The position numbers and the translations under genes were made by a program. The notes beneath the pieces were generated by a model, which worked only from the letters and a program-made list of their open reading frames with translations, was not told where the DNA came from and made no database searches. Shown here in pieces: positions 1-51,926 of a stretch of 51,926 nucleotides of DNA; the stretch's first letter is position 1; every line of letters begins with the position of its first letter. The stretch is from Bacteroidota bacterium (GTDB taxonomy: Bacteria > Bacteroidota > Bacteroidia > Flavobacteriales_D > Sanyastnellaceae). The stretch is taken from the NCBI GenBank assembly GCA_016868835.1, contig VGFR01000004.1, positions 1-51,926 on the forward strand. Reading direction: 5' to 3'.

Positions 1-88
1 CATGGGCATGAGCGGTGATTGGAAAATAGCTGTAGAGGAAGGATCAACACATATTCGTGTTGGATCATCTATTTTCGGAACACGTTAA
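1..88 (+). CDS. YggS/PLPBP-family pyridoxal-phosphate homeostasis protein, C-terminal end only
   Basis: Only the last 28 codons lie in the window; the gene begins upstream of base 1. The readable tail contains MGMSGDW, then EEGSTHIRVGSSIFGTR and a TAA stop. This is the characteristic C-terminus of the YggS family (the MGMSxD motif near the PLP phosphate site, then EEGST and the terminal IFG-R). Members are single-domain PLP-binding TIM-barrel proteins that buffer cellular pyridoxal phosphate; no catalytic reaction is established for them. The TAA overlaps the TAA of the convergent glycosyltransferase through a shared TTAA at 85-88. The family call rests on this short tail only. Confidence 0.82.
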   Translation, partial: MGMSGDWKIAVEEGSTHIRVGSSIFGTR

Positions 89-1035
89 ATTTTTTGCGCA
101 ATGGTGTAGTCATTTCGGCTGGAACTATTCCTAGAAATGAGCTCGCCAATAAATCCAGCTAAAAAGAGTTGCGTTCCAATAATCATGCAGGTAAGGGCAA
201 TGTAGAAAGAACTTTGATTTGCAATATTCTTGGCGTGTTCACCTGAGTACATGGCCCACAGCTTATTTCCGCCGAGATACATGAACAAAGAGAGTCCAGC
301 AAGAAACATAACCAATCCCCAAGCTCCGAAAAAATGCATGGGACGTTTCCCGAATTTCGACATGAAGGTAATGGATAATAAATCGAGAAAACCATTGATG
401 AATCGATTGACACCAAATTTTGTTGTTCCAAATTTTCTTGCCTGATGTTGAACTATTTTTTCGCCAATGTTTGTGAACCCTTCTCGTTTAGCAAGAACTG
501 GAATATATCTATGCATTTCACCATAGACCTCAATGCATTTCACAACTTGCAGCGAATAAGCTTTCAATCCACAGTTGAAATCATGCAATGAAATGCCGGT
601 CATTTTCCTTGTAGCCCAATTGAAAAGCTTGGTTGGAACAGTCTTCGTAATAGGGTCGAATCGCTCTTTTTTCCATCCACTTACCAAATCATAACCTCGA
701 TTTTGAATCATATCTATCAGGGCTGGAATTTCTTCCGGAGAGTCCTGTAAATCGGCATCAAGCGTAATAACAACCTCGCCACTTGCATTTTGAAAGCCAA
801 CATGTAAAGCGGCAGATTTTCCGTAATTCCTGGCGAATTTGAATCCCCGAACATTCGAATCAGTTGTTTTCAAAGACTCAATCACTTTCCATGAATGATC
901 TTTCGAACCATCATCAATAAACAAAATTTCGTACGTGATGGCATTTGACTCACAGACGCGCTTTATCCAAGCGTGAAGCTCTGGTAACGATTCAGCTTCG
1001 TTAAACAAAGGAATGACAAGGCTACACTGTGGCAT
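85..1035 (-). CDS. Family 2 glycosyltransferase, DPM1/polyprenyl-phosphate type, with C-terminal membrane helices
   Basis: A 316-residue GT-A protein. The N-terminal part (about 1-220) begins with LVIPLFNEAESLPEL, the usual GT2 opening. It carries ILFIDDGSKD and the metal/nucleotide-sugar motif TLDADLQDSPEE, as in dolichol- or undecaprenyl-phosphate sugar transferases. Two hydrophobic helices follow (about 235-260 and 275-300). The family transfers a sugar from a nucleotide donor to a polyprenyl phosphate at the cytoplasmic membrane; the sugar cannot be told here. The start was placed at the ATG before PQCSLV. A longer in-frame reading up to 1158 runs into the SRP RNA gene and adds no family sequence. 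A -7 element (TATTTTTG) lies 14 bp upstream of this ATG, which supports the choice. Confidence 0.85.
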   Translation of the reverse strand: MPQCSLVIPLFNEAESLPELHAWIKRVCESNAITYEILFIDDGSKDHSWKVIESLKTTDSNVRGFKFARNYGKSAALHVGFQNASGEVVITLDADLQDSPEEIPALIDMIQNRGYDLVSGWKKERFDPITKTVPTKLFNWATRKMTGISLHDFNCGLKAYSLQVVKCIEVYGEMHRYIPVLAKREGFTNIGEKIVQHQARKFGTTKFGVNRFINGFLDLLSITFMSKFGKRPMHFFGAWGLVMFLAGLSLFMYLGGNKLWAMYSGEHAKNIANQSSFYIALTCMIIGTQLFLAGFIGELISRNSSSRNDYTIAQKI

Positions 1036-1049
1036 GTAAAAGCTTTTCA

Positions 1050-1057
1050 CAAAAATA
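1050..1057 (-). promoter_or_regulatory. Bacteroidota -7 promoter element for the GT2 gene
   Basis: Read on the minus strand the bases are TATTTTTG, matching the Bacteroidota -7 consensus TAnnTTTG, 14 bp before the glycosyltransferase ATG. It is divergent from the SRP RNA promoter about 35 bp away. No convincing -33 TTG was identified. Confidence 0.5.
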
Positions 1058-1089
1058 GCAAAGGTTATGGTGTTCCCAATTGTATTTCT

Positions 1090-1097
1090 TACATTTG
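1090..1097 (+). promoter_or_regulatory. -7 promoter element of the SRP RNA gene
   Basis: TACATTTG matches TAnnTTTG and is followed by CAC. The predicted RNA 5' end is at 1104, seven bases after the final G. This is the normal distance for the element and gives an internal calibration for other promoters in the window. Confidence 0.7.
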
Positions 1098-1103
1098 CAC
1101 AAA

Positions 1104-1197
1104 GGCAAGTCTCATACGACCAGCTCCTGCCAAATCCTCCAGGGCCGGAAGGCAGCAAAGGTAGGCGGTTGTAGCGGTGCGATATGAGGGGCTTGCC
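1104..1197 (+). ncRNA. ffs: Signal recognition particle RNA, small bacterial (4.5S) type
   Basis: The RNA component of the signal recognition particle, which binds Ffh and targets nascent membrane and secreted proteins. The hallmark domain IV core is visible: CAGGGCCGGAAGGCAGCAAAGGTAG, in which the GGAA tetraloop is flanked by the asymmetric A-rich and symmetric internal loops that bind Ffh. The two arms pair over their length: GGCAAG (1104-1109) with CTTGCC (1192-1197), then CTCATA (1111-1116) with TATGAG (1183-1188). A T-rich tract at 1198-1209 follows directly and completes an intrinsic terminator. At about 94 nt it is the short form without an Alu domain. ORFs that run through this locus on both strands are artefacts. 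Confidence 0.95.
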
Positions 1198-1209
1198 TTC
1201 TTTTTTTTG
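1192..1209 (+). terminator. Terminator end of the SRP RNA
   Basis: The closing CTTGCC strand of the long SRP RNA hairpin runs directly into TCTTTTTTTTTG. The RNA fold itself therefore forms the stem of an intrinsic terminator. Confidence 0.7.
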
Positions 1210-1212
1210 TTT

Positions 1213-1220
1213 TATGTTTG
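1213..1220 (+). promoter_or_regulatory. -7 promoter element for the YkgJ-type gene
   Basis: TATGTTTG matches TAnnTTTG and ends only 4 bp before the ATG at 1225, just downstream of the SRP RNA terminator. If active, it would make an mRNA with no, or almost no, leader. Confidence 0.45.
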
Positions 1221-1224
1221 TGTC

Positions 1225-1746
1225 ATGAACTCCTCAGACTTCGCTGATAAATCTCGTAGAAGGGCGTACCAAAAGAAAAAGGTATTGTCGGCTTTCCTAA
1301 AAAAATTCACAAAAGAAAAACCTTCTTACGGCAAAAAAGTAATGAAAGAGTCTGAGCAAGTGGCTTGGGCACTGATTGATTGTACTTCTTGCGGAAATTG
1401 CTGCAAGACCATGACTCCAACTTGGAAGAAGGCAGAAGTAAATAGACTCGCTTCGCATTTAGGCATGACCTACAATGAGTTTTTTGAAAAATGGCTCATG
1501 GTTGATGAAGAGACTGGAGATATTTGTAACAATTCAACGCCGTGTCAATTTTTCGATTTAGAAAAGGGACTTTGTGGTGTATATGAACGTAGACCGCATG
1601 ACTGTGCTACATTTCCTCATTTGTATCGCTCTGATTTTTACGATCAAACTGAATTGTATGCTTCGAATTTGCATCGCTGTCCGGCGACCTTAGCGGCAAT
1701 GGAGCATTTAGAGCAAGCTGTAAAAGAAATTAAGAAAAAGAAATAG
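1225..1746 (+). CDS. YkgJ-family cysteine-cluster protein
   Basis: A 173-residue protein of the YkgJ (UPF0153) family, whose conserved cysteines are thought to bind zinc or an iron-sulfur cluster; no biochemical role is established. The sequence shows DCTSCGNCCK early in the domain, then ICNNSTPC, a second pair in LCGVYERRPHDC with the family motif RP-x-x-C-x-x-FP, and a last Cys in HRCP. The first 50 residues are rich in Lys and Arg and look disordered. The start was set at the ATG at 1225, because the longer reading from 1177 would be translated from within the SRP RNA. It is followed 58 bp later by the next plus-strand gene. Confidence 0.85.
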   Translation: MNSSDFADKSRRRAYQKKKVLSAFLKKFTKEKPSYGKKVMKESEQVAWALIDCTSCGNCCKTMTPTWKKAEVNRLASHLGMTYNEFFEKWLMVDEETGDICNNSTPCQFFDLEKGLCGVYERRPHDCATFPHLYRSDFYDQTELYASNLHRCPATLAAMEHLEQAVKEIKKKK

Positions 1747-1804
1747 TGCTTCGTGCTACAATAATTTAGAAGGCTATCCGTAATTTTACATAAACATTTG
1801 CAAG

Positions 1805-3286
1805 GTGGAATTAGAAAGAGTCATATTGTCTCCGGCGCAAAAAGCGTTGAGAATTAATTTGAACAAAGACATCTATGGAACTTTCGCCGAAATTGGGGCG
1901 GGCCAGGAGGTTGTTCGTCATTTCTTTCGAGCGGGTGGAGCCAGCGGTACCATTGCCAAAGCAATGAGTGCGTACGATAAAGATTTTAGCGATGCCATTT
2001 ATGGCAAGCAGGAAAAGGGAAGGTATGTGTGTAAGCCTCGTTTAGATAACATGTTAAACCATGAGTATAAGCTCATGGAGGAACGATTGAACAGGGAAGA
2101 TCACGCTACAAAAGAATTTTTCTCTTTCGCAAATACATTTGCAACCATTAATTTTCAGAAAACCATTCAAGGACACGGTTGGATGGGCGTGAAGTTTCAA
2201 ACGGCAGCTGACAGGGAACCAAATGTTGTTATTCTTCATGCACGCCTTCATGAGAGTGATGCATTGCTTCAACAAGCTACAGTTGGAACCTTAGGTGTTA
2301 ATCTACTTTATGGATGCTTTTACTACCACCAACGTCCCAAAGATTTATTACAATCACTCTATGACAACTTGAATCGCGACCAAGTTGAAATTGATACCAT
2401 TCAGTTTGAAGGACCAGATTTTGCAGAAGTTGATAACAGATTAATGTCTTTGCAACTGGTTAAAAATGGAATGACGGAAGCAGTAATTTTCTCACCAGAC
2501 GGGCAAAATTTACAAGCGGCTGATGTTTTGTACAAAAAGCACATCTTGGCACTCAGAGGTTCATTTCGTCCGGTTACGAAGGTGAACATAGACATGATTA
2601 CCAAAGGACTTAAAATATTCGAGTCCGATATTAAAGTAGAAGAAGATAAAGTTCAAGTCTTGTTTGAAATTACCCTGAACAATTTGAGAAGCGAAGGTGA
2701 GATAGATGAGCAAGATTTTTTGGATCGCGCCGAGTTACTTTGTTCGTTGGGCCAAACCGTACTGATTTCAAATTATTCCAAATATTACGCATTAGCAGAT
2801 TATTTTTCGAAATACACGACAGAACGCATGGGTATCATCATGGGTACAAACATGTTGGTTGAATTATTCGATGAGAAATACTATCGCAATTTGAACGGTG
2901 GAATTCTAGCTGCATTTGGAATTTTATTCTCTCGAGATATTAAAATTTATTTGTATCCGTGGTTTGATCAGGAAAATGAGATTTTATATACAACCGAGAA
3001 CTGTCCGGTGCATCCAAGACTTAAACCGTTGTTTGATTATTTAGTAGACAACAAACGCATTGTAGACATCAAAGATTTCAACCCGGAAATTTTGTCCATT
3101 TATTCGAAAGATGTGATAGATATGATTCAGCATGGACACACCGGTTGGGAAGGTATGGTGCCTACTTATGTTGACTCCATTATCAAGGATAACAAATTAT
3201 TCGGATTTGATGCCAATAAACCGGCAGATGCAGATTTCGTTCCACCGACCAGGACCAAATGGTCAGAATCATTAAATAGTAATTAA
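1805..3286 (+). CDS. Conserved cytosolic protein of unknown function (family often labelled TonB-dependent receptor or nicotinate-nucleotide adenylyltransferase)
   Basis: A 493-residue protein that I recognise as a family conserved in Bacteroidota, cyanobacteria and some proteobacteria. Its early block includes YGTFAEIGAGQEV, HFFRAGGASGTIAK and MSAYDKDFSDAIYG; later blocks include GHGWMGVKFQ, DNRLMSLQLVKNGM and LRGSFRPVTKVN. Databases give it conflicting names. I see no signal peptide, TonB box or beta-barrel signature, and no HxGH nucleotidyltransferase motif, so neither name is supported. The start is GTG, because no in-frame ATG lies between it and the upstream stop at 1781. The gene ends 19 bp before metK with no terminator, so the two are probably co-transcribed. 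The conserved GAGQE block suggests a compact soluble enzyme, but its function is unknown. Confidence 0.75.
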   Translation: MELERVILSPAQKALRINLNKDIYGTFAEIGAGQEVVRHFFRAGGASGTIAKAMSAYDKDFSDAIYGKQEKGRYVCKPRLDNMLNHEYKLMEERLNREDHATKEFFSFANTFATINFQKTIQGHGWMGVKFQTAADREPNVVILHARLHESDALLQQATVGTLGVNLLYGCFYYHQRPKDLLQSLYDNLNRDQVEIDTIQFEGPDFAEVDNRLMSLQLVKNGMTEAVIFSPDGQNLQAADVLYKKHILALRGSFRPVTKVNIDMITKGLKIFESDIKVEEDKVQVLFEITLNNLRSEGEIDEQDFLDRAELLCSLGQTVLISNYSKYYALADYFSKYTTERMGIIMGTNMLVELFDEKYYRNLNGGILAAFGILFSRDIKIYLYPWFDQENEILYTTENCPVHPRLKPLFDYLVDNKRIVDIKDFNPEILSIYSKDVIDMIQHGHTGWEGMVPTYVDSIIKDNKLFGFDANKPADADFVPPTRTKWSESLNSN

Positions 3287-3305
3287 TTCAAAGTACACGT
3301 AAAGT

Positions 3306-4568
3306 ATGTCATATTTTTTTACATCAGAATCGGTATCAGAAGGCCACCCAGATAAAGTTGCCGATCAAATTTCAGACGCGTTAATTGACGCATTTTTAGC
3401 GCAAGATTCAGAGTCGAAGGTAGCTTGTGAAACGTTGGTTACCACAGGGCAAGTGGTGGTTGCTGGAGAGGTGAAATCAAAAGCTTATGTTGACTTGCAA
3501 GATATTATTCGTGAAACCATATCAGAAATTGGATACACGAAAAGTGAGTATATGTTTGAAGCGAAGTCATGTGGAATTTTGTCGGCTATTCACGAACAGT
3601 CTGCTGATATTAACCAAGGAGTTGACAAGAAGAACAAAAAAGATCAAGGTGCTGGTGACCAAGGAATGATGTTCGGATATGCCACCAACGAGACCGACAA
3701 TTACATGCCGCTTCCATTGGAGTTGGCGCATTCGTTGTTGCGCGAATTGTCTGCAATTCGCAGAGAAGGAAAGCAAATGAAATATTTGCGTCCAGATGCA
3801 AAAAGCCAAGTAACCATCCAGTATTCAGACGATCATAAACCGATGGGTATTTCGGCAATTGTAGTGAGCACACAGCATGATGATTTCGATAAGGAAGCGA
3901 AGATGTTGGCGAAGATTAAGGAAGATGTTCGCACCATTTTATTACCGCGTGTCATTAAAAAGCAACCCAAGCGCATTCAGAAATTATTTAACGGGAAGTT
4001 TGAATTGCATGTGAACCCAACTGGAAAATTTGTAATAGGTGGTCCACACGGCGACACTGGCTTAACGGGAAGAAAAATTATTGTAGATACATACGGCGGG
4101 AAGGGAGCTCACGGCGGTGGAGCATTCAGTGGAAAGGATCCAAGCAAAGTAGATCGCAGTGCAGCGTACGCCATGCGTCACATTGCTAAGAATTTGGTGG
4201 CGTCCGGAGTTTGCGACGAGGTTTTAGTACAAGTGGCATATGCCATTGGTGTTGCTAAGCCTGTTGGACTTTATGTGAATACCTATGGCTCAGCTAAAGT
4301 GAAGAAAACAGATGGTGAAATTGCGGCATTAATTTCAAAGCATGTTGGGTTAACTCCATATGAAATTGAGACACGTTTCAATTTACGCACACCCATGTAC
4401 AAGGAAACAGCGAGTTATGGTCACATGGGAAGAACTCCGAAGACAGTAACGAAGACTTTTAAGATGCCGAATGGTCAGAAGCCAAAAACCATGAAGGTGA
4501 ATCTGTTCCCATGGGAAGAGACGGCAGAGACCTCGAAGAATTTCAAAAAGATATTTGGAATTAAGTAA
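3306..4568 (+). CDS. metK: S-adenosylmethionine synthetase
   Basis: A 420-residue MetK that makes S-adenosylmethionine from methionine and ATP, releasing phosphate and pyrophosphate. The N-terminus [21 protein letters not shown] carries the ATP/metal-binding [17 protein letters not shown] is the methionine-binding signature, and [21 protein letters not shown] with [16 protein letters not shown] is the phosphate-binding region. All three family domains are present and the length is slightly above the usual 380-400. It lies 19 bp after the preceding conserved gene and ends at a strong hairpin terminator. No SAM riboswitch is present in the short gap upstream. Confidence 0.98.
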
Positions 4569-4570
4569 TT

Positions 4571-4597
4571 AAAAAGCCCTCGAAAGAGGGCTTTTTT
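4571..4597. terminator. Bidirectional intrinsic terminator between metK and the cyclase locus
   Basis: A perfect 7-bp stem AGCCCTC/GAGGGCT (4575-4581 and 4586-4592) closes a GAAA tetraloop. It is followed by a T tract on the plus strand and preceded by AAAAA, which gives a U tract on the minus strand. It can serve both metK and the convergent minus-strand transcript. Confidence 0.9.
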
Positions 4598-4600
4598 GTG

Positions 4601-4702
4601 TTATTTCTTTTTATCCAAAATTTGAATGATTTCATCTCGAGAATTCGAGGGCCAATGTTCTTGAAGATCCAGGTTCAATTTGATTACTTCAATTTTACAC
4701 AT
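4601..4702 (-). CDS. Possible small ORF (33 aa) overlapping the end of the cyclase gene
   Basis: An ATG-started reading frame of 33 codons ending in TAA just before the bidirectional terminator. It begins MCKIEVIKLNLDL and ends with a Lys-rich tail (ILDKKK). Its ATG overlaps the stop region of the adenylate cyclase gene by 8 bp, an arrangement that allows translational coupling. It fills exactly the space between the cyclase stop and the terminator. I recognise no family. At this length it could be a chance frame, so the call rests on position alone. Confidence 0.3.
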   Translation of the reverse strand: MCKIEVIKLNLDLQEHWPSNSRDEIIQILDKKK

Positions 4703-5942
4703 GGTATTGCTTTTCGCCTAAAACAAAATACATTTTCATGAGTCCTTTGCCTTTCACTTCAATGTTGCCGCGATATTCGCAAGTGAAGATGTCCTTAACC
4801 AACTCGTAGGTTGTTTCGGTAATATTTACGAATCCTACCGCGCCAGTGCTTTCTGCTCTACTAGCAGTGTTTACGGTATCACCCCAGATGTCATATGCGA
4901 ACTTTTTAGTGCCAACAACTCCGGCTACGACTTCTCCAGTGTTGATGCCAAGCCTGCACTCATAGAAAGTTTCACCTTTGGCAATGCACTCGTTTTTGTA
5001 AGCTGTCATGTATTCTTGCATTGCAAGAGCAGCGCGCACCGCATCTGCAGGGTTGGAGTCATTCGCTATCGGTAATCCCCCCGCGCACATATATGCATCT
5101 CCAATGGTTTTGATTTTTTCAAGGTTGTATTTTTCTATAATTGCGTCAAAAGCTGAGAAAAATCTATTCAATTCTTCAATCACTTCCTCAGGCGTCTTGC
5201 TTGCGCTACTTACAGTAAATCCTTTGAAATCTGTAAATAGAACAGTGACTTTTTGATAGTGTTTCGCACTGGCCTTCCCTGTCAATTTAAGTTCATCAGC
5301 TATCTCATCGGGCAAAATATTGCGAAGCAATTTATCTGATTGGGCCTTTTCACCAGCCAACGCATCTTTGGCCTCAATCAAGGCTATTTTGAATTTAATA
5401 TTCGAAATGGTTAGTCTGTAGCGTGTCTCAATGAGCACGAACATAAAAATAGCCACAACAATAAGCAGTAGTCCACCATTTATAAGAGCCTCTTGTGTAT
5501 TCAATTGATGGTTCATTTGAAAAAAATAGCCCGTTGCAGTAATTGAAATAATTATGATGGCTAATGAGTAATGCCAACTCCACATGACAAACATACCTCC
5601 GCCTATGAATAAGGCGAGGTAATTGAGTGAATGCCCTGTTAAATCGTCTGCATTGATAGCACTGTATGTGAAAGCATTTTGCAAAGAAATAAGCAGAAAG
5701 GGTATGAAAATAAGTGTTTTAGAATTAATGAATTTGTGCTTATGAGCCAACAAAGAGAGTGCACTTATGATTGAAATGCTTAAGCGCAGCGACATGATTT
5801 GATTGAAGGCCTGTGGGATGTTGAAATAGTCCGTAATTCCAAACACAGGGTCAAAAATAACCGCTATCCAAGCGCCGTACCTATGGTATCTCGAGGAAGA
5901 AATTTCTAAATCTTCTTCCCAGACTAATTTTGAACTCTCCAT
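4695..5942 (-). CDS. Membrane-anchored class III adenylate cyclase
   Basis: A 415-residue protein. The first 175 residues hold about five to six hydrophobic helices (roughly 50-65, 76-95, 105-120, 125-142, 155-172). A short helical linker with KLLRNILPDEIADELK precedes the cyclase catalytic domain (about 230-408). The two metal aspartates appear in LFTDFKGFT (D238) and TIGDAYM (D282). The substrate-selecting residues are Lys278 and Asp351 (AYDIWGDTVNTASR), the adenine-type pair, so it should make cAMP rather than cGMP. The transition-state residues N358 and R362 are present. The membrane part resembles a sensor but has no named domain. The gene stands alone on the minus strand, convergent with metK. 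Confidence 0.9.
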   Translation of the reverse strand: MESSKLVWEEDLEISSSRYHRYGAWIAVIFDPVFGITDYFNIPQAFNQIMSLRLSISIISALSLLAHKHKFINSKTLIFIPFLLISLQNAFTYSAINADDLTGHSLNYLALFIGGGMFVMWSWHYSLAIIIISITATGYFFQMNHQLNTQEALINGGLLLIVVAIFMFVLIETRYRLTISNIKFKIALIEAKDALAGEKAQSDKLLRNILPDEIADELKLTGKASAKHYQKVTVLFTDFKGFTVSSASKTPEEVIEELNRFFSAFDAIIEKYNLEKIKTIGDAYMCAGGLPIANDSNPADAVRAALAMQEYMTAYKNECIAKGETFYECRLGINTGEVVAGVVGTKKFAYDIWGDTVNTASRAESTGAVGFVNITETTYELVKDIFTCEYRGNIEVKGKGLMKMYFVLGEKQYHV

Positions 5943-6135
5943 TTCGAAAGTTATTCAAATTGAAAGTGAATTTAGTTAAAAATCGTATTGTTAACAAACA
6001 GAGAGTCGGGAATTTAATTATAATGCTTTTTTCGCTGTTTGTGAGTATCGAAATTTGTGCTCTTTGTCTGCTTTGCAAGTAATCTAAGGAGCTCTATTTG
6101 TTCCGAAAAGCGTATTGATTGAAAAGCAATTCAAG

Positions 6136-6144
6136 TTATTCACA
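6136..6144 (+). promoter_or_regulatory. DnaA-box match upstream of dnaB (distal)
   Basis: TTATTCACA is a perfect match to the DnaA-box consensus TTATNCACA. It lies 114 bp before the chosen dnaB ATG in the 307-bp intergenic region 5943-6249. Confidence 0.45.
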
Positions 6145-6188
6145 ACTTTTCTTCAATCGGTATGTGCAGAAGTTTCTACCCACAATAC

Positions 6189-6197
6189 TTATGCACA
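6189..6197 (+). promoter_or_regulatory. DnaA-box match overlapping the dnaB promoter (proximal)
   Basis: TTATGCACA is a second perfect TTATNCACA match in the same orientation, 53 bp from the first. It ends 4 bp before the -7 element at 6202. A protein bound here would sit in the promoter spacer and could repress or modulate dnaB. Confidence 0.45.
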
Positions 6198-6201
6198 AAC
6201 G

Positions 6202-6209
6202 TATTTTTG
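6202..6209 (+). promoter_or_regulatory. -7 promoter element of dnaB
   Basis: TATTTTTG matches TAnnTTTG and lies 40 bp before the ATG at 6250. Its position inside the longer reading frame argues against the upstream TTG start at 6115. Apart from this element and the DnaA-box matches, I see nothing else in the gap 5943-6249. Confidence 0.55.
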
Positions 6210-6249
6210 TATTCCGCTTCTCCCATTTTTGAAACTGATATTTGAACCT

Positions 6250-7830
6250 ATGCCCGCCGAAAGAAATACTCGTATTACACGAAAAGATAGAGCCACAACC
6301 GCGCAACAATTTGCATCCATTGAGGCCGGTAAACTGCCACCACAAGCCCTAGATCTCGAAGAAGCTGTGCTTGGTGCCATGCTGTTGCAAAGCGATGCCA
6401 TAACCGCAGCAATCGATATTCTAAAGCCTGAATCTTTTTACAAAGAAGCCAACGGAATTATTTTCAATACCATTCGGGAAATGTTCGGTAAAGGAGAGGT
6501 AACGGATATTCTAACCATTACCCAAAATTTAAAAAAGGCAGGTCAACTCGAATACGTCGGAGGCCCACTCTATTTGGCCCGATTAACAAACAGGGTCACC
6601 TCCGTGGCCAATGTGGAAACCCACGCCCGCATCATCTCTCAGAAATTTATTCAGAGAGAACTTATACGAGTGTCGAGTGATATTATTCACGACGCATATG
6701 AAGAAACTACAGACACTTTTGATTTACTAGATCGCGCAGAAGGAAATATATTCCAAGTAGCAGAGGGGAACATTCGAAAAAACTCAGACAAGATGAACAA
6801 TCTTGTTAAAGCAGCCATGGACGCTATTGAGCAAGCAAGACAAAATAAATCAGGTGTCAGCGGAGTCCCTACAGGATTCCCAGGTTTAGATAAATTAACC
6901 GGAGGATGGCAACGCTCAGATATGATTGTATTGGCAGCAAGACCTGGTATGGGGAAAACGGCCTTCGTCTTATCCATGGCTCGAAACATTGCCGTGGATT
7001 TTCAAAAGCCAGTAGCTGTGTTCTCTCTAGAAATGAGTGGTGTGCAGTTGGTACAACGTCTCATGGCTAGTGAATCTGAAATCAATTCAGAGAAATTAAG
7101 AAAAGGGCAATTGGAATCGCACGAAGTACATCAGTTAACACAGAAAATCACCAAATTATCAGAGGCGCCCATTTTCATTGATGACACTCCCGCTTTATCC
7201 GTGTTCGAATTAAGAGCAAAATGCCGCCGTTTGAAGTCCAGCGCGGGTATTGAACTCGTAATCATAGATTACTTGCAGCTGATGTCTGCCGGAGACTCCA
7301 AGGGCGGTAATCGCGAACAAGAAATTAGTACCATTTCGCGAAGCATAAAACAAATTGCAAAGGAATTGGATATCCCCGTAATTGCTCTATCCCAGCTCTC
7401 AAGATCTGTAGAGACCAGAGGCGGTGATAAACGCCCCATGCTTTCAGACCTCCGTGAATCGGGAGCTATTGAGCAAGATGCAGACATCGTTGGTTTTATT
7501 TATCGTCCGGAATACTACGGATTCACAGAGTTCAATGACAATGAACGCTCCCCCGCTCAGGGTATGGCAGAACTTATCATTGCCAAGCACAGGAACGGAG
7601 GCCTCGATGCCATTCGCTTGCGTTTCCTTTCCAATTTGGCCAAATTCGCTGATCCAGAGGGATACAATTTCGATAATCCATTTGCCCAGCAGCCCGCAAG
7701 TAGAGGCATTTTTTCAAATCAAGATTTTATGCAAAGCGGACCAACAACCATTACTGTTTCGTCGAAAATGAATGAATTAGACGACGAAGACTACAACTAC
7801 CAAGGTGGTGGGGGCGATGTGCCGTTTTAA
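6250..7830 (+). CDS. dnaB: Replicative DNA helicase DnaB
   Basis: A 526-residue hexameric 5'-3' helicase that unwinds DNA at the replication fork. The N-terminal scaffold domain begins at LPPQALDLEEAVLGAMLL (about 30-130). The RecA-like core starts at GVPTGFPGLDKLTGGW. Walker A is AARPGMGKTAF (about 229-237), the FSLEMS motif follows, Walker B is IELVIIDYLQLM, and the DnaB4 block VIALSQLSRSVETRGGDKRPMLSDLRESG is intact. The tail ends DDEDYNYQGGGGDVPF, an acidic C-terminus of a kind common in Bacteroidota DnaB. The ATG at 6250 was chosen because homologs start near here and the promoter lies at 6202; the in-frame TTG at 6115 would add 45 unlikely residues. The stop shares TTAA with the convergent mannosidase. 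Confidence 0.97.
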   Translation: MPAERNTRITRKDRATTAQQFASIEAGKLPPQALDLEEAVLGAMLLQSDAITAAIDILKPESFYKEANGIIFNTIREMFGKGEVTDILTITQNLKKAGQLEYVGGPLYLARLTNRVTSVANVETHARIISQKFIQRELIRVSSDIIHDAYEETTDTFDLLDRAEGNIFQVAEGNIRKNSDKMNNLVKAAMDAIEQARQNKSGVSGVPTGFPGLDKLTGGWQRSDMIVLAARPGMGKTAFVLSMARNIAVDFQKPVAVFSLEMSGVQLVQRLMASESEINSEKLRKGQLESHEVHQLTQKITKLSEAPIFIDDTPALSVFELRAKCRRLKSSAGIELVIIDYLQLMSAGDSKGGNREQEISTISRSIKQIAKELDIPVIALSQLSRSVETRGGDKRPMLSDLRESGAIEQDADIVGFIYRPEYYGFTEFNDNERSPAQGMAELIIAKHRNGGLDAIRLRFLSNLAKFADPEGYNFDNPFAQQPASRGIFSNQDFMQSGPTTITVSSKMNELDDEDYNYQGGGGDVPF

Positions 7831-10121
7831 TTTTTTCGAATGACCAATTCACGCGTTAATCCCTCCCCGTAATAATGGGTTAAGGTTAATCGCAAGTCCA
7901 ATAATGAGTGATTCATTCGTAACTCTTTCCAAGGAATGAAACAAATGGTCTGAAGGTGCTGGTTGATTTCAATTTGCCATTTTGAAATGTTTTTTGAATT
8001 CATGGTGTTGATTGTTCCAGTTGGAAGATATTCTTCAATTTTAATGTCAACATCAATGATGTATTCTGATTCATATTGATCATCAATCCAAACAATTTCA
8101 ATTCCGTCAGCTCGTCTTATATACGTGAGTAGTTGAGGAGCATAACTCGTCTTTAGCGCATTGAAAAAAGGTTTTTCAATTCCCAAATAATCAATGCTAC
8201 TCCATGAGAATGCAGGCCAAACATCATTCAACTGCCAGTACAAGGTACCTCCGCATCGCTCATTCGCACGCTGCGATTCAATTCCCCTGCACATGCCCTC
8301 TGCTTGCATGCGTTGGGTGAGCTGACCAAATTCCAGCAATGATTTCTTACTTGCCTTTGGATACCATCTTTCGGTATATGTTTTCATTAAAGTAAAACCC
8401 CTGCTGTGTTTTTGATGTTGCAAATAACCAACATCATTCAACGGCTTGGTGAGATCTCCGCTCATTAAATACAATACATCTTCACTTGGGAAACTTTGCA
8501 TGCCAAATTCACTCATGAAGCGCGGTATTTTCTTTTCCAAAACGGAAAACGGTTCTTCATCGTGCCAAAGTCCCCAATAATGCGAATCCCCTTCATGCTG
8601 CGATGCAGCATCGCCTCTTCCAAATCGGGGAGACGAAGGCCAATAGCTCATGATGGTGTATTTTTTTAACGTTTCAGGAAGTAGCTTCTCGAAAAGCGCA
8701 TCATACTCACTTTGTATACCTGCAACACTTTTTTCACGTAAACCAATTTTCCATCCCCATTTTTCCCAACCCTCTGCGTTCTCATTGTTTCCGCACCAAA
8801 GAGCAATGCAGGGGTGATAGGTAATTCGTTCAATGTTTTGTTCTGCTTCGCGTTTAACGTTGTTTAGGAAGTCTGAATTTCCCGGATACATGCTGCATGC
8901 AAACATGAAGTCTTGCCATATGAGTATCCCCATCTCATCGCATAAATCATAAAAGATATCATGCTCATAGATTCCGCCGCCCCAAACTCGCAGCATATTG
9001 AAATGCGCATCTTTACATTTTTGAAGCAATTCTCTATACTTCGTTTCATCTGGAACTTCAGGTAACATTACCAAGGGTATGTAATTGGCACCTTTCATGA
9101 AAATACGTTTGTCATTGACTAGAAAGTAAAAAGATTCGCCTTGATTGTCTTTTTCGTTAATCAATTTCACCGTTCGAATGCCCGTTTTTATCTCTTTTTC
9201 ATAGGAAGAATCATCCGTTTCAACAGTCAATTGGAACTGAATCAAATTTTGATCACCACTTTCATTTGGCCACCATAGTGGAACTTCAGAAGGCAATTGT
9301 AGGTCGAAGAATTTATGTTGTTTTCCAAATAACAAGGGTATGCTATCAGAAAAAATAATCTCATCTTCAAAAGCCAATTTCAACTTGCACGCTTTTTCAC
9401 TCGTGTTGTTGTAAAAGACATGCAGTCTTACTTGAATGGTGTCATTCTCAACAGACATGGTCTCTATGGCGCTCGATTGAATTTCAAAGCCATTATTGCC
9501 AATCAAATTGATGTCCTTGGTAATTCCACACGTAACGAGTCTTGGACCCCAATCCCACCCAAAATGATACTGTGGTTTACGAATTACCGCACGCACGCTG
9601 TCACCAGGTAGGGGCAGTATGCGGTTGCGAAGGATTTCTTGTGCAATGGGAACAACAGGAAAAAACCGAATGGTGAGTTGGTTGTTTTCAGGTTGAATTA
9701 TTTTTTTTACATCGAATTGGTATCGTGTAAATGCATTGTTACATTTTCCAAGAACAACATTGTTCAAGATCACTTCTGCGTGTGTATCAATGCCGTTAAG
9801 TTGCAGATAGATTTCTTTTTTTTCGAGAATGTCTGAGTCAATGGCGAAATGATTCAATTCATACACCCACGTTTTGCTTTCAACCCATTGCACCTCGCGT
9901 TCATTGGTTCCAATCAAGGGCTCTGGAATAATCATGCTATTCATCAGGTCAGTATGCACATTACCCGGAACTTGAGCAGACATGATTTCTGTTGAATTGA
10001 ATTCGTGAAATTCCCAATAGACAACGTCTGAATTGAGCGACTGTACTGCCGTTTGTGCGAATGAATGTAAATTCATGAGCAGATAAAGAATTAAGGTGAA
10101 ATTAATTTTGTGCACTTTCAA
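7827..10121 (-). CDS. Secreted glycoside hydrolase family 2 beta-mannosidase
   Basis: A 764-residue GH2 enzyme, expected to release terminal beta-linked mannose outside the cytoplasm. Residues 1-23 form a signal peptide ending LHSFAQ. The sugar-binding domain contains WVYELNH, LNGIDTHAEVILNN and the mannosidase-type QYHFGWDWGPRL. The TIM barrel has MKGANYIP, MLRVWGGGIYE, then WCGNNEN with the acid/base Glu (about residue 445), and FMSEFGMQS with the nucleophile Glu (about 536). The start is not ATG: TTG at 10121 directly follows an in-frame stop, and GTG at 10115 is the alternative; both keep the signal peptide. It overlaps the upstream glycosyltransferase by 20 bp, so it is probably coupled to the polysaccharide operon as its last gene. 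It could trim or recycle the cluster's own glycan. Confidence 0.93.
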   Translation of the reverse strand: MKVHKINFTLILYLLMNLHSFAQTAVQSLNSDVVYWEFHEFNSTEIMSAQVPGNVHTDLMNSMIIPEPLIGTNEREVQWVESKTWVYELNHFAIDSDILEKKEIYLQLNGIDTHAEVILNNVVLGKCNNAFTRYQFDVKKIIQPENNQLTIRFFPVVPIAQEILRNRILPLPGDSVRAVIRKPQYHFGWDWGPRLVTCGITKDINLIGNNGFEIQSSAIETMSVENDTIQVRLHVFYNNTSEKACKLKLAFEDEIIFSDSIPLLFGKQHKFFDLQLPSEVPLWWPNESGDQNLIQFQLTVETDDSSYEKEIKTGIRTVKLINEKDNQGESFYFLVNDKRIFMKGANYIPLVMLPEVPDETKYRELLQKCKDAHFNMLRVWGGGIYEHDIFYDLCDEMGILIWQDFMFACSMYPGNSDFLNNVKREAEQNIERITYHPCIALWCGNNENAEGWEKWGWKIGLREKSVAGIQSEYDALFEKLLPETLKKYTIMSYWPSSPRFGRGDAASQHEGDSHYWGLWHDEEPFSVLEKKIPRFMSEFGMQSFPSEDVLYLMSGDLTKPLNDVGYLQHQKHSRGFTLMKTYTERWYPKASKKSLLEFGQLTQRMQAEGMCRGIESQRANERCGGTLYWQLNDVWPAFSWSSIDYLGIEKPFFNALKTSYAPQLLTYIRRADGIEIVWIDDQYESEYIIDVDIKIEEYLPTGTINTMNSKNISKWQIEINQHLQTICFIPWKELRMNHSLLDLRLTLTHYYGEGLTRELVIRKN

Positions 10122-11310
10122 TTAATTTTTGAGCAAGCGAATGGTAAGTATGGTGTTCAAGTACAAACGCTCTTCCGCGTTGGCCCATGGCTATTCGATC
10201 TTCATTCGTTAACTGAGCTAAGGTTTCAATTGCGGTAATCAATTCTTCCTTATTTCCCGGCGTAACAGAAATTCCGCATTGTGCTTCATCTACAGGCTTG
10301 TTACCCGAATCAATATTGTAAATAATTGGTTTTGCTGCTTGCATGTAGTCGAATAGTTTATTCGGAGAAACTCCAAATCGAAAGAGTGGGTCTGCCCGAA
10401 GCCCCAAGTAGCAGATATCAAATGTTCCAAGTTTTTCTAGAAAATCTTTTTTCTCAACTGGAGGTAATACAGTGACATTTTTAATTTTTTTCGCTCTTTC
10501 TTTTAAATGTATTTCATCATCGCCTTTACCCATAAGAATAAATTCAATGTTTTGCCGATCTTTCAATTCTTCGGCGGCATCAAGCAGGAAATCAAGTGCA
10601 TTGGCTTTTCCTAAAGATCCACCATAACCGATAACCAATTTTTTCGAATGTTCATTCGGTTGAATTGCACCCGCAGAAATGCTTGAATCTATTCCGTTGG
10701 GAATGTATACAAAGCGATTGGGTTGCATACCACCGTTCAAAAAGTGCGATTCTGCACATGGCAGCAGAGATATAATTTTATCGCTTTTCCGATAGGCTTT
10801 CTTTTCGAAATAACGCATAAAAGCCACCAGCGGATGATACTTCGATAGTCCACCGAGTTCCATGAGCGTTAAAGGCCAAATGTCTCGAACCTCAAAAAAT
10901 ACTTTCGCTTGAAATTTCTTTCTCCACTTCAAAGCAACTTGAATGGGAAGCATAGATGGTGAAGAAACAACAATGATAGTGGGTTGAGGCAATTCATGTG
11001 TGGGGAGAAAAAACAAGCGCCAAGCAAAAACAAGCATATTCCAAAATCTGCCAATGGAAATACTTTTCGCATATGCAGGTGTGCGCACCCAGCAGTAGTG
11101 AATCATTTCTCGATTTTCGAAATTGAACTTATTGTTGTTCGGAGGTAATTTTCGAAATAAATGGGAATAGGTTGAACTAAGAATGGCAACCTCATGGCCC
11201 CTGGCTATCAATTCTTTTGCGAATTGATATTGTCTGTATTGCATGCCTATGTTAGGTGCACCTGCATATTGGCTCACAAACCATACGGTTTCCTTTTTGA
11301 AAGTGCTCAT
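10102..11310 (-). CDS. Family 4 glycosyltransferase, WbuB-like
   Basis: A 402-residue GT-B glycosyltransferase. The N-terminal acceptor domain shows QYAGAPNIGMQYRQYQFAKEL and VSSPSMLPIQVALKWRKKF, with VFFEVRDIWPLTL, typical of WbuB-like N-acetylfucosaminyl-type transferases. The donor domain (about 215-400) has VIGYGGSLGKANALDFLLDAA and GVSPNKLFDYMQAAKPI, where the conserved acidic and Lys residues would contact the nucleotide sugar. No membrane helix is evident. The ATGA overlap with the upstream gene and the 20-bp overlap with the mannosidase mark it as part of one operon. Donor and acceptor are unknown. Confidence 0.88.
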   Translation of the reverse strand: MSTFKKETVWFVSQYAGAPNIGMQYRQYQFAKELIARGHEVAILSSTYSHLFRKLPPNNNKFNFENREMIHYCWVRTPAYAKSISIGRFWNMLVFAWRLFFLPTHELPQPTIIVVSSPSMLPIQVALKWRKKFQAKVFFEVRDIWPLTLMELGGLSKYHPLVAFMRYFEKKAYRKSDKIISLLPCAESHFLNGGMQPNRFVYIPNGIDSSISAGAIQPNEHSKKLVIGYGGSLGKANALDFLLDAAEELKDRQNIEFILMGKGDDEIHLKERAKKIKNVTVLPPVEKKDFLEKLGTFDICYLGLRADPLFRFGVSPNKLFDYMQAAKPIIYNIDSGNKPVDEAQCGISVTPGNKEELITAIETLAQLTNEDRIAMGQRGRAFVLEHHTYHSLAQKLIESAQN

Positions 11311-12332
11311 GCGTGAATTAGACTTTTATATAATTCGAAATACGCTTCACCGCATTCTTTTCGAATGGCCAGTGTTTTAATTTTCGCTCGATTAACACTT
11401 GCATAGTCTTCATCAAGAAGGGTAATGGCCTCAAATAATGGATTGGAATTTTCTTTTCGAATAATTCCTGTTTTACCATCCTCTATCCATTCTTTGGTCA
11501 CAGGTAAATTGGGTAGCACCGGCAAACACCCATGCGCTAGAGCTTCAAGCATGCTTATTGCCGTGCCATCGCTTTGAGGAATGGATATGTAAATTTTAGA
11601 CTTGCTATAACACATGGCATTCTCTTCTGGGCTCAGCCATCCCACAAATGAAATGGAATCATGTGCGTTGCACTGATTAACCAATTGCCTCAAATTTTCT
11701 GTTTCTTGTCCGCTACCTGCAACTATTAATTTCCATGTCGGATGTGCTTGCTTAAACTCAATAAAATATTGAATGATCAATTCAATGTTATACAACTTTT
11801 CATGCAATCGATTCGAAAAAACAAGGTCTTCTTTTTGTTGAAGTTCAGGAACTTCAGCAATGCCATATTGTTGCCAGCGGTACTTTGAATCATGACTGTG
11901 AATTTCTTTCATAGCCTGAATCATTTGGTTCGAGTTAGCCGTAATGCATGCGCTGCGTTCTAAAGTTCGTTTGGTTATGCATTTGAATAAAATGTTTTTT
12001 TTCGGCATCAGTAAAACATCACTTCCCCAAGAGGTTGAAACAATTGGAATACCCAATTTACTCGCTGCTAGTGCTGCAAAATATGCGAGTCTGTTGATTT
12101 GGTGAATATGAACAAGGTGGGGATTTAAATCTCGAAGCCAATGTTTTAATTTTCGATAATTGATGATCCATTGAATGGGATTCAGTGAACGAAATGAAAA
12201 TGCACCCTGCGTGCGAACTTGTGGGTAATCAATTTCGCTTTCTGAAATAAAATGTATTTCACATTGTTCTGGAAGTGAATCCAGGAAATTCTTATTGTGA
12301 ATGGATTTCGCTCCAACTATGACAATTTTCAT
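11307..12332 (-). CDS. Family 4 glycosyltransferase
   Basis: A 341-residue GT-B protein. The N-terminal domain contains LNPHLVHIHQINRLAYFAALAA and IPIVSTSWGSDVLL, the usual 'look in the host city for a path' segment of GT4 enzymes. The donor domain has WKLIVAGSGQE, SISFVGWLSPEE, YISIPQSDGTAISMLEALAHGCLPV and a GKTGII-type loop. The E in MLEALA is the conserved acidic residue of the EX7E motif region. The gene overlaps both neighbours by ATGA, indicating coupled translation. It probably adds one sugar to a lipid-linked glycan at the cytoplasmic membrane; the sugar is unknown. Confidence 0.87.
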   Translation of the reverse strand: MKIVIVGAKSIHNKNFLDSLPEQCEIHFISESEIDYPQVRTQGAFSFRSLNPIQWIINYRKLKHWLRDLNPHLVHIHQINRLAYFAALAASKLGIPIVSTSWGSDVLLMPKKNILFKCITKRTLERSACITANSNQMIQAMKEIHSHDSKYRWQQYGIAEVPELQQKEDLVFSNRLHEKLYNIELIIQYFIEFKQAHPTWKLIVAGSGQETENLRQLVNQCNAHDSISFVGWLSPEENAMCYSKSKIYISIPQSDGTAISMLEALAHGCLPVLPNLPVTKEWIEDGKTGIIRKENSNPLFEAITLLDEDYASVNRAKIKTLAIRKECGEAYFELYKSLIHA

Positions 12333-13546
12333 ATTTCACAAAGTTCAAGAATGAGATGTTTAAGTTGCTTCACACCTTCTTTTCGATGCAACAATTGAAC
12401 TTGCGCGTGATTTGGAATTCGCAGGTTGTTGCTCTTCCAGTCTTCAATCAGTTGTAAAATTTCATTTTCAATTTCTTCAACTGAAGAGAATTCAGCAACA
12501 TAACCCCCATGCAAGGAATGTATTAATTGTGCAGCCACATCGTCTTTGTCGATCAAACCGAGTACAGGTCTACAAACAGAAAGATAATCATACAATTTTA
12601 CAGTGTAGAAACCTTTCATTTCTGTTCTCGGGTGTATCAGTATGTTGGCATGCATGGTTTGCATTTTTGCTATTGCCTTTTCATAGGGAAGTCCTGAGTG
12701 CAAATGCACATACGGGCGAAGCTTTTCAGGGATAGAGAAATTCGCATGCGCTCCTACTAAATGAAGTTCAATGGGTAAGTATTCATGTTTTTGCAATGCA
12801 TTCTCCCATGCTTGGAAAAGTGTGGTGGGTTTTCTACTTCCGTAAAACGTACCAAAATAACCAAGTCGAAGTGTATCACCCTTTTCAATGTGTACAGTTG
12901 GAATAGAGTGGTTGTATCCGTTTTGTATTTCAATGATACGTGGAACTTTCGAACACTTGCTTTCAAACGAATTTACAATAGGTAAACTTACGGTTGTAAT
13001 TGCGTTGGCATGTTGCTCCAACTGTTTTTCAAATGCTGCAAATTTTTCTCGTGCACTCGGTGTTGCAAGCGCATTTCCCGACATCTCATCGCGCATGTCT
13101 GCAATCCAAGGAATATTAGCAAATGCATTTTTAAATTGAATGGCCACTTCATGTGCTTCTTGCGGTGCAAATGAAGAGATGATGCAATCAAATGGTCTCT
13201 CTGCGTGATCAGTCACTAGTTTATTTAAGGCCTTATTCACCCACTGCTTTAGAGGCTTTCGAATGACCTTTCCAACAATAATTCTCAACGCGGTTTTTAT
13301 CTGATGCGCAAGTTTAGAATCATTTGTACTGCTCTTCAGTTTCGATAAAAGAATGTGAGAAGGAAAACGATTCACTTGAATGATATCGTTCAGATCGGCA
13401 AGTGAAATTGTATCTCCGAGTGTATAAACAACTACATCGAAATCTTCATTTAAGTAAGTAGCAAACGCCTCCATGCGCAAAGTGGCCACACTTGAAATGG
13501 GTGGGTACCATGTGGTAATGAGGGCTATTCGCTTACGACTGAACAA
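12329..13546 (-). CDS. GT-B glycosyltransferase (GT4-like)
   Basis: A 405-residue protein with the two-domain GT-B layout. The opening LITTWYPPISSVATLRMEAFATYL is the classic GT4 start in which the acceptor-binding loop follows the first strand. IPWIADMRDEMSGN corresponds to the inter-strand DxRD-like segment. The donor half has RLGYFGTFYGSRKPTTLFQAW, NILIHPRTEMKGF and TVKLYDYLSVCRPVLGLI. The start is TTG, because no in-frame ATG precedes the conserved region. It overlaps the upstream gene by 14 bp and the next by ATGA. Substrate specificity cannot be read from sequence. Confidence 0.82.
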   Translation of the reverse strand: MFSRKRIALITTWYPPISSVATLRMEAFATYLNEDFDVVVYTLGDTISLADLNDIIQVNRFPSHILLSKLKSSTNDSKLAHQIKTALRIIVGKVIRKPLKQWVNKALNKLVTDHAERPFDCIISSFAPQEAHEVAIQFKNAFANIPWIADMRDEMSGNALATPSAREKFAAFEKQLEQHANAITTVSLPIVNSFESKCSKVPRIIEIQNGYNHSIPTVHIEKGDTLRLGYFGTFYGSRKPTTLFQAWENALQKHEYLPIELHLVGAHANFSIPEKLRPYVHLHSGLPYEKAIAKMQTMHANILIHPRTEMKGFYTVKLYDYLSVCRPVLGLIDKDDVAAQLIHSLHGGYVAEFSSVEEIENEILQLIEDWKSNNLRIPNHAQVQLLHRKEGVKQLKHLILELCEI

Positions 13547-14444
13547 GGTTTTTAATTTTGTTGTAGTATGAAGTTAGGATATTTTCTGAGCTGTAAATTT
13601 CGTTTGTTTTTTCGGCTATTTCATGGCGGGGAGCTAAATTTCTATCCTCAATTCTCTGTATAGCAATTTGAAATTGACGAACCGCATCGTCTTTCGTTTT
13701 ACACAACAGCACATGTTCATCAGGCAATGTCATTAAAATTTCTGCACCTGTGCTCATAGCTTCAATAACTGAAACGGGATATCCGTCATGCGCTGTTAAA
13801 CGGAGAAAAATGGGGTGCTCACGAAGTTCTTGAATGAAAATACTGCGGTTGACCCAACCCAAAAAGCGAATGTTTTCTGGTACTGCCTGTTCTGGTTTTT
13901 CCATTCCACATACAGTGAATGCAATATTCGGAAAATGTTGGGCAAGGTGCACCAAGTATGTAAATCCGTAAAAATCTTGACGGTTCTCAGCAATGTACGT
14001 CATGGCTTTGATTTGCTGGTATTGTTCAATACGGTCAATGGACTCTATGCATTTGAAAGTTTGTCGAACAGGACTCAGGCCAACGCTTTTTAATTCGTCT
14101 TCCAACCAATCAGAATCTGCGAAATGCGTGGCATAATCAATATATTTTTTTTCCAGAGTGCCATTCTTAAATCGGTCCATGGCAAGCAGTGCATCTGTTC
14201 CTTGCCACTGCATGAGCAATTTCTTTTTCCAGAAAAGCACCCAATTTAAACTGCCGCTTTTATCTGTTACTCCGTTCATTGATATGACAAGATCTGCAAA
14301 CGGTACAAAAAGTAAAAAGCGAAGTTGATCCCATTTTGAATAATACGTATTCAAAAAAACAAAACTGCTCTCAGGGTATGCAGTGCTTAACTTTTGAGAC
14401 AGGTCTTTCCCGAAGAAGGGCAATCCACTAATGATGACGCGCAT
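13533..14444 (-). CDS. GT-B glycosyltransferase, short form
   Basis: A 303-residue protein. The N-terminal half is short for a GT-B enzyme (MRVIISGLPFFGKDL, then FADLVISMNGVTD and LLMQWQGTDALLA). The C-terminal donor half is recognisable: FAFTVCGMEKPEQ-like strand, IRFLGWVNRSIF, then FLRLTAHDGYPVSVIEAMSTGAEILM, the GT4-type nucleotide-sugar site with the conserved Glu. It lacks membrane helices. The ATG lies inside the end of the broken flippase (17-bp overlap). Translation may therefore have depended on the flippase reading frame, which is now shifted upstream but restored near the 3' end. Confidence 0.75.
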   Translation of the reverse strand: MRVIISGLPFFGKDLSQKLSTAYPESSFVFLNTYYSKWDQLRFLLFVPFADLVISMNGVTDKSGSLNWVLFWKKKLLMQWQGTDALLAMDRFKNGTLEKKYIDYATHFADSDWLEDELKSVGLSPVRQTFKCIESIDRIEQYQQIKAMTYIAENRQDFYGFTYLVHLAQHFPNIAFTVCGMEKPEQAVPENIRFLGWVNRSIFIQELREHPIFLRLTAHDGYPVSVIEAMSTGAEILMTLPDEHVLLCKTKDDAVRQFQIAIQRIEDRNLAPRHEIAEKTNEIYSSENILTSYYNKIKNLVQS

Positions 14445-15641
14445 TGTGTTTTCGAATTAAGTGAATATACCACAAGAGAATGAATAAATAATAACCAACA
14501 AAACTCAAAGAGTAAGACCACAATGCATCTTCGAATTTCCAATTGCAAATTGCCGTGAAAAGTAACAGGCTCAGTGTAATTGCGTACCCCAATAAGCTAA
14601 ACAGAAACGCTTGTTTTTGTTTGCCGAAAATAAGCGGGGTTGTAGATAGGGGGGAAGTTAAAAAGAGCAGGGTTAGGGCCGGTGACATTATTTGCGCGTA
14701 GTGCCCTGCCAACGTCCATTTTTCACCCAAATACCAGCTGAAAATAGTTGGTCCGAAAAATAGTGTGACAAGTAGAAATAGCAATCCGAAAACGGCTGAA
14801 GTGAAAAGAGTTTTCTTTAGTAGCTGATGAATGGAAGTGTTGTTGTTTTTGTGCTGAGCAGCTTCTGCAAAAAAGAGCTGAGATGAAGAGCCCGTAATCA
14901 ATGTAATTGGAGCTCGAACATAGCGATGCATTATAGCAAAGAGTCCCAATTCAAGTTTTCCGAAATAAAAAGTAATGATCCAGAAAAGTAAAAATTGAGT
15001 GGCAAACATATCTGTAAAGGCATGCAGTGAATTAATCAACGGAAAGTCGCGGTATTCCTTTAAACGTTCCCACGAAAATTTTTTATAATTCTTACTTTCA
15101 ATTTTAGATTGAAACATAAGCATGATGGCGTTCATGAATTGAGAAAGTAGCCAACTCAAAATGAGTCCATCTACACCCCAAATAAGGTATCCAAATGCAG
15201 CCGCCGCAAGATTGTTAACGAGTGTTTGCGAACTTGTATGTTACTGAAAATATTCAGAAGTCCGTAACTAAGCACACCCAGTGGTACAAGCCATAAATAA
15301 GATGCGAGGGTTTCGTCATGGTACAAGTATGCAATTTCCTTTTGAAAAAAAATAACGCAAGTCGAAAGAAAGAATGTGATTCCAACAAACCCCCATGCAT
15401 TCCAAAGAATTTCTTTCGCATGATCATCAGAGGCGGGTATGGGTATGGCCATTTCCAATCTACCTGAGGCCACAATTCCGAATACACCAACAATAGCCAT
15501 GTAATTGGCTGCTACGGCGAAATCTTCTGGAGAGTATAATCGTGCAAGAATTGGCGCAACTAGAAATGGAATGAGTTGGCTCAGAATGTTCCCTGAGAAG
15601 AGTGTAATGAAATTCTTTGAATATTTTGAAACCTGAATCAC
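14428..15641 (-). pseudogene. MOP-superfamily polysaccharide flippase (Wzx-like), disrupted by a frame-changing deletion
   Basis: Two adjacent reading frames together make one flippase of about 410 residues. The 5' part (15171-15641, GTG start) encodes residues 1-138, from MIQVSKYSKNFITL with several helices through LLNIFSNIQVR, then runs out of frame into a TAG. The 3' part resumes in another frame at about 15230 with QTLVNNLAAAAFGYLIWGVDGLIL and continues to 14428. Aligning with the intact paralogue next door (NLLSTKLER, eight residues, then ILTNIGVNGL) shows that about eight codons are missing at the junction. The lesion is therefore a small deletion with frame change, not a one-base slip. 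It could be a real pseudogene, a phase-variable state or an assembly error. Its product would have moved lipid-linked oligosaccharide across the cytoplasmic membrane. Confidence 0.85.
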
Positions 15642-16867
15642 CGTCTTGGTTTAGATAAATAAAGATACCATCCAAATTGAATGAGAAGCACAAGTGCACT
15701 ACCAATGGAATAGCCAATTAACGCAATGTCTATACTTCGTACATATACACCATAAAGAAGTGTTCCAAGTTTAACAACCAAGTCGAATAAGGTAAACACT
15801 AGAGCTGTTTTTTGCTTTTCTTCTAAGATGGCCACAAAAGAAAAAGGTGATACACAGAAATTGAATACAAAATAGATGGAGAGGTATCGAGCAAAAATGC
15901 CTGACATGGTCCAATCTTCCCCGAAGAACCAAGCAAACAATTCAGGACCCCAAATGAATATGCAAATAGCAAAAACGAAACTCATGATAAAGAGCAATCC
16001 AGCCGTTTTTAGTATCAGATGCTGATAGGATTGTTTTTCGTGATGAAGTTCAGATGCCTTGTTGAACTGCACTTGAAATACCGTATTACTTACCAACGTA
16101 ACTGGAGCTTGAATTAATTTCCAAGTCATGAAATACCATCCCGCTTCTTGCCCACCGAATAAGATATTAAGTAGCCAAATTGTTCCACTTAATTGCAATG
16201 TTTCAATGATGCCTTGAGTGGTGTTGAATACGGCATGCGTTTTAAGCGTTAACCATTTTTCTTTCCAATTCGAAATTTCTTTTCCAACACGCTTGGCACC
16301 TATTCCGAATCGTAAAAAGAATAAAGAAACAAACTGACCAATCAGGAAGCCCAATATGAGTCCGTTTGAACCCATATAGAAATAACCAAATAGAATAGAT
16401 AATCCATTCACGCCAATGTTCGTTAGTATGCGGTAGCTAACGTTTAAATTGTAACGTTCAAGTTTTGTAGAAAGTAAATTGAAAATTTGTGGCTGAGCAA
16501 CAGCTACAACACCAAGTGGAATTAGTGTTACGAATAAATTCAATTGACCAATGGCTAAATAAAACAATACCACAAAAACAGCAAGTCCGCCAGTGAACTT
16601 CCATAGAGTATGATTGGCGTGCTGCGCGAAATCAATTGCTTCCTCTGTTGTTTTGCTGCTCGGAATTAAGTATTCAATTCTCAACGTGGCAGCCACAGCA
16701 AGCGTAATAATTAAAGAATAGAATAGCCCGAATTCTGCAAAATCGTGTGACGTAAAGAGCCTACTTAAAAGTGGAGCTGTTGCGTAGGTAATGAGCTGTC
16801 CAATCCCCGTTGCAAATGCCAGCTTTGCAATTTTAAACAGTTGAATGTTTTGGAAGAGTTGCTTCAT
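15638..16867 (-). CDS. MOP-superfamily polysaccharide flippase (Wzx-like)
   Basis: A 409-residue integral membrane protein with about 12 predicted hydrophobic segments, starting FQNIQLFKIAKLAFATGIGQLITYATAPLLSRLF. It is related along its length to the broken gene immediately downstream: the paired motifs FGYFYMGSNGLILGFLIGQ and WFFGEDWTMSG are matched there by FGYLIWGVDGLIL and WYLGEKWTLAG, so the two look like an old tandem duplication. Family members translocate undecaprenyl-linked oligosaccharide units to the periplasmic face. The stop (TGA) overlaps the GTG of the downstream gene by 4 bp. With its neighbour broken, this may be the only working flippase of the cluster. Confidence 0.88.
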   Translation of the reverse strand: MKQLFQNIQLFKIAKLAFATGIGQLITYATAPLLSRLFTSHDFAEFGLFYSLIITLAVAATLRIEYLIPSSKTTEEAIDFAQHANHTLWKFTGGLAVFVVLFYLAIGQLNLFVTLIPLGVVAVAQPQIFNLLSTKLERYNLNVSYRILTNIGVNGLSILFGYFYMGSNGLILGFLIGQFVSLFFLRFGIGAKRVGKEISNWKEKWLTLKTHAVFNTTQGIIETLQLSGTIWLLNILFGGQEAGWYFMTWKLIQAPVTLVSNTVFQVQFNKASELHHEKQSYQHLILKTAGLLFIMSFVFAICIFIWGPELFAWFFGEDWTMSGIFARYLSIYFVFNFCVSPFSFVAILEEKQKTALVFTLFDLVVKLGTLLYGVYVRSIDIALIGYSIGSALVLLIQFGWYLYLSKPRR

Positions 16868-16882
16868 TCGTTTTCTTTACAT

Positions 16883-17149
16883 TCAAGGCTGATCTGGTAA
16901 ATGCATCCAATGACTAACTGCATTGAAATATTGATTCGAATGTCCTTCACCTTTCCAAAAATGAACACCAAACTTTTCCATTTTAACGGGGTCATTCAGA
17001 AAAAAATTCTTTTGAAAATGTAAAATCATGACTTCTCTCAATTCCACGTCTCCGGTTTTACCAGGTGCGTGAAATTGATGATTCGGAACAAATGCCAAAA
17101 CACGTTGCCCATCCTCAGGAAGTTCTTCAGAAAGTGCAATCCATTTCAT
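16883..17149 (-). CDS. DUF551-domain protein
   Basis: An 88-residue protein with the DUF551 layout: N-terminal WIALSEELPEDGQRVLAF and C-terminal VSHWMHLPDQP, matching the family's W-I-x-V-x-x-x-L-P and T-H-W-M-P-L-P ends. The central part is variable. DUF551 proteins are small and often found in phages, but here the gene sits inside an operon of chromosomal genes. It overlaps the paaG-like stop by one base and ends 15 bp before the flippase. No function is known. Confidence 0.7.
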   Translation of the reverse strand: MKWIALSEELPEDGQRVLAFVPNHQFHAPGKTGDVELREVMILHFQKNFFLNDPVKMEKFGVHFWKGEGHSNQYFNAVSHWMHLPDQP

Positions 17150-17925
17150 TACTTTCCTTTAAATTGTGGAGTTCTTTTTTCAAGAAATGCTGCAATTCCT
17201 TCATGATGATCTTCTGTTTTTCCGGCTTTTATTTGCAGTTCTAATTCAAGTTTAAGTTGTTCTTCCAACGTATTATTCCAACCGGCATAAACGGCTTGTT
17301 TGGTGAAGGCTAAAGCTTGAGTGGGCATATCAGCGAGTCGCTGGGCTAACTTCATGGTTTCTTCCATAAATTGTTCATCCGTATAGACTGCATATACCAA
17401 CCCCATTTCTTTGGCCTCTGAAGCACTTAATTTGTCGGCAAGAAGCATTTGAGCCATAGCTCTATGTGTGCCAATGATTTTCGGTAAGAAGTACGTTCCG
17501 CCGCTATCTGGAATTAATCCAATTTTTGTGAAAGCTTGAATGAAACTGGCGTTCTCGTTTGCAACCAAGATGTCACATGCCAAGGCAATGTTCGCTCCGG
17601 CTCCAGCAGCAACACCGTTCACTGCGCAAACAATTGGTATGGGTAAATTGCGCATGGCTTGAATCAAAGGGTTGTACCCTTCTTTCAAAATGCGCTCTAA
17701 ACCAGGACCATTTTTATCTATAGCCTCGCCCAAATCTTGGCCCGCACAAAAAGCTTTACCTTTTCCTGTTAAGACCACACACCGAATATCTGTTCGGTTC
17801 TTTATGTTATTCAAAACTTCTAAAAGTTCTGAAGTCATTTGCCTATTGAAGCTATTGAATTTTTCTTGTCTATCTAATGAGACAACGGCAATGGCCCCTT
17901 CAATTTTAAGTTCTATGGTTGTCAT
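17149..17925 (-). CDS. paaG: Enoyl-CoA hydratase/isomerase family protein, PaaG-like
   Basis: A 258-residue crotonase-fold enzyme. Oxyanion-hole segments appear as KAFCAGQDLGEA and VNGVAAGAGANIALACDI. SFIQAFTKIGLIPDSGGTYFLP carries the Asp used by PaaG-type isomerases in place of the second hydratase Glu. EGYNPLIQAMRNLPIPIV is also PaaG-like. PaaG isomerises the ring-1,2-epoxyphenylacetyl-CoA intermediate in aerobic phenylacetate degradation, but no other paa genes are present here, so another enoyl-CoA isomerisation is possible. It overlaps the BioY-like gene by ATGA and the DUF551 gene by one base. Confidence 0.8.
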   Translation of the reverse strand: MTTIELKIEGAIAVVSLDRQEKFNSFNRQMTSELLEVLNNIKNRTDIRCVVLTGKGKAFCAGQDLGEAIDKNGPGLERILKEGYNPLIQAMRNLPIPIVCAVNGVAAGAGANIALACDILVANENASFIQAFTKIGLIPDSGGTYFLPKIIGTHRAMAQMLLADKLSASEAKEMGLVYAVYTDEQFMEETMKLAQRLADMPTQALAFTKQAVYAGWNNTLEEQLKLELELQIKAGKTEDHHEGIAAFLEKRTPQFKGK

Positions 17926-18554
17926 TGTTGTTCTTGATTGTAATAAGAAGTTCTTCCTTGAGCAATGCGCAGTAGAAATAAAGTGAGTATGGTTCCCATG
18001 GCAATTTTAATTGCTGTTGAGCCCAATTGAACTTTAACAAAAGGCCAAGCCATTTCAGGTTGCAGTCTGTAATAATACATGCTGCTAAATACAAGAATGA
18101 TGGCGTGTCCGAAAGTCCAAAGGAATAAGGTGTAAAGAGATTTGTATTTCGGAATTCTCTTGTGTATGTAACCGGTTAATAAAGCTGATGCCAACATGCC
18201 AAAGAGTTCACCGAGCTCACCGATGTGTTTAATGTCGAGCATAAATAACCCTCCCTTATACTCTTGAAACACAGGCAGGCCCGCAAGTCCCAGACCAATG
18301 TAAATCAAGACACTTGTAAACCCAATTGCCCACCCGAACCAAATTGCACTTCCTACGGCAAAAACAGTTGTCAATGCAAATGGCATATTATACAGTGCAT
18401 AATTCAATGCTTCTTGTCCGGTATCGCTTTGAATAATGGAATTGATGTCCAACACCAGGGGGCCAACTGTGGTCAATAAAATAATGCTTATCAGACATCC
18501 TATGAAAAAGGATAATGTTGGTTTGCTTTTGAAAGGAAGGTATTGCTGAAACAT
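17922..18554 (-). CDS. BioY-like membrane protein (possible ECF biotin transporter S component)
   Basis: A 210-residue protein with about six hydrophobic segments. The middle part, SVLIYIGLGLAGLPVFQEYKGG, resembles the BioY signature LLYLLLGLLGLPVFAGG, and the overall length and helix spacing fit BioY. The downstream GPTGGY motif common in BioY is replaced by LDIKHIGELGE, so the substrate may differ. BioY proteins import biotin, alone or with an EcfT/EcfA module; neither partner is nearby. It lies 2 bp after the M1 peptidase gene and overlaps the paaG-like gene by 4 bp. Confidence 0.5.
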   Translation of the reverse strand: MFQQYLPFKSKPTLSFFIGCLISIILLTTVGPLVLDINSIIQSDTGQEALNYALYNMPFALTTVFAVGSAIWFGWAIGFTSVLIYIGLGLAGLPVFQEYKGGLFMLDIKHIGELGELFGMLASALLTGYIHKRIPKYKSLYTLFLWTFGHAIILVFSSMYYYRLQPEMAWPFVKVQLGSTAIKIAMGTILTLFLLRIAQGRTSYYNQEQQ

Positions 18555-18556
18555 AT

Positions 18557-20359
18557 CTATTTTTTCGGGAATGAATTATTGGAAAGATCAATATCTGCAA
18601 CACCGAGATTGGCGTCGATTATCACCTTTGTAATGGGTTCACTGGTTGTCAAATTCAACGTGTATTTTTTATCGCACCACCGCCATGGCTTGGCAGTTCG
18701 CCAGTCTTCAGGTAAAACGCCTTTGTTCTTTACACCTCGCATCAATTCAAATGGAATGTAGTAAACACATGATTTTCCGTTCTGAAACTGAATCGTTACC
18801 TCACATGGCATGGGCATGTCTCCAATTCGATCCAATACAATGCTTAGTTTTTGTTTGGTTTGTATGACTGTGTCTACTGCGTAATCAATGGTCTTTGTGG
18901 TTTTTACAAAATACTCATCATACCAATCCATTACCAACCCACTTTCTTTTTCAGCAATGCGAATGAAGTCACCCGAAGTAGGATGCTTGAAAGACCAGTT
19001 GTTGAAATAAGAAAGCATAACATTCTTGAATACATCTTCTCCTACAATGGTTCTCACCTGATGCAAATAAGTTTCTCCTTTGCTATATGCAGCAAGACTG
19101 TAAGCATAATTTGTTTTGAAATGGTCTGCGTGAGTGGTTAAAGGCTCCTCCATTCCTGACTGGGCGAGATTAACGTATCCACTCACACCGTCTTCATGAT
19201 GCGGTTCGGCAGATGTTGGAAAAAGTCTATTCATCACTTCAGTAGAAGCATAACTTGTGAAGCCTTCGTCCATCCATGCATAAAGGCTCTCATTGGTACC
19301 CAATAAACCTTGAAACCAAGAGTGAGCTCCTTCATGAACACCTACACCAACCAAACTTGGTAATTTTCTATTTCCGGTAATCAGTGTTGCCATCGGATAT
19401 TCCATTCCACCATCACCACCTTGAATAAAATTGTAAACCGGGTATGGATATTTTCCATAATTGCTGCTCAGTATCTCAAAAGCTTGTGTCAGCAGTTGAG
19501 TTGCTTGTTTCCACGTCTCTGCATAAGGTTGATTCCCTTGGAAATAAAATTTCAAAAGTGGTCCGTCTTTAACTTGACTGCTGATTACCTCATAATCAGG
19601 ATCGGCAGCCCAGACAAAGTCATGAACGTTTTCAGCTTTAAATTTCCAAGTGTTGGTTCTGAATTTTTTCATTTCCTTTTCTACTGCGCATTCATTTTCA
19701 TTGAGTAATATTCCACCACCTGCAACAACATAATTCGCGGGCAATGTAATTGAAACTTGAAAATCGCCCCACACTCCGTAAAACTCTCTCCCTACGTATG
19801 GATTTGGATGCCAACCATCGGTGTCGAACTCACATAATTTCGGATACCATTGACTCATGCTATATTCAATACCCTCAGCATTGTTCCTTCCACTGCGTCT
19901 GATTTGAATGGGTACTTGACCTGAAAAGTCAAATTCAATGGTGGCCTTTTCAGTAATGCCTTTTTCTACCCGCACATGTAAAATAGTGCCCTGTTCCTCT
20001 GCTTCACATGGAATTCCATTGACAAGTATGTTTGTGACATGCATGTGCCCTTCCTCAGCGGCATTCAATTTTGAAATTCGGTCACCCACGCGACGATCAG
20101 GATCTTGAACAGTTCTCGAAAAAACATCCATTTCACTGTTGGGTTGAAAGGCGTTGTTATACAAGTGGAAGTACAATTCATACAACACCTCATTGCTGTT
20201 GTTCGTGTATTCAAGAACGGTTTTACCCGTGAAGCTGTGTTTGTCCGTATTTAAAAGAATATTGATATTGTAATTGACACGTTGTTGCCAATATCCGTCT
20301 TTTGCCATGAGTTGGCTCCACAATAAAAGCGCCGTCAGGAGAAAAATATATTTTTTCAT
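18557..20359 (-). CDS. Secreted M1-family metallopeptidase
   Basis: A 600-residue protein with a signal peptide (KKYIFLLTALLLWSQLMAK). The M1 beta-sandwich domain starts at YWQQRVNYNINI. The substrate motif is GGDGGMEYPM. The zinc site is HEGAHSWFQGLLG (about 343) with the third ligand Glu 18 residues further, in AWMDEGFTSY. HEGAH replaces the commoner HExxHxW form HELAH, as in a Bacteroidota subfamily. It probably removes N-terminal residues from peptides in the periplasm or outside the cell. The ATG before KKYIF was used; the longer reading overlaps kdsC coding sequence. Gaps of 2 bp on both sides place it firmly in the operon. Confidence 0.88.
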   Translation of the reverse strand: MKKYIFLLTALLLWSQLMAKDGYWQQRVNYNINILLNTDKHSFTGKTVLEYTNNSNEVLYELYFHLYNNAFQPNSEMDVFSRTVQDPDRRVGDRISKLNAAEEGHMHVTNILVNGIPCEAEEQGTILHVRVEKGITEKATIEFDFSGQVPIQIRRSGRNNAEGIEYSMSQWYPKLCEFDTDGWHPNPYVGREFYGVWGDFQVSITLPANYVVAGGGILLNENECAVEKEMKKFRTNTWKFKAENVHDFVWAADPDYEVISSQVKDGPLLKFYFQGNQPYAETWKQATQLLTQAFEILSSNYGKYPYPVYNFIQGGDGGMEYPMATLITGNRKLPSLVGVGVHEGAHSWFQGLLGTNESLYAWMDEGFTSYASTEVMNRLFPTSAEPHHEDGVSGYVNLAQSGMEEPLTTHADHFKTNYAYSLAAYSKGETYLHQVRTIVGEDVFKNVMLSYFNNWSFKHPTSGDFIRIAEKESGLVMDWYDEYFVKTTKTIDYAVDTVIQTKQKLSIVLDRIGDMPMPCEVTIQFQNGKSCVYYIPFELMRGVKNKGVLPEDWRTAKPWRWCDKKYTLNLTTSEPITKVIIDANLGVADIDLSNNSFPKK

Positions 20360-20361
20360 AA

Positions 20362-20880
20362 TTACCAAATTAATGCTTCGTCTTTTAACCAATGTCCTTG
20401 CAATTTTAATGATTGTTCTAGAATGTCTCGAACGCAACCTTCGCCACCGTTCTTATTTGAAATGTAAACGCTAGCGGCTTTTACTTCTGGAGCGGCATCA
20501 GCCGGGCAACATGAAAGTGCAACACGTTGAAGTAAAGGAAGATCTGGAATGTCATCTCCCATGTAACAAACGTCATGGTCTTCAAATGACCATTTTGCTT
20601 TGAGCTTTTCGTAGACTTCTTTTTTATTTGCTGAACCCAAATTCACTTCGGTTACACCTAACTTTTCAAATCGTGTGCGAACAGCTTCTGATTTTCCTCC
20701 TGAAATAACTGCAATTTGATATCCGCATTTAACGGCCAATTGAACGGCATATCCATCCCTAACATTGGCAGTTCGCATTTGCTCTCCGTCTGTAGTTAGC
20801 CAAACCGTATTGTCGGTGAAAACTCCATCGACATCGAAAATGTAAATTTTTATTTTGCCTAGCAGTTCTTTATAGTTCAT
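20362..20880 (-). CDS. kdsC: KdsC-like HAD phosphatase (3-deoxy-D-manno-octulosonate 8-phosphate phosphatase family)
   Basis: A 172-residue C0-type HAD hydrolase. Motif I is IYIFDVDGVFTDN (nucleophile DxD), motif II lies in VISGGKSEAVRTR with the conserved Lys nearby, and motif IV is YMGDDIPDLPLL. KdsC removes phosphate from KDO 8-phosphate on the path to the lipopolysaccharide core sugar KDO. Small HADs of this type also act on N-acylneuraminate 9-phosphate, so specificity is inferred from the family. The ATG at 20880 overlaps the end of the DUF2520 gene by 11 bp. Longer readings only extend into that gene. Confidence 0.82.
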   Translation of the reverse strand: MNYKELLGKIKIYIFDVDGVFTDNTVWLTTDGEQMRTANVRDGYAVQLAVKCGYQIAVISGGKSEAVRTRFEKLGVTEVNLGSANKKEVYEKLKAKWSFEDHDVCYMGDDIPDLPLLQRVALSCCPADAAPEVKAASVYISNKNGGEGCVRDILEQSLKLQGHWLKDEALIW

Positions 20881-21625
20881 TTGAATTGTTGTAAGTGTCT
20901 TGTATTTGCTTCGAGATGAGCGTATATAAATCTTGCAGTTCTGGGTGATGCTGAAGCAAGAATTGATGCAGTTGCATGGTATTCTCATCTTTACGTTTCG
21001 CTGGACCCGTTTGAATGCTGCTCGCAGAATTTGATTCCAACAATTCAATGTGTGCCTTCAACATGGGGAGAAGTAAATTTTCAGACAAGCCAGCACGCCT
21101 CAAAAGATTTTGTGAAATGGATTGCATGTAATTTGAAAAATTGTTGCTGAAAACGGCTGCCAAGTGCGCCACTTGACGTTGTTCAGTAGTAGCAAGCATC
21201 CAGATACCCCAAACGGGTTTCAATATGGCTTCTAGGTAGGTCTGCATTTCAGGCGTAGATGACTCAAATAAAATTGGAATCTTCTTGTAGTCAATGCTTG
21301 TTCCTTGTGTAAGTGTTTGGCAAGGCCAACAAACTGCTCTATTCGTTTGCTTCAAAGACGTCAACGAGGTTGCACCTGAAAAGTGAACTGCAAATACTTC
21401 TTCAGGTAGTTGTGCACTTACTAGAGCAATTTGATTATCAGGCACAGCAAGTAAAACCATATGGAATCTACCGTTCACCAGGTCATTCATATCCGTGGTA
21501 GAAAGCCACGGACTACTTGGGTTCCGTTCGGTGACCAAATGCAAGTCTATTCTATATCCCGCATTGCGTATGGCGTGACTTAAGTGCCACGCAAGATTTC
21601 CATTACCAATAAGTGCAATTCGCAT
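20870..21625 (-). CDS. Rossmann-fold plus DUF2520 protein
   Basis: A 251-residue protein. The start RIALIGNGNLAWHLSHAIRNAGYRIDL is a Rossmann dinucleotide-binding fold with a GxGNxA loop. MVLLAVPDNQIALV and VFAVHFSGATSL follow, as in F420/NADP-dependent reductase-like proteins. The C-terminal half (about 120-250) is the all-helical DUF2520 domain with HLAAVFSNNFSNYM. In Bacteroidota this gene is regularly next to a KdsC-like gene, as here. The reaction is unknown. The ATG at 21625 starts the core exactly, and a -7-like TATCTTCG sits 7 bp upstream, so this is probably the first gene of the 13-gene operon. Confidence 0.82.
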   Translation of the reverse strand: MRIALIGNGNLAWHLSHAIRNAGYRIDLHLVTERNPSSPWLSTTDMNDLVNGRFHMVLLAVPDNQIALVSAQLPEEVFAVHFSGATSLTSLKQTNRAVCWPCQTLTQGTSIDYKKIPILFESSTPEMQTYLEAILKPVWGIWMLATTEQRQVAHLAAVFSNNFSNYMQSISQNLLRRAGLSENLLLPMLKAHIELLESNSASSIQTGPAKRKDENTMQLHQFLLQHHPELQDLYTLISKQIQDTYNNSNEL

Positions 21626-21632
21626 ACGTGTG

Positions 21633-21640
21633 CGAAGATA
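21633..21640 (-). promoter_or_regulatory. -7-like promoter element of the 13-gene operon
   Basis: TATCTTCG on the minus strand is one base from the consensus TAnnTTTG and sits 7 bp before the first ATG of the run ending at 7827. The same TTCG variant recurs before several other genes in the window. Confidence 0.4.
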
Positions 21641-21653
21641 CACCGAAGAAGCA

Positions 21654-21661
21654 TACCTTTG
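21654..21661 (+). promoter_or_regulatory. -7 promoter element of the RlmI-like methyltransferase
   Basis: TACCTTTG is a perfect TAnnTTTG match ending 5 bp before the ATG. It is divergent from the operon promoter, with 13 bp between the two elements. A leaderless transcript is predicted. Confidence 0.55.
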
Positions 21662-21666
21662 TAGTT

Positions 21667-22554
21667 ATGCAATTATCGGTTTTATTAGATACGCCAACAC
21701 GTTGGAAAGAGTATGAGCTCTTAGATTGTGGAGATTTTGAAAAGCTTGAGCGCTTTGGGGAATTCGTAACCATTCGCCCTGAACCCCAAGCGGTTTGGCC
21801 AAAGAAATGGTCAGATCAAGATTGGAAAACGCAAGCGCATGTTCGATTCGTTCAAAAAGGAAGCAACAGCGGCGAATGGCAAAAACTGAAGAAAATGCCC
21901 GATCAATGGAAGATCAAATATCAACTTCCGAACAATGCCAATATGACCATGAGATTGGGTATGACTTCATTCAAGCATGTTGGAATCTTTCCAGAACAAG
22001 CAGCGAATTGGGATTTTAGTGTAAATGTTCTGGGTAATATGAAAACGCCCAAGCCCAAAGTGCTTAATCTGTTTGCCTACACTGGCGGTGCCTCAGTAGC
22101 ATGTGCATTGGAACGAGCCGACGTGACTCATGTTGATAGCATTAAGCAGGTTGTGACCTGGGCAAATGAAAATGCGCAGCTTTCGGGAAATGTAAACGTA
22201 CGTTGGATGGTAGAAGATGCATTGAAGTTTGTTCAACGTGAGGTGAGAAGAGGGAATAAATACAACGGAATAATTTTAGATCCCCCCGCTTTTGGTCATG
22301 GACCAAAAGGAGAAAAATGGAAGTTAGAAGAACAAATTTCTGAACTGCTGCATGGGGTATTGCAATTGCTCGATGATCAAGAACATTTTTTAGTTCTAAA
22401 TGCATACAGCCTTGGACTTTCACCTCTCATTGTAGAGAATTTGTTACGTCCGTTTGCGGGGAAAAACTTAACAATTGGCGAACTTTATTTGTCAGGAAAA
22501 AGCGGAGTCGTTCTCCCTTTAGGTGTTTTTGGACGAATTCAAAAATTGAAGTAA
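21667..22554 (+). CDS. Class I SAM-dependent methyltransferase, RlmI/RlmK-like
   Basis: A 295-residue protein of the family of 23S rRNA cytosine/guanine methyltransferases. The N-terminal part is a small beta domain (VTIRPEPQAVWPKKWSDQDW). The Rossmann-like catalytic domain has motif I VLNLFAYTGGASVACALERAD, then VDSIKQVVTWANENAQLSG and motif IV IILDPPAFGHGPKGEKWKL. The target nucleotide cannot be assigned. The PUA domain of full RlmI is missing, so it is a shortened relative. The ATG at 21667 was chosen over an upstream in-frame ATG at 21613 that lies inside the divergent gene. The stop overlaps the next gene in TAATG. Confidence 0.82.
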   Translation: MQLSVLLDTPTRWKEYELLDCGDFEKLERFGEFVTIRPEPQAVWPKKWSDQDWKTQAHVRFVQKGSNSGEWQKLKKMPDQWKIKYQLPNNANMTMRLGMTSFKHVGIFPEQAANWDFSVNVLGNMKTPKPKVLNLFAYTGGASVACALERADVTHVDSIKQVVTWANENAQLSGNVNVRWMVEDALKFVQREVRRGNKYNGIILDPPAFGHGPKGEKWKLEEQISELLHGVLQLLDDQEHFLVLNAYSLGLSPLIVENLLRPFAGKNLTIGELYLSGKSGVVLPLGVFGRIQKLK

Positions 22555-24416
22555 TGCAACGCGCACTTGTGCTTCTTATCATACCCTTATTCTTGTGGTC
22601 TTGCAGCAATCAAAAAGAAACAACTCACTCCGTACCTCCTATGAAATCTTCTGCTCTTTCTTTTGATCCGCACTCTGCGGCTCAATCCAATGCCATTGTA
22701 AAACACTTGAATTGGACTGCAAAGGTTGATACCGAACTTGAAATGATTTTTGCAACGGCTAACTACACCATTCAAACGAAACCGGATGCTGAAGAAATTG
22801 TTTTGGATACCAAAAATTTAAATATTGGAGAGGTTCGTGTCGATGGGAAAAAAGTGAAGTTTACCTTGGGTGAAAATGTTCCCTATTTGGGAAGAGCATT
22901 GCACATTCCAATTGAATCTTCTTCGAAAGAAATAGAGATTGAATATGTTACAGAAGCCAATGCAGAAGCCTTGTTGTGGGTGAAAACAGAAGGACAGGCG
23001 CCATTCATGTTTTCCCAATCACAGGCGATTCTGGCGCGAACGTGGTTGCCTTGTCAAGATAGCCCCTCCATTCGTTTTACATACAGCGCAGATGTTACCG
23101 TTCCCGAAGGCTTGATTGCTCTGATGTCTGCAGAGAATCCACAGCAAAAATCGGAGTCGGGTAAATATCATTTTGAAATGAAGCAGCCTATTCCTGCTTA
23201 TTTATTTGCTTTGGCAGTTGGAGATTTGTCCTTTAAATCACTCGATGAAAGAACAGGTGTATATGCAACTTCAGAAGTCTTAGATTTTGCTCATGCAGAA
23301 TTTCAAGACATGCCCAACATGGTGAATGTTGCCGAAGAATTGTATGGAGCCTACGCATGGGAGCGCTATGATGTTCTTGTGCTGCCTGGTGCATTTCCGT
23401 TCGGAGGAATGGAAAATCCGCGATTAACTTTTGCCACACCAACAATCTTAGCTGGAGATAAATCGCTGGTTTCACTCATTGCGCATGAACTCGCTCACAG
23501 TTGGAGCGGTAATTTGGTCACCAACGCTACCTGGAACGACTTCTGGCTGAATGAAGGATTCACGGTCTATTTCGAACAACGCATCATGGAATCATTGTAC
23601 GGAAAGTCGAAAGCTGAAATGCTGGCTACGCTTGCGCGTCAAGACTTGAATGCTACCCTTGCAGAGCTTCCAGCGGAAGATACCCACTTGAAACTGGCCT
23701 TGGAAAACAGAAATCCAGACGATGGAATGAATGACATCGCTTACAATAAAGGATATTTCTTCTTGCGCACCATCGAAGAAAAAGTTGGAAGAGAAAAATT
23801 CGATGCGTTTTTGAAAAATTATTTTCAATCACATGCTTTCGGTGTAATGACCACTGAAGGATTTATTGATATTTTAACATCAGAACTTCTTAACACAGAA
23901 GAGGCTGAAGTTATCGGTTTGGAAAAATGGATTTACTCGCCAGGTCTTCCCTCAAATACCGCAACTGTGGAATCAGGGGAATTGAATAAGGTAGATGCCC
24001 TTCGTTTAATGTGGGAAGGTGAAGAAATTCAAAACAATGATTTGCCTTGGAACAATTGGAGCTATCAAGAACGGTATCGATTTTTGTCAAACGTGAATTT
24101 CAATTTGTCGTTGAGTAAAATTCAGTCCTTGGATGCGGATTTTCATATTTCCAAAATTGGAAATTCAGAAGTTTTGTTTGCGTGGTTCATGTTGTCTATT
24201 CAAGCAAAAAACGAAGCAGTATTCGCAGATTTAGCTCAATTCTTGGAAAAGGTTGGAAGAAGGAAATTTGTTGCTCCTTTGTTTGAAGCGTTGGTTATAA
24301 GCGGATACAAGTCAGTTGCTGTAAATATCTATCTGCATACCAGACCATTTTATCACAGCGTTACTCAAAATACAGTAGATGAGCTGCTCGAGTGGGGTAT
24401 TGAAGAAAGGAAATAA
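22554..24416 (+). CDS. Lipoprotein M1 aminopeptidase, leukotriene-A4-hydrolase type
   Basis: A 620-residue M1 peptidase with a lipobox (LFLWSC, Cys17), so it is probably anchored in a periplasm-facing membrane leaflet or on the surface. The beta domain contains ARTWLPCQDSPSIRFTYSADV, a marker of the LTA4-hydrolase subfamily. The peptide-binding motif is FGGMENPRLTFATPT (about 283), and the zinc site is HELAHSWSGNLV (about 310) with Glu in WLNEGFTVYFE. The C-terminal helical repeat domain (about 460-620) completes the LTA4H architecture. It should release N-terminal residues from short peptides. The start overlaps the methyltransferase stop by one base. Confidence 0.9.
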   Translation: MQRALVLLIIPLFLWSCSNQKETTHSVPPMKSSALSFDPHSAAQSNAIVKHLNWTAKVDTELEMIFATANYTIQTKPDAEEIVLDTKNLNIGEVRVDGKKVKFTLGENVPYLGRALHIPIESSSKEIEIEYVTEANAEALLWVKTEGQAPFMFSQSQAILARTWLPCQDSPSIRFTYSADVTVPEGLIALMSAENPQQKSESGKYHFEMKQPIPAYLFALAVGDLSFKSLDERTGVYATSEVLDFAHAEFQDMPNMVNVAEELYGAYAWERYDVLVLPGAFPFGGMENPRLTFATPTILAGDKSLVSLIAHELAHSWSGNLVTNATWNDFWLNEGFTVYFEQRIMESLYGKSKAEMLATLARQDLNATLAELPAEDTHLKLALENRNPDDGMNDIAYNKGYFFLRTIEEKVGREKFDAFLKNYFQSHAFGVMTTEGFIDILTSELLNTEEAEVIGLEKWIYSPGLPSNTATVESGELNKVDALRLMWEGEEIQNNDLPWNNWSYQERYRFLSNVNFNLSLSKIQSLDADFHISKIGNSEVLFAWFMLSIQAKNEAVFADLAQFLEKVGRRKFVAPLFEALVISGYKSVAVNIYLHTRPFYHSVTQNTVDELLEWGIEERK

Positions 24417-24466
24417 TTGCAATTTTTTTGATAGTACAGTGTTTCACTGACCCCGATATTTAGGGC

Positions 24467-25750
24467 ATGATCCGAGTAGTAATCATAATGCTTTGTTTCG
24501 TTGCAGTTAACTTGAAGGCTCAGGTGAAATCTGTGGTGGTTGAAAGCGAAATAAGGCAGCCCATACAAGGTGTTTTGGTTGAATGGGGAAATAAGAAAAA
24601 AGCCACTGTTAGTGATCAGCAAGGAAGAATAGAAATAGCACAAAGCAAGTCGGGGTATATCATCCAATCCATTGGATTCGAGTCGCAAAACTTGACTGTT
24701 CTACCCGATACTATTTTTCTAATTCAATCCATTTATGCGCTACCTAGTATTTCTGTTTCGAGTGCTCCTGACTCTGTATTTGGACACAAGCAATACCATG
24801 TTGCGGACTTTGTATTTTGGAATAATCAATTGACCATGCTCTTGTACGAGCATGAAAAGTATTTTAAAAAGTCAACCGAGGGAAGAGAATTATGGGAGGG
24901 GGCGTGGATTGCACAAATGAATGAAAAAGGTAAAATCACTTTTTCTTTTGCCATTTCAGAACCCGCTGAACGATTGCACTTGAGTCCAACAGGTGAGTGC
25001 TATTTGCTGACAGAGAATCATGTTTTTCAATTGGTGAATGAGCCTTCAAAAAATCTTGTTCTCGTCTCATCTGAGTTTTTTCGCGAACAAGTTTTACCCA
25101 TTAGCGGTAGTGTGGGTAACAAGATCATCTTTCAAACCTTTACGGAAGATTTTCCGGAATATGCCTACTACTTCTATGAAAAGGGAAAGGAGAGCGCTCA
25201 ATTGGTAGAACAAGTGGCAGACTCCATGACTTTGGAGTTGTTTAAGTCACAATACAAATATTTACCAGGCTACAAGAAAAAAGAAGCGTTGCAAATTCAA
25301 CTCGACACCGGCATCCCGAAAGAAATTGTTGGAGGTTATATGACAGGTTTTCAGCATGATTTGTATTATCATGATCCCAAAGCAATCGCTGTTCAACTGA
25401 AATCGTCTTGGGAAATTTATAACTTCTCTCAAAGCAGAAAAACAACAGTTGATTCAGTGGGTCAGATTGTCACCACGGATTTCAATGCTGATTTGATTGA
25501 GTTGGAAAAGAAACATGAGGTCGTTTCCATTCAGAAAATGTCTAATGGAAATCTAATTTTTATTGTGAAAGGAAAGAACGGATATGTAGATCTGTTTCAA
25601 TCTAACTCAGTAACGGGCAAGCTTGAAAAGATGAAGACTTTGTATTGGAACTACACGAAACACGTAACTGTTCACCAGAGTAAAGTCTATTATCTCTACC
25701 GGCCTTTCGAAAGTAGAGAAACGTGGTATATCTACTCAGAAAAACTTTAA
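24467..25750 (+). CDS. Secreted protein of unknown function with a carboxypeptidase-regulatory-like N-terminus
   Basis: A 427-residue protein with a signal peptide (IRVVIIMLCFVAVNLKAQ). Residues about 22-90 (VVVESEIRQPIQGVLVEWG, then ATVSDQQGRIEIAQSKSGY and QSIGFESQNLTVL) resemble the CarboxypepD_reg-like beta-sandwich found at the front of many Bacteroidota outer-membrane proteins. The rest contains repeated short strand-like segments (FVFWNNQLTMLLYE; LSPTGECYLLTENHVFQLV; SNGNLIFIVKGKNGYVDLF) suggestive of a beta-propeller, but I cannot count blades with confidence. There is no T9SS C-terminal domain and no TonB plug or barrel. The stop shares TTAA with convergent ilvE. Function unknown. Confidence 0.7.
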   Translation: MIRVVIIMLCFVAVNLKAQVKSVVVESEIRQPIQGVLVEWGNKKKATVSDQQGRIEIAQSKSGYIIQSIGFESQNLTVLPDTIFLIQSIYALPSISVSSAPDSVFGHKQYHVADFVFWNNQLTMLLYEHEKYFKKSTEGRELWEGAWIAQMNEKGKITFSFAISEPAERLHLSPTGECYLLTENHVFQLVNEPSKNLVLVSSEFFREQVLPISGSVGNKIIFQTFTEDFPEYAYYFYEKGKESAQLVEQVADSMTLELFKSQYKYLPGYKKKEALQIQLDTGIPKEIVGGYMTGFQHDLYYHDPKAIAVQLKSSWEIYNFSQSRKTTVDSVGQIVTTDFNADLIELEKKHEVVSIQKMSNGNLIFIVKGKNGYVDLFQSNSVTGKLEKMKTLYWNYTKHVTVHQSKVYYLYRPFESRETWYIYSEKL

Positions 25751-26814
25751 ATAGGAAAATTCCAATTGTGCTCGTCTCCGATCAAGCCGCGTTTAAGCGC
25801 ATCTAAATGATTCGATACTTTAGGAGCGAATTCCCAAGAGTCCCACGGTTGAAGCGTATAGAGCGCATCTCCAATTTGAATTTCGCGAATGGGTGCAATC
25901 GTTGCAGCTGTTCCAGCACCAAAGGCCTCCTGTATTTCACCAGATTTTAGTCCGTCTTCTAGTTCTTTAACAGCAATTCGTTTTTCTTCAACTTCATACC
26001 CCCAATCTATCGCTAATTGCAACACGGAGTTTCGGGTTACACCACTGAGAATACTGTCGGTGAGCTCAGGAGTGATCAGAGTGTTACCTTTTCTGAAAAT
26101 GACATTCATGGTACCACTTTCTTCCAAATACTCATGCGTTTTAGCATCGGTCCAAAGCAGTTGTTGAAATCCTTCTTCTTGGGCTTTTTTAGTTGGAAGC
26201 AATGCAGCAGCGTAATTACCAGCCGCCTTGGCACTTCCTGTTCCACCATTCGCTGCTCGAGTATAGTTTTTCTCTACTTTCACTTTTAACTCAGAAGTAT
26301 AGTATGCTCCAACGGGGCATGTGAAAATGACAAACAAATAACTATCGCTTGGTTTAACTCCAACATATTCATCAATAGCGAACATGTGTGGTCGTATATA
26401 CAATGCTTCACCAGGACCAGTTGGTATCCATGATTTGTCAATTTCTAAAAGTGCATGTAAACTCGATAAAAAAAGTTCAGTTGGAAGTGAAGGCATGCAA
26501 AGACGTTCTGCGCTGGCGTTCAATCTTTTGGCGTTTTCCGCAGGACGAAAAACAAAAGCTTCGTTTTTATCATTTCTGTATGCCTTTAATCCTTCAAATA
26601 ATGCTTGGCCATAATGCAGGGCGCTAATGGCAGGAGAAAAAGGAATTGGACCGTATGGCTTAATTTCCGGAGCTTGCCAAGTACCTTTGTGATATTCGAT
26701 GACAACCATGTGATCTGAAAAAATTTTTCCAAACCCTAGGTTACTCCAATCAACTTCCTGCACACGTGAATGTGCTGTGCGCGTAAAACGCATTGAATTT
26801 ACTTCAGCTATCAT
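25747..26814 (-). CDS. ilvE: Branched-chain amino acid aminotransferase
   Basis: A 355-residue class IV (fold type IV) PLP aminotransferase that interconverts Leu, Ile and Val with their 2-oxo acids. Seen in order: LGFGKIFSDHMVVIEY, GPIPFSPAISALHYGQALFEGLKAYR, FRPAENAKRLNASAERLCMP, then NGGTGSAKAAGNYAAALLP with the PLP-binding Lys. EESGTMNVIFR and ILSGVTRNSVLQLA complete the phosphate and substrate sites. The length fits the eukaryote-like IlvE form common in Bacteroidota. The ATG at 26814 was used; an ATG at 26793 just before RFTRTAH is possible. A -7 element lies 40 bp upstream. Confidence 0.95.
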   Translation of the reverse strand: MIAEVNSMRFTRTAHSRVQEVDWSNLGFGKIFSDHMVVIEYHKGTWQAPEIKPYGPIPFSPAISALHYGQALFEGLKAYRNDKNEAFVFRPAENAKRLNASAERLCMPSLPTELFLSSLHALLEIDKSWIPTGPGEALYIRPHMFAIDEYVGVKPSDSYLFVIFTCPVGAYYTSELKVKVEKNYTRAANGGTGSAKAAGNYAAALLPTKKAQEEGFQQLLWTDAKTHEYLEESGTMNVIFRKGNTLITPELTDSILSGVTRNSVLQLAIDWGYEVEEKRIAVKELEDGLKSGEIQEAFGAGTAATIAPIREIQIGDALYTLQPWDSWEFAPKVSNHLDALKRGLIGDEHNWNFPI

Positions 26815-26853
26815 TGAGCTTTAAATTTCATCCCTTGCAGGGGTGGTATTTTT

Positions 26854-26861
26854 CAAAAATA
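26854..26861 (-). promoter_or_regulatory. -7 promoter element of ilvE
   Basis: TATTTTTG on the minus strand is a perfect TAnnTTTG match. It predicts a leader of about 33 nt. I see no leader peptide or clear attenuator in it. Confidence 0.5.
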
Positions 26862-26878
26862 AGAATTTAAGTGCAATA

Positions 26879-27562
26879 TCAGAAATTGACTTCCTGAGCA
26901 AACAAGAATTTATTGGGATGCACCAACTCCATCTTAACAGCAAACATAACCAAGGCAGCGGTATTGTTTATACCTAATTTCTGCATAATGTTTTTTCTGT
27001 GGGTGTTTACAGTATGTGTAGAGAGAAAAAGTTTTTCAGCTATTTCAGTATTGGTGTATCCTTCAGCAATGAGCTGAATGATTTCCAATTCTCTTTGAGA
27101 AATAGGTGTGGGTTCGCATGTGAATGCGATTGAATCCAAGTCGGAAATGTCAATTGATTCTTTGCGAATCCGCTCAATAATTTTTCCGCAGTAAAATGCA
27201 TCACCTCGGTGCGTATCGTAAATGCTTTCAATTATTTCCTGAATGTCACAATCTTTTCTCAAATAACTCAACGCTCCCGCACGTATGGCGTTGACTAGTG
27301 TTTTACCGCTTTGGTCTTCTGTAAGTGCAATTACTTTACTAGCTGGAAACTGATCCTTGATTCGCTTAATGGTATTGACCGAAAATTCAGGTGCTGTGTA
27401 ATCAATGAAAACAATGTCTGTTTTGAATTCGTATAACATAGCAATGAGCTCTTCCTCAGCATGAGCATGACCAACAATACATAGATCTTCATAACTAGAG
27501 AATATGCTACTTAATCCACTGTGCGTGATCTGACTTTTATCGGCAATGACAATGTGAATCAT
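26879..27562 (-). CDS. NarL/FixJ-type response regulator
   Basis: A 227-residue two-domain regulator. The receiver (1-120) has the phospho-acceptor Asp54 in DIVFIDYTAP, an acidic D8 (one of the usual two), the Thr in VIALTEDQ and the Lys in LSYLRKD. The C-terminal LuxR-type HTH (about 155-215) reads ISQRELEIIQLIAEGYTNTEIAEKLFLSTHTVNTHRKNIMQKLGINN, a typical tetrahelical DNA-binding domain. No histidine kinase is adjacent. It is transcribed divergently from a LytTR regulator 147 bp away. TATCTTCG 4 bp before the ATG suggests a leaderless mRNA. Confidence 0.92.
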   Translation of the reverse strand: MIHIVIADKSQITHSGLSSIFSSYEDLCIVGHAHAEEELIAMLYEFKTDIVFIDYTAPEFSVNTIKRIKDQFPASKVIALTEDQSGKTLVNAIRAGALSYLRKDCDIQEIIESIYDTHRGDAFYCGKIIERIRKESIDISDLDSIAFTCEPTPISQRELEIIQLIAEGYTNTEIAEKLFLSTHTVNTHRKNIMQKLGINNTAALVMFAVKMELVHPNKFLFAQEVNF

Positions 27563-27566
27563 TTGG

Positions 27567-27574
27567 CGAAGATA
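27567..27574 (-). promoter_or_regulatory. -7-like promoter element of the NarL-type regulator
   Basis: TATCTTCG on the minus strand, one base from TAnnTTTG, ends 4 bp before the ATG. The ATG is fixed by the first strand of the receiver (MIHIVIAD), so the close spacing is not a start-site artefact. Confidence 0.4.
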
Positions 27575-27709
27575 AGTTAAGTGAAATCATTCTAAATAAG
27601 AAAAATTTAAGTTGTTCGTTTTCAATGGTGTTTCTTGAAATTCGTCGATAAATTGGGATTTTCAATTTTGTTGAGAAAACTTTTCAGTGGCAGATGAAGT
27701 CATAACGCC

Positions 27710-28369
27710 ATGATTCGAGCAATTGTCATTGATGAGCACACGGCAGATGTTGAAGTGCTTTGCAATCAATTAAAAGGAACTGAGAGCAGAATAAAAGTTG
27801 TGAAGAAGTTTCAAGAAGTGTCAGACGCATTGCGTTACTTCACGAAGTTTCCAGTTGATCTTGTCTTTCTGAATGAATCAAAATTAGAACAAAAAGCATT
27901 GCTTTTAAATCAAGGGCAGAACATTACTTTCATTATACTCTTGATCTCGAAAATTGCTCAAATCAATGCGGTGCGAAGAGAATTCATTGAACATGATGTT
28001 CAGATCAATGCACAGAATTGGATTATTCAAGTTGAAGAGTGTCGCGCGTTAAACAAGCAAGATGTTTCTTTATTCGTGCGTGCCGACTTTGAATTGCATC
28101 AAATTTATTTTAAGGAATTGGTGTATGCCGAAAGTTTGGGTGACTATATCAAATTTGTATTGGACGGAAAGCGAATGCTTGTTGTAAAAATGAGTATGAA
28201 AGCTCTTGAAGACACATTGCCCAAACATTCTTTTGTTCGCGTTCACCGTTCTTATATCTTAAATCGAGGAAGAATAGTTAAACTGAAATCGAAATCTGTT
28301 CTTGTTGGTAGTCAGGAAATACCGGTTGGAACTACCTATTTGAACCGTTTGCAGGAAATCTTGTTGTAA
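27710..28369 (+). CDS. LytTR-type regulator with an atypical receiver lacking the phospho-acceptor Asp
   Basis: A 219-residue protein. The N-terminal receiver-like domain keeps the acidic pair D8-E9 (AIVIDEHTAD), but the phospho-acceptor position in VDLVFLNES is Asn55 (codon AAT), not Asp. The part after it is shortened and lacks a clear conserved Lys. The C-terminal LytTR domain (about 118-215) is complete: LVYAESLGDYIKFVL, KMSMKALEDTLP and FVRVHRSYILNRGRIVKL are the usual DNA-binding strands. It may work without phosphorylation, as a constitutive, ligand-bound or partner-controlled factor. It is divergent from the NarL-type regulator. No LytS-type kinase lies nearby. Confidence 0.87.
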   Translation: MIRAIVIDEHTADVEVLCNQLKGTESRIKVVKKFQEVSDALRYFTKFPVDLVFLNESKLEQKALLLNQGQNITFIILLISKIAQINAVRREFIEHDVQINAQNWIIQVEECRALNKQDVSLFVRADFELHQIYFKELVYAESLGDYIKFVLDGKRMLVVKMSMKALEDTLPKHSFVRVHRSYILNRGRIVKLKSKSVLVGSQEIPVGTTYLNRLQEILL

Positions 28370-28384
28370 AGGCAGAGTCAGTAG

Positions 28385-28392
28385 TACTTTTG
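28385..28392 (+). promoter_or_regulatory. -7 promoter element of the metallophosphoesterase gene
   Basis: TACTTTTG is a perfect TAnnTTTG match, ending 8 bp before the ATG and 16 bp after the LytTR stop. A leader of only 1-3 nt is predicted. Confidence 0.5.
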
Positions 28393-28400
28393 CCCAAGCA

Positions 28401-29702
28401 ATGAGCAGATTTTTCATTTTTTTATCGGTTTTTAGCTGCATTTTTTTTATTGTTGATTTCTACGGCTATCAAGGTATTAAACAGTTAACGTACCGCATGT
28501 CGGGCAGAAAACGAAAGTTTCTTCGTTGGCTTTATTGGATTCCTTCCATCTTAACACTCACGCTAATCATCACTTTGGCTTCAGGATCGCGTGACAGCGT
28601 AAACAATAAGTCATTCGGATTCTTCTACTTCGCTACTGGCTTCATCTTCTTATTTCTTTTACCAAAAACTATTTTTTTGATATTTCATTTTTTCAATGAT
28701 TTTTTGAGATTGTTAAACTGGATCCGAAAGAAATTTCAAAAAAAATCTGAAGTCGCTTCAGTTGATCCAAATGCAATGGAGTCTGAAAAAATGACGCGCA
28801 TTCAGTTTTTTAACCAAGTGGGTCTCGGCGCTGCGGCAGTCACTTTTGGCGGAACGCTCTATGGAATTGTTCAAGGGAAGTATGACTTCAGGACCATAAA
28901 TGAATCAATCCAATTCAAGAATTTGCCCCCACGTTTCTCAGGACTACGAATTGTTCAAATCAGCGACGCACATTTGGGAAGTTTTCTAGATAATAGTTTC
29001 AACGAGGTGAATGGCGCCATTGATCTCATCAACAGTCTAAAACCGGATGTTATTTTTTTTACCGGTGATCTGGTAAATAATTTCGCGGAAGAAGCAGAGC
29101 CTTGGGTCGAGTCCTTTGCTCGTTTGCAGGCTCCGTTTGGTAAATTCTCAATACTTGGAAATCATGACTATGCAGAGTATGTCTATGATCCAAATGATGA
29201 ATTAACGCTTCCATTGCGAGCGGCGAATATGCAAAAATTGGAAGGTATTCACAAGGCAATGGGATTCAGATTACTTCGCAATGAAATGGTTTTATTGGAG
29301 AAGGGTGATCAAAACATTGAATTGATTGGAATTGAAAATTGGGGAAGAGGAAGATTCAGTAAACATGGTGATTTGGAATTGGCCATGCAGCAGTCAAGAC
29401 TGGAGGCATTTCGAATTTTACTTTCTCATGATCCCACCCACTGGGAAGAACAAGTTCTGGGTAAAAAAGATATTGCCCTCACTTTTTCCGGCCACACACA
29501 CGGAGCACAGTTCGGATTGGAAGCTCCCATGTTACACATCAAAATCAGCCCGAGTTCACTTTTTGGTTACAAAAGATGGGGCGGTTTGTATAGAGAAGGT
29601 GAGCAGTTTCTTTACGTGAACAGAGGTTTCGGGTTTTTAGGGTTCCCAGGTCGTGTTGGAATACCCCCCGAAATCACATGTGTTGATATCTTGAAAGGAT
29701 AA
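28401..29702 (+). CDS. Membrane-anchored metallophosphoesterase
   Basis: A 433-residue protein. Three hydrophobic helices lie in the first 110 residues (about 3-22, 47-65, 78-100), followed by a basic linker. The calcineurin-like domain (about 185-430) shows all metal motifs: QISDAHLGSF, FFTGDLVNNF, ILGNHDYAE, LLSHDPTHW and FSGHTHGAQFG. The family includes cytoplasmic-membrane phosphoesterases such as YkuE, which acts on UDP-2,3-diacylglucosamine-like lipids; the substrate here is unknown. A short segment at about 140-160 (NQVGLGAAAVTFGGTLYG) could be a fourth helix that places the catalytic domain outside the cytoplasm. Confidence 0.87.
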   Translation: MSRFFIFLSVFSCIFFIVDFYGYQGIKQLTYRMSGRKRKFLRWLYWIPSILTLTLIITLASGSRDSVNNKSFGFFYFATGFIFLFLLPKTIFLIFHFFNDFLRLLNWIRKKFQKKSEVASVDPNAMESEKMTRIQFFNQVGLGAAAVTFGGTLYGIVQGKYDFRTINESIQFKNLPPRFSGLRIVQISDAHLGSFLDNSFNEVNGAIDLINSLKPDVIFFTGDLVNNFAEEAEPWVESFARLQAPFGKFSILGNHDYAEYVYDPNDELTLPLRAANMQKLEGIHKAMGFRLLRNEMVLLEKGDQNIELIGIENWGRGRFSKHGDLELAMQQSRLEAFRILLSHDPTHWEEQVLGKKDIALTFSGHTHGAQFGLEAPMLHIKISPSSLFGYKRWGGLYREGEQFLYVNRGFGFLGFPGRVGIPPEITCVDILKG

Positions 29703-29764
29703 CAACGAAACCCTGTTCATAAAATATCGTACTTAAGGAGTAATAATTTGGTCAAAGGTTAAGT

Positions 29765-29772
29765 TATCTTTG
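29765..29772 (+). promoter_or_regulatory. -7 promoter element of the SiaB-like gene
   Basis: TATCTTTG is a perfect TAnnTTTG match, 11 bp before the ATG. Confidence 0.55.
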
Positions 29773-29783
29773 ACGCAAAGCCT

Positions 29784-30371
29784 ATGTCTACAAGTACAAA
29801 AAGAGTAACCGATATTCAAGCTGACTACCATCAGTCAGTTTCTTCAGTCATTCGTCCTGAATCGGACGAGTTACTCGTTTTTGCTCATTTTGGTGATTTC
29901 ACCCCAAACAGAAATGATCACATTATTGAAGCAGTGTCATGCACTGATTTAGGAAAGGTTGGAAATACACGCCAAACAATGAAGCGTGTTGTCACCGTAC
30001 TTGTTGAGATGCTGCAGAACATGAGTATTCATGGAGAGAGAGATCGTTCCCAAAAAATGAACGCCTACGTAATCATAGCCAAAGGGAAAGATTATTTTAA
30101 AATTTGCACTGGCAATATGCTCGATGTGAACCAAGCGAAGGTGCTCATGTCAAGAATAGAACTTTTAGTGGATTACGATAAATTGGATTTTAAATCTGAA
30201 ATTCGGCATAAACTATTGAATGATGAACTCAGTAAAAAGGGTGGCGCAGGCCTTGGTCTATTGACAATAGCGAAAAAAGCAGAGAAGGGTTGGGGGTACA
30301 CGTTTTCTGTCATGCCAGATGAAATGGCGTATTTTCAAATGTGTGTTTCTGTTCCAACAGTAGAAAAATAA
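29784..30371 (+). CDS. SiaB-family protein kinase (DUF6272), orphan
   Basis: A 195-residue protein with a histidine-kinase-like ATPase fold of the SiaB type. The N-box-like region is VTVLVEMLQNMSIHGE (about 75-90) and the G-box is KGGAGLGLLTIAKKAEKGWGY (about 152-172). SiaB proteins phosphorylate the small partner SiaC on Ser or Thr; the phosphatase SiaA and a diguanylate cyclase complete the known module that controls biofilm formation. None of these partners is next to this gene, so its target is unknown. It has its own promoter, and the next gene starts directly after its stop codon without a gap. Confidence 0.78.
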   Translation: MSTSTKRVTDIQADYHQSVSSVIRPESDELLVFAHFGDFTPNRNDHIIEAVSCTDLGKVGNTRQTMKRVVTVLVEMLQNMSIHGERDRSQKMNAYVIIAKGKDYFKICTGNMLDVNQAKVLMSRIELLVDYDKLDFKSEIRHKLLNDELSKKGGAGLGLLTIAKKAEKGWGYTFSVMPDEMAYFQMCVSVPTVEK

Positions 30372-32261
30372 ATGCGCAAGTTGCTTGCTCTCTTGTTTCC
30401 TCAAACTCTTTTCATTTACCTATTTTTTCTTTTTCTTTCCTTTCACTCTCAGGCTCAACAGAATATTTACAACTTGCAAAAGAAAGTGGTTGAATCTAAG
30501 GGTCAAGCGCTTCAAGATGCATTGACTTCAGAAAGTTCAGAAATTCAGTTGGAAGCCTGTCACCTTGCTGCTACTTGGGGCGGAGAATCACATTTGAGTC
30601 AACTTCATCAAATGATTTTGGAGAAAAAGTGCAGCCCTGAAACGCTACATGCAGCGCTGTTTGCCATAGGTCAAATTGGAAGCATGAGTTCAGTCAAGCC
30701 CATTGAAAATTTCATTCAATTGGATCAACAATTTCAATACGGAGAATCAGCTCTCCTCGCTCTTGCGAAATGCATTAATCCCCACGAGGAGTTGCCTCAA
30801 TTCTGGAAGGAAGGCGAGCAGATAACAACACAAAAACTCAATGCCATGTCACAAGCACTTGTTTTTGCAAAATGTAATCCCCAAAATTGGTTTGTCGAAA
30901 TTGTCCGCGTCTCACCAGTTGCCGCCATGAATGTAAAGTCTCGTTTGCTTTTGGCAGTTGCAATTGGTAAATTAAATTTTAAATCAATTCGACAACAGAA
31001 TGATTTTGTTGCTTGGCTTCGCGAATGGGATGCAGCCGAGCAAAATGATCAAGTTAGAATGAAGCTGCATCGCCCACTCGCTTTGTGTGGCCAGGGCCAA
31101 CTTTTATCGCAAGATTTTCTGAATAAGAATGAACGACTGTCTTTTTCAGCATGCGCTCAATTGACCCAATTGGATAGTAGCAGTGTCTTTCAGTGGTTGC
31201 CAATTAATTGGACTTCTCAATGTGAAAATTCATTTGCAAAAGCTTGGTTAGAAATTCAATTTGAACAGATTGATTTTGATCAGATTCGTACAATACTGAA
31301 TCAAGAAAATTGGACCATTGATGAAAAAGTTACCTTGACGAAAGCATGGAATAAAAACGGGCACATAGATGCTCAGAATGCAATTCTTTTCCGTTTTTTT
31401 GAAACGGAAAATACCATTGAGCGCATGCAATGGGTGCGTTGCATGACAAATTCGTATCACTTGTTAGATAGCCTAGTGCTATCATTGGAAAGCTTCGAAC
31501 CTGCGGTTCAATATGCAATTGCAGAAACGGCTTTGGGCACTGGAGAATATTTGAATACTCCAGGGCAATATTCATTTGAAGAAAATATTCTACTGCACGC
31601 AAAAGACTATGGTGTGCAATCTTTGGTAGCAGATTTTATTCATTCGAATCCAGCGCAATTTGTGCGTAATCAAGAATTAATTGATCTTTTTATTAATCAA
31701 TTGAGCCACCTCAATGGTGATAAGACCATTGAAACACGAATTGCCATCATTCAAGCATTGGGGTCTATAGACCCTGAACATGTTTATATAAAACCTTTGG
31801 CCATTGCTCAGCGATTTCCATCTTACCAAACCTGGAGAAGAAATAAGGTTTCTACTCTTCGAATACATACCGATCAAGGTAAGATGGTGCTGCGTCTAGA
31901 TGGAAGACGATGCCCTATGAGTGTTGCGAATATCAAGCAATTGGCGCAACAGGGCTACTTTGAAAACATAGCATTTCATCGAGTTATACCAGAATTTGTT
32001 GCGCAGGCGGGATGCACACGCGGCGATGGCATGAGTGGATTGAATTCTGTCATATATTCTGAATTAAGCAATAGAGGATTTGACTCAAATACCATTGGTA
32101 TGGCAAGTGCAGGAAAGCATACAGAGAGTGCTCAGTTTTTTATAACCTTGTCTGCAACACCGCATTTAAACGGTAGGTATACGCAATTTGGCAAGCTTAC
32201 CCGTGGCAAAAGAACCCTGCAAAAAATTCATCTCGGAACGAAAATAAAAAAGGTGAATTGA
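30372..32261 (+). CDS. Secreted HEAT-repeat/cyclophilin-type peptidyl-prolyl isomerase fusion
   Basis: A 629-residue protein. A signal peptide (hydrophobic core FIYLFFLFLSF, cleavage near SQAQ) is followed by a long helical region (about 40-480) of degenerate HEAT-like repeats, such as SEIQLEACHLAATWGGE and LHAALFAIGQIGSMSSVKP. The cyclophilin domain (about 490-625) includes TDQGKMVLRLDGRRCPMSVANI, FHRVIPEFVAQAG with the catalytic Arg and the FxxQxG motif, then SAQFFITL and LNGRYTQFGKL. The last conserved His of human cyclophilin is Tyr here. It should catalyse prolyl isomerisation on exported proteins, with the HEAT part as a binding scaffold. The ATG follows the SiaB stop immediately, so the two genes are co-transcribed. 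Confidence 0.88.
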   Translation: MRKLLALLFPQTLFIYLFFLFLSFHSQAQQNIYNLQKKVVESKGQALQDALTSESSEIQLEACHLAATWGGESHLSQLHQMILEKKCSPETLHAALFAIGQIGSMSSVKPIENFIQLDQQFQYGESALLALAKCINPHEELPQFWKEGEQITTQKLNAMSQALVFAKCNPQNWFVEIVRVSPVAAMNVKSRLLLAVAIGKLNFKSIRQQNDFVAWLREWDAAEQNDQVRMKLHRPLALCGQGQLLSQDFLNKNERLSFSACAQLTQLDSSSVFQWLPINWTSQCENSFAKAWLEIQFEQIDFDQIRTILNQENWTIDEKVTLTKAWNKNGHIDAQNAILFRFFETENTIERMQWVRCMTNSYHLLDSLVLSLESFEPAVQYAIAETALGTGEYLNTPGQYSFEENILLHAKDYGVQSLVADFIHSNPAQFVRNQELIDLFINQLSHLNGDKTIETRIAIIQALGSIDPEHVYIKPLAIAQRFPSYQTWRRNKVSTLRIHTDQGKMVLRLDGRRCPMSVANIKQLAQQGYFENIAFHRVIPEFVAQAGCTRGDGMSGLNSVIYSELSNRGFDSNTIGMASAGKHTESAQFFITLSATPHLNGRYTQFGKLTRGKRTLQKIHLGTKIKKVN

Positions 32262-32294
32262 CAACATTTTGGTCATCATCTTGTTTACCGAAAT

Positions 32295-32933
32295 ATGCGC
32301 ATGATATTCGTTTATTTGTTTGCAGCGACCCTTTTCGGAGTGAGCTGTCAAATGAATGCTAAACAAGAAATTACAAATTTTACAGAAGTGATTATGAATG
32401 ATACAACGGAAGTTGCAACTTTTGCCGGAGGATGCTTTTGGTGTGTGGAGGCCATTTACGCCAACACAAAAGGAGTTTACAAAGTAGAATCGGGCTATGC
32501 CGGAGGTTTTGTAAAAAATCCTGCATATAAGGAAGTTTGCAATGGTACAACGGGACACGCAGAGGCGGTTCAAATTACATTCGATCCACGGGTTATTTCA
32601 TTTGCCAAGTTGCTAGAGATTTTTTTTGTGGTGCATGATCCAACTACCTTGAATAGACAAGGACCTGATGTAGGGACACAATACAGATCCGCTATTTTTT
32701 ATCACAACAATGAGCAGCAAAAGGTGGCTGAGGCAGCCATTCAAATTGTAAATGAAACAGCTGAATGGGGCGCTCCTGCAGTTACAGAAATTACGGCATT
32801 CACAAACTTCTATAAGGCCGAGGATTATCATCAGCAATACTTCGAATTACATGGTGAACAACCCTATTGCAGAATCATGATAACACCCAAATTGGAAAAG
32901 TTCAAAAAACGCTTTTCTGAATTCGTCAACTAA
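32295..32933 (+). CDS. msrA: Lipoprotein peptide-methionine (S)-S-oxide reductase
   Basis: A 212-residue MsrA that reduces methionine-S-sulfoxide in proteins. The catalytic Cys47 is in FAGGCFWCVE. Other family blocks are GYAGGFVKNPAYKEVCNGTTGHAEAVQI, VHDPTTLNRQGPDVGTQYRSAIFY and KAEDYHQQYF. The N-terminus has a lipobox (TLFGVSC, Cys18), so the enzyme is probably exported and lipid-anchored, repairing envelope proteins. No recycling Cys pair is evident at the C-terminus beyond PYCRI. The gene lies 33 bp after the secreted isomerase, consistent with a shared envelope protein-quality role. Confidence 0.95.
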   Translation: MRMIFVYLFAATLFGVSCQMNAKQEITNFTEVIMNDTTEVATFAGGCFWCVEAIYANTKGVYKVESGYAGGFVKNPAYKEVCNGTTGHAEAVQITFDPRVISFAKLLEIFFVVHDPTTLNRQGPDVGTQYRSAIFYHNNEQQKVAEAAIQIVNETAEWGAPAVTEITAFTNFYKAEDYHQQYFELHGEQPYCRIMITPKLEKFKKRFSEFVN

Positions 32934-32958
32934 ATTTTCAAGTTTAAAACTTAAGTTG

Positions 32959-32966
32959 TAGATTCG
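32959..32966 (+). promoter_or_regulatory. -7-like element before the T9SS cargo gene
   Basis: TAGATTCG is one base from TAnnTTTG and lies 16 bp before the ATG at 32983. Confidence 0.3.
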
Positions 32967-32982
32967 TTGTAAATCCTTTACA

Positions 32983-34521
32983 ATGAAAAAGTTATTCTTA
33001 GCTCTGTTTTCTATTGCGGTTAGTCCTATTTGGTCTCAAATTCAAATCGATTCCATCGCAAATCAAGCAACTGCAATTGAAAATCTTTTTTTGTCAAACG
33101 GAATTTTCGTAAACAACATCGTTTTTCAAGGCGATTCGGCACAGTTTGGAACTTTTCAAAATGGAGACAATGTCAATCTTGGAATTACTTCAGGTATTGT
33201 TATGTCTACGGGGCATGCCAAAAGTCCGATGTCAAGTAATTCGTACTTCATTAATAATGGACAAGTTTCGAGCAATGCCGATTTAAGCGCCTTAACTGGT
33301 TTCATTACACAAGACTTAGCTCAAATTGATTTCGATTTCATTGCAACCGGTGACAGCATGACATTTCAATTTGTTTTTGCTTCGGTGGAATATCCAGAAT
33401 GGGTGGGAAGTAGTTTCAATGATATATTCGGGTTTTTCTTAAGTGGCCCCGGTATAGCAGGTACATTTACCAACGGCGCCGTGAACATTGCAGTAGTCCC
33501 AGGAACTGGTGAGTTTGTTTCCATCAATACAATTAACGCTACCCAGAACGCCAATTTGTATGTTGATAATATCAATAACCTACAAAACTTCATGGTAGAT
33601 GGCTACACGGTTCCCATGTTTGCCGCAATTGGCGGATTAACCGTTGGTGAGGCGTATCACATTACGCTTGCTATCGCAGATGCTAGCGATTCTGCGCTTG
33701 ATTCATTTGTATTCTTAGGAGGAAATTCTTTCCAACAATTCTGCACTGTAGGTCTATTGGAAGATCAAGAAAGAGGTTCGGCAACTTGCTTGCTCTCCAA
33801 TATTAAAGCAGACTTCGATTACACCGTCGTTTGTGGAACCATTGAACTCGAGAATCAATCGAGTGTTGCAATGCCAATAGCGAATGCATTCTATGATATG
33901 GGTGATGGGAATACAATTCCTGCAACTGAAACCGTATACACGTATCAGACTCCCGGGAATTATAATGTGCGTTTGGTTTACGAAACGGCCGACGGGTATA
34001 CGTCATATTACACACTTGGAACTTTTCCAATATCTGAAGTAGCTCCGGCTACTCCTCAGATTCAACAATCAGGAATGATGATGTATGTGAATAATTATGA
34101 TGGTACAAGTTACGTAGAGTGGTTCACATCAATAGACGGTGGAATAACCTTCCAGGAAGCGGATGGGGTTGTTGGTCCAGAATTGAATTTGGCTCTTTAT
34201 TCAACATATCCAACGCATGTGTATGCCGGTGTTAGCAATGGATGTCAAAACACCTCGCCTGTAGTTATTCCAATGGTGAATGTGAATGAAATGGAGTGGG
34301 AGGAAAGTGGTCTTTACCCTCAGCCAGCCGAAGATGTTGTTTATTTCACGAACACTGTTCTAAAGAATGTGAACATTTACACACTTCAAGGTCAGCTGGT
34401 TCTTCAAGCGAATCAAATTACAGCTCAGTTAAACATTGAGTCGTTAAGTTCAGGTATGTATATGATTCAAACAACCACAGATTCAGTTAACTTTGAAACT
34501 TCTAAGTTAATTGTTAAGTAG
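32983..34521 (+). CDS. T9SS cargo protein with choice-of-anchor L and PKD-like domains
   Basis: A 512-residue secreted protein. A signal peptide (KKLFLALFSIAVSPIWSQ) is followed by a choice-of-anchor L domain (about 25-260). Its marks include FLSNGIFVNNIVFQGDSAQFGTF, GIVMSTGHAKS, QFVFASVEYPEWVGSSFNDIFGFFLSGPGI and IADASDSALDSFVFLGG. A PKD-like domain follows (about 270-345, with YDMGDGNTIP and TYQTPGNYNVRLVYE). The C-terminal 75 residues (LYPQPAEDVVYFTN ... LSSGMYMIQT ... SKLIVK) are a type A T9SS sorting domain. The protein should cross the outer membrane by T9SS; binding targets are unknown. The stop overlaps the GTG of the next gene by one base. Confidence 0.9.
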   Translation: MKKLFLALFSIAVSPIWSQIQIDSIANQATAIENLFLSNGIFVNNIVFQGDSAQFGTFQNGDNVNLGITSGIVMSTGHAKSPMSSNSYFINNGQVSSNADLSALTGFITQDLAQIDFDFIATGDSMTFQFVFASVEYPEWVGSSFNDIFGFFLSGPGIAGTFTNGAVNIAVVPGTGEFVSINTINATQNANLYVDNINNLQNFMVDGYTVPMFAAIGGLTVGEAYHITLAIADASDSALDSFVFLGGNSFQQFCTVGLLEDQERGSATCLLSNIKADFDYTVVCGTIELENQSSVAMPIANAFYDMGDGNTIPATETVYTYQTPGNYNVRLVYETADGYTSYYTLGTFPISEVAPATPQIQQSGMMMYVNNYDGTSYVEWFTSIDGGITFQEADGVVGPELNLALYSTYPTHVYAGVSNGCQNTSPVVIPMVNVNEMEWEESGLYPQPAEDVVYFTNTVLKNVNIYTLQGQLVLQANQITAQLNIESLSSGMYMIQTTTDSVNFETSKLIVK

Positions 34522-35699
34522 TGTATCAAATTTTTACTCGATATAATTGGAAAAGCACAACTTTGGTTGTGCTTTTTCCTTTGCTTTATTTGATTCTTTT
34601 ATTTGTCAATGGAAGATTTCAACTCAGTGATTTCAACGTCTATTACGGAGCTGCAGAAGCTTTAAGAAATTCAGATCAAGTCTATGGAGTAGCCTTTGGC
34701 TTAAGTAGCGGCTTTTATAAATATACGCCAGAGGCGTTGATGCCTTTTTTAGCTTTCAGCTTTATGCCTTATGTTCTAGCGGCCGTGATGTATTATATCA
34801 TGACCATTTTTGTTTTTTTTGGAATCGCTAATGAATTTAAGAGGCTTCTGCATTTCCAAGAGTGCAATGAAAGAACGGCAGAGTGGATCGTTTTTTTTAC
34901 GTTGCTTCTAGGAGCTGATTTTATTGAAAGAGAATTTTTTTTGGGGAATGTGAATGCTTTGATTTTGTTTTTAATTCTGTTGCTATTGCGTTTTGCTCAA
35001 GAGAATAAATATTTCAAAGCCGGTGTGTTTTTCGGTATGGTGCTGATATTGAAAATTCATTTTGTAATTCTCTTGCCTTACTTTCTTTGGAAACGTCAGT
35101 GGGTCTTATTGAAAGGGATGCTGCTTTCAATGTTCGCATCGGGATTCCTATTTCTTTTGCTAGTAGGAAGTAGAATCATTCCACTTCATCTTCAATGGTT
35201 AAAAGCAGTTCAAGATCACAACGGACACTTGGCATTTAGTCCAAATACCATCTACGCTAGTGTTACCAAGTTGTTAGGTAATTTACATGTTGTTTACTCA
35301 CCCCAAGTTGTAGTGATGAGTACCCTTGTTATAGTGGCGTTGATTTATCTTTTTTGGATTTGGAAACGCAAGGTTCAAGGGGTTTCTTCGATAGAGGTTT
35401 TTGTTTTAATTGCATTGATTCCGATCTTATTGCACACAGATACCGAGCATTTCATGTGGTCTTTGCCCATGTTCGCCATAGCAATGTTATTCATTTGGAA
35501 ATTGAATGGATTGCCCGAACGATTATTCGGTATGGGGTTAATCTTTCTTGTATTTATTCCTTTCGTGCTCAATAGTCCCGACATAGTTGGAAAGGAAATA
35601 AGTCATTGGTTTGATTATGGGGGAATTGGTCTTGCGCTTCAGTTTTTCTTTTTTATTTCAGTGAGTTATTTGGGCGTTAAGTTTTACGTGAAGAAATGA
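34521..35699 (+). CDS. GT87-type (DUF2029) multi-pass membrane glycosyltransferase
   Basis: A 392-residue GT-C-like membrane protein with about ten hydrophobic segments. The first extracytoplasmic loop after helix 1 has FQLSDFNVYYGAAEALRNSDQVY, in which an acidic residue near DFNVYY is the usual GT-C catalytic site. FYKYTPEALMPFLAF is another DUF2029/GT87 hallmark. The family uses polyprenyl-phosphate sugars as donors. It starts with GTG, overlapping the stop of the T9SS cargo gene by one base, so the two may be coupled. Whether it glycosylates that secreted protein is unknown. Confidence 0.78.
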   Translation: MYQIFTRYNWKSTTLVVLFPLLYLILLFVNGRFQLSDFNVYYGAAEALRNSDQVYGVAFGLSSGFYKYTPEALMPFLAFSFMPYVLAAVMYYIMTIFVFFGIANEFKRLLHFQECNERTAEWIVFFTLLLGADFIEREFFLGNVNALILFLILLLLRFAQENKYFKAGVFFGMVLILKIHFVILLPYFLWKRQWVLLKGMLLSMFASGFLFLLLVGSRIIPLHLQWLKAVQDHNGHLAFSPNTIYASVTKLLGNLHVVYSPQVVVMSTLVIVALIYLFWIWKRKVQGVSSIEVFVLIALIPILLHTDTEHFMWSLPMFAIAMLFIWKLNGLPERLFGMGLIFLVFIPFVLNSPDIVGKEISHWFDYGGIGLALQFFFFISVSYLGVKFYVKK

Positions 35700-35756
35700 A
35701 GTTGCTTCGTTGATAACTCGCTGTAATTTTTAAAATAAGACTGACATGGCGTTTGT

Positions 35757-35764
35757 TACATTCG
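35757..35764 (+). promoter_or_regulatory. -7-like element before phoH
   Basis: TACATTCG is one base from TAnnTTTG and lies 13 bp before the phoH ATG. Confidence 0.35.
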
Positions 35765-35777
35765 TAAAAAACACCCC

Positions 35778-37115
35778 ATGGCACCACGTAAAACTCCAAA
35801 GATTTTTGTACTCGATACAAGCGTATTACTCCATGACCACAATAGCATAAATAATTTTGAAGACAACTACGTGGCTATTCCAATTACAGTATTGGAGGAA
35901 TTAGATAAATTCAAGGTTGGAAACGAAACGAAGAATTTTGAAGCGCGTGAATGTATTCGAATTATTGATCGATTGTCCGAAAATCATACGTTGAATGAAT
36001 GGATACCACTCGACAATGGAAACGGAGGTAAACTAAAGATCATTTTAGATATTAATTTATCTGCTCATGAAGATGCCCAGTTCGTTTTTGCAAATCATAA
36101 AAACGACCATAAGATTTTAAACGCTGCCATTCAACTTCAGAAAGTTGAAAAGCGTAAAAAGGTGGTCTTGGTTACGAAAGACATAAATCTTCGTCTGAAA
36201 GGAAAGGCACTTAATGTTGTAGCGGAAGATTATAAGACGGGTAAAGTGAAAGAGAGCCTCATGATGTACAGTGGAATCTCTACCATAGAAACAGAAGATG
36301 CAGACTCCATTCGAAAGCTTTATACCGATGGATTTTTGAAGAAAACTACTCTGCTAGGTAAGCAAAAATTAAACAATCATTTTTACATTTTGAAATGTGG
36401 AAACTCCAGTGCGTTGAGTTTCTTCGGCGCTGCTGAAGGTGCGTTGCGGAGAATTGATAAAGTGTATGCCTCTGGAATTAAACCGAAAAATGCTGAGCAA
36501 GCTTTCGCGTTAGATGCCATCATGAATCCTGATATTAAACTGATAACCATTTCCGGAGTAGCAGGAACAGGAAAAACACTGTTGGCATTGGCTGGTTCTC
36601 TCGAGATGCGAAATACCTTCGATCAATTGATTCTTGCACGACCCATAATTCCGTTGTCAAATAAAGAAATTGGTTTTTTACCTGGAGATGCAGAAGAGAA
36701 GGTTAGTCCATATATGCAGCCGCTTTTCGACAACTTGAATTTCATCAAAAAACAATACTCTGAAAATGAAAAGAAAAGAAAGGTGATTGAGGAAATGCAA
36801 AATTCAGGACGAATTGTGATTACACCATTGGCATTTATTCGCGGTAGAAGTTTGTCAAATTGTGTGTTCATTATTGATGAAGCACAGAATTTAACCCCGC
36901 ATGAAGTGAAGACCATTATTACTCGCGCGGGTGAAAATACCAAGGTGATTTTAACAGGAGATGTAAGACAAATTGATACGCCCTACCTAGATGAACATTC
37001 AAATGGATTGTCTTACGTTATTGAAAGATTAAAAGGACAAGGTTTATATTGTCACATTACATTAGAAAAAGGTGAGCGAAGTGCTTTAGCCAACCTAGCC
37101 AACGAAATGCTGTAG
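35778..37115 (+). CDS. phoH: PhoH-family protein with N-terminal PIN domain
   Basis: A 445-residue protein of the PIN-PhoH (PhoH2/YlaK) type. The N-terminal PIN ribonuclease domain (about 8-140) has FVLDTSVLLHDHNSI, the acidic residue in VLEELDKFK and VVLVTKDINLRLK. The PhoH ATPase domain (about 235-445) has Walker A ISGVAGTGKTLLALAG (about 259) and Walker B VFIIDEAQNLTPHEVKTIITR, then KVILTGDVRQIDTPYLDEHSNGL. Such proteins are thought to be RNA helicase-nucleases. The TAG stop is directly followed by the stop codon of the convergent small gene. Confidence 0.93.
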   Translation: MAPRKTPKIFVLDTSVLLHDHNSINNFEDNYVAIPITVLEELDKFKVGNETKNFEARECIRIIDRLSENHTLNEWIPLDNGNGGKLKIILDINLSAHEDAQFVFANHKNDHKILNAAIQLQKVEKRKKVVLVTKDINLRLKGKALNVVAEDYKTGKVKESLMMYSGISTIETEDADSIRKLYTDGFLKKTTLLGKQKLNNHFYILKCGNSSALSFFGAAEGALRRIDKVYASGIKPKNAEQAFALDAIMNPDIKLITISGVAGTGKTLLALAGSLEMRNTFDQLILARPIIPLSNKEIGFLPGDAEEKVSPYMQPLFDNLNFIKKQYSENEKKRKVIEEMQNSGRIVITPLAFIRGRSLSNCVFIIDEAQNLTPHEVKTIITRAGENTKVILTGDVRQIDTPYLDEHSNGLSYVIERLKGQGLYCHITLEKGERSALANLANEML

Positions 37116-37379
37116 TTATTCAATGATCGTGTGAACGAGCTCTTCCTTGCCCTTCTTGGTTAAATTGTAACCCAAGCCGCTTTTGTTCACAATAAAGCCA
37201 TTTAAATAAAGCTTAGTCACACGTTCACCAAGTTGCGTGCTGTGCATCTGGTGTGCCGCGTCACGTTGAATACGCGTCCAGAAATTAGCTTCCAATTGAT
37301 TCAATTTAATGTACTGGTTTTTGTTGTTTTTACGGAATGTTTGAATAATATCCAGTATCACGAAATCGTATTTATCCAT
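37116..37379 (-). CDS. Small conserved-looking protein of unknown function, possible winged-helix fold
   Basis: An 87-residue protein with an ATG at 37379; a GTG at 37388 would add three residues. The pattern ILDIIQTFRKNNKNQYIKLNQL, then GERVTKLYLNGFIVNKSGLGYNLTKKGKEEL reads like a winged-helix domain: helices first, then a recognition-helix-like segment and a beta wing ending in the common TKKGKEEL signature of PadR/ArsR-like folds. No family is certain. It is convergent with phoH with no intergenic base, and may be a small transcription factor. Confidence 0.6.
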   Translation of the reverse strand: MDKYDFVILDIIQTFRKNNKNQYIKLNQLEANFWTRIQRDAAHQMHSTQLGERVTKLYLNGFIVNKSGLGYNLTKKGKEELVHTIIE

Positions 37380-37488
37380 TTGTTGCACGAATGAGTTTTG
37401 GTTTATTGGCTATGCGAATTTATTTGACGAACACCTTTACTTTACTCGAGTAGAAAAAAAATTACTCACAAGCTATTAACGATTTTTA

Positions 37489-37496
37489 TACCTTCG
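37489..37496 (+). promoter_or_regulatory. -7-like element before a T9SS cargo gene
   Basis: TACCTTCG is one base from TAnnTTTG and lies 17 bp before the ATG at 37514. Confidence 0.3.
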
Positions 37497-37513
37497 TTTC
37501 AACCTTATAAAAA

Positions 37514-38563
37514 ATGAAAAAAATTATTTTCTCAGTTTCCGTTTTGTTTGCGATGCAATCGAATGCTCAAATCACAATTGGTCAAAACGATTTGCCACAT
37601 GCGAATGATGTTTTAGCCCAAGAAAACGCTACGTACGTTGGTACTTTCGATGAGGCCGCAACAGGTGCGAATTACATATGGAATTTCGATGAGTCGAACA
37701 TTCAACTTACCGGAAATGTAACACAGACAGAATGTATTGATATTGCAACAACCCCCTTCGCATATCAAATATTTTTCAATAGCCCATTCGATCCGAATCA
37801 CAATTCAGATTTCGCTCAAGGATTAACTTCTTTAGGAGGGAATTTTGGACAGCTTCCAATTACGCTGGAAGATCTATACAATTATTATCAGAATACAGAT
37901 CAACGTTATGCTATCACAGGTGTTGGTGTAACTGTAAATGGTATTCCAATTCCTTCACAAGGAAATCCAATTGATATCATTTATCAGTATCCACTTGCGT
38001 TTGGTGATTATATGTCGCATGATTCTCAACAGATCATAGAGATACCAACCTTGGGTTACAGAAAGACTGAACAGACCAGAGTAAACGAGGTAGATGGTTG
38101 GGGAACAGTGAATGTCTTTGGAACATCATATGATGCCTTGCGAGTGAAGACTACCATTTATGCTTCTGATTCAGTTTATGTCGATTTTATTGGATTCGGA
38201 TTTCAATTTGACAGACCCGTTGCTGTTGAATACAAATGGTTGGTACATGAATGGCGCGTTCCAGTTGTGCAAGTCAACTATACTGCAGGAACTCAATCAG
38301 GAGTTTTAATTGCAACAACACCGAATAGTGTTGCCGAGATTACGCCAAGCGAATTCGAAATTTACCCAAATCCAACCACTGATTTTGTTCGTATCGCTCA
38401 ACGTGGCCTGTATCAAATGCCATACATGATTTATGCGTCGAATGGTCAAGCAGTCCAATCAGGAAAGGTGTCTGATGGAGAGGAAATTCAACTAAGCAAT
38501 TTTCAGAACGGCTTGTACCTCATTAAGTTGGGCAATGCCGAAAAATTCATTGTAAAGAATTAA
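37514..38563 (+). CDS. T9SS-secreted protein of unknown function
   Basis: A 349-residue protein with a signal peptide (KKIIFSVSVLFAMQSNAQ) and a type A T9SS C-terminal domain (about 278-349): FEIYPNPTTDFVRIA, then MIYASNGQAVQSGKV and NFQNGLYLIKLG. The mature part (20-275) is Tyr- and Asn-rich, beta-looking and not recognised; it includes IPTLGYRKTEQTRVNEVDGWG and VFGTSYDALRVKTTIYASDSVYVDF. This resembles many Bacteroidota secreted proteins that lack a named domain. It is expected on the cell surface or in the medium. The stop shares TTAA with a convergent lipoprotein gene. Confidence 0.85.
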   Translation: MKKIIFSVSVLFAMQSNAQITIGQNDLPHANDVLAQENATYVGTFDEAATGANYIWNFDESNIQLTGNVTQTECIDIATTPFAYQIFFNSPFDPNHNSDFAQGLTSLGGNFGQLPITLEDLYNYYQNTDQRYAITGVGVTVNGIPIPSQGNPIDIIYQYPLAFGDYMSHDSQQIIEIPTLGYRKTEQTRVNEVDGWGTVNVFGTSYDALRVKTTIYASDSVYVDFIGFGFQFDRPVAVEYKWLVHEWRVPVVQVNYTAGTQSGVLIATTPNSVAEITPSEFEIYPNPTTDFVRIAQRGLYQMPYMIYASNGQAVQSGKVSDGEEIQLSNFQNGLYLIKLGNAEKFIVKN

Positions 38564-39693
38564 TTACAACTGAATTCGTTGTTGTTGGGATTGGGATCAC
38601 AGAAGTTTAAATCTGCTGTGTAAATACCATTCACCAAAGCATTGATATTTGTTGTGTTATTTCCGGCTTCGAGGGGAATGTTGTAAACATATGAGCTAGC
38701 ACGAGAAGCAAATAATCCTAGGCCTCCTAAGATGTTCGTATAGCTTGGTCTCTCTTGAATGATTCCAGTTACCGGTGAATTCACATTGATGTACGTTTTC
38801 AATTCTTCATTGGCCAACCCCATGCGCAATTCAAAAGCGCGTGTTTTGTTTCCATCATAGGTTCCAACCTCTCTGCGAACACGATTGTCAGTTGGAATTG
38901 AATTTCCTAAATAAGCAAAATATGGCTCCGCATTAAAGGTTAAGTTGTAGTATCCAGAATTCAAATCCAAATCATCGGCGTTGAATGTTCCAATGTTCCA
39001 GTCAACAAATTTCGTTGTTTCTGAAACAAGCACAGTCAAGGCATCATCGGCATAAACCTTTTCCTTGTAATACATGCGCAGAGAAAGATCATAAATTTCC
39101 GCATTATCAATTGGAGTCCAACGAATACTTACCTCATCTCTATAATCAATTGCACCTGTTACGGTGTTAACACTCGCCAATGAAAGTCCAAGATTTTCTT
39201 GCGGACTCTGAAAGAATACACTGGTGGCTGGAATCACATTCGTTTCAGCTTGAACATCTGGTCTGCTCACAAAATCAACTACGATTCTATACATGGCGTT
39301 GCTGTTCAGGCCATTTGGTGTTGGAAGGAAATAAACCGTTTGCTCAGGACCATAGAAAATACCATTAACATCTTTGTTGGTGATGCTCATCTCTTGAAGA
39401 GTAAACGTATTCAATACATTTCCGGTATTGGGGTTGTATTCTTCCAAATGAATGAAATTAAATTCTTCCCACTGGTATTCAGAGCTATCGCGAATTTGAG
39501 CGTATTCAAGATTGTTTCCATTGCCTAAAAAAGTTTTCGTAATCTTCACAAACTGCGTATCAGCACCGGGATCTAATAATCCAAAGACAATGGTAGTGCT
39601 TTTATAAGGGGCATTCAAATCAACATCAGTCTCGCAAGCGTTGAATAAACTTGCGAACAGAATTCCGAAAAAAGTATAGGTTAGAAATTTCAT
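38560..39693 (-). CDS. Uncharacterised lipoprotein
   Basis: A 377-residue protein with a lipobox ending LFNAC (Cys20), followed by ETDVDLNAPYK, a charged region typical of Bacteroidota surface-lipoprotein tethers. The body is mainly beta (TTIVFGLLDPG, FVKITKTFLG, LNTFTLQEMSITN, YRIVVDF, VSIRWTPIDNAEIYDLSLRMYY), like the DUF4249-type envelope lipoproteins, but I cannot fix the family. A fibronectin-like strand pattern appears around WTPIDNAEIYDL. The gene is convergent with the T9SS protein and downstream of the acyl-CoA reductase gene by 55 bp. Function unknown. Confidence 0.75.
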   Translation of the reverse strand: MKFLTYTFFGILFASLFNACETDVDLNAPYKSTTIVFGLLDPGADTQFVKITKTFLGNGNNLEYAQIRDSSEYQWEEFNFIHLEEYNPNTGNVLNTFTLQEMSITNKDVNGIFYGPEQTVYFLPTPNGLNSNAMYRIVVDFVSRPDVQAETNVIPATSVFFQSPQENLGLSLASVNTVTGAIDYRDEVSIRWTPIDNAEIYDLSLRMYYKEKVYADDALTVLVSETTKFVDWNIGTFNADDLDLNSGYYNLTFNAEPYFAYLGNSIPTDNRVRREVGTYDGNKTRAFELRMGLANEELKTYINVNSPVTGIIQERPSYTNILGGLGLFASRASSYVYNIPLEAGNNTTNINALVNGIYTADLNFCDPNPNNNEFSCN

Positions 39694-39748
39694 GGGGTTA
39701 AAGATACACGATGTCGCGTTGCTTTGTTTCTTGATTTTCTTATAATTT

Positions 39749-40801
39749 TCAGTTCAAATGAGATAAAAATTCTAAGGTGTTTACTTGATCGGCATAATCG
39801 TTTAAACTTGGTTTTTGGGCCTCTCCAAATGGAACGCCATGATTTCCAACTTCACATTGAATTTCATTTTCTCTCGAATCCAAAGTCTGTCTCAATGATG
39901 CCATATTCGCGTATCTCTCATAAAAGAGCGAAGCCACGGGCGAGGTAAAATTGGAATCTTGTTTGAAAATGATAAAGCCATTTTCGAGTAAATCTTCCTT
40001 ATTCAATAACCAAACGGCTTTGTTGTAATCATAATTGTTCGCGTATTTGTTGTGGTTTTTTATTTCTTTAAACGAATAAAGAGCCTTGAAAATTCGATCT
40101 AAATCAAAATCTTCAGGAATGAAAACCTTTGTCACGTTCCTACAACCTAAACCGAAGTAATCAAAAATGTCTTTACCCAAAAGATGAAGCTGCTCTTCCG
40201 ATTCGGAGCCATCTAAAATGGCAATGCTTGTTCTGTGCTTGCGAATAATATGCGGGTATTTTCCAAAATAAGTTTCGAAATGAACGGCAGAACTATTGCT
40301 CCCTGTGGCTATGACGGCGTTAAAATCAACAAGCTTTCCCGAAACAAATTGACAATCATTTTCAAGTGAATTGTCAAATTTCATTGCAATTTTTAATACC
40401 AGAGGAATCAAAATGGCATCATCGCTACTGAGCTTTATCAATGCGCGATGTCCCATGACTAGTACGCTTAAAATATCATGAAAGCCAACCATTGGAATAT
40501 TTCCTGCGCAGATAATGGCTACGGTTTTCGGCTCAAGGGCATAAGTGAAGGGGGAAGTCCAAGCAAGTAATTTTTCTTCAGTTAGTTCTTCTGACCAATT
40601 GTAGAACATTTTTCGCACCTCTTCCGAAGTAAACCAACCGTTATAGGTGTAAGATGTCTCAACAATATGCATTCCGGCGGCATACTCATCTTCTGTTAAT
40701 CCACATGAATAACCAGGGTAAACGGCGCTTGTTCCCCACAATTTCAAGATTTTGCCAATTTGAACAAATGCTAGTATGCGTTGTTCTTTCTTTGAATTCA
40801 T
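39749..40801 (-). CDS. Acyl-CoA reductase (LuxC-like)
   Basis: A 350-residue protein of the LuxC/acyl-CoA reductase family, which reduces fatty acyl-CoA to aldehyde with NADPH. It has an aldehyde-dehydrogenase-like layout: the cofactor region includes VAIICAGNIPMVGFHDILSVL and ALIKLSSDD, then AVIATGSNSSAVHFETYFG, and the catalytic Cys is in FDYFGLGCRNVTKVFIP. In Bacteroidota it is very often divergent from a small ferredoxin gene, as here. This suggests either redox coupling or simply conserved gene order. The length is shorter than LuxC itself (about 480), as is usual for this branch. Confidence 0.88.
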   Translation of the reverse strand: MNSKKEQRILAFVQIGKILKLWGTSAVYPGYSCGLTEDEYAAGMHIVETSYTYNGWFTSEEVRKMFYNWSEELTEEKLLAWTSPFTYALEPKTVAIICAGNIPMVGFHDILSVLVMGHRALIKLSSDDAILIPLVLKIAMKFDNSLENDCQFVSGKLVDFNAVIATGSNSSAVHFETYFGKYPHIIRKHRTSIAILDGSESEEQLHLLGKDIFDYFGLGCRNVTKVFIPEDFDLDRIFKALYSFKEIKNHNKYANNYDYNKAVWLLNKEDLLENGFIIFKQDSNFTSPVASLFYERYANMASLRQTLDSRENEIQCEVGNHGVPFGEAQKPSLNDYADQVNTLEFLSHLN

Positions 40802-40812
40802 TCGCGCTGTAT

Positions 40813-40820
40813 TATTTTTG
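40813..40820 (+). promoter_or_regulatory. -7 promoter element of the ferredoxin gene
   Basis: TATTTTTG is a perfect TAnnTTTG match in the 56-bp divergent gap, 37 bp before the ferredoxin ATG. Confidence 0.5.
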
Positions 40821-40857
40821 TGGCGAATTTACAATTAGAAATTAAAAAACAGGTGCT

Positions 40858-41208
40858 ATGGCAATAATGATTACAGATGAATGCATCAATTGCGGAGCGT
40901 GTGAACCGGAATGTCCGAATCATGCCATTTACGAAGGTGGTGCTGAATGGAAATACAGTGAAGGTACAGGCTTGCGCGGTATCATAACCCCAATCCATGG
41001 TGGTGGGGAATTGGATGCCGATGGACTAAACAATCCGAAAAGTATGGATGTTTACTACATCGTTTCAGATAAATGTACCGAATGCATGGGCTTTCATGAT
41101 GAGCCACAGTGTGCAGCCGTATGTCCGGTTGATTGTTGTGTAGATGATCCAGATTTCAGAGAGACGGAAGAGTTTTTACTTCAGAAAAAAGCTTTTATGC
41201 ATTTGTGA
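40858..41208 (+). CDS. 2[4Fe-4S] ferredoxin, YfhL-like
   Basis: A 116-residue ferredoxin. The first cluster motif is [12 protein letters not shown] at the N-terminus. The second is [21 protein letters not shown], which has the longer spacing between its second and third Cys that is typical of the YfhL/Allochromatium-type low-potential ferredoxins. An insert with [12 protein letters not shown] and [10 protein letters not shown] separates the two. It transfers electrons in the cytoplasm; the partner may be the divergent acyl-CoA reductase. A strong terminator follows 12 bp after the stop. Confidence 0.94.
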
Positions 41209-41220
41209 AAAAAAAAGTCA

Positions 41221-41250
41221 AAAAAAAGGGGCCTCGGCCCCTTTTTTTAT
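41221..41250. terminator. Bidirectional intrinsic terminator between the ferredoxin and S46 peptidase genes
   Basis: The stem GGGGC/GCCCC closes a CTCG loop, flanked by AAAAAAA before and TTTTTTT after. It therefore has a U tract on both strands and serves both convergent genes. Confidence 0.92.
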
Positions 41251-41259
41251 TCCCATCTG

Positions 41260-43422
41260 TTATTTTACATTAACAAATTTCAATTCCTCAATGATGTTTT
41301 TTCCACCCATCAATTCCTCTACAATGAACAACACGTAGCGAATGTCTACCACTATTGTACGTTGAAGTGCAGGCTCGTAGGCAATATCACCGCTCATGGC
41401 CTCCCAGTTGCCGTCAAAGGCAATACCAATAATGTTTCCTTTCGCATCTAAAGTTGGACTACCGCTGTTTCCACCGGTAATATCAAGATCTGCAATGAAG
41501 CAAGTCACTAACTCGCCTTTTTTATTTGCATAGCGACCAAATTCCTTATTCTCTAATTTTTTTGCCAACGCATCCGGAACTTCAAACTCAGGGTTACTGT
41601 TGTCTTTCTTTTCAAGAATTCCCTTTGAAGTGGTATAGAAGTTATAGCGCACTGCGTCTGCAGCTTGATAATCTCTTACTTTTCCATAGGTAATACGCAT
41701 GGTGCTATTCGCATCGGGTGCATATTGTTTTTTCGGATTCATTTCACGAAGTCCGGCAATGAAAAGGCGTTGTCCCTTAGACATTTTCTCCCTTGGGAAC
41801 AGCGCGTCCATTGGTGCCATATGCGATGCATTGCTTTTTGCTATGATCAATGCTAAATCTTTTGACGCAACTTCTTGTGTTGGATTCGAAAGGAAACGCA
41901 ACAACTGGTTTTTGTTCATGAGTACTGAATTCCCGAACAATGAATTGGCTAACAAGGAAACATCTGACCCGTATTCCTTGTCTAATAAATCTGAATGCCA
42001 AGACGGTCTGTCCTCTGCATTGATGCGTGATCTGTACAAATTAATTAACGCAACAAATACATCATGATCTGTATTCACATTGAACTCTACGTAGAAAACT
42101 TCGGCTTCGTCTCTTAAAGATTTGAGAATTTCCTGCTTTTTAGATTCATCTGATTCAGCAAAATATTTTTCAAGTCCACCATTGATGCTAGAAGCCAAAC
42201 TTAAAAATTCTGCACCATTACCAGCCAACCGCGCATACAAAGCTTTTCTCTGAATCTCATTGGTTGCAGTGTAATACTCTTTTAATTGTGGAAGAGCGGT
42301 TCCGTATTTTGCTTTAGCCGATTCATTTCCAGACATCCATTTTGTAAACGCTTCTTCAACTTCTGTTTTCTTTCCTGCAACATCAAGCCTTTTCAATCCT
42401 CTCGTTTGTCCTATGTAATATTTCCAAGAGTTAGCGGTAGATGCATATTTTGCAGCATACATCAGACGTGTACCTTCATTCGCATCCATGTTTTTCTTCC
42501 ATGTCTCTAATTTCAATCCAAGGCATTCAACTAGAATAGGATTCTGAACATCAATCGCCTGTTCTACACCATACGAAGTGAGGTAGCGCGATGTGCGTGC
42601 AGGGTATCCCATGATCATTGCGAAATCACCATCTTTCACTCCTCCAAGATTTACTGGGAAGAAATGTTTTGGAGAATAAGGTTTATTTTCTTTGTTGTAG
42701 TCGGCAGGTAAGTTGTTTGCGCCGGCATAAATGCGAAGCATACTGAAGTCTCCGGTATGTCTTGGCCACATCCAGTTGTCTGTGTCGCCACCAAATTTCC
42801 CTACAGACTCGGGCGGATTACCCACCAGACGGATGTCCCTGTATGTTTGATAAATGAAGAGATAGAATTCGTTTCCGCCATAAAAAACCTTCACTTCAGC
42901 GTTGTAATTTCCTTTTTCAGCTTCATTAATACGCGCAACAATATCTTTTTGAGCTGCACTTATGGTCTTGCTGCGTTCGGCTTCAGTCATGCCGTCGTTC
43001 AATTTAGCATTGATCTCTGCGGTTACATCTTCAACACGCACCAAGAGGGAAAGTGTTAATCCTGGAATTGGAATTTCTTCAGAAAAGGATTTCGCACAGA
43101 AACCATTTTTCAAAATATTATTTTCCAAGGTTGAAGAAGATTGAATGGCATCATAAGCGCAATGGTGGTTTGTGAAAATCAATCCTTGATTACTCACAAT
43201 TTCGCCAGTGCAGAATCCAGCACCAAATCGAACAATAGCATCTTTCAAGGAAGCTTTGTTGATGTTGTAAATGTCTTCTTTCGAAAGTTTTAATCCAAGA
43301 TTATGCATCTCGGCTTCGTTGATTTTATTCAACATGGCAACTACCCACATACCTTCCGTTGCGAATACAGAAGTTGAGGCTATGAACATCCAAGTGATGA
43401 GTATAAGAAGTTTCTTTTTCAT
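41260..43422 (-). CDS. S46-family dipeptidyl-peptidase, DPP7-type
   Basis: A 720-residue exported serine peptidase with a signal peptide (KKKLLILITWMFIASTSVFA). The catalytic His lies in FTNHHCAYDAIQ (about 86-87) and the catalytic Ser653 in TGGNSGSPTLDAKG. An internal all-helical domain (about 270-570) covers the active site in this family and restricts it to N-terminal dipeptides. Gly671 in IAFDGNWEAMSGDI is the position that is Gly in DPP7 and Arg in DPP11, so hydrophobic P1 residues are expected rather than Asp/Glu. It works in the periplasm to supply dipeptides from proteins, typical of proteolytic Bacteroidota. It ends at the bidirectional terminator. Confidence 0.93.
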   Translation of the reverse strand: MKKKLLILITWMFIASTSVFATEGMWVVAMLNKINEAEMHNLGLKLSKEDIYNINKASLKDAIVRFGAGFCTGEIVSNQGLIFTNHHCAYDAIQSSSTLENNILKNGFCAKSFSEEIPIPGLTLSLLVRVEDVTAEINAKLNDGMTEAERSKTISAAQKDIVARINEAEKGNYNAEVKVFYGGNEFYLFIYQTYRDIRLVGNPPESVGKFGGDTDNWMWPRHTGDFSMLRIYAGANNLPADYNKENKPYSPKHFFPVNLGGVKDGDFAMIMGYPARTSRYLTSYGVEQAIDVQNPILVECLGLKLETWKKNMDANEGTRLMYAAKYASTANSWKYYIGQTRGLKRLDVAGKKTEVEEAFTKWMSGNESAKAKYGTALPQLKEYYTATNEIQRKALYARLAGNGAEFLSLASSINGGLEKYFAESDESKKQEILKSLRDEAEVFYVEFNVNTDHDVFVALINLYRSRINAEDRPSWHSDLLDKEYGSDVSLLANSLFGNSVLMNKNQLLRFLSNPTQEVASKDLALIIAKSNASHMAPMDALFPREKMSKGQRLFIAGLREMNPKKQYAPDANSTMRITYGKVRDYQAADAVRYNFYTTSKGILEKKDNSNPEFEVPDALAKKLENKEFGRYANKKGELVTCFIADLDITGGNSGSPTLDAKGNIIGIAFDGNWEAMSGDIAYEPALQRTIVVDIRYVLFIVEELMGGKNIIEELKFVNVK

Positions 43423-43457
43423 GGTTAAATAGAAAGATTGATTATTGGTTTTGGTTT

Positions 43458-45338
43458 TTATTTCTTTTTTAATTTCGATTTCTGAGCATCAAGCTTAGCC
43501 TGTTGCGCTTTTTGCATTTCTTCAATGCGTGAGGCAAGTCCACCTTTTTTCTTTGGCTTCTTTTTGTTCTCTTCAATTTTAGCTCGAATGGCATTCTCAT
43601 CAATGAAGTATTTCTTAATGGCCCACATTTGCCCAATTGAAATCATGTTCGCAGTGAAATAATACATAGTTAAACCGGCAGGCATACTGTTGAAGAAGAA
43701 GATCATCATGAAACTGAAGATGTTCATCATCACAGCCATATTCGGCATGCCAGGTTGCGTCATAGTTGGTTGAGACCCCATACTCATCTTAGAGTACAAG
43801 AAGGTAGATGCAGCCATGAGCAATGTGAATCCGCTGACATGCGAACCATACATGGGAATGTTGAATGACAAGTCTAGAATACTATCATAGGCAGCAAGGT
43901 CATCTGCCCATAAAAATGATTTTCCGCGTAGGGTAATTTCCGCAGGGAAAAATCTGAACATCGCATAAAGAATAGGCATCTGTAAAAGCACAGGTATGCA
44001 TCCTGCGAATGGATTCACCCCTGTTTGTCTGTACAAAGCCATGGTCGCTTGTTGTTTTTCAACAGCTTCTTTGCCCTCATATTTTTTATTGATCTCGTCA
44101 ATTTCTGGTTTTAAAACGCGCATTTTTGCGCCGCTCAAAAAGTTTTTCCAAGTAATAGGGAAAAGCAGCATTTTAATGAGGAGCGTAACAATTAAAATGA
44201 TTAGGCCATAAGAGAAAGTCCCAATGTGCTCTGCAAGAAATTCGAACAAAGGACGAATAGCGTATTTATTTACATAGCCAATGATCCACCAACCGTAGTC
44301 AATGATATTTGTGAACTCCTCAATATTGGTAGCTGCAAGCGCCTCATATGAGTTCGGACCTAAGTAATAACTAAAGTTAAGTTGTGCGTTGTTCGATTTT
44401 GGGGTAGTCAACGGTAGTTTGGCGTAGTACAATTTGTTACTCGTAGAGTCCTGCAAAACATAAACATCCAATTTGGCTCCCTTATCGAAACCGTTGTCTG
44501 AAATCAGAGCAACAGAAAAATAGTTTTGTTTTAAATCTACCCAATGCAATGGTACTTCCAATGTCTCAGAATCATTGCCCGTTTCACTGAGGTAATCTCT
44601 ATCTTCGCCCGGAGTATGGAAGAAAATAGATGATTTACTTCTCTCAGTTTGCAGTCCTTTTTCGTTGGTGTGACCAAGTAATTTCCAGTCCAATTCAAGC
44701 GGTGAATTGAACACTTCGTTCTCTAAGCCAACGATATTCAATTGGCATTGTACCTGATATGAATTGGGTTCTAGGGTGTATACCCATTCCATATATTGTG
44801 CATCAGAAACTCCCTTGGCTCTTAAACGAATTTCACCTTTCTGAGAAGTGGCATCGACTTGAGTGGCGTTTGGTTCGAAATAAAGTTCTGAAGATTGCAC
44901 GGTCTCACCTTTTCCATTTTTCCAATTCAAATTCATCATGGTATTGGTGGTATCCCACAACTCAATATGTTGTTCTGAGCCATATTTTGTGAACTCATTT
45001 AAAGTGGCCCGATGCAGGTGACCGCCTTTGGTGCTTATTTGAACAGAGACTTTATCGTTCTTCAAAGTGATCAATTCAAATCTCGATTGAGAAGCAGAAG
45101 TGGCAAGAGATGCATAGCGATCTGTATTTAATCCCGATGGCTCAGTTATAACTGCAGCAGTAGGCTGAGGCGCCGGTTGACTCTGCGGTGCTTGTTGTTC
45201 GGGAGCTGGGCTAGGGGTAGCATTTTCCTGAGTTTGTTCCTGTTCTTTGGCAGCTTCATTGGCACTGTACCAGCTAAATCCAAAAGCTAGAAGTAGCATG
45301 AACAATAGCCCAAGGATGGTGTTTTTATCAAATTTCAT
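43458..45338 (-). CDS. yidC: Membrane protein insertase YidC
   Basis: A 626-residue YidC/Oxa1 insertase. Helix 1 is ILGLLFMLLLAFGFSWYS. A Gln/Pro/Ala-rich linker (about 40-65) leads to the large periplasmic beta-domain (about 70-350). The conserved core (about 370-590) begins FSYGLIILIVTLLIKMLLFPITWKNFLSGAKMR with the positively charged groove, then QTGVNPFAGCIPVLLQMPILYAMFRFFP and MMIFFFNSMPAGLTMYYFTANMISIGQ. A Lys-rich tail (KKPKKKGG) can contact ribosomes. It inserts proteins into the inner membrane, alone or with SecYEG. The ATG before KFDKNT was used; the longer frame adds no family sequence and overlaps the divergent promoter region. Confidence 0.97.
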   Translation of the reverse strand: MKFDKNTILGLLFMLLLAFGFSWYSANEAAKEQEQTQENATPSPAPEQQAPQSQPAPQPTAAVITEPSGLNTDRYASLATSASQSRFELITLKNDKVSVQISTKGGHLHRATLNEFTKYGSEQHIELWDTTNTMMNLNWKNGKGETVQSSELYFEPNATQVDATSQKGEIRLRAKGVSDAQYMEWVYTLEPNSYQVQCQLNIVGLENEVFNSPLELDWKLLGHTNEKGLQTERSKSSIFFHTPGEDRDYLSETGNDSETLEVPLHWVDLKQNYFSVALISDNGFDKGAKLDVYVLQDSTSNKLYYAKLPLTTPKSNNAQLNFSYYLGPNSYEALAATNIEEFTNIIDYGWWIIGYVNKYAIRPLFEFLAEHIGTFSYGLIILIVTLLIKMLLFPITWKNFLSGAKMRVLKPEIDEINKKYEGKEAVEKQQATMALYRQTGVNPFAGCIPVLLQMPILYAMFRFFPAEITLRGKSFLWADDLAAYDSILDLSFNIPMYGSHVSGFTLLMAASTFLYSKMSMGSQPTMTQPGMPNMAVMMNIFSFMMIFFFNSMPAGLTMYYFTANMISIGQMWAIKKYFIDENAIRAKIEENKKKPKKKGGLASRIEEMQKAQQAKLDAQKSKLKKK

Positions 45339-45428
45339 ATCTTCAATTGAGGTGCAAAAGTCGGAAGGAATCAACAAAGTTTTACTTTTTTTTGTCACAT
45401 CTCATTGCAATTAGCAACTTTGCCAAAA

Positions 45429-46385
45429 TTGAACTCCTTGAAATCATACTTTTTAAGACTATTCGTAATTCTTGTTTTCTTGGGAGCGAGCGTTGCGTTG
45501 GCCATCTTTTTCGGAAGTACAGATGCTTGGAATAACTGGATTATTTTAGAATCTCGATTGCCACATGTTTTGGGAGCGCTCATTGCGGGATCAGCATTGG
45601 CCCTTTGCGGACATTTCATGCAGTGGCTTTTTCGCAACCCATTGGCCGGCCCTTCGGTTTTAGGGGTCACCAATGGCGCAAGTTTGGGAATGGCGTTGAT
45701 TGTTCTCTTGCCAGGCACTGTAGGCAACCTCATAGGTTCTCAACTCATAGCCTCTTTTCTTGGTGCCTTTGTAGTATTGATTTTAATGGCATCTATGTCA
45801 AGAAAATTCACCAATGTTACAGCTCTTCTTGTTGTTGGAATGTTACTGGCTCATTTAACTGGAGCAATTGAAACCATTTTACTCAGGTCTGCCACGGATG
45901 GGGCAAGAACAACTTTTGTATTCTGGGGCATGGGGTCTTTAGACGCACTTCAAACCAAACAACTTCCACTTTTATTCATAGGAGGCTTAGTGCCTGTTTT
46001 ACCACTTTGTTTTTACTCGAAGGCCATGCACGCTTATGCGTTGGGAGACGAAATTGCCATGACCTCGGGTGTTCATGTGGGTCGACTCAGACTATTTTTC
46101 TTTTTATGTATCGGTGTTTCGGTTGCTACGATAACGGCGTTTTGTGGACCTCTGGTTTTTGTGGGATTTGTTACTCCACACCTTGCAAGAATATATGTTG
46201 GGTCTGGTAGCTTAAAGAAGTTGAACACAATTGTTCCATTGACTGGAGCAATTTTTTTGGTTCTGGCAGATGTGTGCTCGCGCTATTATGGGCTGCCTAT
46301 TAATGCAGTGCTTGCATTGGCGGGGCTGCCAATCATGATTTATCTACTCCTTTATTCCAAATACGCGCAAGCATGGATCAGCTGA
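45429..46385 (+). CDS. FecCD/BtuC-type ABC transporter permease (iron complex or cobalamin)
   Basis: A 318-residue permease with about ten hydrophobic helices. RLPHVLGALIAGSALALCGHFMQWLFRNPLAGPSVLGVTNGASLG is the family signature of BtuC/FecCD/HmuU permeases. GPLVFVGFVTPHLARI contains the loop that couples to the ATPase. There is no ATG near the expected N-terminus. I chose TTG at 45429 because a -7-like CAACTTTG lies 6 bp upstream; TTG at 45405 is the alternative. It overlaps the ATPase gene by 13 bp. No substrate-binding protein or TonB receptor is nearby, so the substrate (haem, siderophore or cobalamin) is undetermined. Confidence 0.85.
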   Translation: MNSLKSYFLRLFVILVFLGASVALAIFFGSTDAWNNWIILESRLPHVLGALIAGSALALCGHFMQWLFRNPLAGPSVLGVTNGASLGMALIVLLPGTVGNLIGSQLIASFLGAFVVLILMASMSRKFTNVTALLVVGMLLAHLTGAIETILLRSATDGARTTFVFWGMGSLDALQTKQLPLLFIGGLVPVLPLCFYSKAMHAYALGDEIAMTSGVHVGRLRLFFFLCIGVSVATITAFCGPLVFVGFVTPHLARIYVGSGSLKKLNTIVPLTGAIFLVLADVCSRYYGLPINAVLALAGLPIMIYLLLYSKYAQAWIS

Positions 46386-46987
46386 GAATTGAAGCAAAAG
46401 ATATCTCCATGTTTTTTGAAGATAAGGTCATCTTTGAAAAATTGAATTGGGTGGGAAAGGAAGGGGATTTTTGGGCCATTGAAGGCAACAACGGAGCTGG
46501 TAAATCCACCCTCTTGAAAATATTGGCAGGTATTCTGAAACCCGGTCAGGGCGGTGTTCATTTGAATGAAATAAACATTGAACACATTTCCATCAGTGAT
46601 CGAAAGAATCATTTGGGCTACATGCCAAGTAAGCGCATGCTTTCGGGTTGGATAGATGTAGAAACAGCGGTCGAGGTAGGGGCTCGAACAGAAAAGCTTC
46701 CGAAGATTGACCATCTGCTTCATGAATTCGAATTGAGTGAAAAACGAAATCAACTTATTCAATCGTTGTCAGACGGGGAATATATTCGAATGCAACTTGT
46801 GCGTCTCATCTTACAAGATCCAGATGTTGTATTATTGGACGAACCGGCTGCGATGCTCGATTCAACTTGGCGAAAAAAAGTCTATGAATATTTATCGCAT
46901 TGGGCAAGAAGAGGCAAGGTAGTTGTCATCTGTTCACATGAATTGGAACTGAACAAGCTTTATTGCAATCAGATTCTTCACCTTTAA
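46373..46987 (+). CDS. ABC transporter ATP-binding protein for the adjacent permease
   Basis: A 204-residue ATPase. Walker A is EGNNGAGKSTLLK (about 41-49), Walker B is DVVLLDEPAAMLD and the switch His is in VVICSHELE. The signature motif is LSDGE rather than LSGGQ, and the Q-loop position reads GYMPSKRM, with no clear Gln. The domain is about 50 residues shorter than typical FecE or BtuD. Bacteroidota haem/iron-type ATPases often use LSDGE, so it is probably active. Together with the permease it forms an importer core. The gene ends 23 bp before the DUF4139 gene. Confidence 0.85.
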   Translation: MDQLRIEAKDISMFFEDKVIFEKLNWVGKEGDFWAIEGNNGAGKSTLLKILAGILKPGQGGVHLNEINIEHISISDRKNHLGYMPSKRMLSGWIDVETAVEVGARTEKLPKIDHLLHEFELSEKRNQLIQSLSDGEYIRMQLVRLILQDPDVVLLDEPAAMLDSTWRKKVYEYLSHWARRGKVVVICSHELELNKLYCNQILHL

Positions 46988-47010
46988 TAACTTTACAAAA
47001 AAATTAGTAC

Positions 47011-48636
47011 ATGCAAAAAATTGCTTGGATTGTGCTTTTCGTTTGCACATCAATGACCACAACGTTCGCTCAAAAACAAATTGAAGCCAACATTTCAGAT
47101 GTAACAGTCTTCTTAGCGGGAGCCCAAATCAGACACAAGGGAAGTGTAACTTTGAAGAAGGGTGAGAATAAATTGATTCTCTCTGGATTAACTGCGAATA
47201 TGGATGTGAATTCCATTCAGATCATTGGCAACCCAGATTATGTCATCTTAAGTGTAAAACACAGATTCAATTATGAATCAAAAAAATCAAACGCTCGTGT
47301 TCAATCCATTCAAGATAGTCTGAAGTTATTGGCCTTTCAAAATGCCGAACGCGCCAGTATGCGAAATGTATACAACGAAGAAAAGTCGTTTCTTCAAACC
47401 AACAGATCAATTAAAGGTGAAAACACCCTTCTTCTGAAAGAAGATCTTGCTGAAATGGCAGATTTTTACCGTTCAAGAATGAAGGAGATTGAATATAAAC
47501 TCTTGGAGTTGAATCAAAACGATCGGGAGTCCAATGAGAAGATTTCAAAATTGCAACAGCAACTCTCTCAATTGAATTCTCAGAATAGCACGAATCCCAG
47601 CGAGATTGAATTTGTTCTCCAGTCAGCAGATGAGAAAAAATCGGAAGTAGAGATTGCATACATCACCAACGGAGCGGGTTGGACACCCTATTATGATTTG
47701 CGTTCAGAAGACATTGAATCTGATATTGAATTTACATACCGGGCCAAAGTATACAACAGTACTGGAAACGACTGGAAGCGCGTAAATCTGACCTTGTCAA
47801 CAGGAAATCCATCTGCAGGAGCACAAGCTCCAACCATAAGTCCATGGTATGTCAATTTCTATACACCCCAAGTATACGATAGGCGCAACCGTTCGGAAGG
47901 TTATCGCCAACCATATCTAGATGGCGCTCCGGCTGCAGCGCTGGAGTATAAAGATGAAGCATCAATTTCATCCAAGTTAACCAACGGCTACACTACTACT
48001 GCTAGTTATACAACCATTGTAAATTCATCTGTTAGTGTTGAGTTTAAAATAGGAGTGAAGTATGATATTGACAGTGACAATGAACCGGTGGAAGTGGTGA
48101 TGCAAAAACAAAAGTTGAAAGCAAACTATAAATACGTGTGCATTCCTAAACTGGATCTGTCTGCATATTTACAAGCTGAGATTACAGACTGGATGCAATA
48201 CAGTTTATTGCCAGGAGAAAGCAACATTTATTTCCAGGGAACTTTTGTTGGAAATGGATACATTGATCCCGCAATGGCCAATGATACCTTGCAACTTTCT
48301 TTGGGTAAAGACGCAGGCATTGTTGTTAAAAGAGATCAATTGAAAGATTTCTGTAAAACAGGAGTGTTAGGTGGGAAAAAAACCATCACCAAGGCGTTTG
48401 AAATTAGTGTCATGAACACCAAAAAGAAAGCCATTCAAATGGAGATCCTTGATCAAATTCCAATGAGCAATAACGCAGAGATAGAGGTGGTGGTAGATGA
48501 GTTGAGTATGGGAGTTCAAGATGTAAAAACAGGATTGGTTACGTGGAAGGAAAAAATAGAGCCTGAATCGACCATTAAACGCAACTTGCGCTTCACGGTT
48601 AAATACCCGAAGAAGCAATTTATTCAAAACCTCTAA
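47011..48636 (+). CDS. MuiA-family protein (DUF4140/DUF4139), secreted
   Basis: A 541-residue protein with a signal peptide (QKIAWIVLFVCTSMTTTFAQ). The N-terminal DUF4140 domain (about 22-110) has ISDVTVFLAGAQIRHKGSVTLKKGENKLILSGL. A coiled-coil segment follows (about 150-200: MKEIEYKLLELNQND, SKLQQQLSQLNSQ). The DUF4139 domain (about 215-540) has VEIAYITNGAGWTPYYDLRSE, LSTGNPSAGAQAP and the closing KRNLRFTVKYPKK. Family members were linked to mucoidy inhibition, but their molecular role is unknown. The next gene starts 7 bp after the stop. Confidence 0.87.
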   Translation: MQKIAWIVLFVCTSMTTTFAQKQIEANISDVTVFLAGAQIRHKGSVTLKKGENKLILSGLTANMDVNSIQIIGNPDYVILSVKHRFNYESKKSNARVQSIQDSLKLLAFQNAERASMRNVYNEEKSFLQTNRSIKGENTLLLKEDLAEMADFYRSRMKEIEYKLLELNQNDRESNEKISKLQQQLSQLNSQNSTNPSEIEFVLQSADEKKSEVEIAYITNGAGWTPYYDLRSEDIESDIEFTYRAKVYNSTGNDWKRVNLTLSTGNPSAGAQAPTISPWYVNFYTPQVYDRRNRSEGYRQPYLDGAPAAALEYKDEASISSKLTNGYTTTASYTTIVNSSVSVEFKIGVKYDIDSDNEPVEVVMQKQKLKANYKYVCIPKLDLSAYLQAEITDWMQYSLLPGESNIYFQGTFVGNGYIDPAMANDTLQLSLGKDAGIVVKRDQLKDFCKTGVLGGKKTITKAFEISVMNTKKKAIQMEILDQIPMSNNAEIEVVVDELSMGVQDVKTGLVTWKEKIEPESTIKRNLRFTVKYPKKQFIQNL

Positions 48637-48643
48637 CTCAGAC

Positions 48644-49558
48644 ATGAGTGGTCGGTTGTTGTATTGGCTTGTAATGAAGCCTCTGAGTTTACTCCCTTAC
48701 TGGATGCTTTATGGCATTTCTGATTTCTTCTGTTTTGTTTTATACAGATGCATCGGATACCGCAAAAAGGTGGTGTTGGGAAATTTGAAAATGGCATTCC
48801 CGGAAATGTCAGACTCAGAGAGAAATGCAATTGCACGCAAGTTTTACGCACATTTTTGCGACCTGGTAGTAGAAGCCATCAAAAATTTTTCAGCGAGGGA
48901 GTCGGAACTGAAAAAGCGCTTTGTGAATTTGAATCCTGAAGTTCTAGATCACTATTTCAATCAAGGCAAAGGGGTTATTATTTGTGGCGGGCATTATGCC
49001 AATTGGGAAATGTGGGGTGTTTCCACTCCATTACAAACACAAATGCCTTTGGTTGCGATTTACAAACGCTTGGCCGATGCATATTTGGATGAGAAAATGC
49101 GAGAAACACGCAGGAAGACCGGTTTAGATCTTGTGCCAACCCGCGAGGTTAAAGGGTTTTTAGAGGAAAATGCAGGAAGAAATTTCGGGATGGTTTTCGC
49201 CATTGATCAATCACCTGCAGACCCTAAAAAATCGGTTTGGATAGAGTTCTTAGGACAATTGAGTCCTGCTTACTTTGGGGCTGAGAAACACGCCAAGGAA
49301 CTCAATTGGCCCATGGTTTATGGGCATGCAGAAAGAATCAAGCGGGGGCATTACACAGTCAGATACAGCGTGGTTACTGAAAATCCAACGGCTTTCGAAG
49401 ACGGTGAGCTGATTCAATACGTTAGTACCTTTCTTGAAGAAGACATTCGACAAGTGCCTTATTTGTGGTTGTGGACACACAAACGATGGAAACATCAAAA
49501 CAAGCAGCCTAATGGGGTTAGAACCTGGACAAAAGCGGATGTTTCAGAAAAAATATAG
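48644..49558 (+). CDS. Lipid A biosynthesis acyltransferase, LpxL/HtrB family
   Basis: A 304-residue membrane-associated acyltransferase. An N-terminal hydrophobic helix (LYWLVMKPLSLLPYWMLYGISDFFCFVLY) is followed by GGHYANWEMWG, in which H-x4-E is the catalytic pair of the LPLAT superfamily (His about 115). Later blocks are VPTREVKGFLEENAG, VFAIDQSPADPKKSVWIEFLG and YLWLWTHKRWK, the usual C-terminal signature. It adds a secondary acyl chain to lipid A, or, in Bacteroidota, possibly to another envelope lipid. It lies immediately downstream of the MuiA-like gene, so the two are co-transcribed. Confidence 0.9.
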   Translation: MSGRLLYWLVMKPLSLLPYWMLYGISDFFCFVLYRCIGYRKKVVLGNLKMAFPEMSDSERNAIARKFYAHFCDLVVEAIKNFSARESELKKRFVNLNPEVLDHYFNQGKGVIICGGHYANWEMWGVSTPLQTQMPLVAIYKRLADAYLDEKMRETRRKTGLDLVPTREVKGFLEENAGRNFGMVFAIDQSPADPKKSVWIEFLGQLSPAYFGAEKHAKELNWPMVYGHAERIKRGHYTVRYSVVTENPTAFEDGELIQYVSTFLEEDIRQVPYLWLWTHKRWKHQNKQPNGVRTWTKADVSEKI

Positions 49559-49565
49559 GGAAGTC

Positions 49566-49595
49566 TTGTTTACTTGAATTTGATTTGTATATTTG
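49566..49595 (+). promoter_or_regulatory. Promoter of rplS with both -33 and -7 elements
   Basis: TTG at 49566-49568 is separated by exactly 19 bp from TATATTTG at 49588-49595, fitting the Bacteroidota TTG-N19-TAnnTTTG consensus. The predicted leader is about 25 nt. Confidence 0.75.
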
Positions 49596-49627
49596 CACCC
49601 CTTAATTGAGGAAATAAATCTACGGTT

Positions 49628-49990
49628 ATGAATCGCATTAAAGAATTAGAAAAGAAATTGAATCCAGTTAAAGAATGGCCATCATTTCAAGCTGGTGATA
49701 CTATTTCTGTTACTTATAAAATTATTGAAGGAACGAAAGAGCGTCTTCAAACCTTTACCGGTGTTGTTATTCAGCGTCGTGGCACTGGAACAACTGAAAC
49801 GTTTACAATCAGAAAAATGAGTGGAAACGTTGGTGTTGAGCGTATTTTTCCTTTCGCTTCACCTATACTAGACACCATTGAAGTAAACAAGCGTGGTCGT
49901 GTGCGTCGTGCACGTATTTTCTACCTGCGCAGTCTTACCGGTAAGGCAAGTCGTATTCAAGAGAAGAAGCGTTTTGTTGCAGAGGCGTAA
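49628..49990 (+). CDS. rplS: 50S ribosomal protein L19
   Basis: A 120-residue L19, located at the 30S-50S interface. Family blocks are [58 protein letters not shown]-like [20 protein letters not shown] and [20 protein letters not shown]. The length is usual. It is transcribed alone from a strong consensus promoter and ends at an intrinsic terminator, unlike the E. coli arrangement in which it follows trmD. Confidence 0.98.
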
Positions 49991-50017
49991 GCCAAAGTCG
50001 AAACGGTTAATTTTTTT

Positions 50018-50043
50018 ACTCCCCAATTTGGGGAGTTTTTTTT
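50018..50043 (+). terminator. Intrinsic terminator of rplS
   Basis: The stem ACTCCCCA (50018-50025) pairs with TGGGGAGT (50029-50036), followed by eight T residues. Confidence 0.92.
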
Positions 50044-50050
50044 GCATCAA

Positions 50051-50076
50051 AAAAGCCCTTCCGTTGAAGAGCTTTT
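50051..50076. terminator. Second hairpin downstream of rplS
   Basis: AAAAGC and CTTC pair with GAAG and GCTTTT around a CGTT loop, with one mismatch. The T tract is four bases on the plus strand and six on the minus strand. It is probably a back-up terminator. Nothing else was recognised in the gap 49991-50185. Confidence 0.5.
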
Positions 50077-50185
50077 CTGAATCCTTAACCAAAACCTATA
50101 CTTCCCAGAATGGGATGTTACGTGTGTAACGATGTCATTTCTATTAAAATTGTGCCAATTCAAAATTCTTTGATACATTTCGTTG

Positions 50186-50593
50186 ATGAAAAATGAAACC
50201 AATCCCAAACTAAGTCAGCTCATAGCGCATGTGGCCGACTTTCACAACGCATTCAAACTTCCTGTTAGAACAGAACAGACAGGTCAATTGTCTGAAAAGG
50301 AACTAACACTTCGTTTCAATCTCATGAAAGAAGAAAATGAAGAGTATCTTGAGGCTGCACAGCGCGGCGATTTAGTTGAAATAGCAGACGCATTGGGTGA
50401 TATGCTATATATACTGTGCGGTACAATCAATGCACATGGTTTGCAAGATGTTATGGGGGAAGTTTTTGAAGAAATTCAGCGCAGCAACATGAGTAAATTG
50501 GATGCCAATGGTGAGCCAATATACAGAGAAGATGGGAAGGTGATGAAGAGTGACCGTTACTTCAAACCGAATATTGCGCAGTTTATCAAGTAA
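50186..50593 (+). CDS. MazG-like nucleoside triphosphate pyrophosphohydrolase
   Basis: A 135-residue all-alpha NTP pyrophosphatase. The metal motif appears as FNLMKEENEEYLEA (E-x-x-E), with LVEIADALGDMLYILCGTI supplying the second acidic pair (ExxD). The C-terminal part, YREDGKVMKSDRYFKPNIAQFI, is typical of the subgroup related to phosphoribosyl-ATP pyrophosphohydrolases. It should hydrolyse a non-standard or excess NTP or dNTP to the monophosphate; the substrate is unknown. The start is the ATG at 50186, not the overlapping TTG at 50183. Confidence 0.85.
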   Translation: MKNETNPKLSQLIAHVADFHNAFKLPVRTEQTGQLSEKELTLRFNLMKEENEEYLEAAQRGDLVEIADALGDMLYILCGTINAHGLQDVMGEVFEEIQRSNMSKLDANGEPIYREDGKVMKSDRYFKPNIAQFIK

Positions 50594-50608
50594 TTAAAGG
50601 GTTCTGAT

Positions 50609-50616
50609 TATCTTTG
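50609..50616 (+). promoter_or_regulatory. -7 promoter element of thrS
   Basis: TATCTTTG followed by CACC is a perfect TAnnTTTG match, 16 bp before the thrS ATG. The leader is too short for a T-box. Confidence 0.6.
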
Positions 50617-50632
50617 CACCTTAAATTTTATT

Positions 50633-51926
50633 ATGCTAGATATTCAATTGCCAGATGGTAGTGTGCGTCAAGTAGAGCAGGGTACAAATGCACTGCAATT
50701 GGCAGCTCAAATTAGTGAAGGCCTTGCGCGCAACGTGCTTGCTGCTGAGGTTAATGGAGAAGTGGTTGATGCTTCGCGTCCCCTTCCAGCCAATGCACAA
50801 TTGAAGTTGTTGACGTGGAATGATGAGAACGGTAAATCTGTTTTGTGGCACAGTTCTGCGCACCTTATGGCAGAGGCTTTAGAGTCATTGTATCCGGGAA
50901 TTAAGTTGGCCATTGGTCCTCCCATTGAAAACGGATTTTATTACGATGTTGATTTCAATGGGCATGCTTTTTCACAAGAAGATTTTTCGAAAGTAGAGAA
51001 GTTAATGTTGGAATTGGCTCGTCAAAAGAATGAGTACATTCGAAAAGAAGTTTCTAAAGCTGAGGCCGTTTCGTATTTTACAGAAAAGGGTGATCAGTAC
51101 AAATTGGAGTTAATTGAAGGGCTTCAAGACGGAGAAATAACATTCTATTCGCAAGGAAACTTTACAGATTTGTGTCGTGGTCCGCACATTCCGAATACTG
51201 GATTCATCAAAGCGGCTAAACTCATGAATGTAGCGGGGGCGTATTGGAGAGGCGATGAAAAGAACAAGATGCTAACCCGGGTTTACGCGGTTACCTTTCC
51301 GAAGCAAGCTGAATTAGATGAGTATTTGAAGCAGGTTGAAGAGGCGAAGAAACGCGATCACAGAAAATTGGGTAAAGAATTGGGCTTGTTTCATTTCTCC
51401 CAGCGTGTGGGAAGTGGACTTCCCTTGTGGCTGCCGAAAGGGACAGATCTTCGAACTCGACTTCAAGCCTTCCTACAAGAAGCCCAGAAGAAAGCTGGAT
51501 ATTTACCCGTTATTACGCCACACATTGGTTCAAAAGAATTGTATGAAACCAGCGGTCACTGGGCGAAATACGGGGCAGATAGCTTTCAGCCCATACACAC
51601 ACCACAGGAAGGCGAGATGTACATGTTGAAACCCATGAACTGCCCACATCACTGTGAAATTTACAGCGCTGAACCCAGATCATATCGCGATTTGCCATTA
51701 CGATTGGCAGAATTTGGAACCGTTTATCGCTATGAGCAAACAGGTGAATTGCACGGATTAACGCGCGTTCGCGGGTTTACTCAAGATGATGCGCATATTT
51801 TCTGCACACCAGAGCAAGTCAAGGAAGAGATAGGAAAAGTGATTGATTTGGTTTTGTACATTTTCAAGACCTTGGATTTCCATGATTATTTGGCTCAGGT
51901 CTCATTGCGTGATCAGTTGAATAGAG
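50633..51926 (+). CDS. thrS: Threonyl-tRNA synthetase, 5' part
   Basis: The first 431 codons of ThrS; the gene continues past the window edge. The N-terminal TGS domain (1-60) begins [17 protein letters not shown]. The editing/SAD region has [32 protein letters not shown] and [14 protein letters not shown], which carry the zinc-type editing residues. The class II core opens with [13 protein letters not shown] and has motif 1 region [26 protein letters not shown] holds a zinc-binding Cys, and motif 2 is [27 protein letters not shown]-like (read as YRYEQ here). It charges tRNA-Thr. It is preceded by its own promoter, 39 bp after the MazG-like gene. Confidence 0.97.

Follow-up and report, generated by a model that had tools for sequence, protein, structure and literature searches.

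In the DNA upstream of the replicative helicase gene dnaB, we find a conserved DnaA box together with a weak tandem partner, and we judge it probable, at roughly two chances in three, that the two form a DnaA site from which DnaA controls the transcription of dnaB, most likely by activation. Consensus boxes near the dnaB promoter exceed chance, and comparison of related genomes suggests that the site in the window (the whole stretch of 51,926 nucleotides that was analysed) exemplifies an element found repeatedly in front of dnaB across the Bacteroidia. The comparison also suggests that Bacteroidia tie the supply of helicase to the replication initiator DnaA. The control of replication initiation has been little studied in this major gut and aquatic group, and a conserved site at dnaB with none at dnaA offers a concrete, testable regulatory link as well as a motif from which to begin defining the DnaA box in this class.

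The start codon of dnaB is the ATG at 6250, and a profile search identified the gene with 552 bits against the TIGR00665 cut-off of 385, in agreement with an earlier sequence-only reading of this DNA. A gap of 307 bp separates dnaB from a divergent cyclase-type gene (4695-5942, minus strand), which encodes a membrane protein whose C-terminal domain is of the adenylate/guanylate cyclase type (PF00211). The features of the gap are collected in Table 1, in which start codons are those nearest the match and promoter elements are predicted, the −7 element following the consensus described for Bacteroidota (PMC9723704, PMC2483708). The genome, a draft of 216 contigs, encodes an intact DnaA including domain IV (PF08299). 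Both plus-strand matches to the box consensus that the earlier reading had listed are exact, and its view that two of them are improbable by chance in this gap was borne out: among 20,000 dinucleotide-shuffled versions of it, only 3 held at least two matches. Over the whole window, the consensus shows no enrichment (3 matches, 2.95 expected), and in the genome it is barely enriched (77 matches vs 63 for the reversed pattern). Another close box pair of the same genome (C1:16603/16698) was rejected as a cluster, as it lies in and beside the coding sequence of unrelated genes.

Table 1. Features at the dnaB upstream region, in window coordinates.
Feature	Position	Strand	Basis
Invariant 13-mer CAAGTTATTCACA enclosing box 1	6132-6144	+	Identical in 7/7 genus members with dnaB
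DnaA box 1 (putative), TTATTCACA	6136..6144	+	Exact match to TTATNCACA
Weak tandem half-site TTTTCTTCA, 2 bp past box 1	6147..6155	+	6/8 motif positions; candidate double-box partner, inferred
One-mismatch DnaA box TTCTGCACA	6163..6171	-	Not kept in genus; chance possible
DnaA box 2 (putative), TTATGCACA, in promoter spacer	6189..6197	+	Exact match to TTATNCACA
Bacteroidota -7 element (predicted), TATTTTTG	6202..6209	+	Sequence; consensus TAnnTTTG
dnaB, replicative DNA helicase, 526 aa, complete	6250..7830	+	TIGR00665, PF03796/PF00772 above cut-offs

Conservation within the genus singles out box 1. The sample comprised nine genomes, seven of them with a dnaB match, and all seven carry the 13-mer at the equivalent place, 64-66 bp before a TA(A/T)TTTTG sequence that is itself kept at the predicted −7 position in every genus member with dnaB, while the DNA upstream of box 1 no longer aligns well. 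Box 2 is absent from the six other members. The sequence-only reading had named conservation of the boxes in relatives as a check and had laid its emphasis on the one beside the −7 element; within the genus, conservation holds for box 1 only, and the emphasis was misplaced, box 2 being private to this genome. It had also described box 2 as touching the −7 element, from which it is separated by the stated 4 bp, so that the box abuts the element without touching it. In one relative examined (G007), the cyclase-type gene is not beside dnaB, and two small divergent open reading frames adjoin dnaB in its place; because the neighbouring gene changes between relatives, the box belongs with dnaB. Next to dnaB in that relative (L006:314-980, minus strand), a small gene pair resembles HigB/HigA-type toxin–antitoxin genes on reading of the translations. 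Dispersed short repeat-like units, for example TTCGGATGAAT and ACGCAGTAGGAA, are seen about 100-400 bp before dnaB in L003 and L005-L008; they lie upstream of the conserved box and vary among the genus members, and no tandem array was reported in L006. The relatives used bear names that point to uncultured Flavobacteriales. Within the family, the strict box was found in 9 of 82 loci and a looser form in 19 of 82, many sister genera being without a recognisable box; some have TGTTGAGAA-type sites, which may be degenerate boxes.

Across the class, the enrichment before dnaB is pronounced. A first set of 181 dnaB upstreams (250 bp each) gave 45 strict matches vs 2 for the reversed pattern, and the matches concentrate in the 200 bp before dnaB (43 in 35.8 kb). 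A further 136 loci, taken later as a second set from genomes across the class and spanning many families, gave 40 strict matches vs 0 for the reversed pattern and 151 vs 6 for the looser motif; as this motif had been chosen on the first set, the second provides a fair test. A strict box is present in 34 and a loose box in 93 of these 136 loci. In all these counts, related genomes are non-independent observations. The intergenic upstreams of 206 other genes from the same loci, leaving out those shared with the dnaB gap, contain no strict match and 2 loose ones over 32.8 kb, compared with 39 strict and 144 loose matches over the 29.0 kb that precede dnaB. In 29 order-level relatives (L001, L186-L215), the dnaA upstreams yielded a single strict match in all and none in the own genus, with loose matches below the control (8 vs 13), and the nrdA upstreams of 23 genomes yielded 0 strict matches. 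Elsewhere in the phylum, outside this class, 30 dnaB loci gave 2 strict and 4 loose matches vs 0 in the control; the element is sparse there and may predate the class.

The Bacteroidia motif can be written as T(T/A)(A/T)TN(C/A)ACA. In a scan of every single substitution of TTATNCACA, pooled over both sets, TTATNAACA (132 vs 10), TAATNCACA (37 vs 6) and TTTTNCACA (34 vs 10) were tolerated, and most other substitutions stayed at about the control level. The arrangement of the boxes was analysed by an offset scan, again pooled over both sets, in place of a periodicity analysis of distinct box–box spacings, which was not significant. Among 234 sites, the commonest offsets of a second box in the same orientation are -11, -21, +11 and +21, and box pairs often start 11 or 20-22 bp apart. 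The offset of 11 bp in either direction, which leaves a gap of 2 bp, occurs in 28 distinct cases from many lineages before dnaB and in 0 cases around 107 background sites with the same motif. In the own genus, the second half at +11 matches only 5-6 of 8 motif positions in all seven members. What the present analysis observed is this geometry and the sequence itself, which is conserved and, among the genes examined, confined to dnaB. As E. coli DnaA prefers tandem box pairs 2-3 bp apart (PMC11317965), the 11-bp spacing favours DnaA as the binder, and by this analogy we regard the tandem geometry as the strongest argument for DnaA as the protein. Helical phasing between the box and the −7 element was also considered. 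For a period of 10.5 bp, the first set (n=50) gave an R of 0.53 and the second (n=55) an R of 0.17, with p 0.035 in a one-sided test for the same phase; the phase of the own genus is almost the reverse of that of the rest. Because the phasing failed in the second set, it was dropped as support for a contact with RNA polymerase.

A different DNA-binding protein with a similar recognition sequence might occupy the site and regulate dnaB instead. In the loose motif, A is more common than C at position 6 (132 vs 74), which differs from the classical DnaA box, and the motif is missing at the dnaA promoter, where autoregulation is usual. However, the E. coli consensus TTATCCACA is itself enriched before dnaB (29 vs 0 in the control), the C6 and A6 forms coexist within one upstream region and, from one sister genus to another, stand in for each other at the orthologous place, the tandem 2-bp spacing is the geometry of DnaA, and domain IV of DnaA hardly varies within the family, so that we consider another protein unlikely. 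For box 2, the balance is much closer: there is about an even chance that this box is a functionless chance match and that box 1 does the work, a possibility compatible with the DnaA site proposed here. The absence of box 2 from the other genus members speaks for it, whereas at 77 strict matches per 2.07 Mb, the probability of an extra one within about 110 bp of box 1 is well under 2%.

Two further functions were raised by the sequence-only reading, titration of DnaA and a part in the origin. In E. coli, DnaA can be titrated by boxes that lie outside oriC, singly or in pairs, and the locus could likewise be a DnaA reservoir that does not regulate dnaB. The box nevertheless stays at dnaB although the chromosomal position of the gene shifts, from 0.34 Mb in G020 to 2.2 Mb in G038, complete genomes that both have a loose box in front of it; moreover, one or two sites would add little to the strict matches present genome-wide. 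As the site follows the gene and not the chromosome position, titration is weakly disfavoured by the comparison, and we hold it to be quite improbable as the function of this locus. Still less credible, in our estimation barely worth entertaining, is that the locus forms part of the chromosomal origin. DnaA boxes do adjoin a replication gene here, and the origins of these genomes are unmapped, but there is no oriC-type cluster, with two perfect boxes in this gap and one conserved in the genus, and no GC-skew switch at the locus within the window. The position of dnaB relative to the skew, which the earlier reading had named as a check, could be followed in the two relatives and speaks against its origin proposal, the sampled minimum lying elsewhere in both: in G038 (one contig, 4.0 Mb), sampled skew places dnaB near the terminus side, with the origin between the samples at 3.5 Mb and 0, and in G020 (one contig, 4.1 Mb), where the skew is weak, dnaA is at 1.98 Mb.

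We thus return to DnaA as the probable regulator of dnaB, the proposal of the sequence-only reading that is well supported by the comparison, given the conservation, the enrichment in two sets, the double-box geometry and the absence of the motif before other genes. DnaA would bind box 1 and the weak partner 2 bp downstream of it, upstream of the dnaB promoter, and once bound would regulate dnaB transcription, most likely activating it, so that the supply of replicative helicase would track DnaA activity. In this genome alone, box 2 in the promoter spacer could add repression at high DnaA. The binding, the regulation and its direction are what we infer from the sequences. Activation is favoured because activators usually sit upstream of the core promoter, as the conserved box does, and because dnaB has been reported as part of the DnaA regulon in Caulobacter; the direction hence rests on position and analogy. 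The missing −33 element was rejected as evidence for activation, as dnaB promoters without a box lack it too. The sparse boxes in the own family, the frequent A6 and the unreliable phasing to the −7 element are points against the proposal. A broader version is that the Bacteroidia wire DnaA feedback to dnaB instead of dnaA by means of an ancestral, class-wide, relaxed double box with C or A at position 6, the dnaA promoter being without a box; we offer this tentatively, as it appears somewhat less probable than its negation.

Two other conserved arrangements of boxes were encountered in genus relatives. In seven of them (L373-L377, L380, L385; at about position 1500 in most), a head-to-head pair, TTATNCACA-AT-TGTTAATAA or the reverse, lies shortly before the −7 element of a gene for a DEAD-box RNA helicase, which makes this gene a further candidate DnaA target. 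In five (L378, L379, L381, L382, L384), a conserved intergenic block, TTTTATGAACA-N25-TGTGAATAAA, is found near a SufE-like gene; its flanking non-coding sequence is conserved, and it may be a DnaA site or an origin candidate.

DnaA control of a dnaB gene is already known, namely from Caulobacter; as far as the literature searched shows, the class-wide Bacteroidia site is undescribed. The search, with most subscription journals outside its scope, found neither a class-wide DnaA site before dnaB in Bacteroidia nor studies of Flavobacterium or Bacteroides that deal with the DnaA regulon or with DnaA ChIP, and a search with the box letters returned unrelated top matches except for a paper on cyanobacterial origins. 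In Caulobacter crescentus, dnaB is a member of the DnaA regulon with predicted DnaA boxes upstream of it, as far as the citing account goes (Hottes et al. 2005, cited in PMC8203912). This organism belongs to another phylum, and the evidence for the Bacteroidia case is conservation and geometry. The double boxes seen by ChIP-seq in E. coli resemble the Bacteroidia element in being tandem, with a 2-bp gap and commonly with one strong and one weak box; their named targets differ and include the upstreams of mutH, polA and purH (PMC11317965). Unlike in E. coli, start spacings of 20-22 bp are also common in the Bacteroidia, and in the own genus the second half scores low. The autoregulation of the dnaA promoter by DnaA in E. 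coli and B. subtilis (PMC8203912) has in common with the element described here that DnaA boxes lie close to the promoter of a gene for replication initiation, but the dnaA upstreams of the order-level relatives are nearly devoid of strict boxes, and in the Bacteroidia, the boxes are at dnaB instead.
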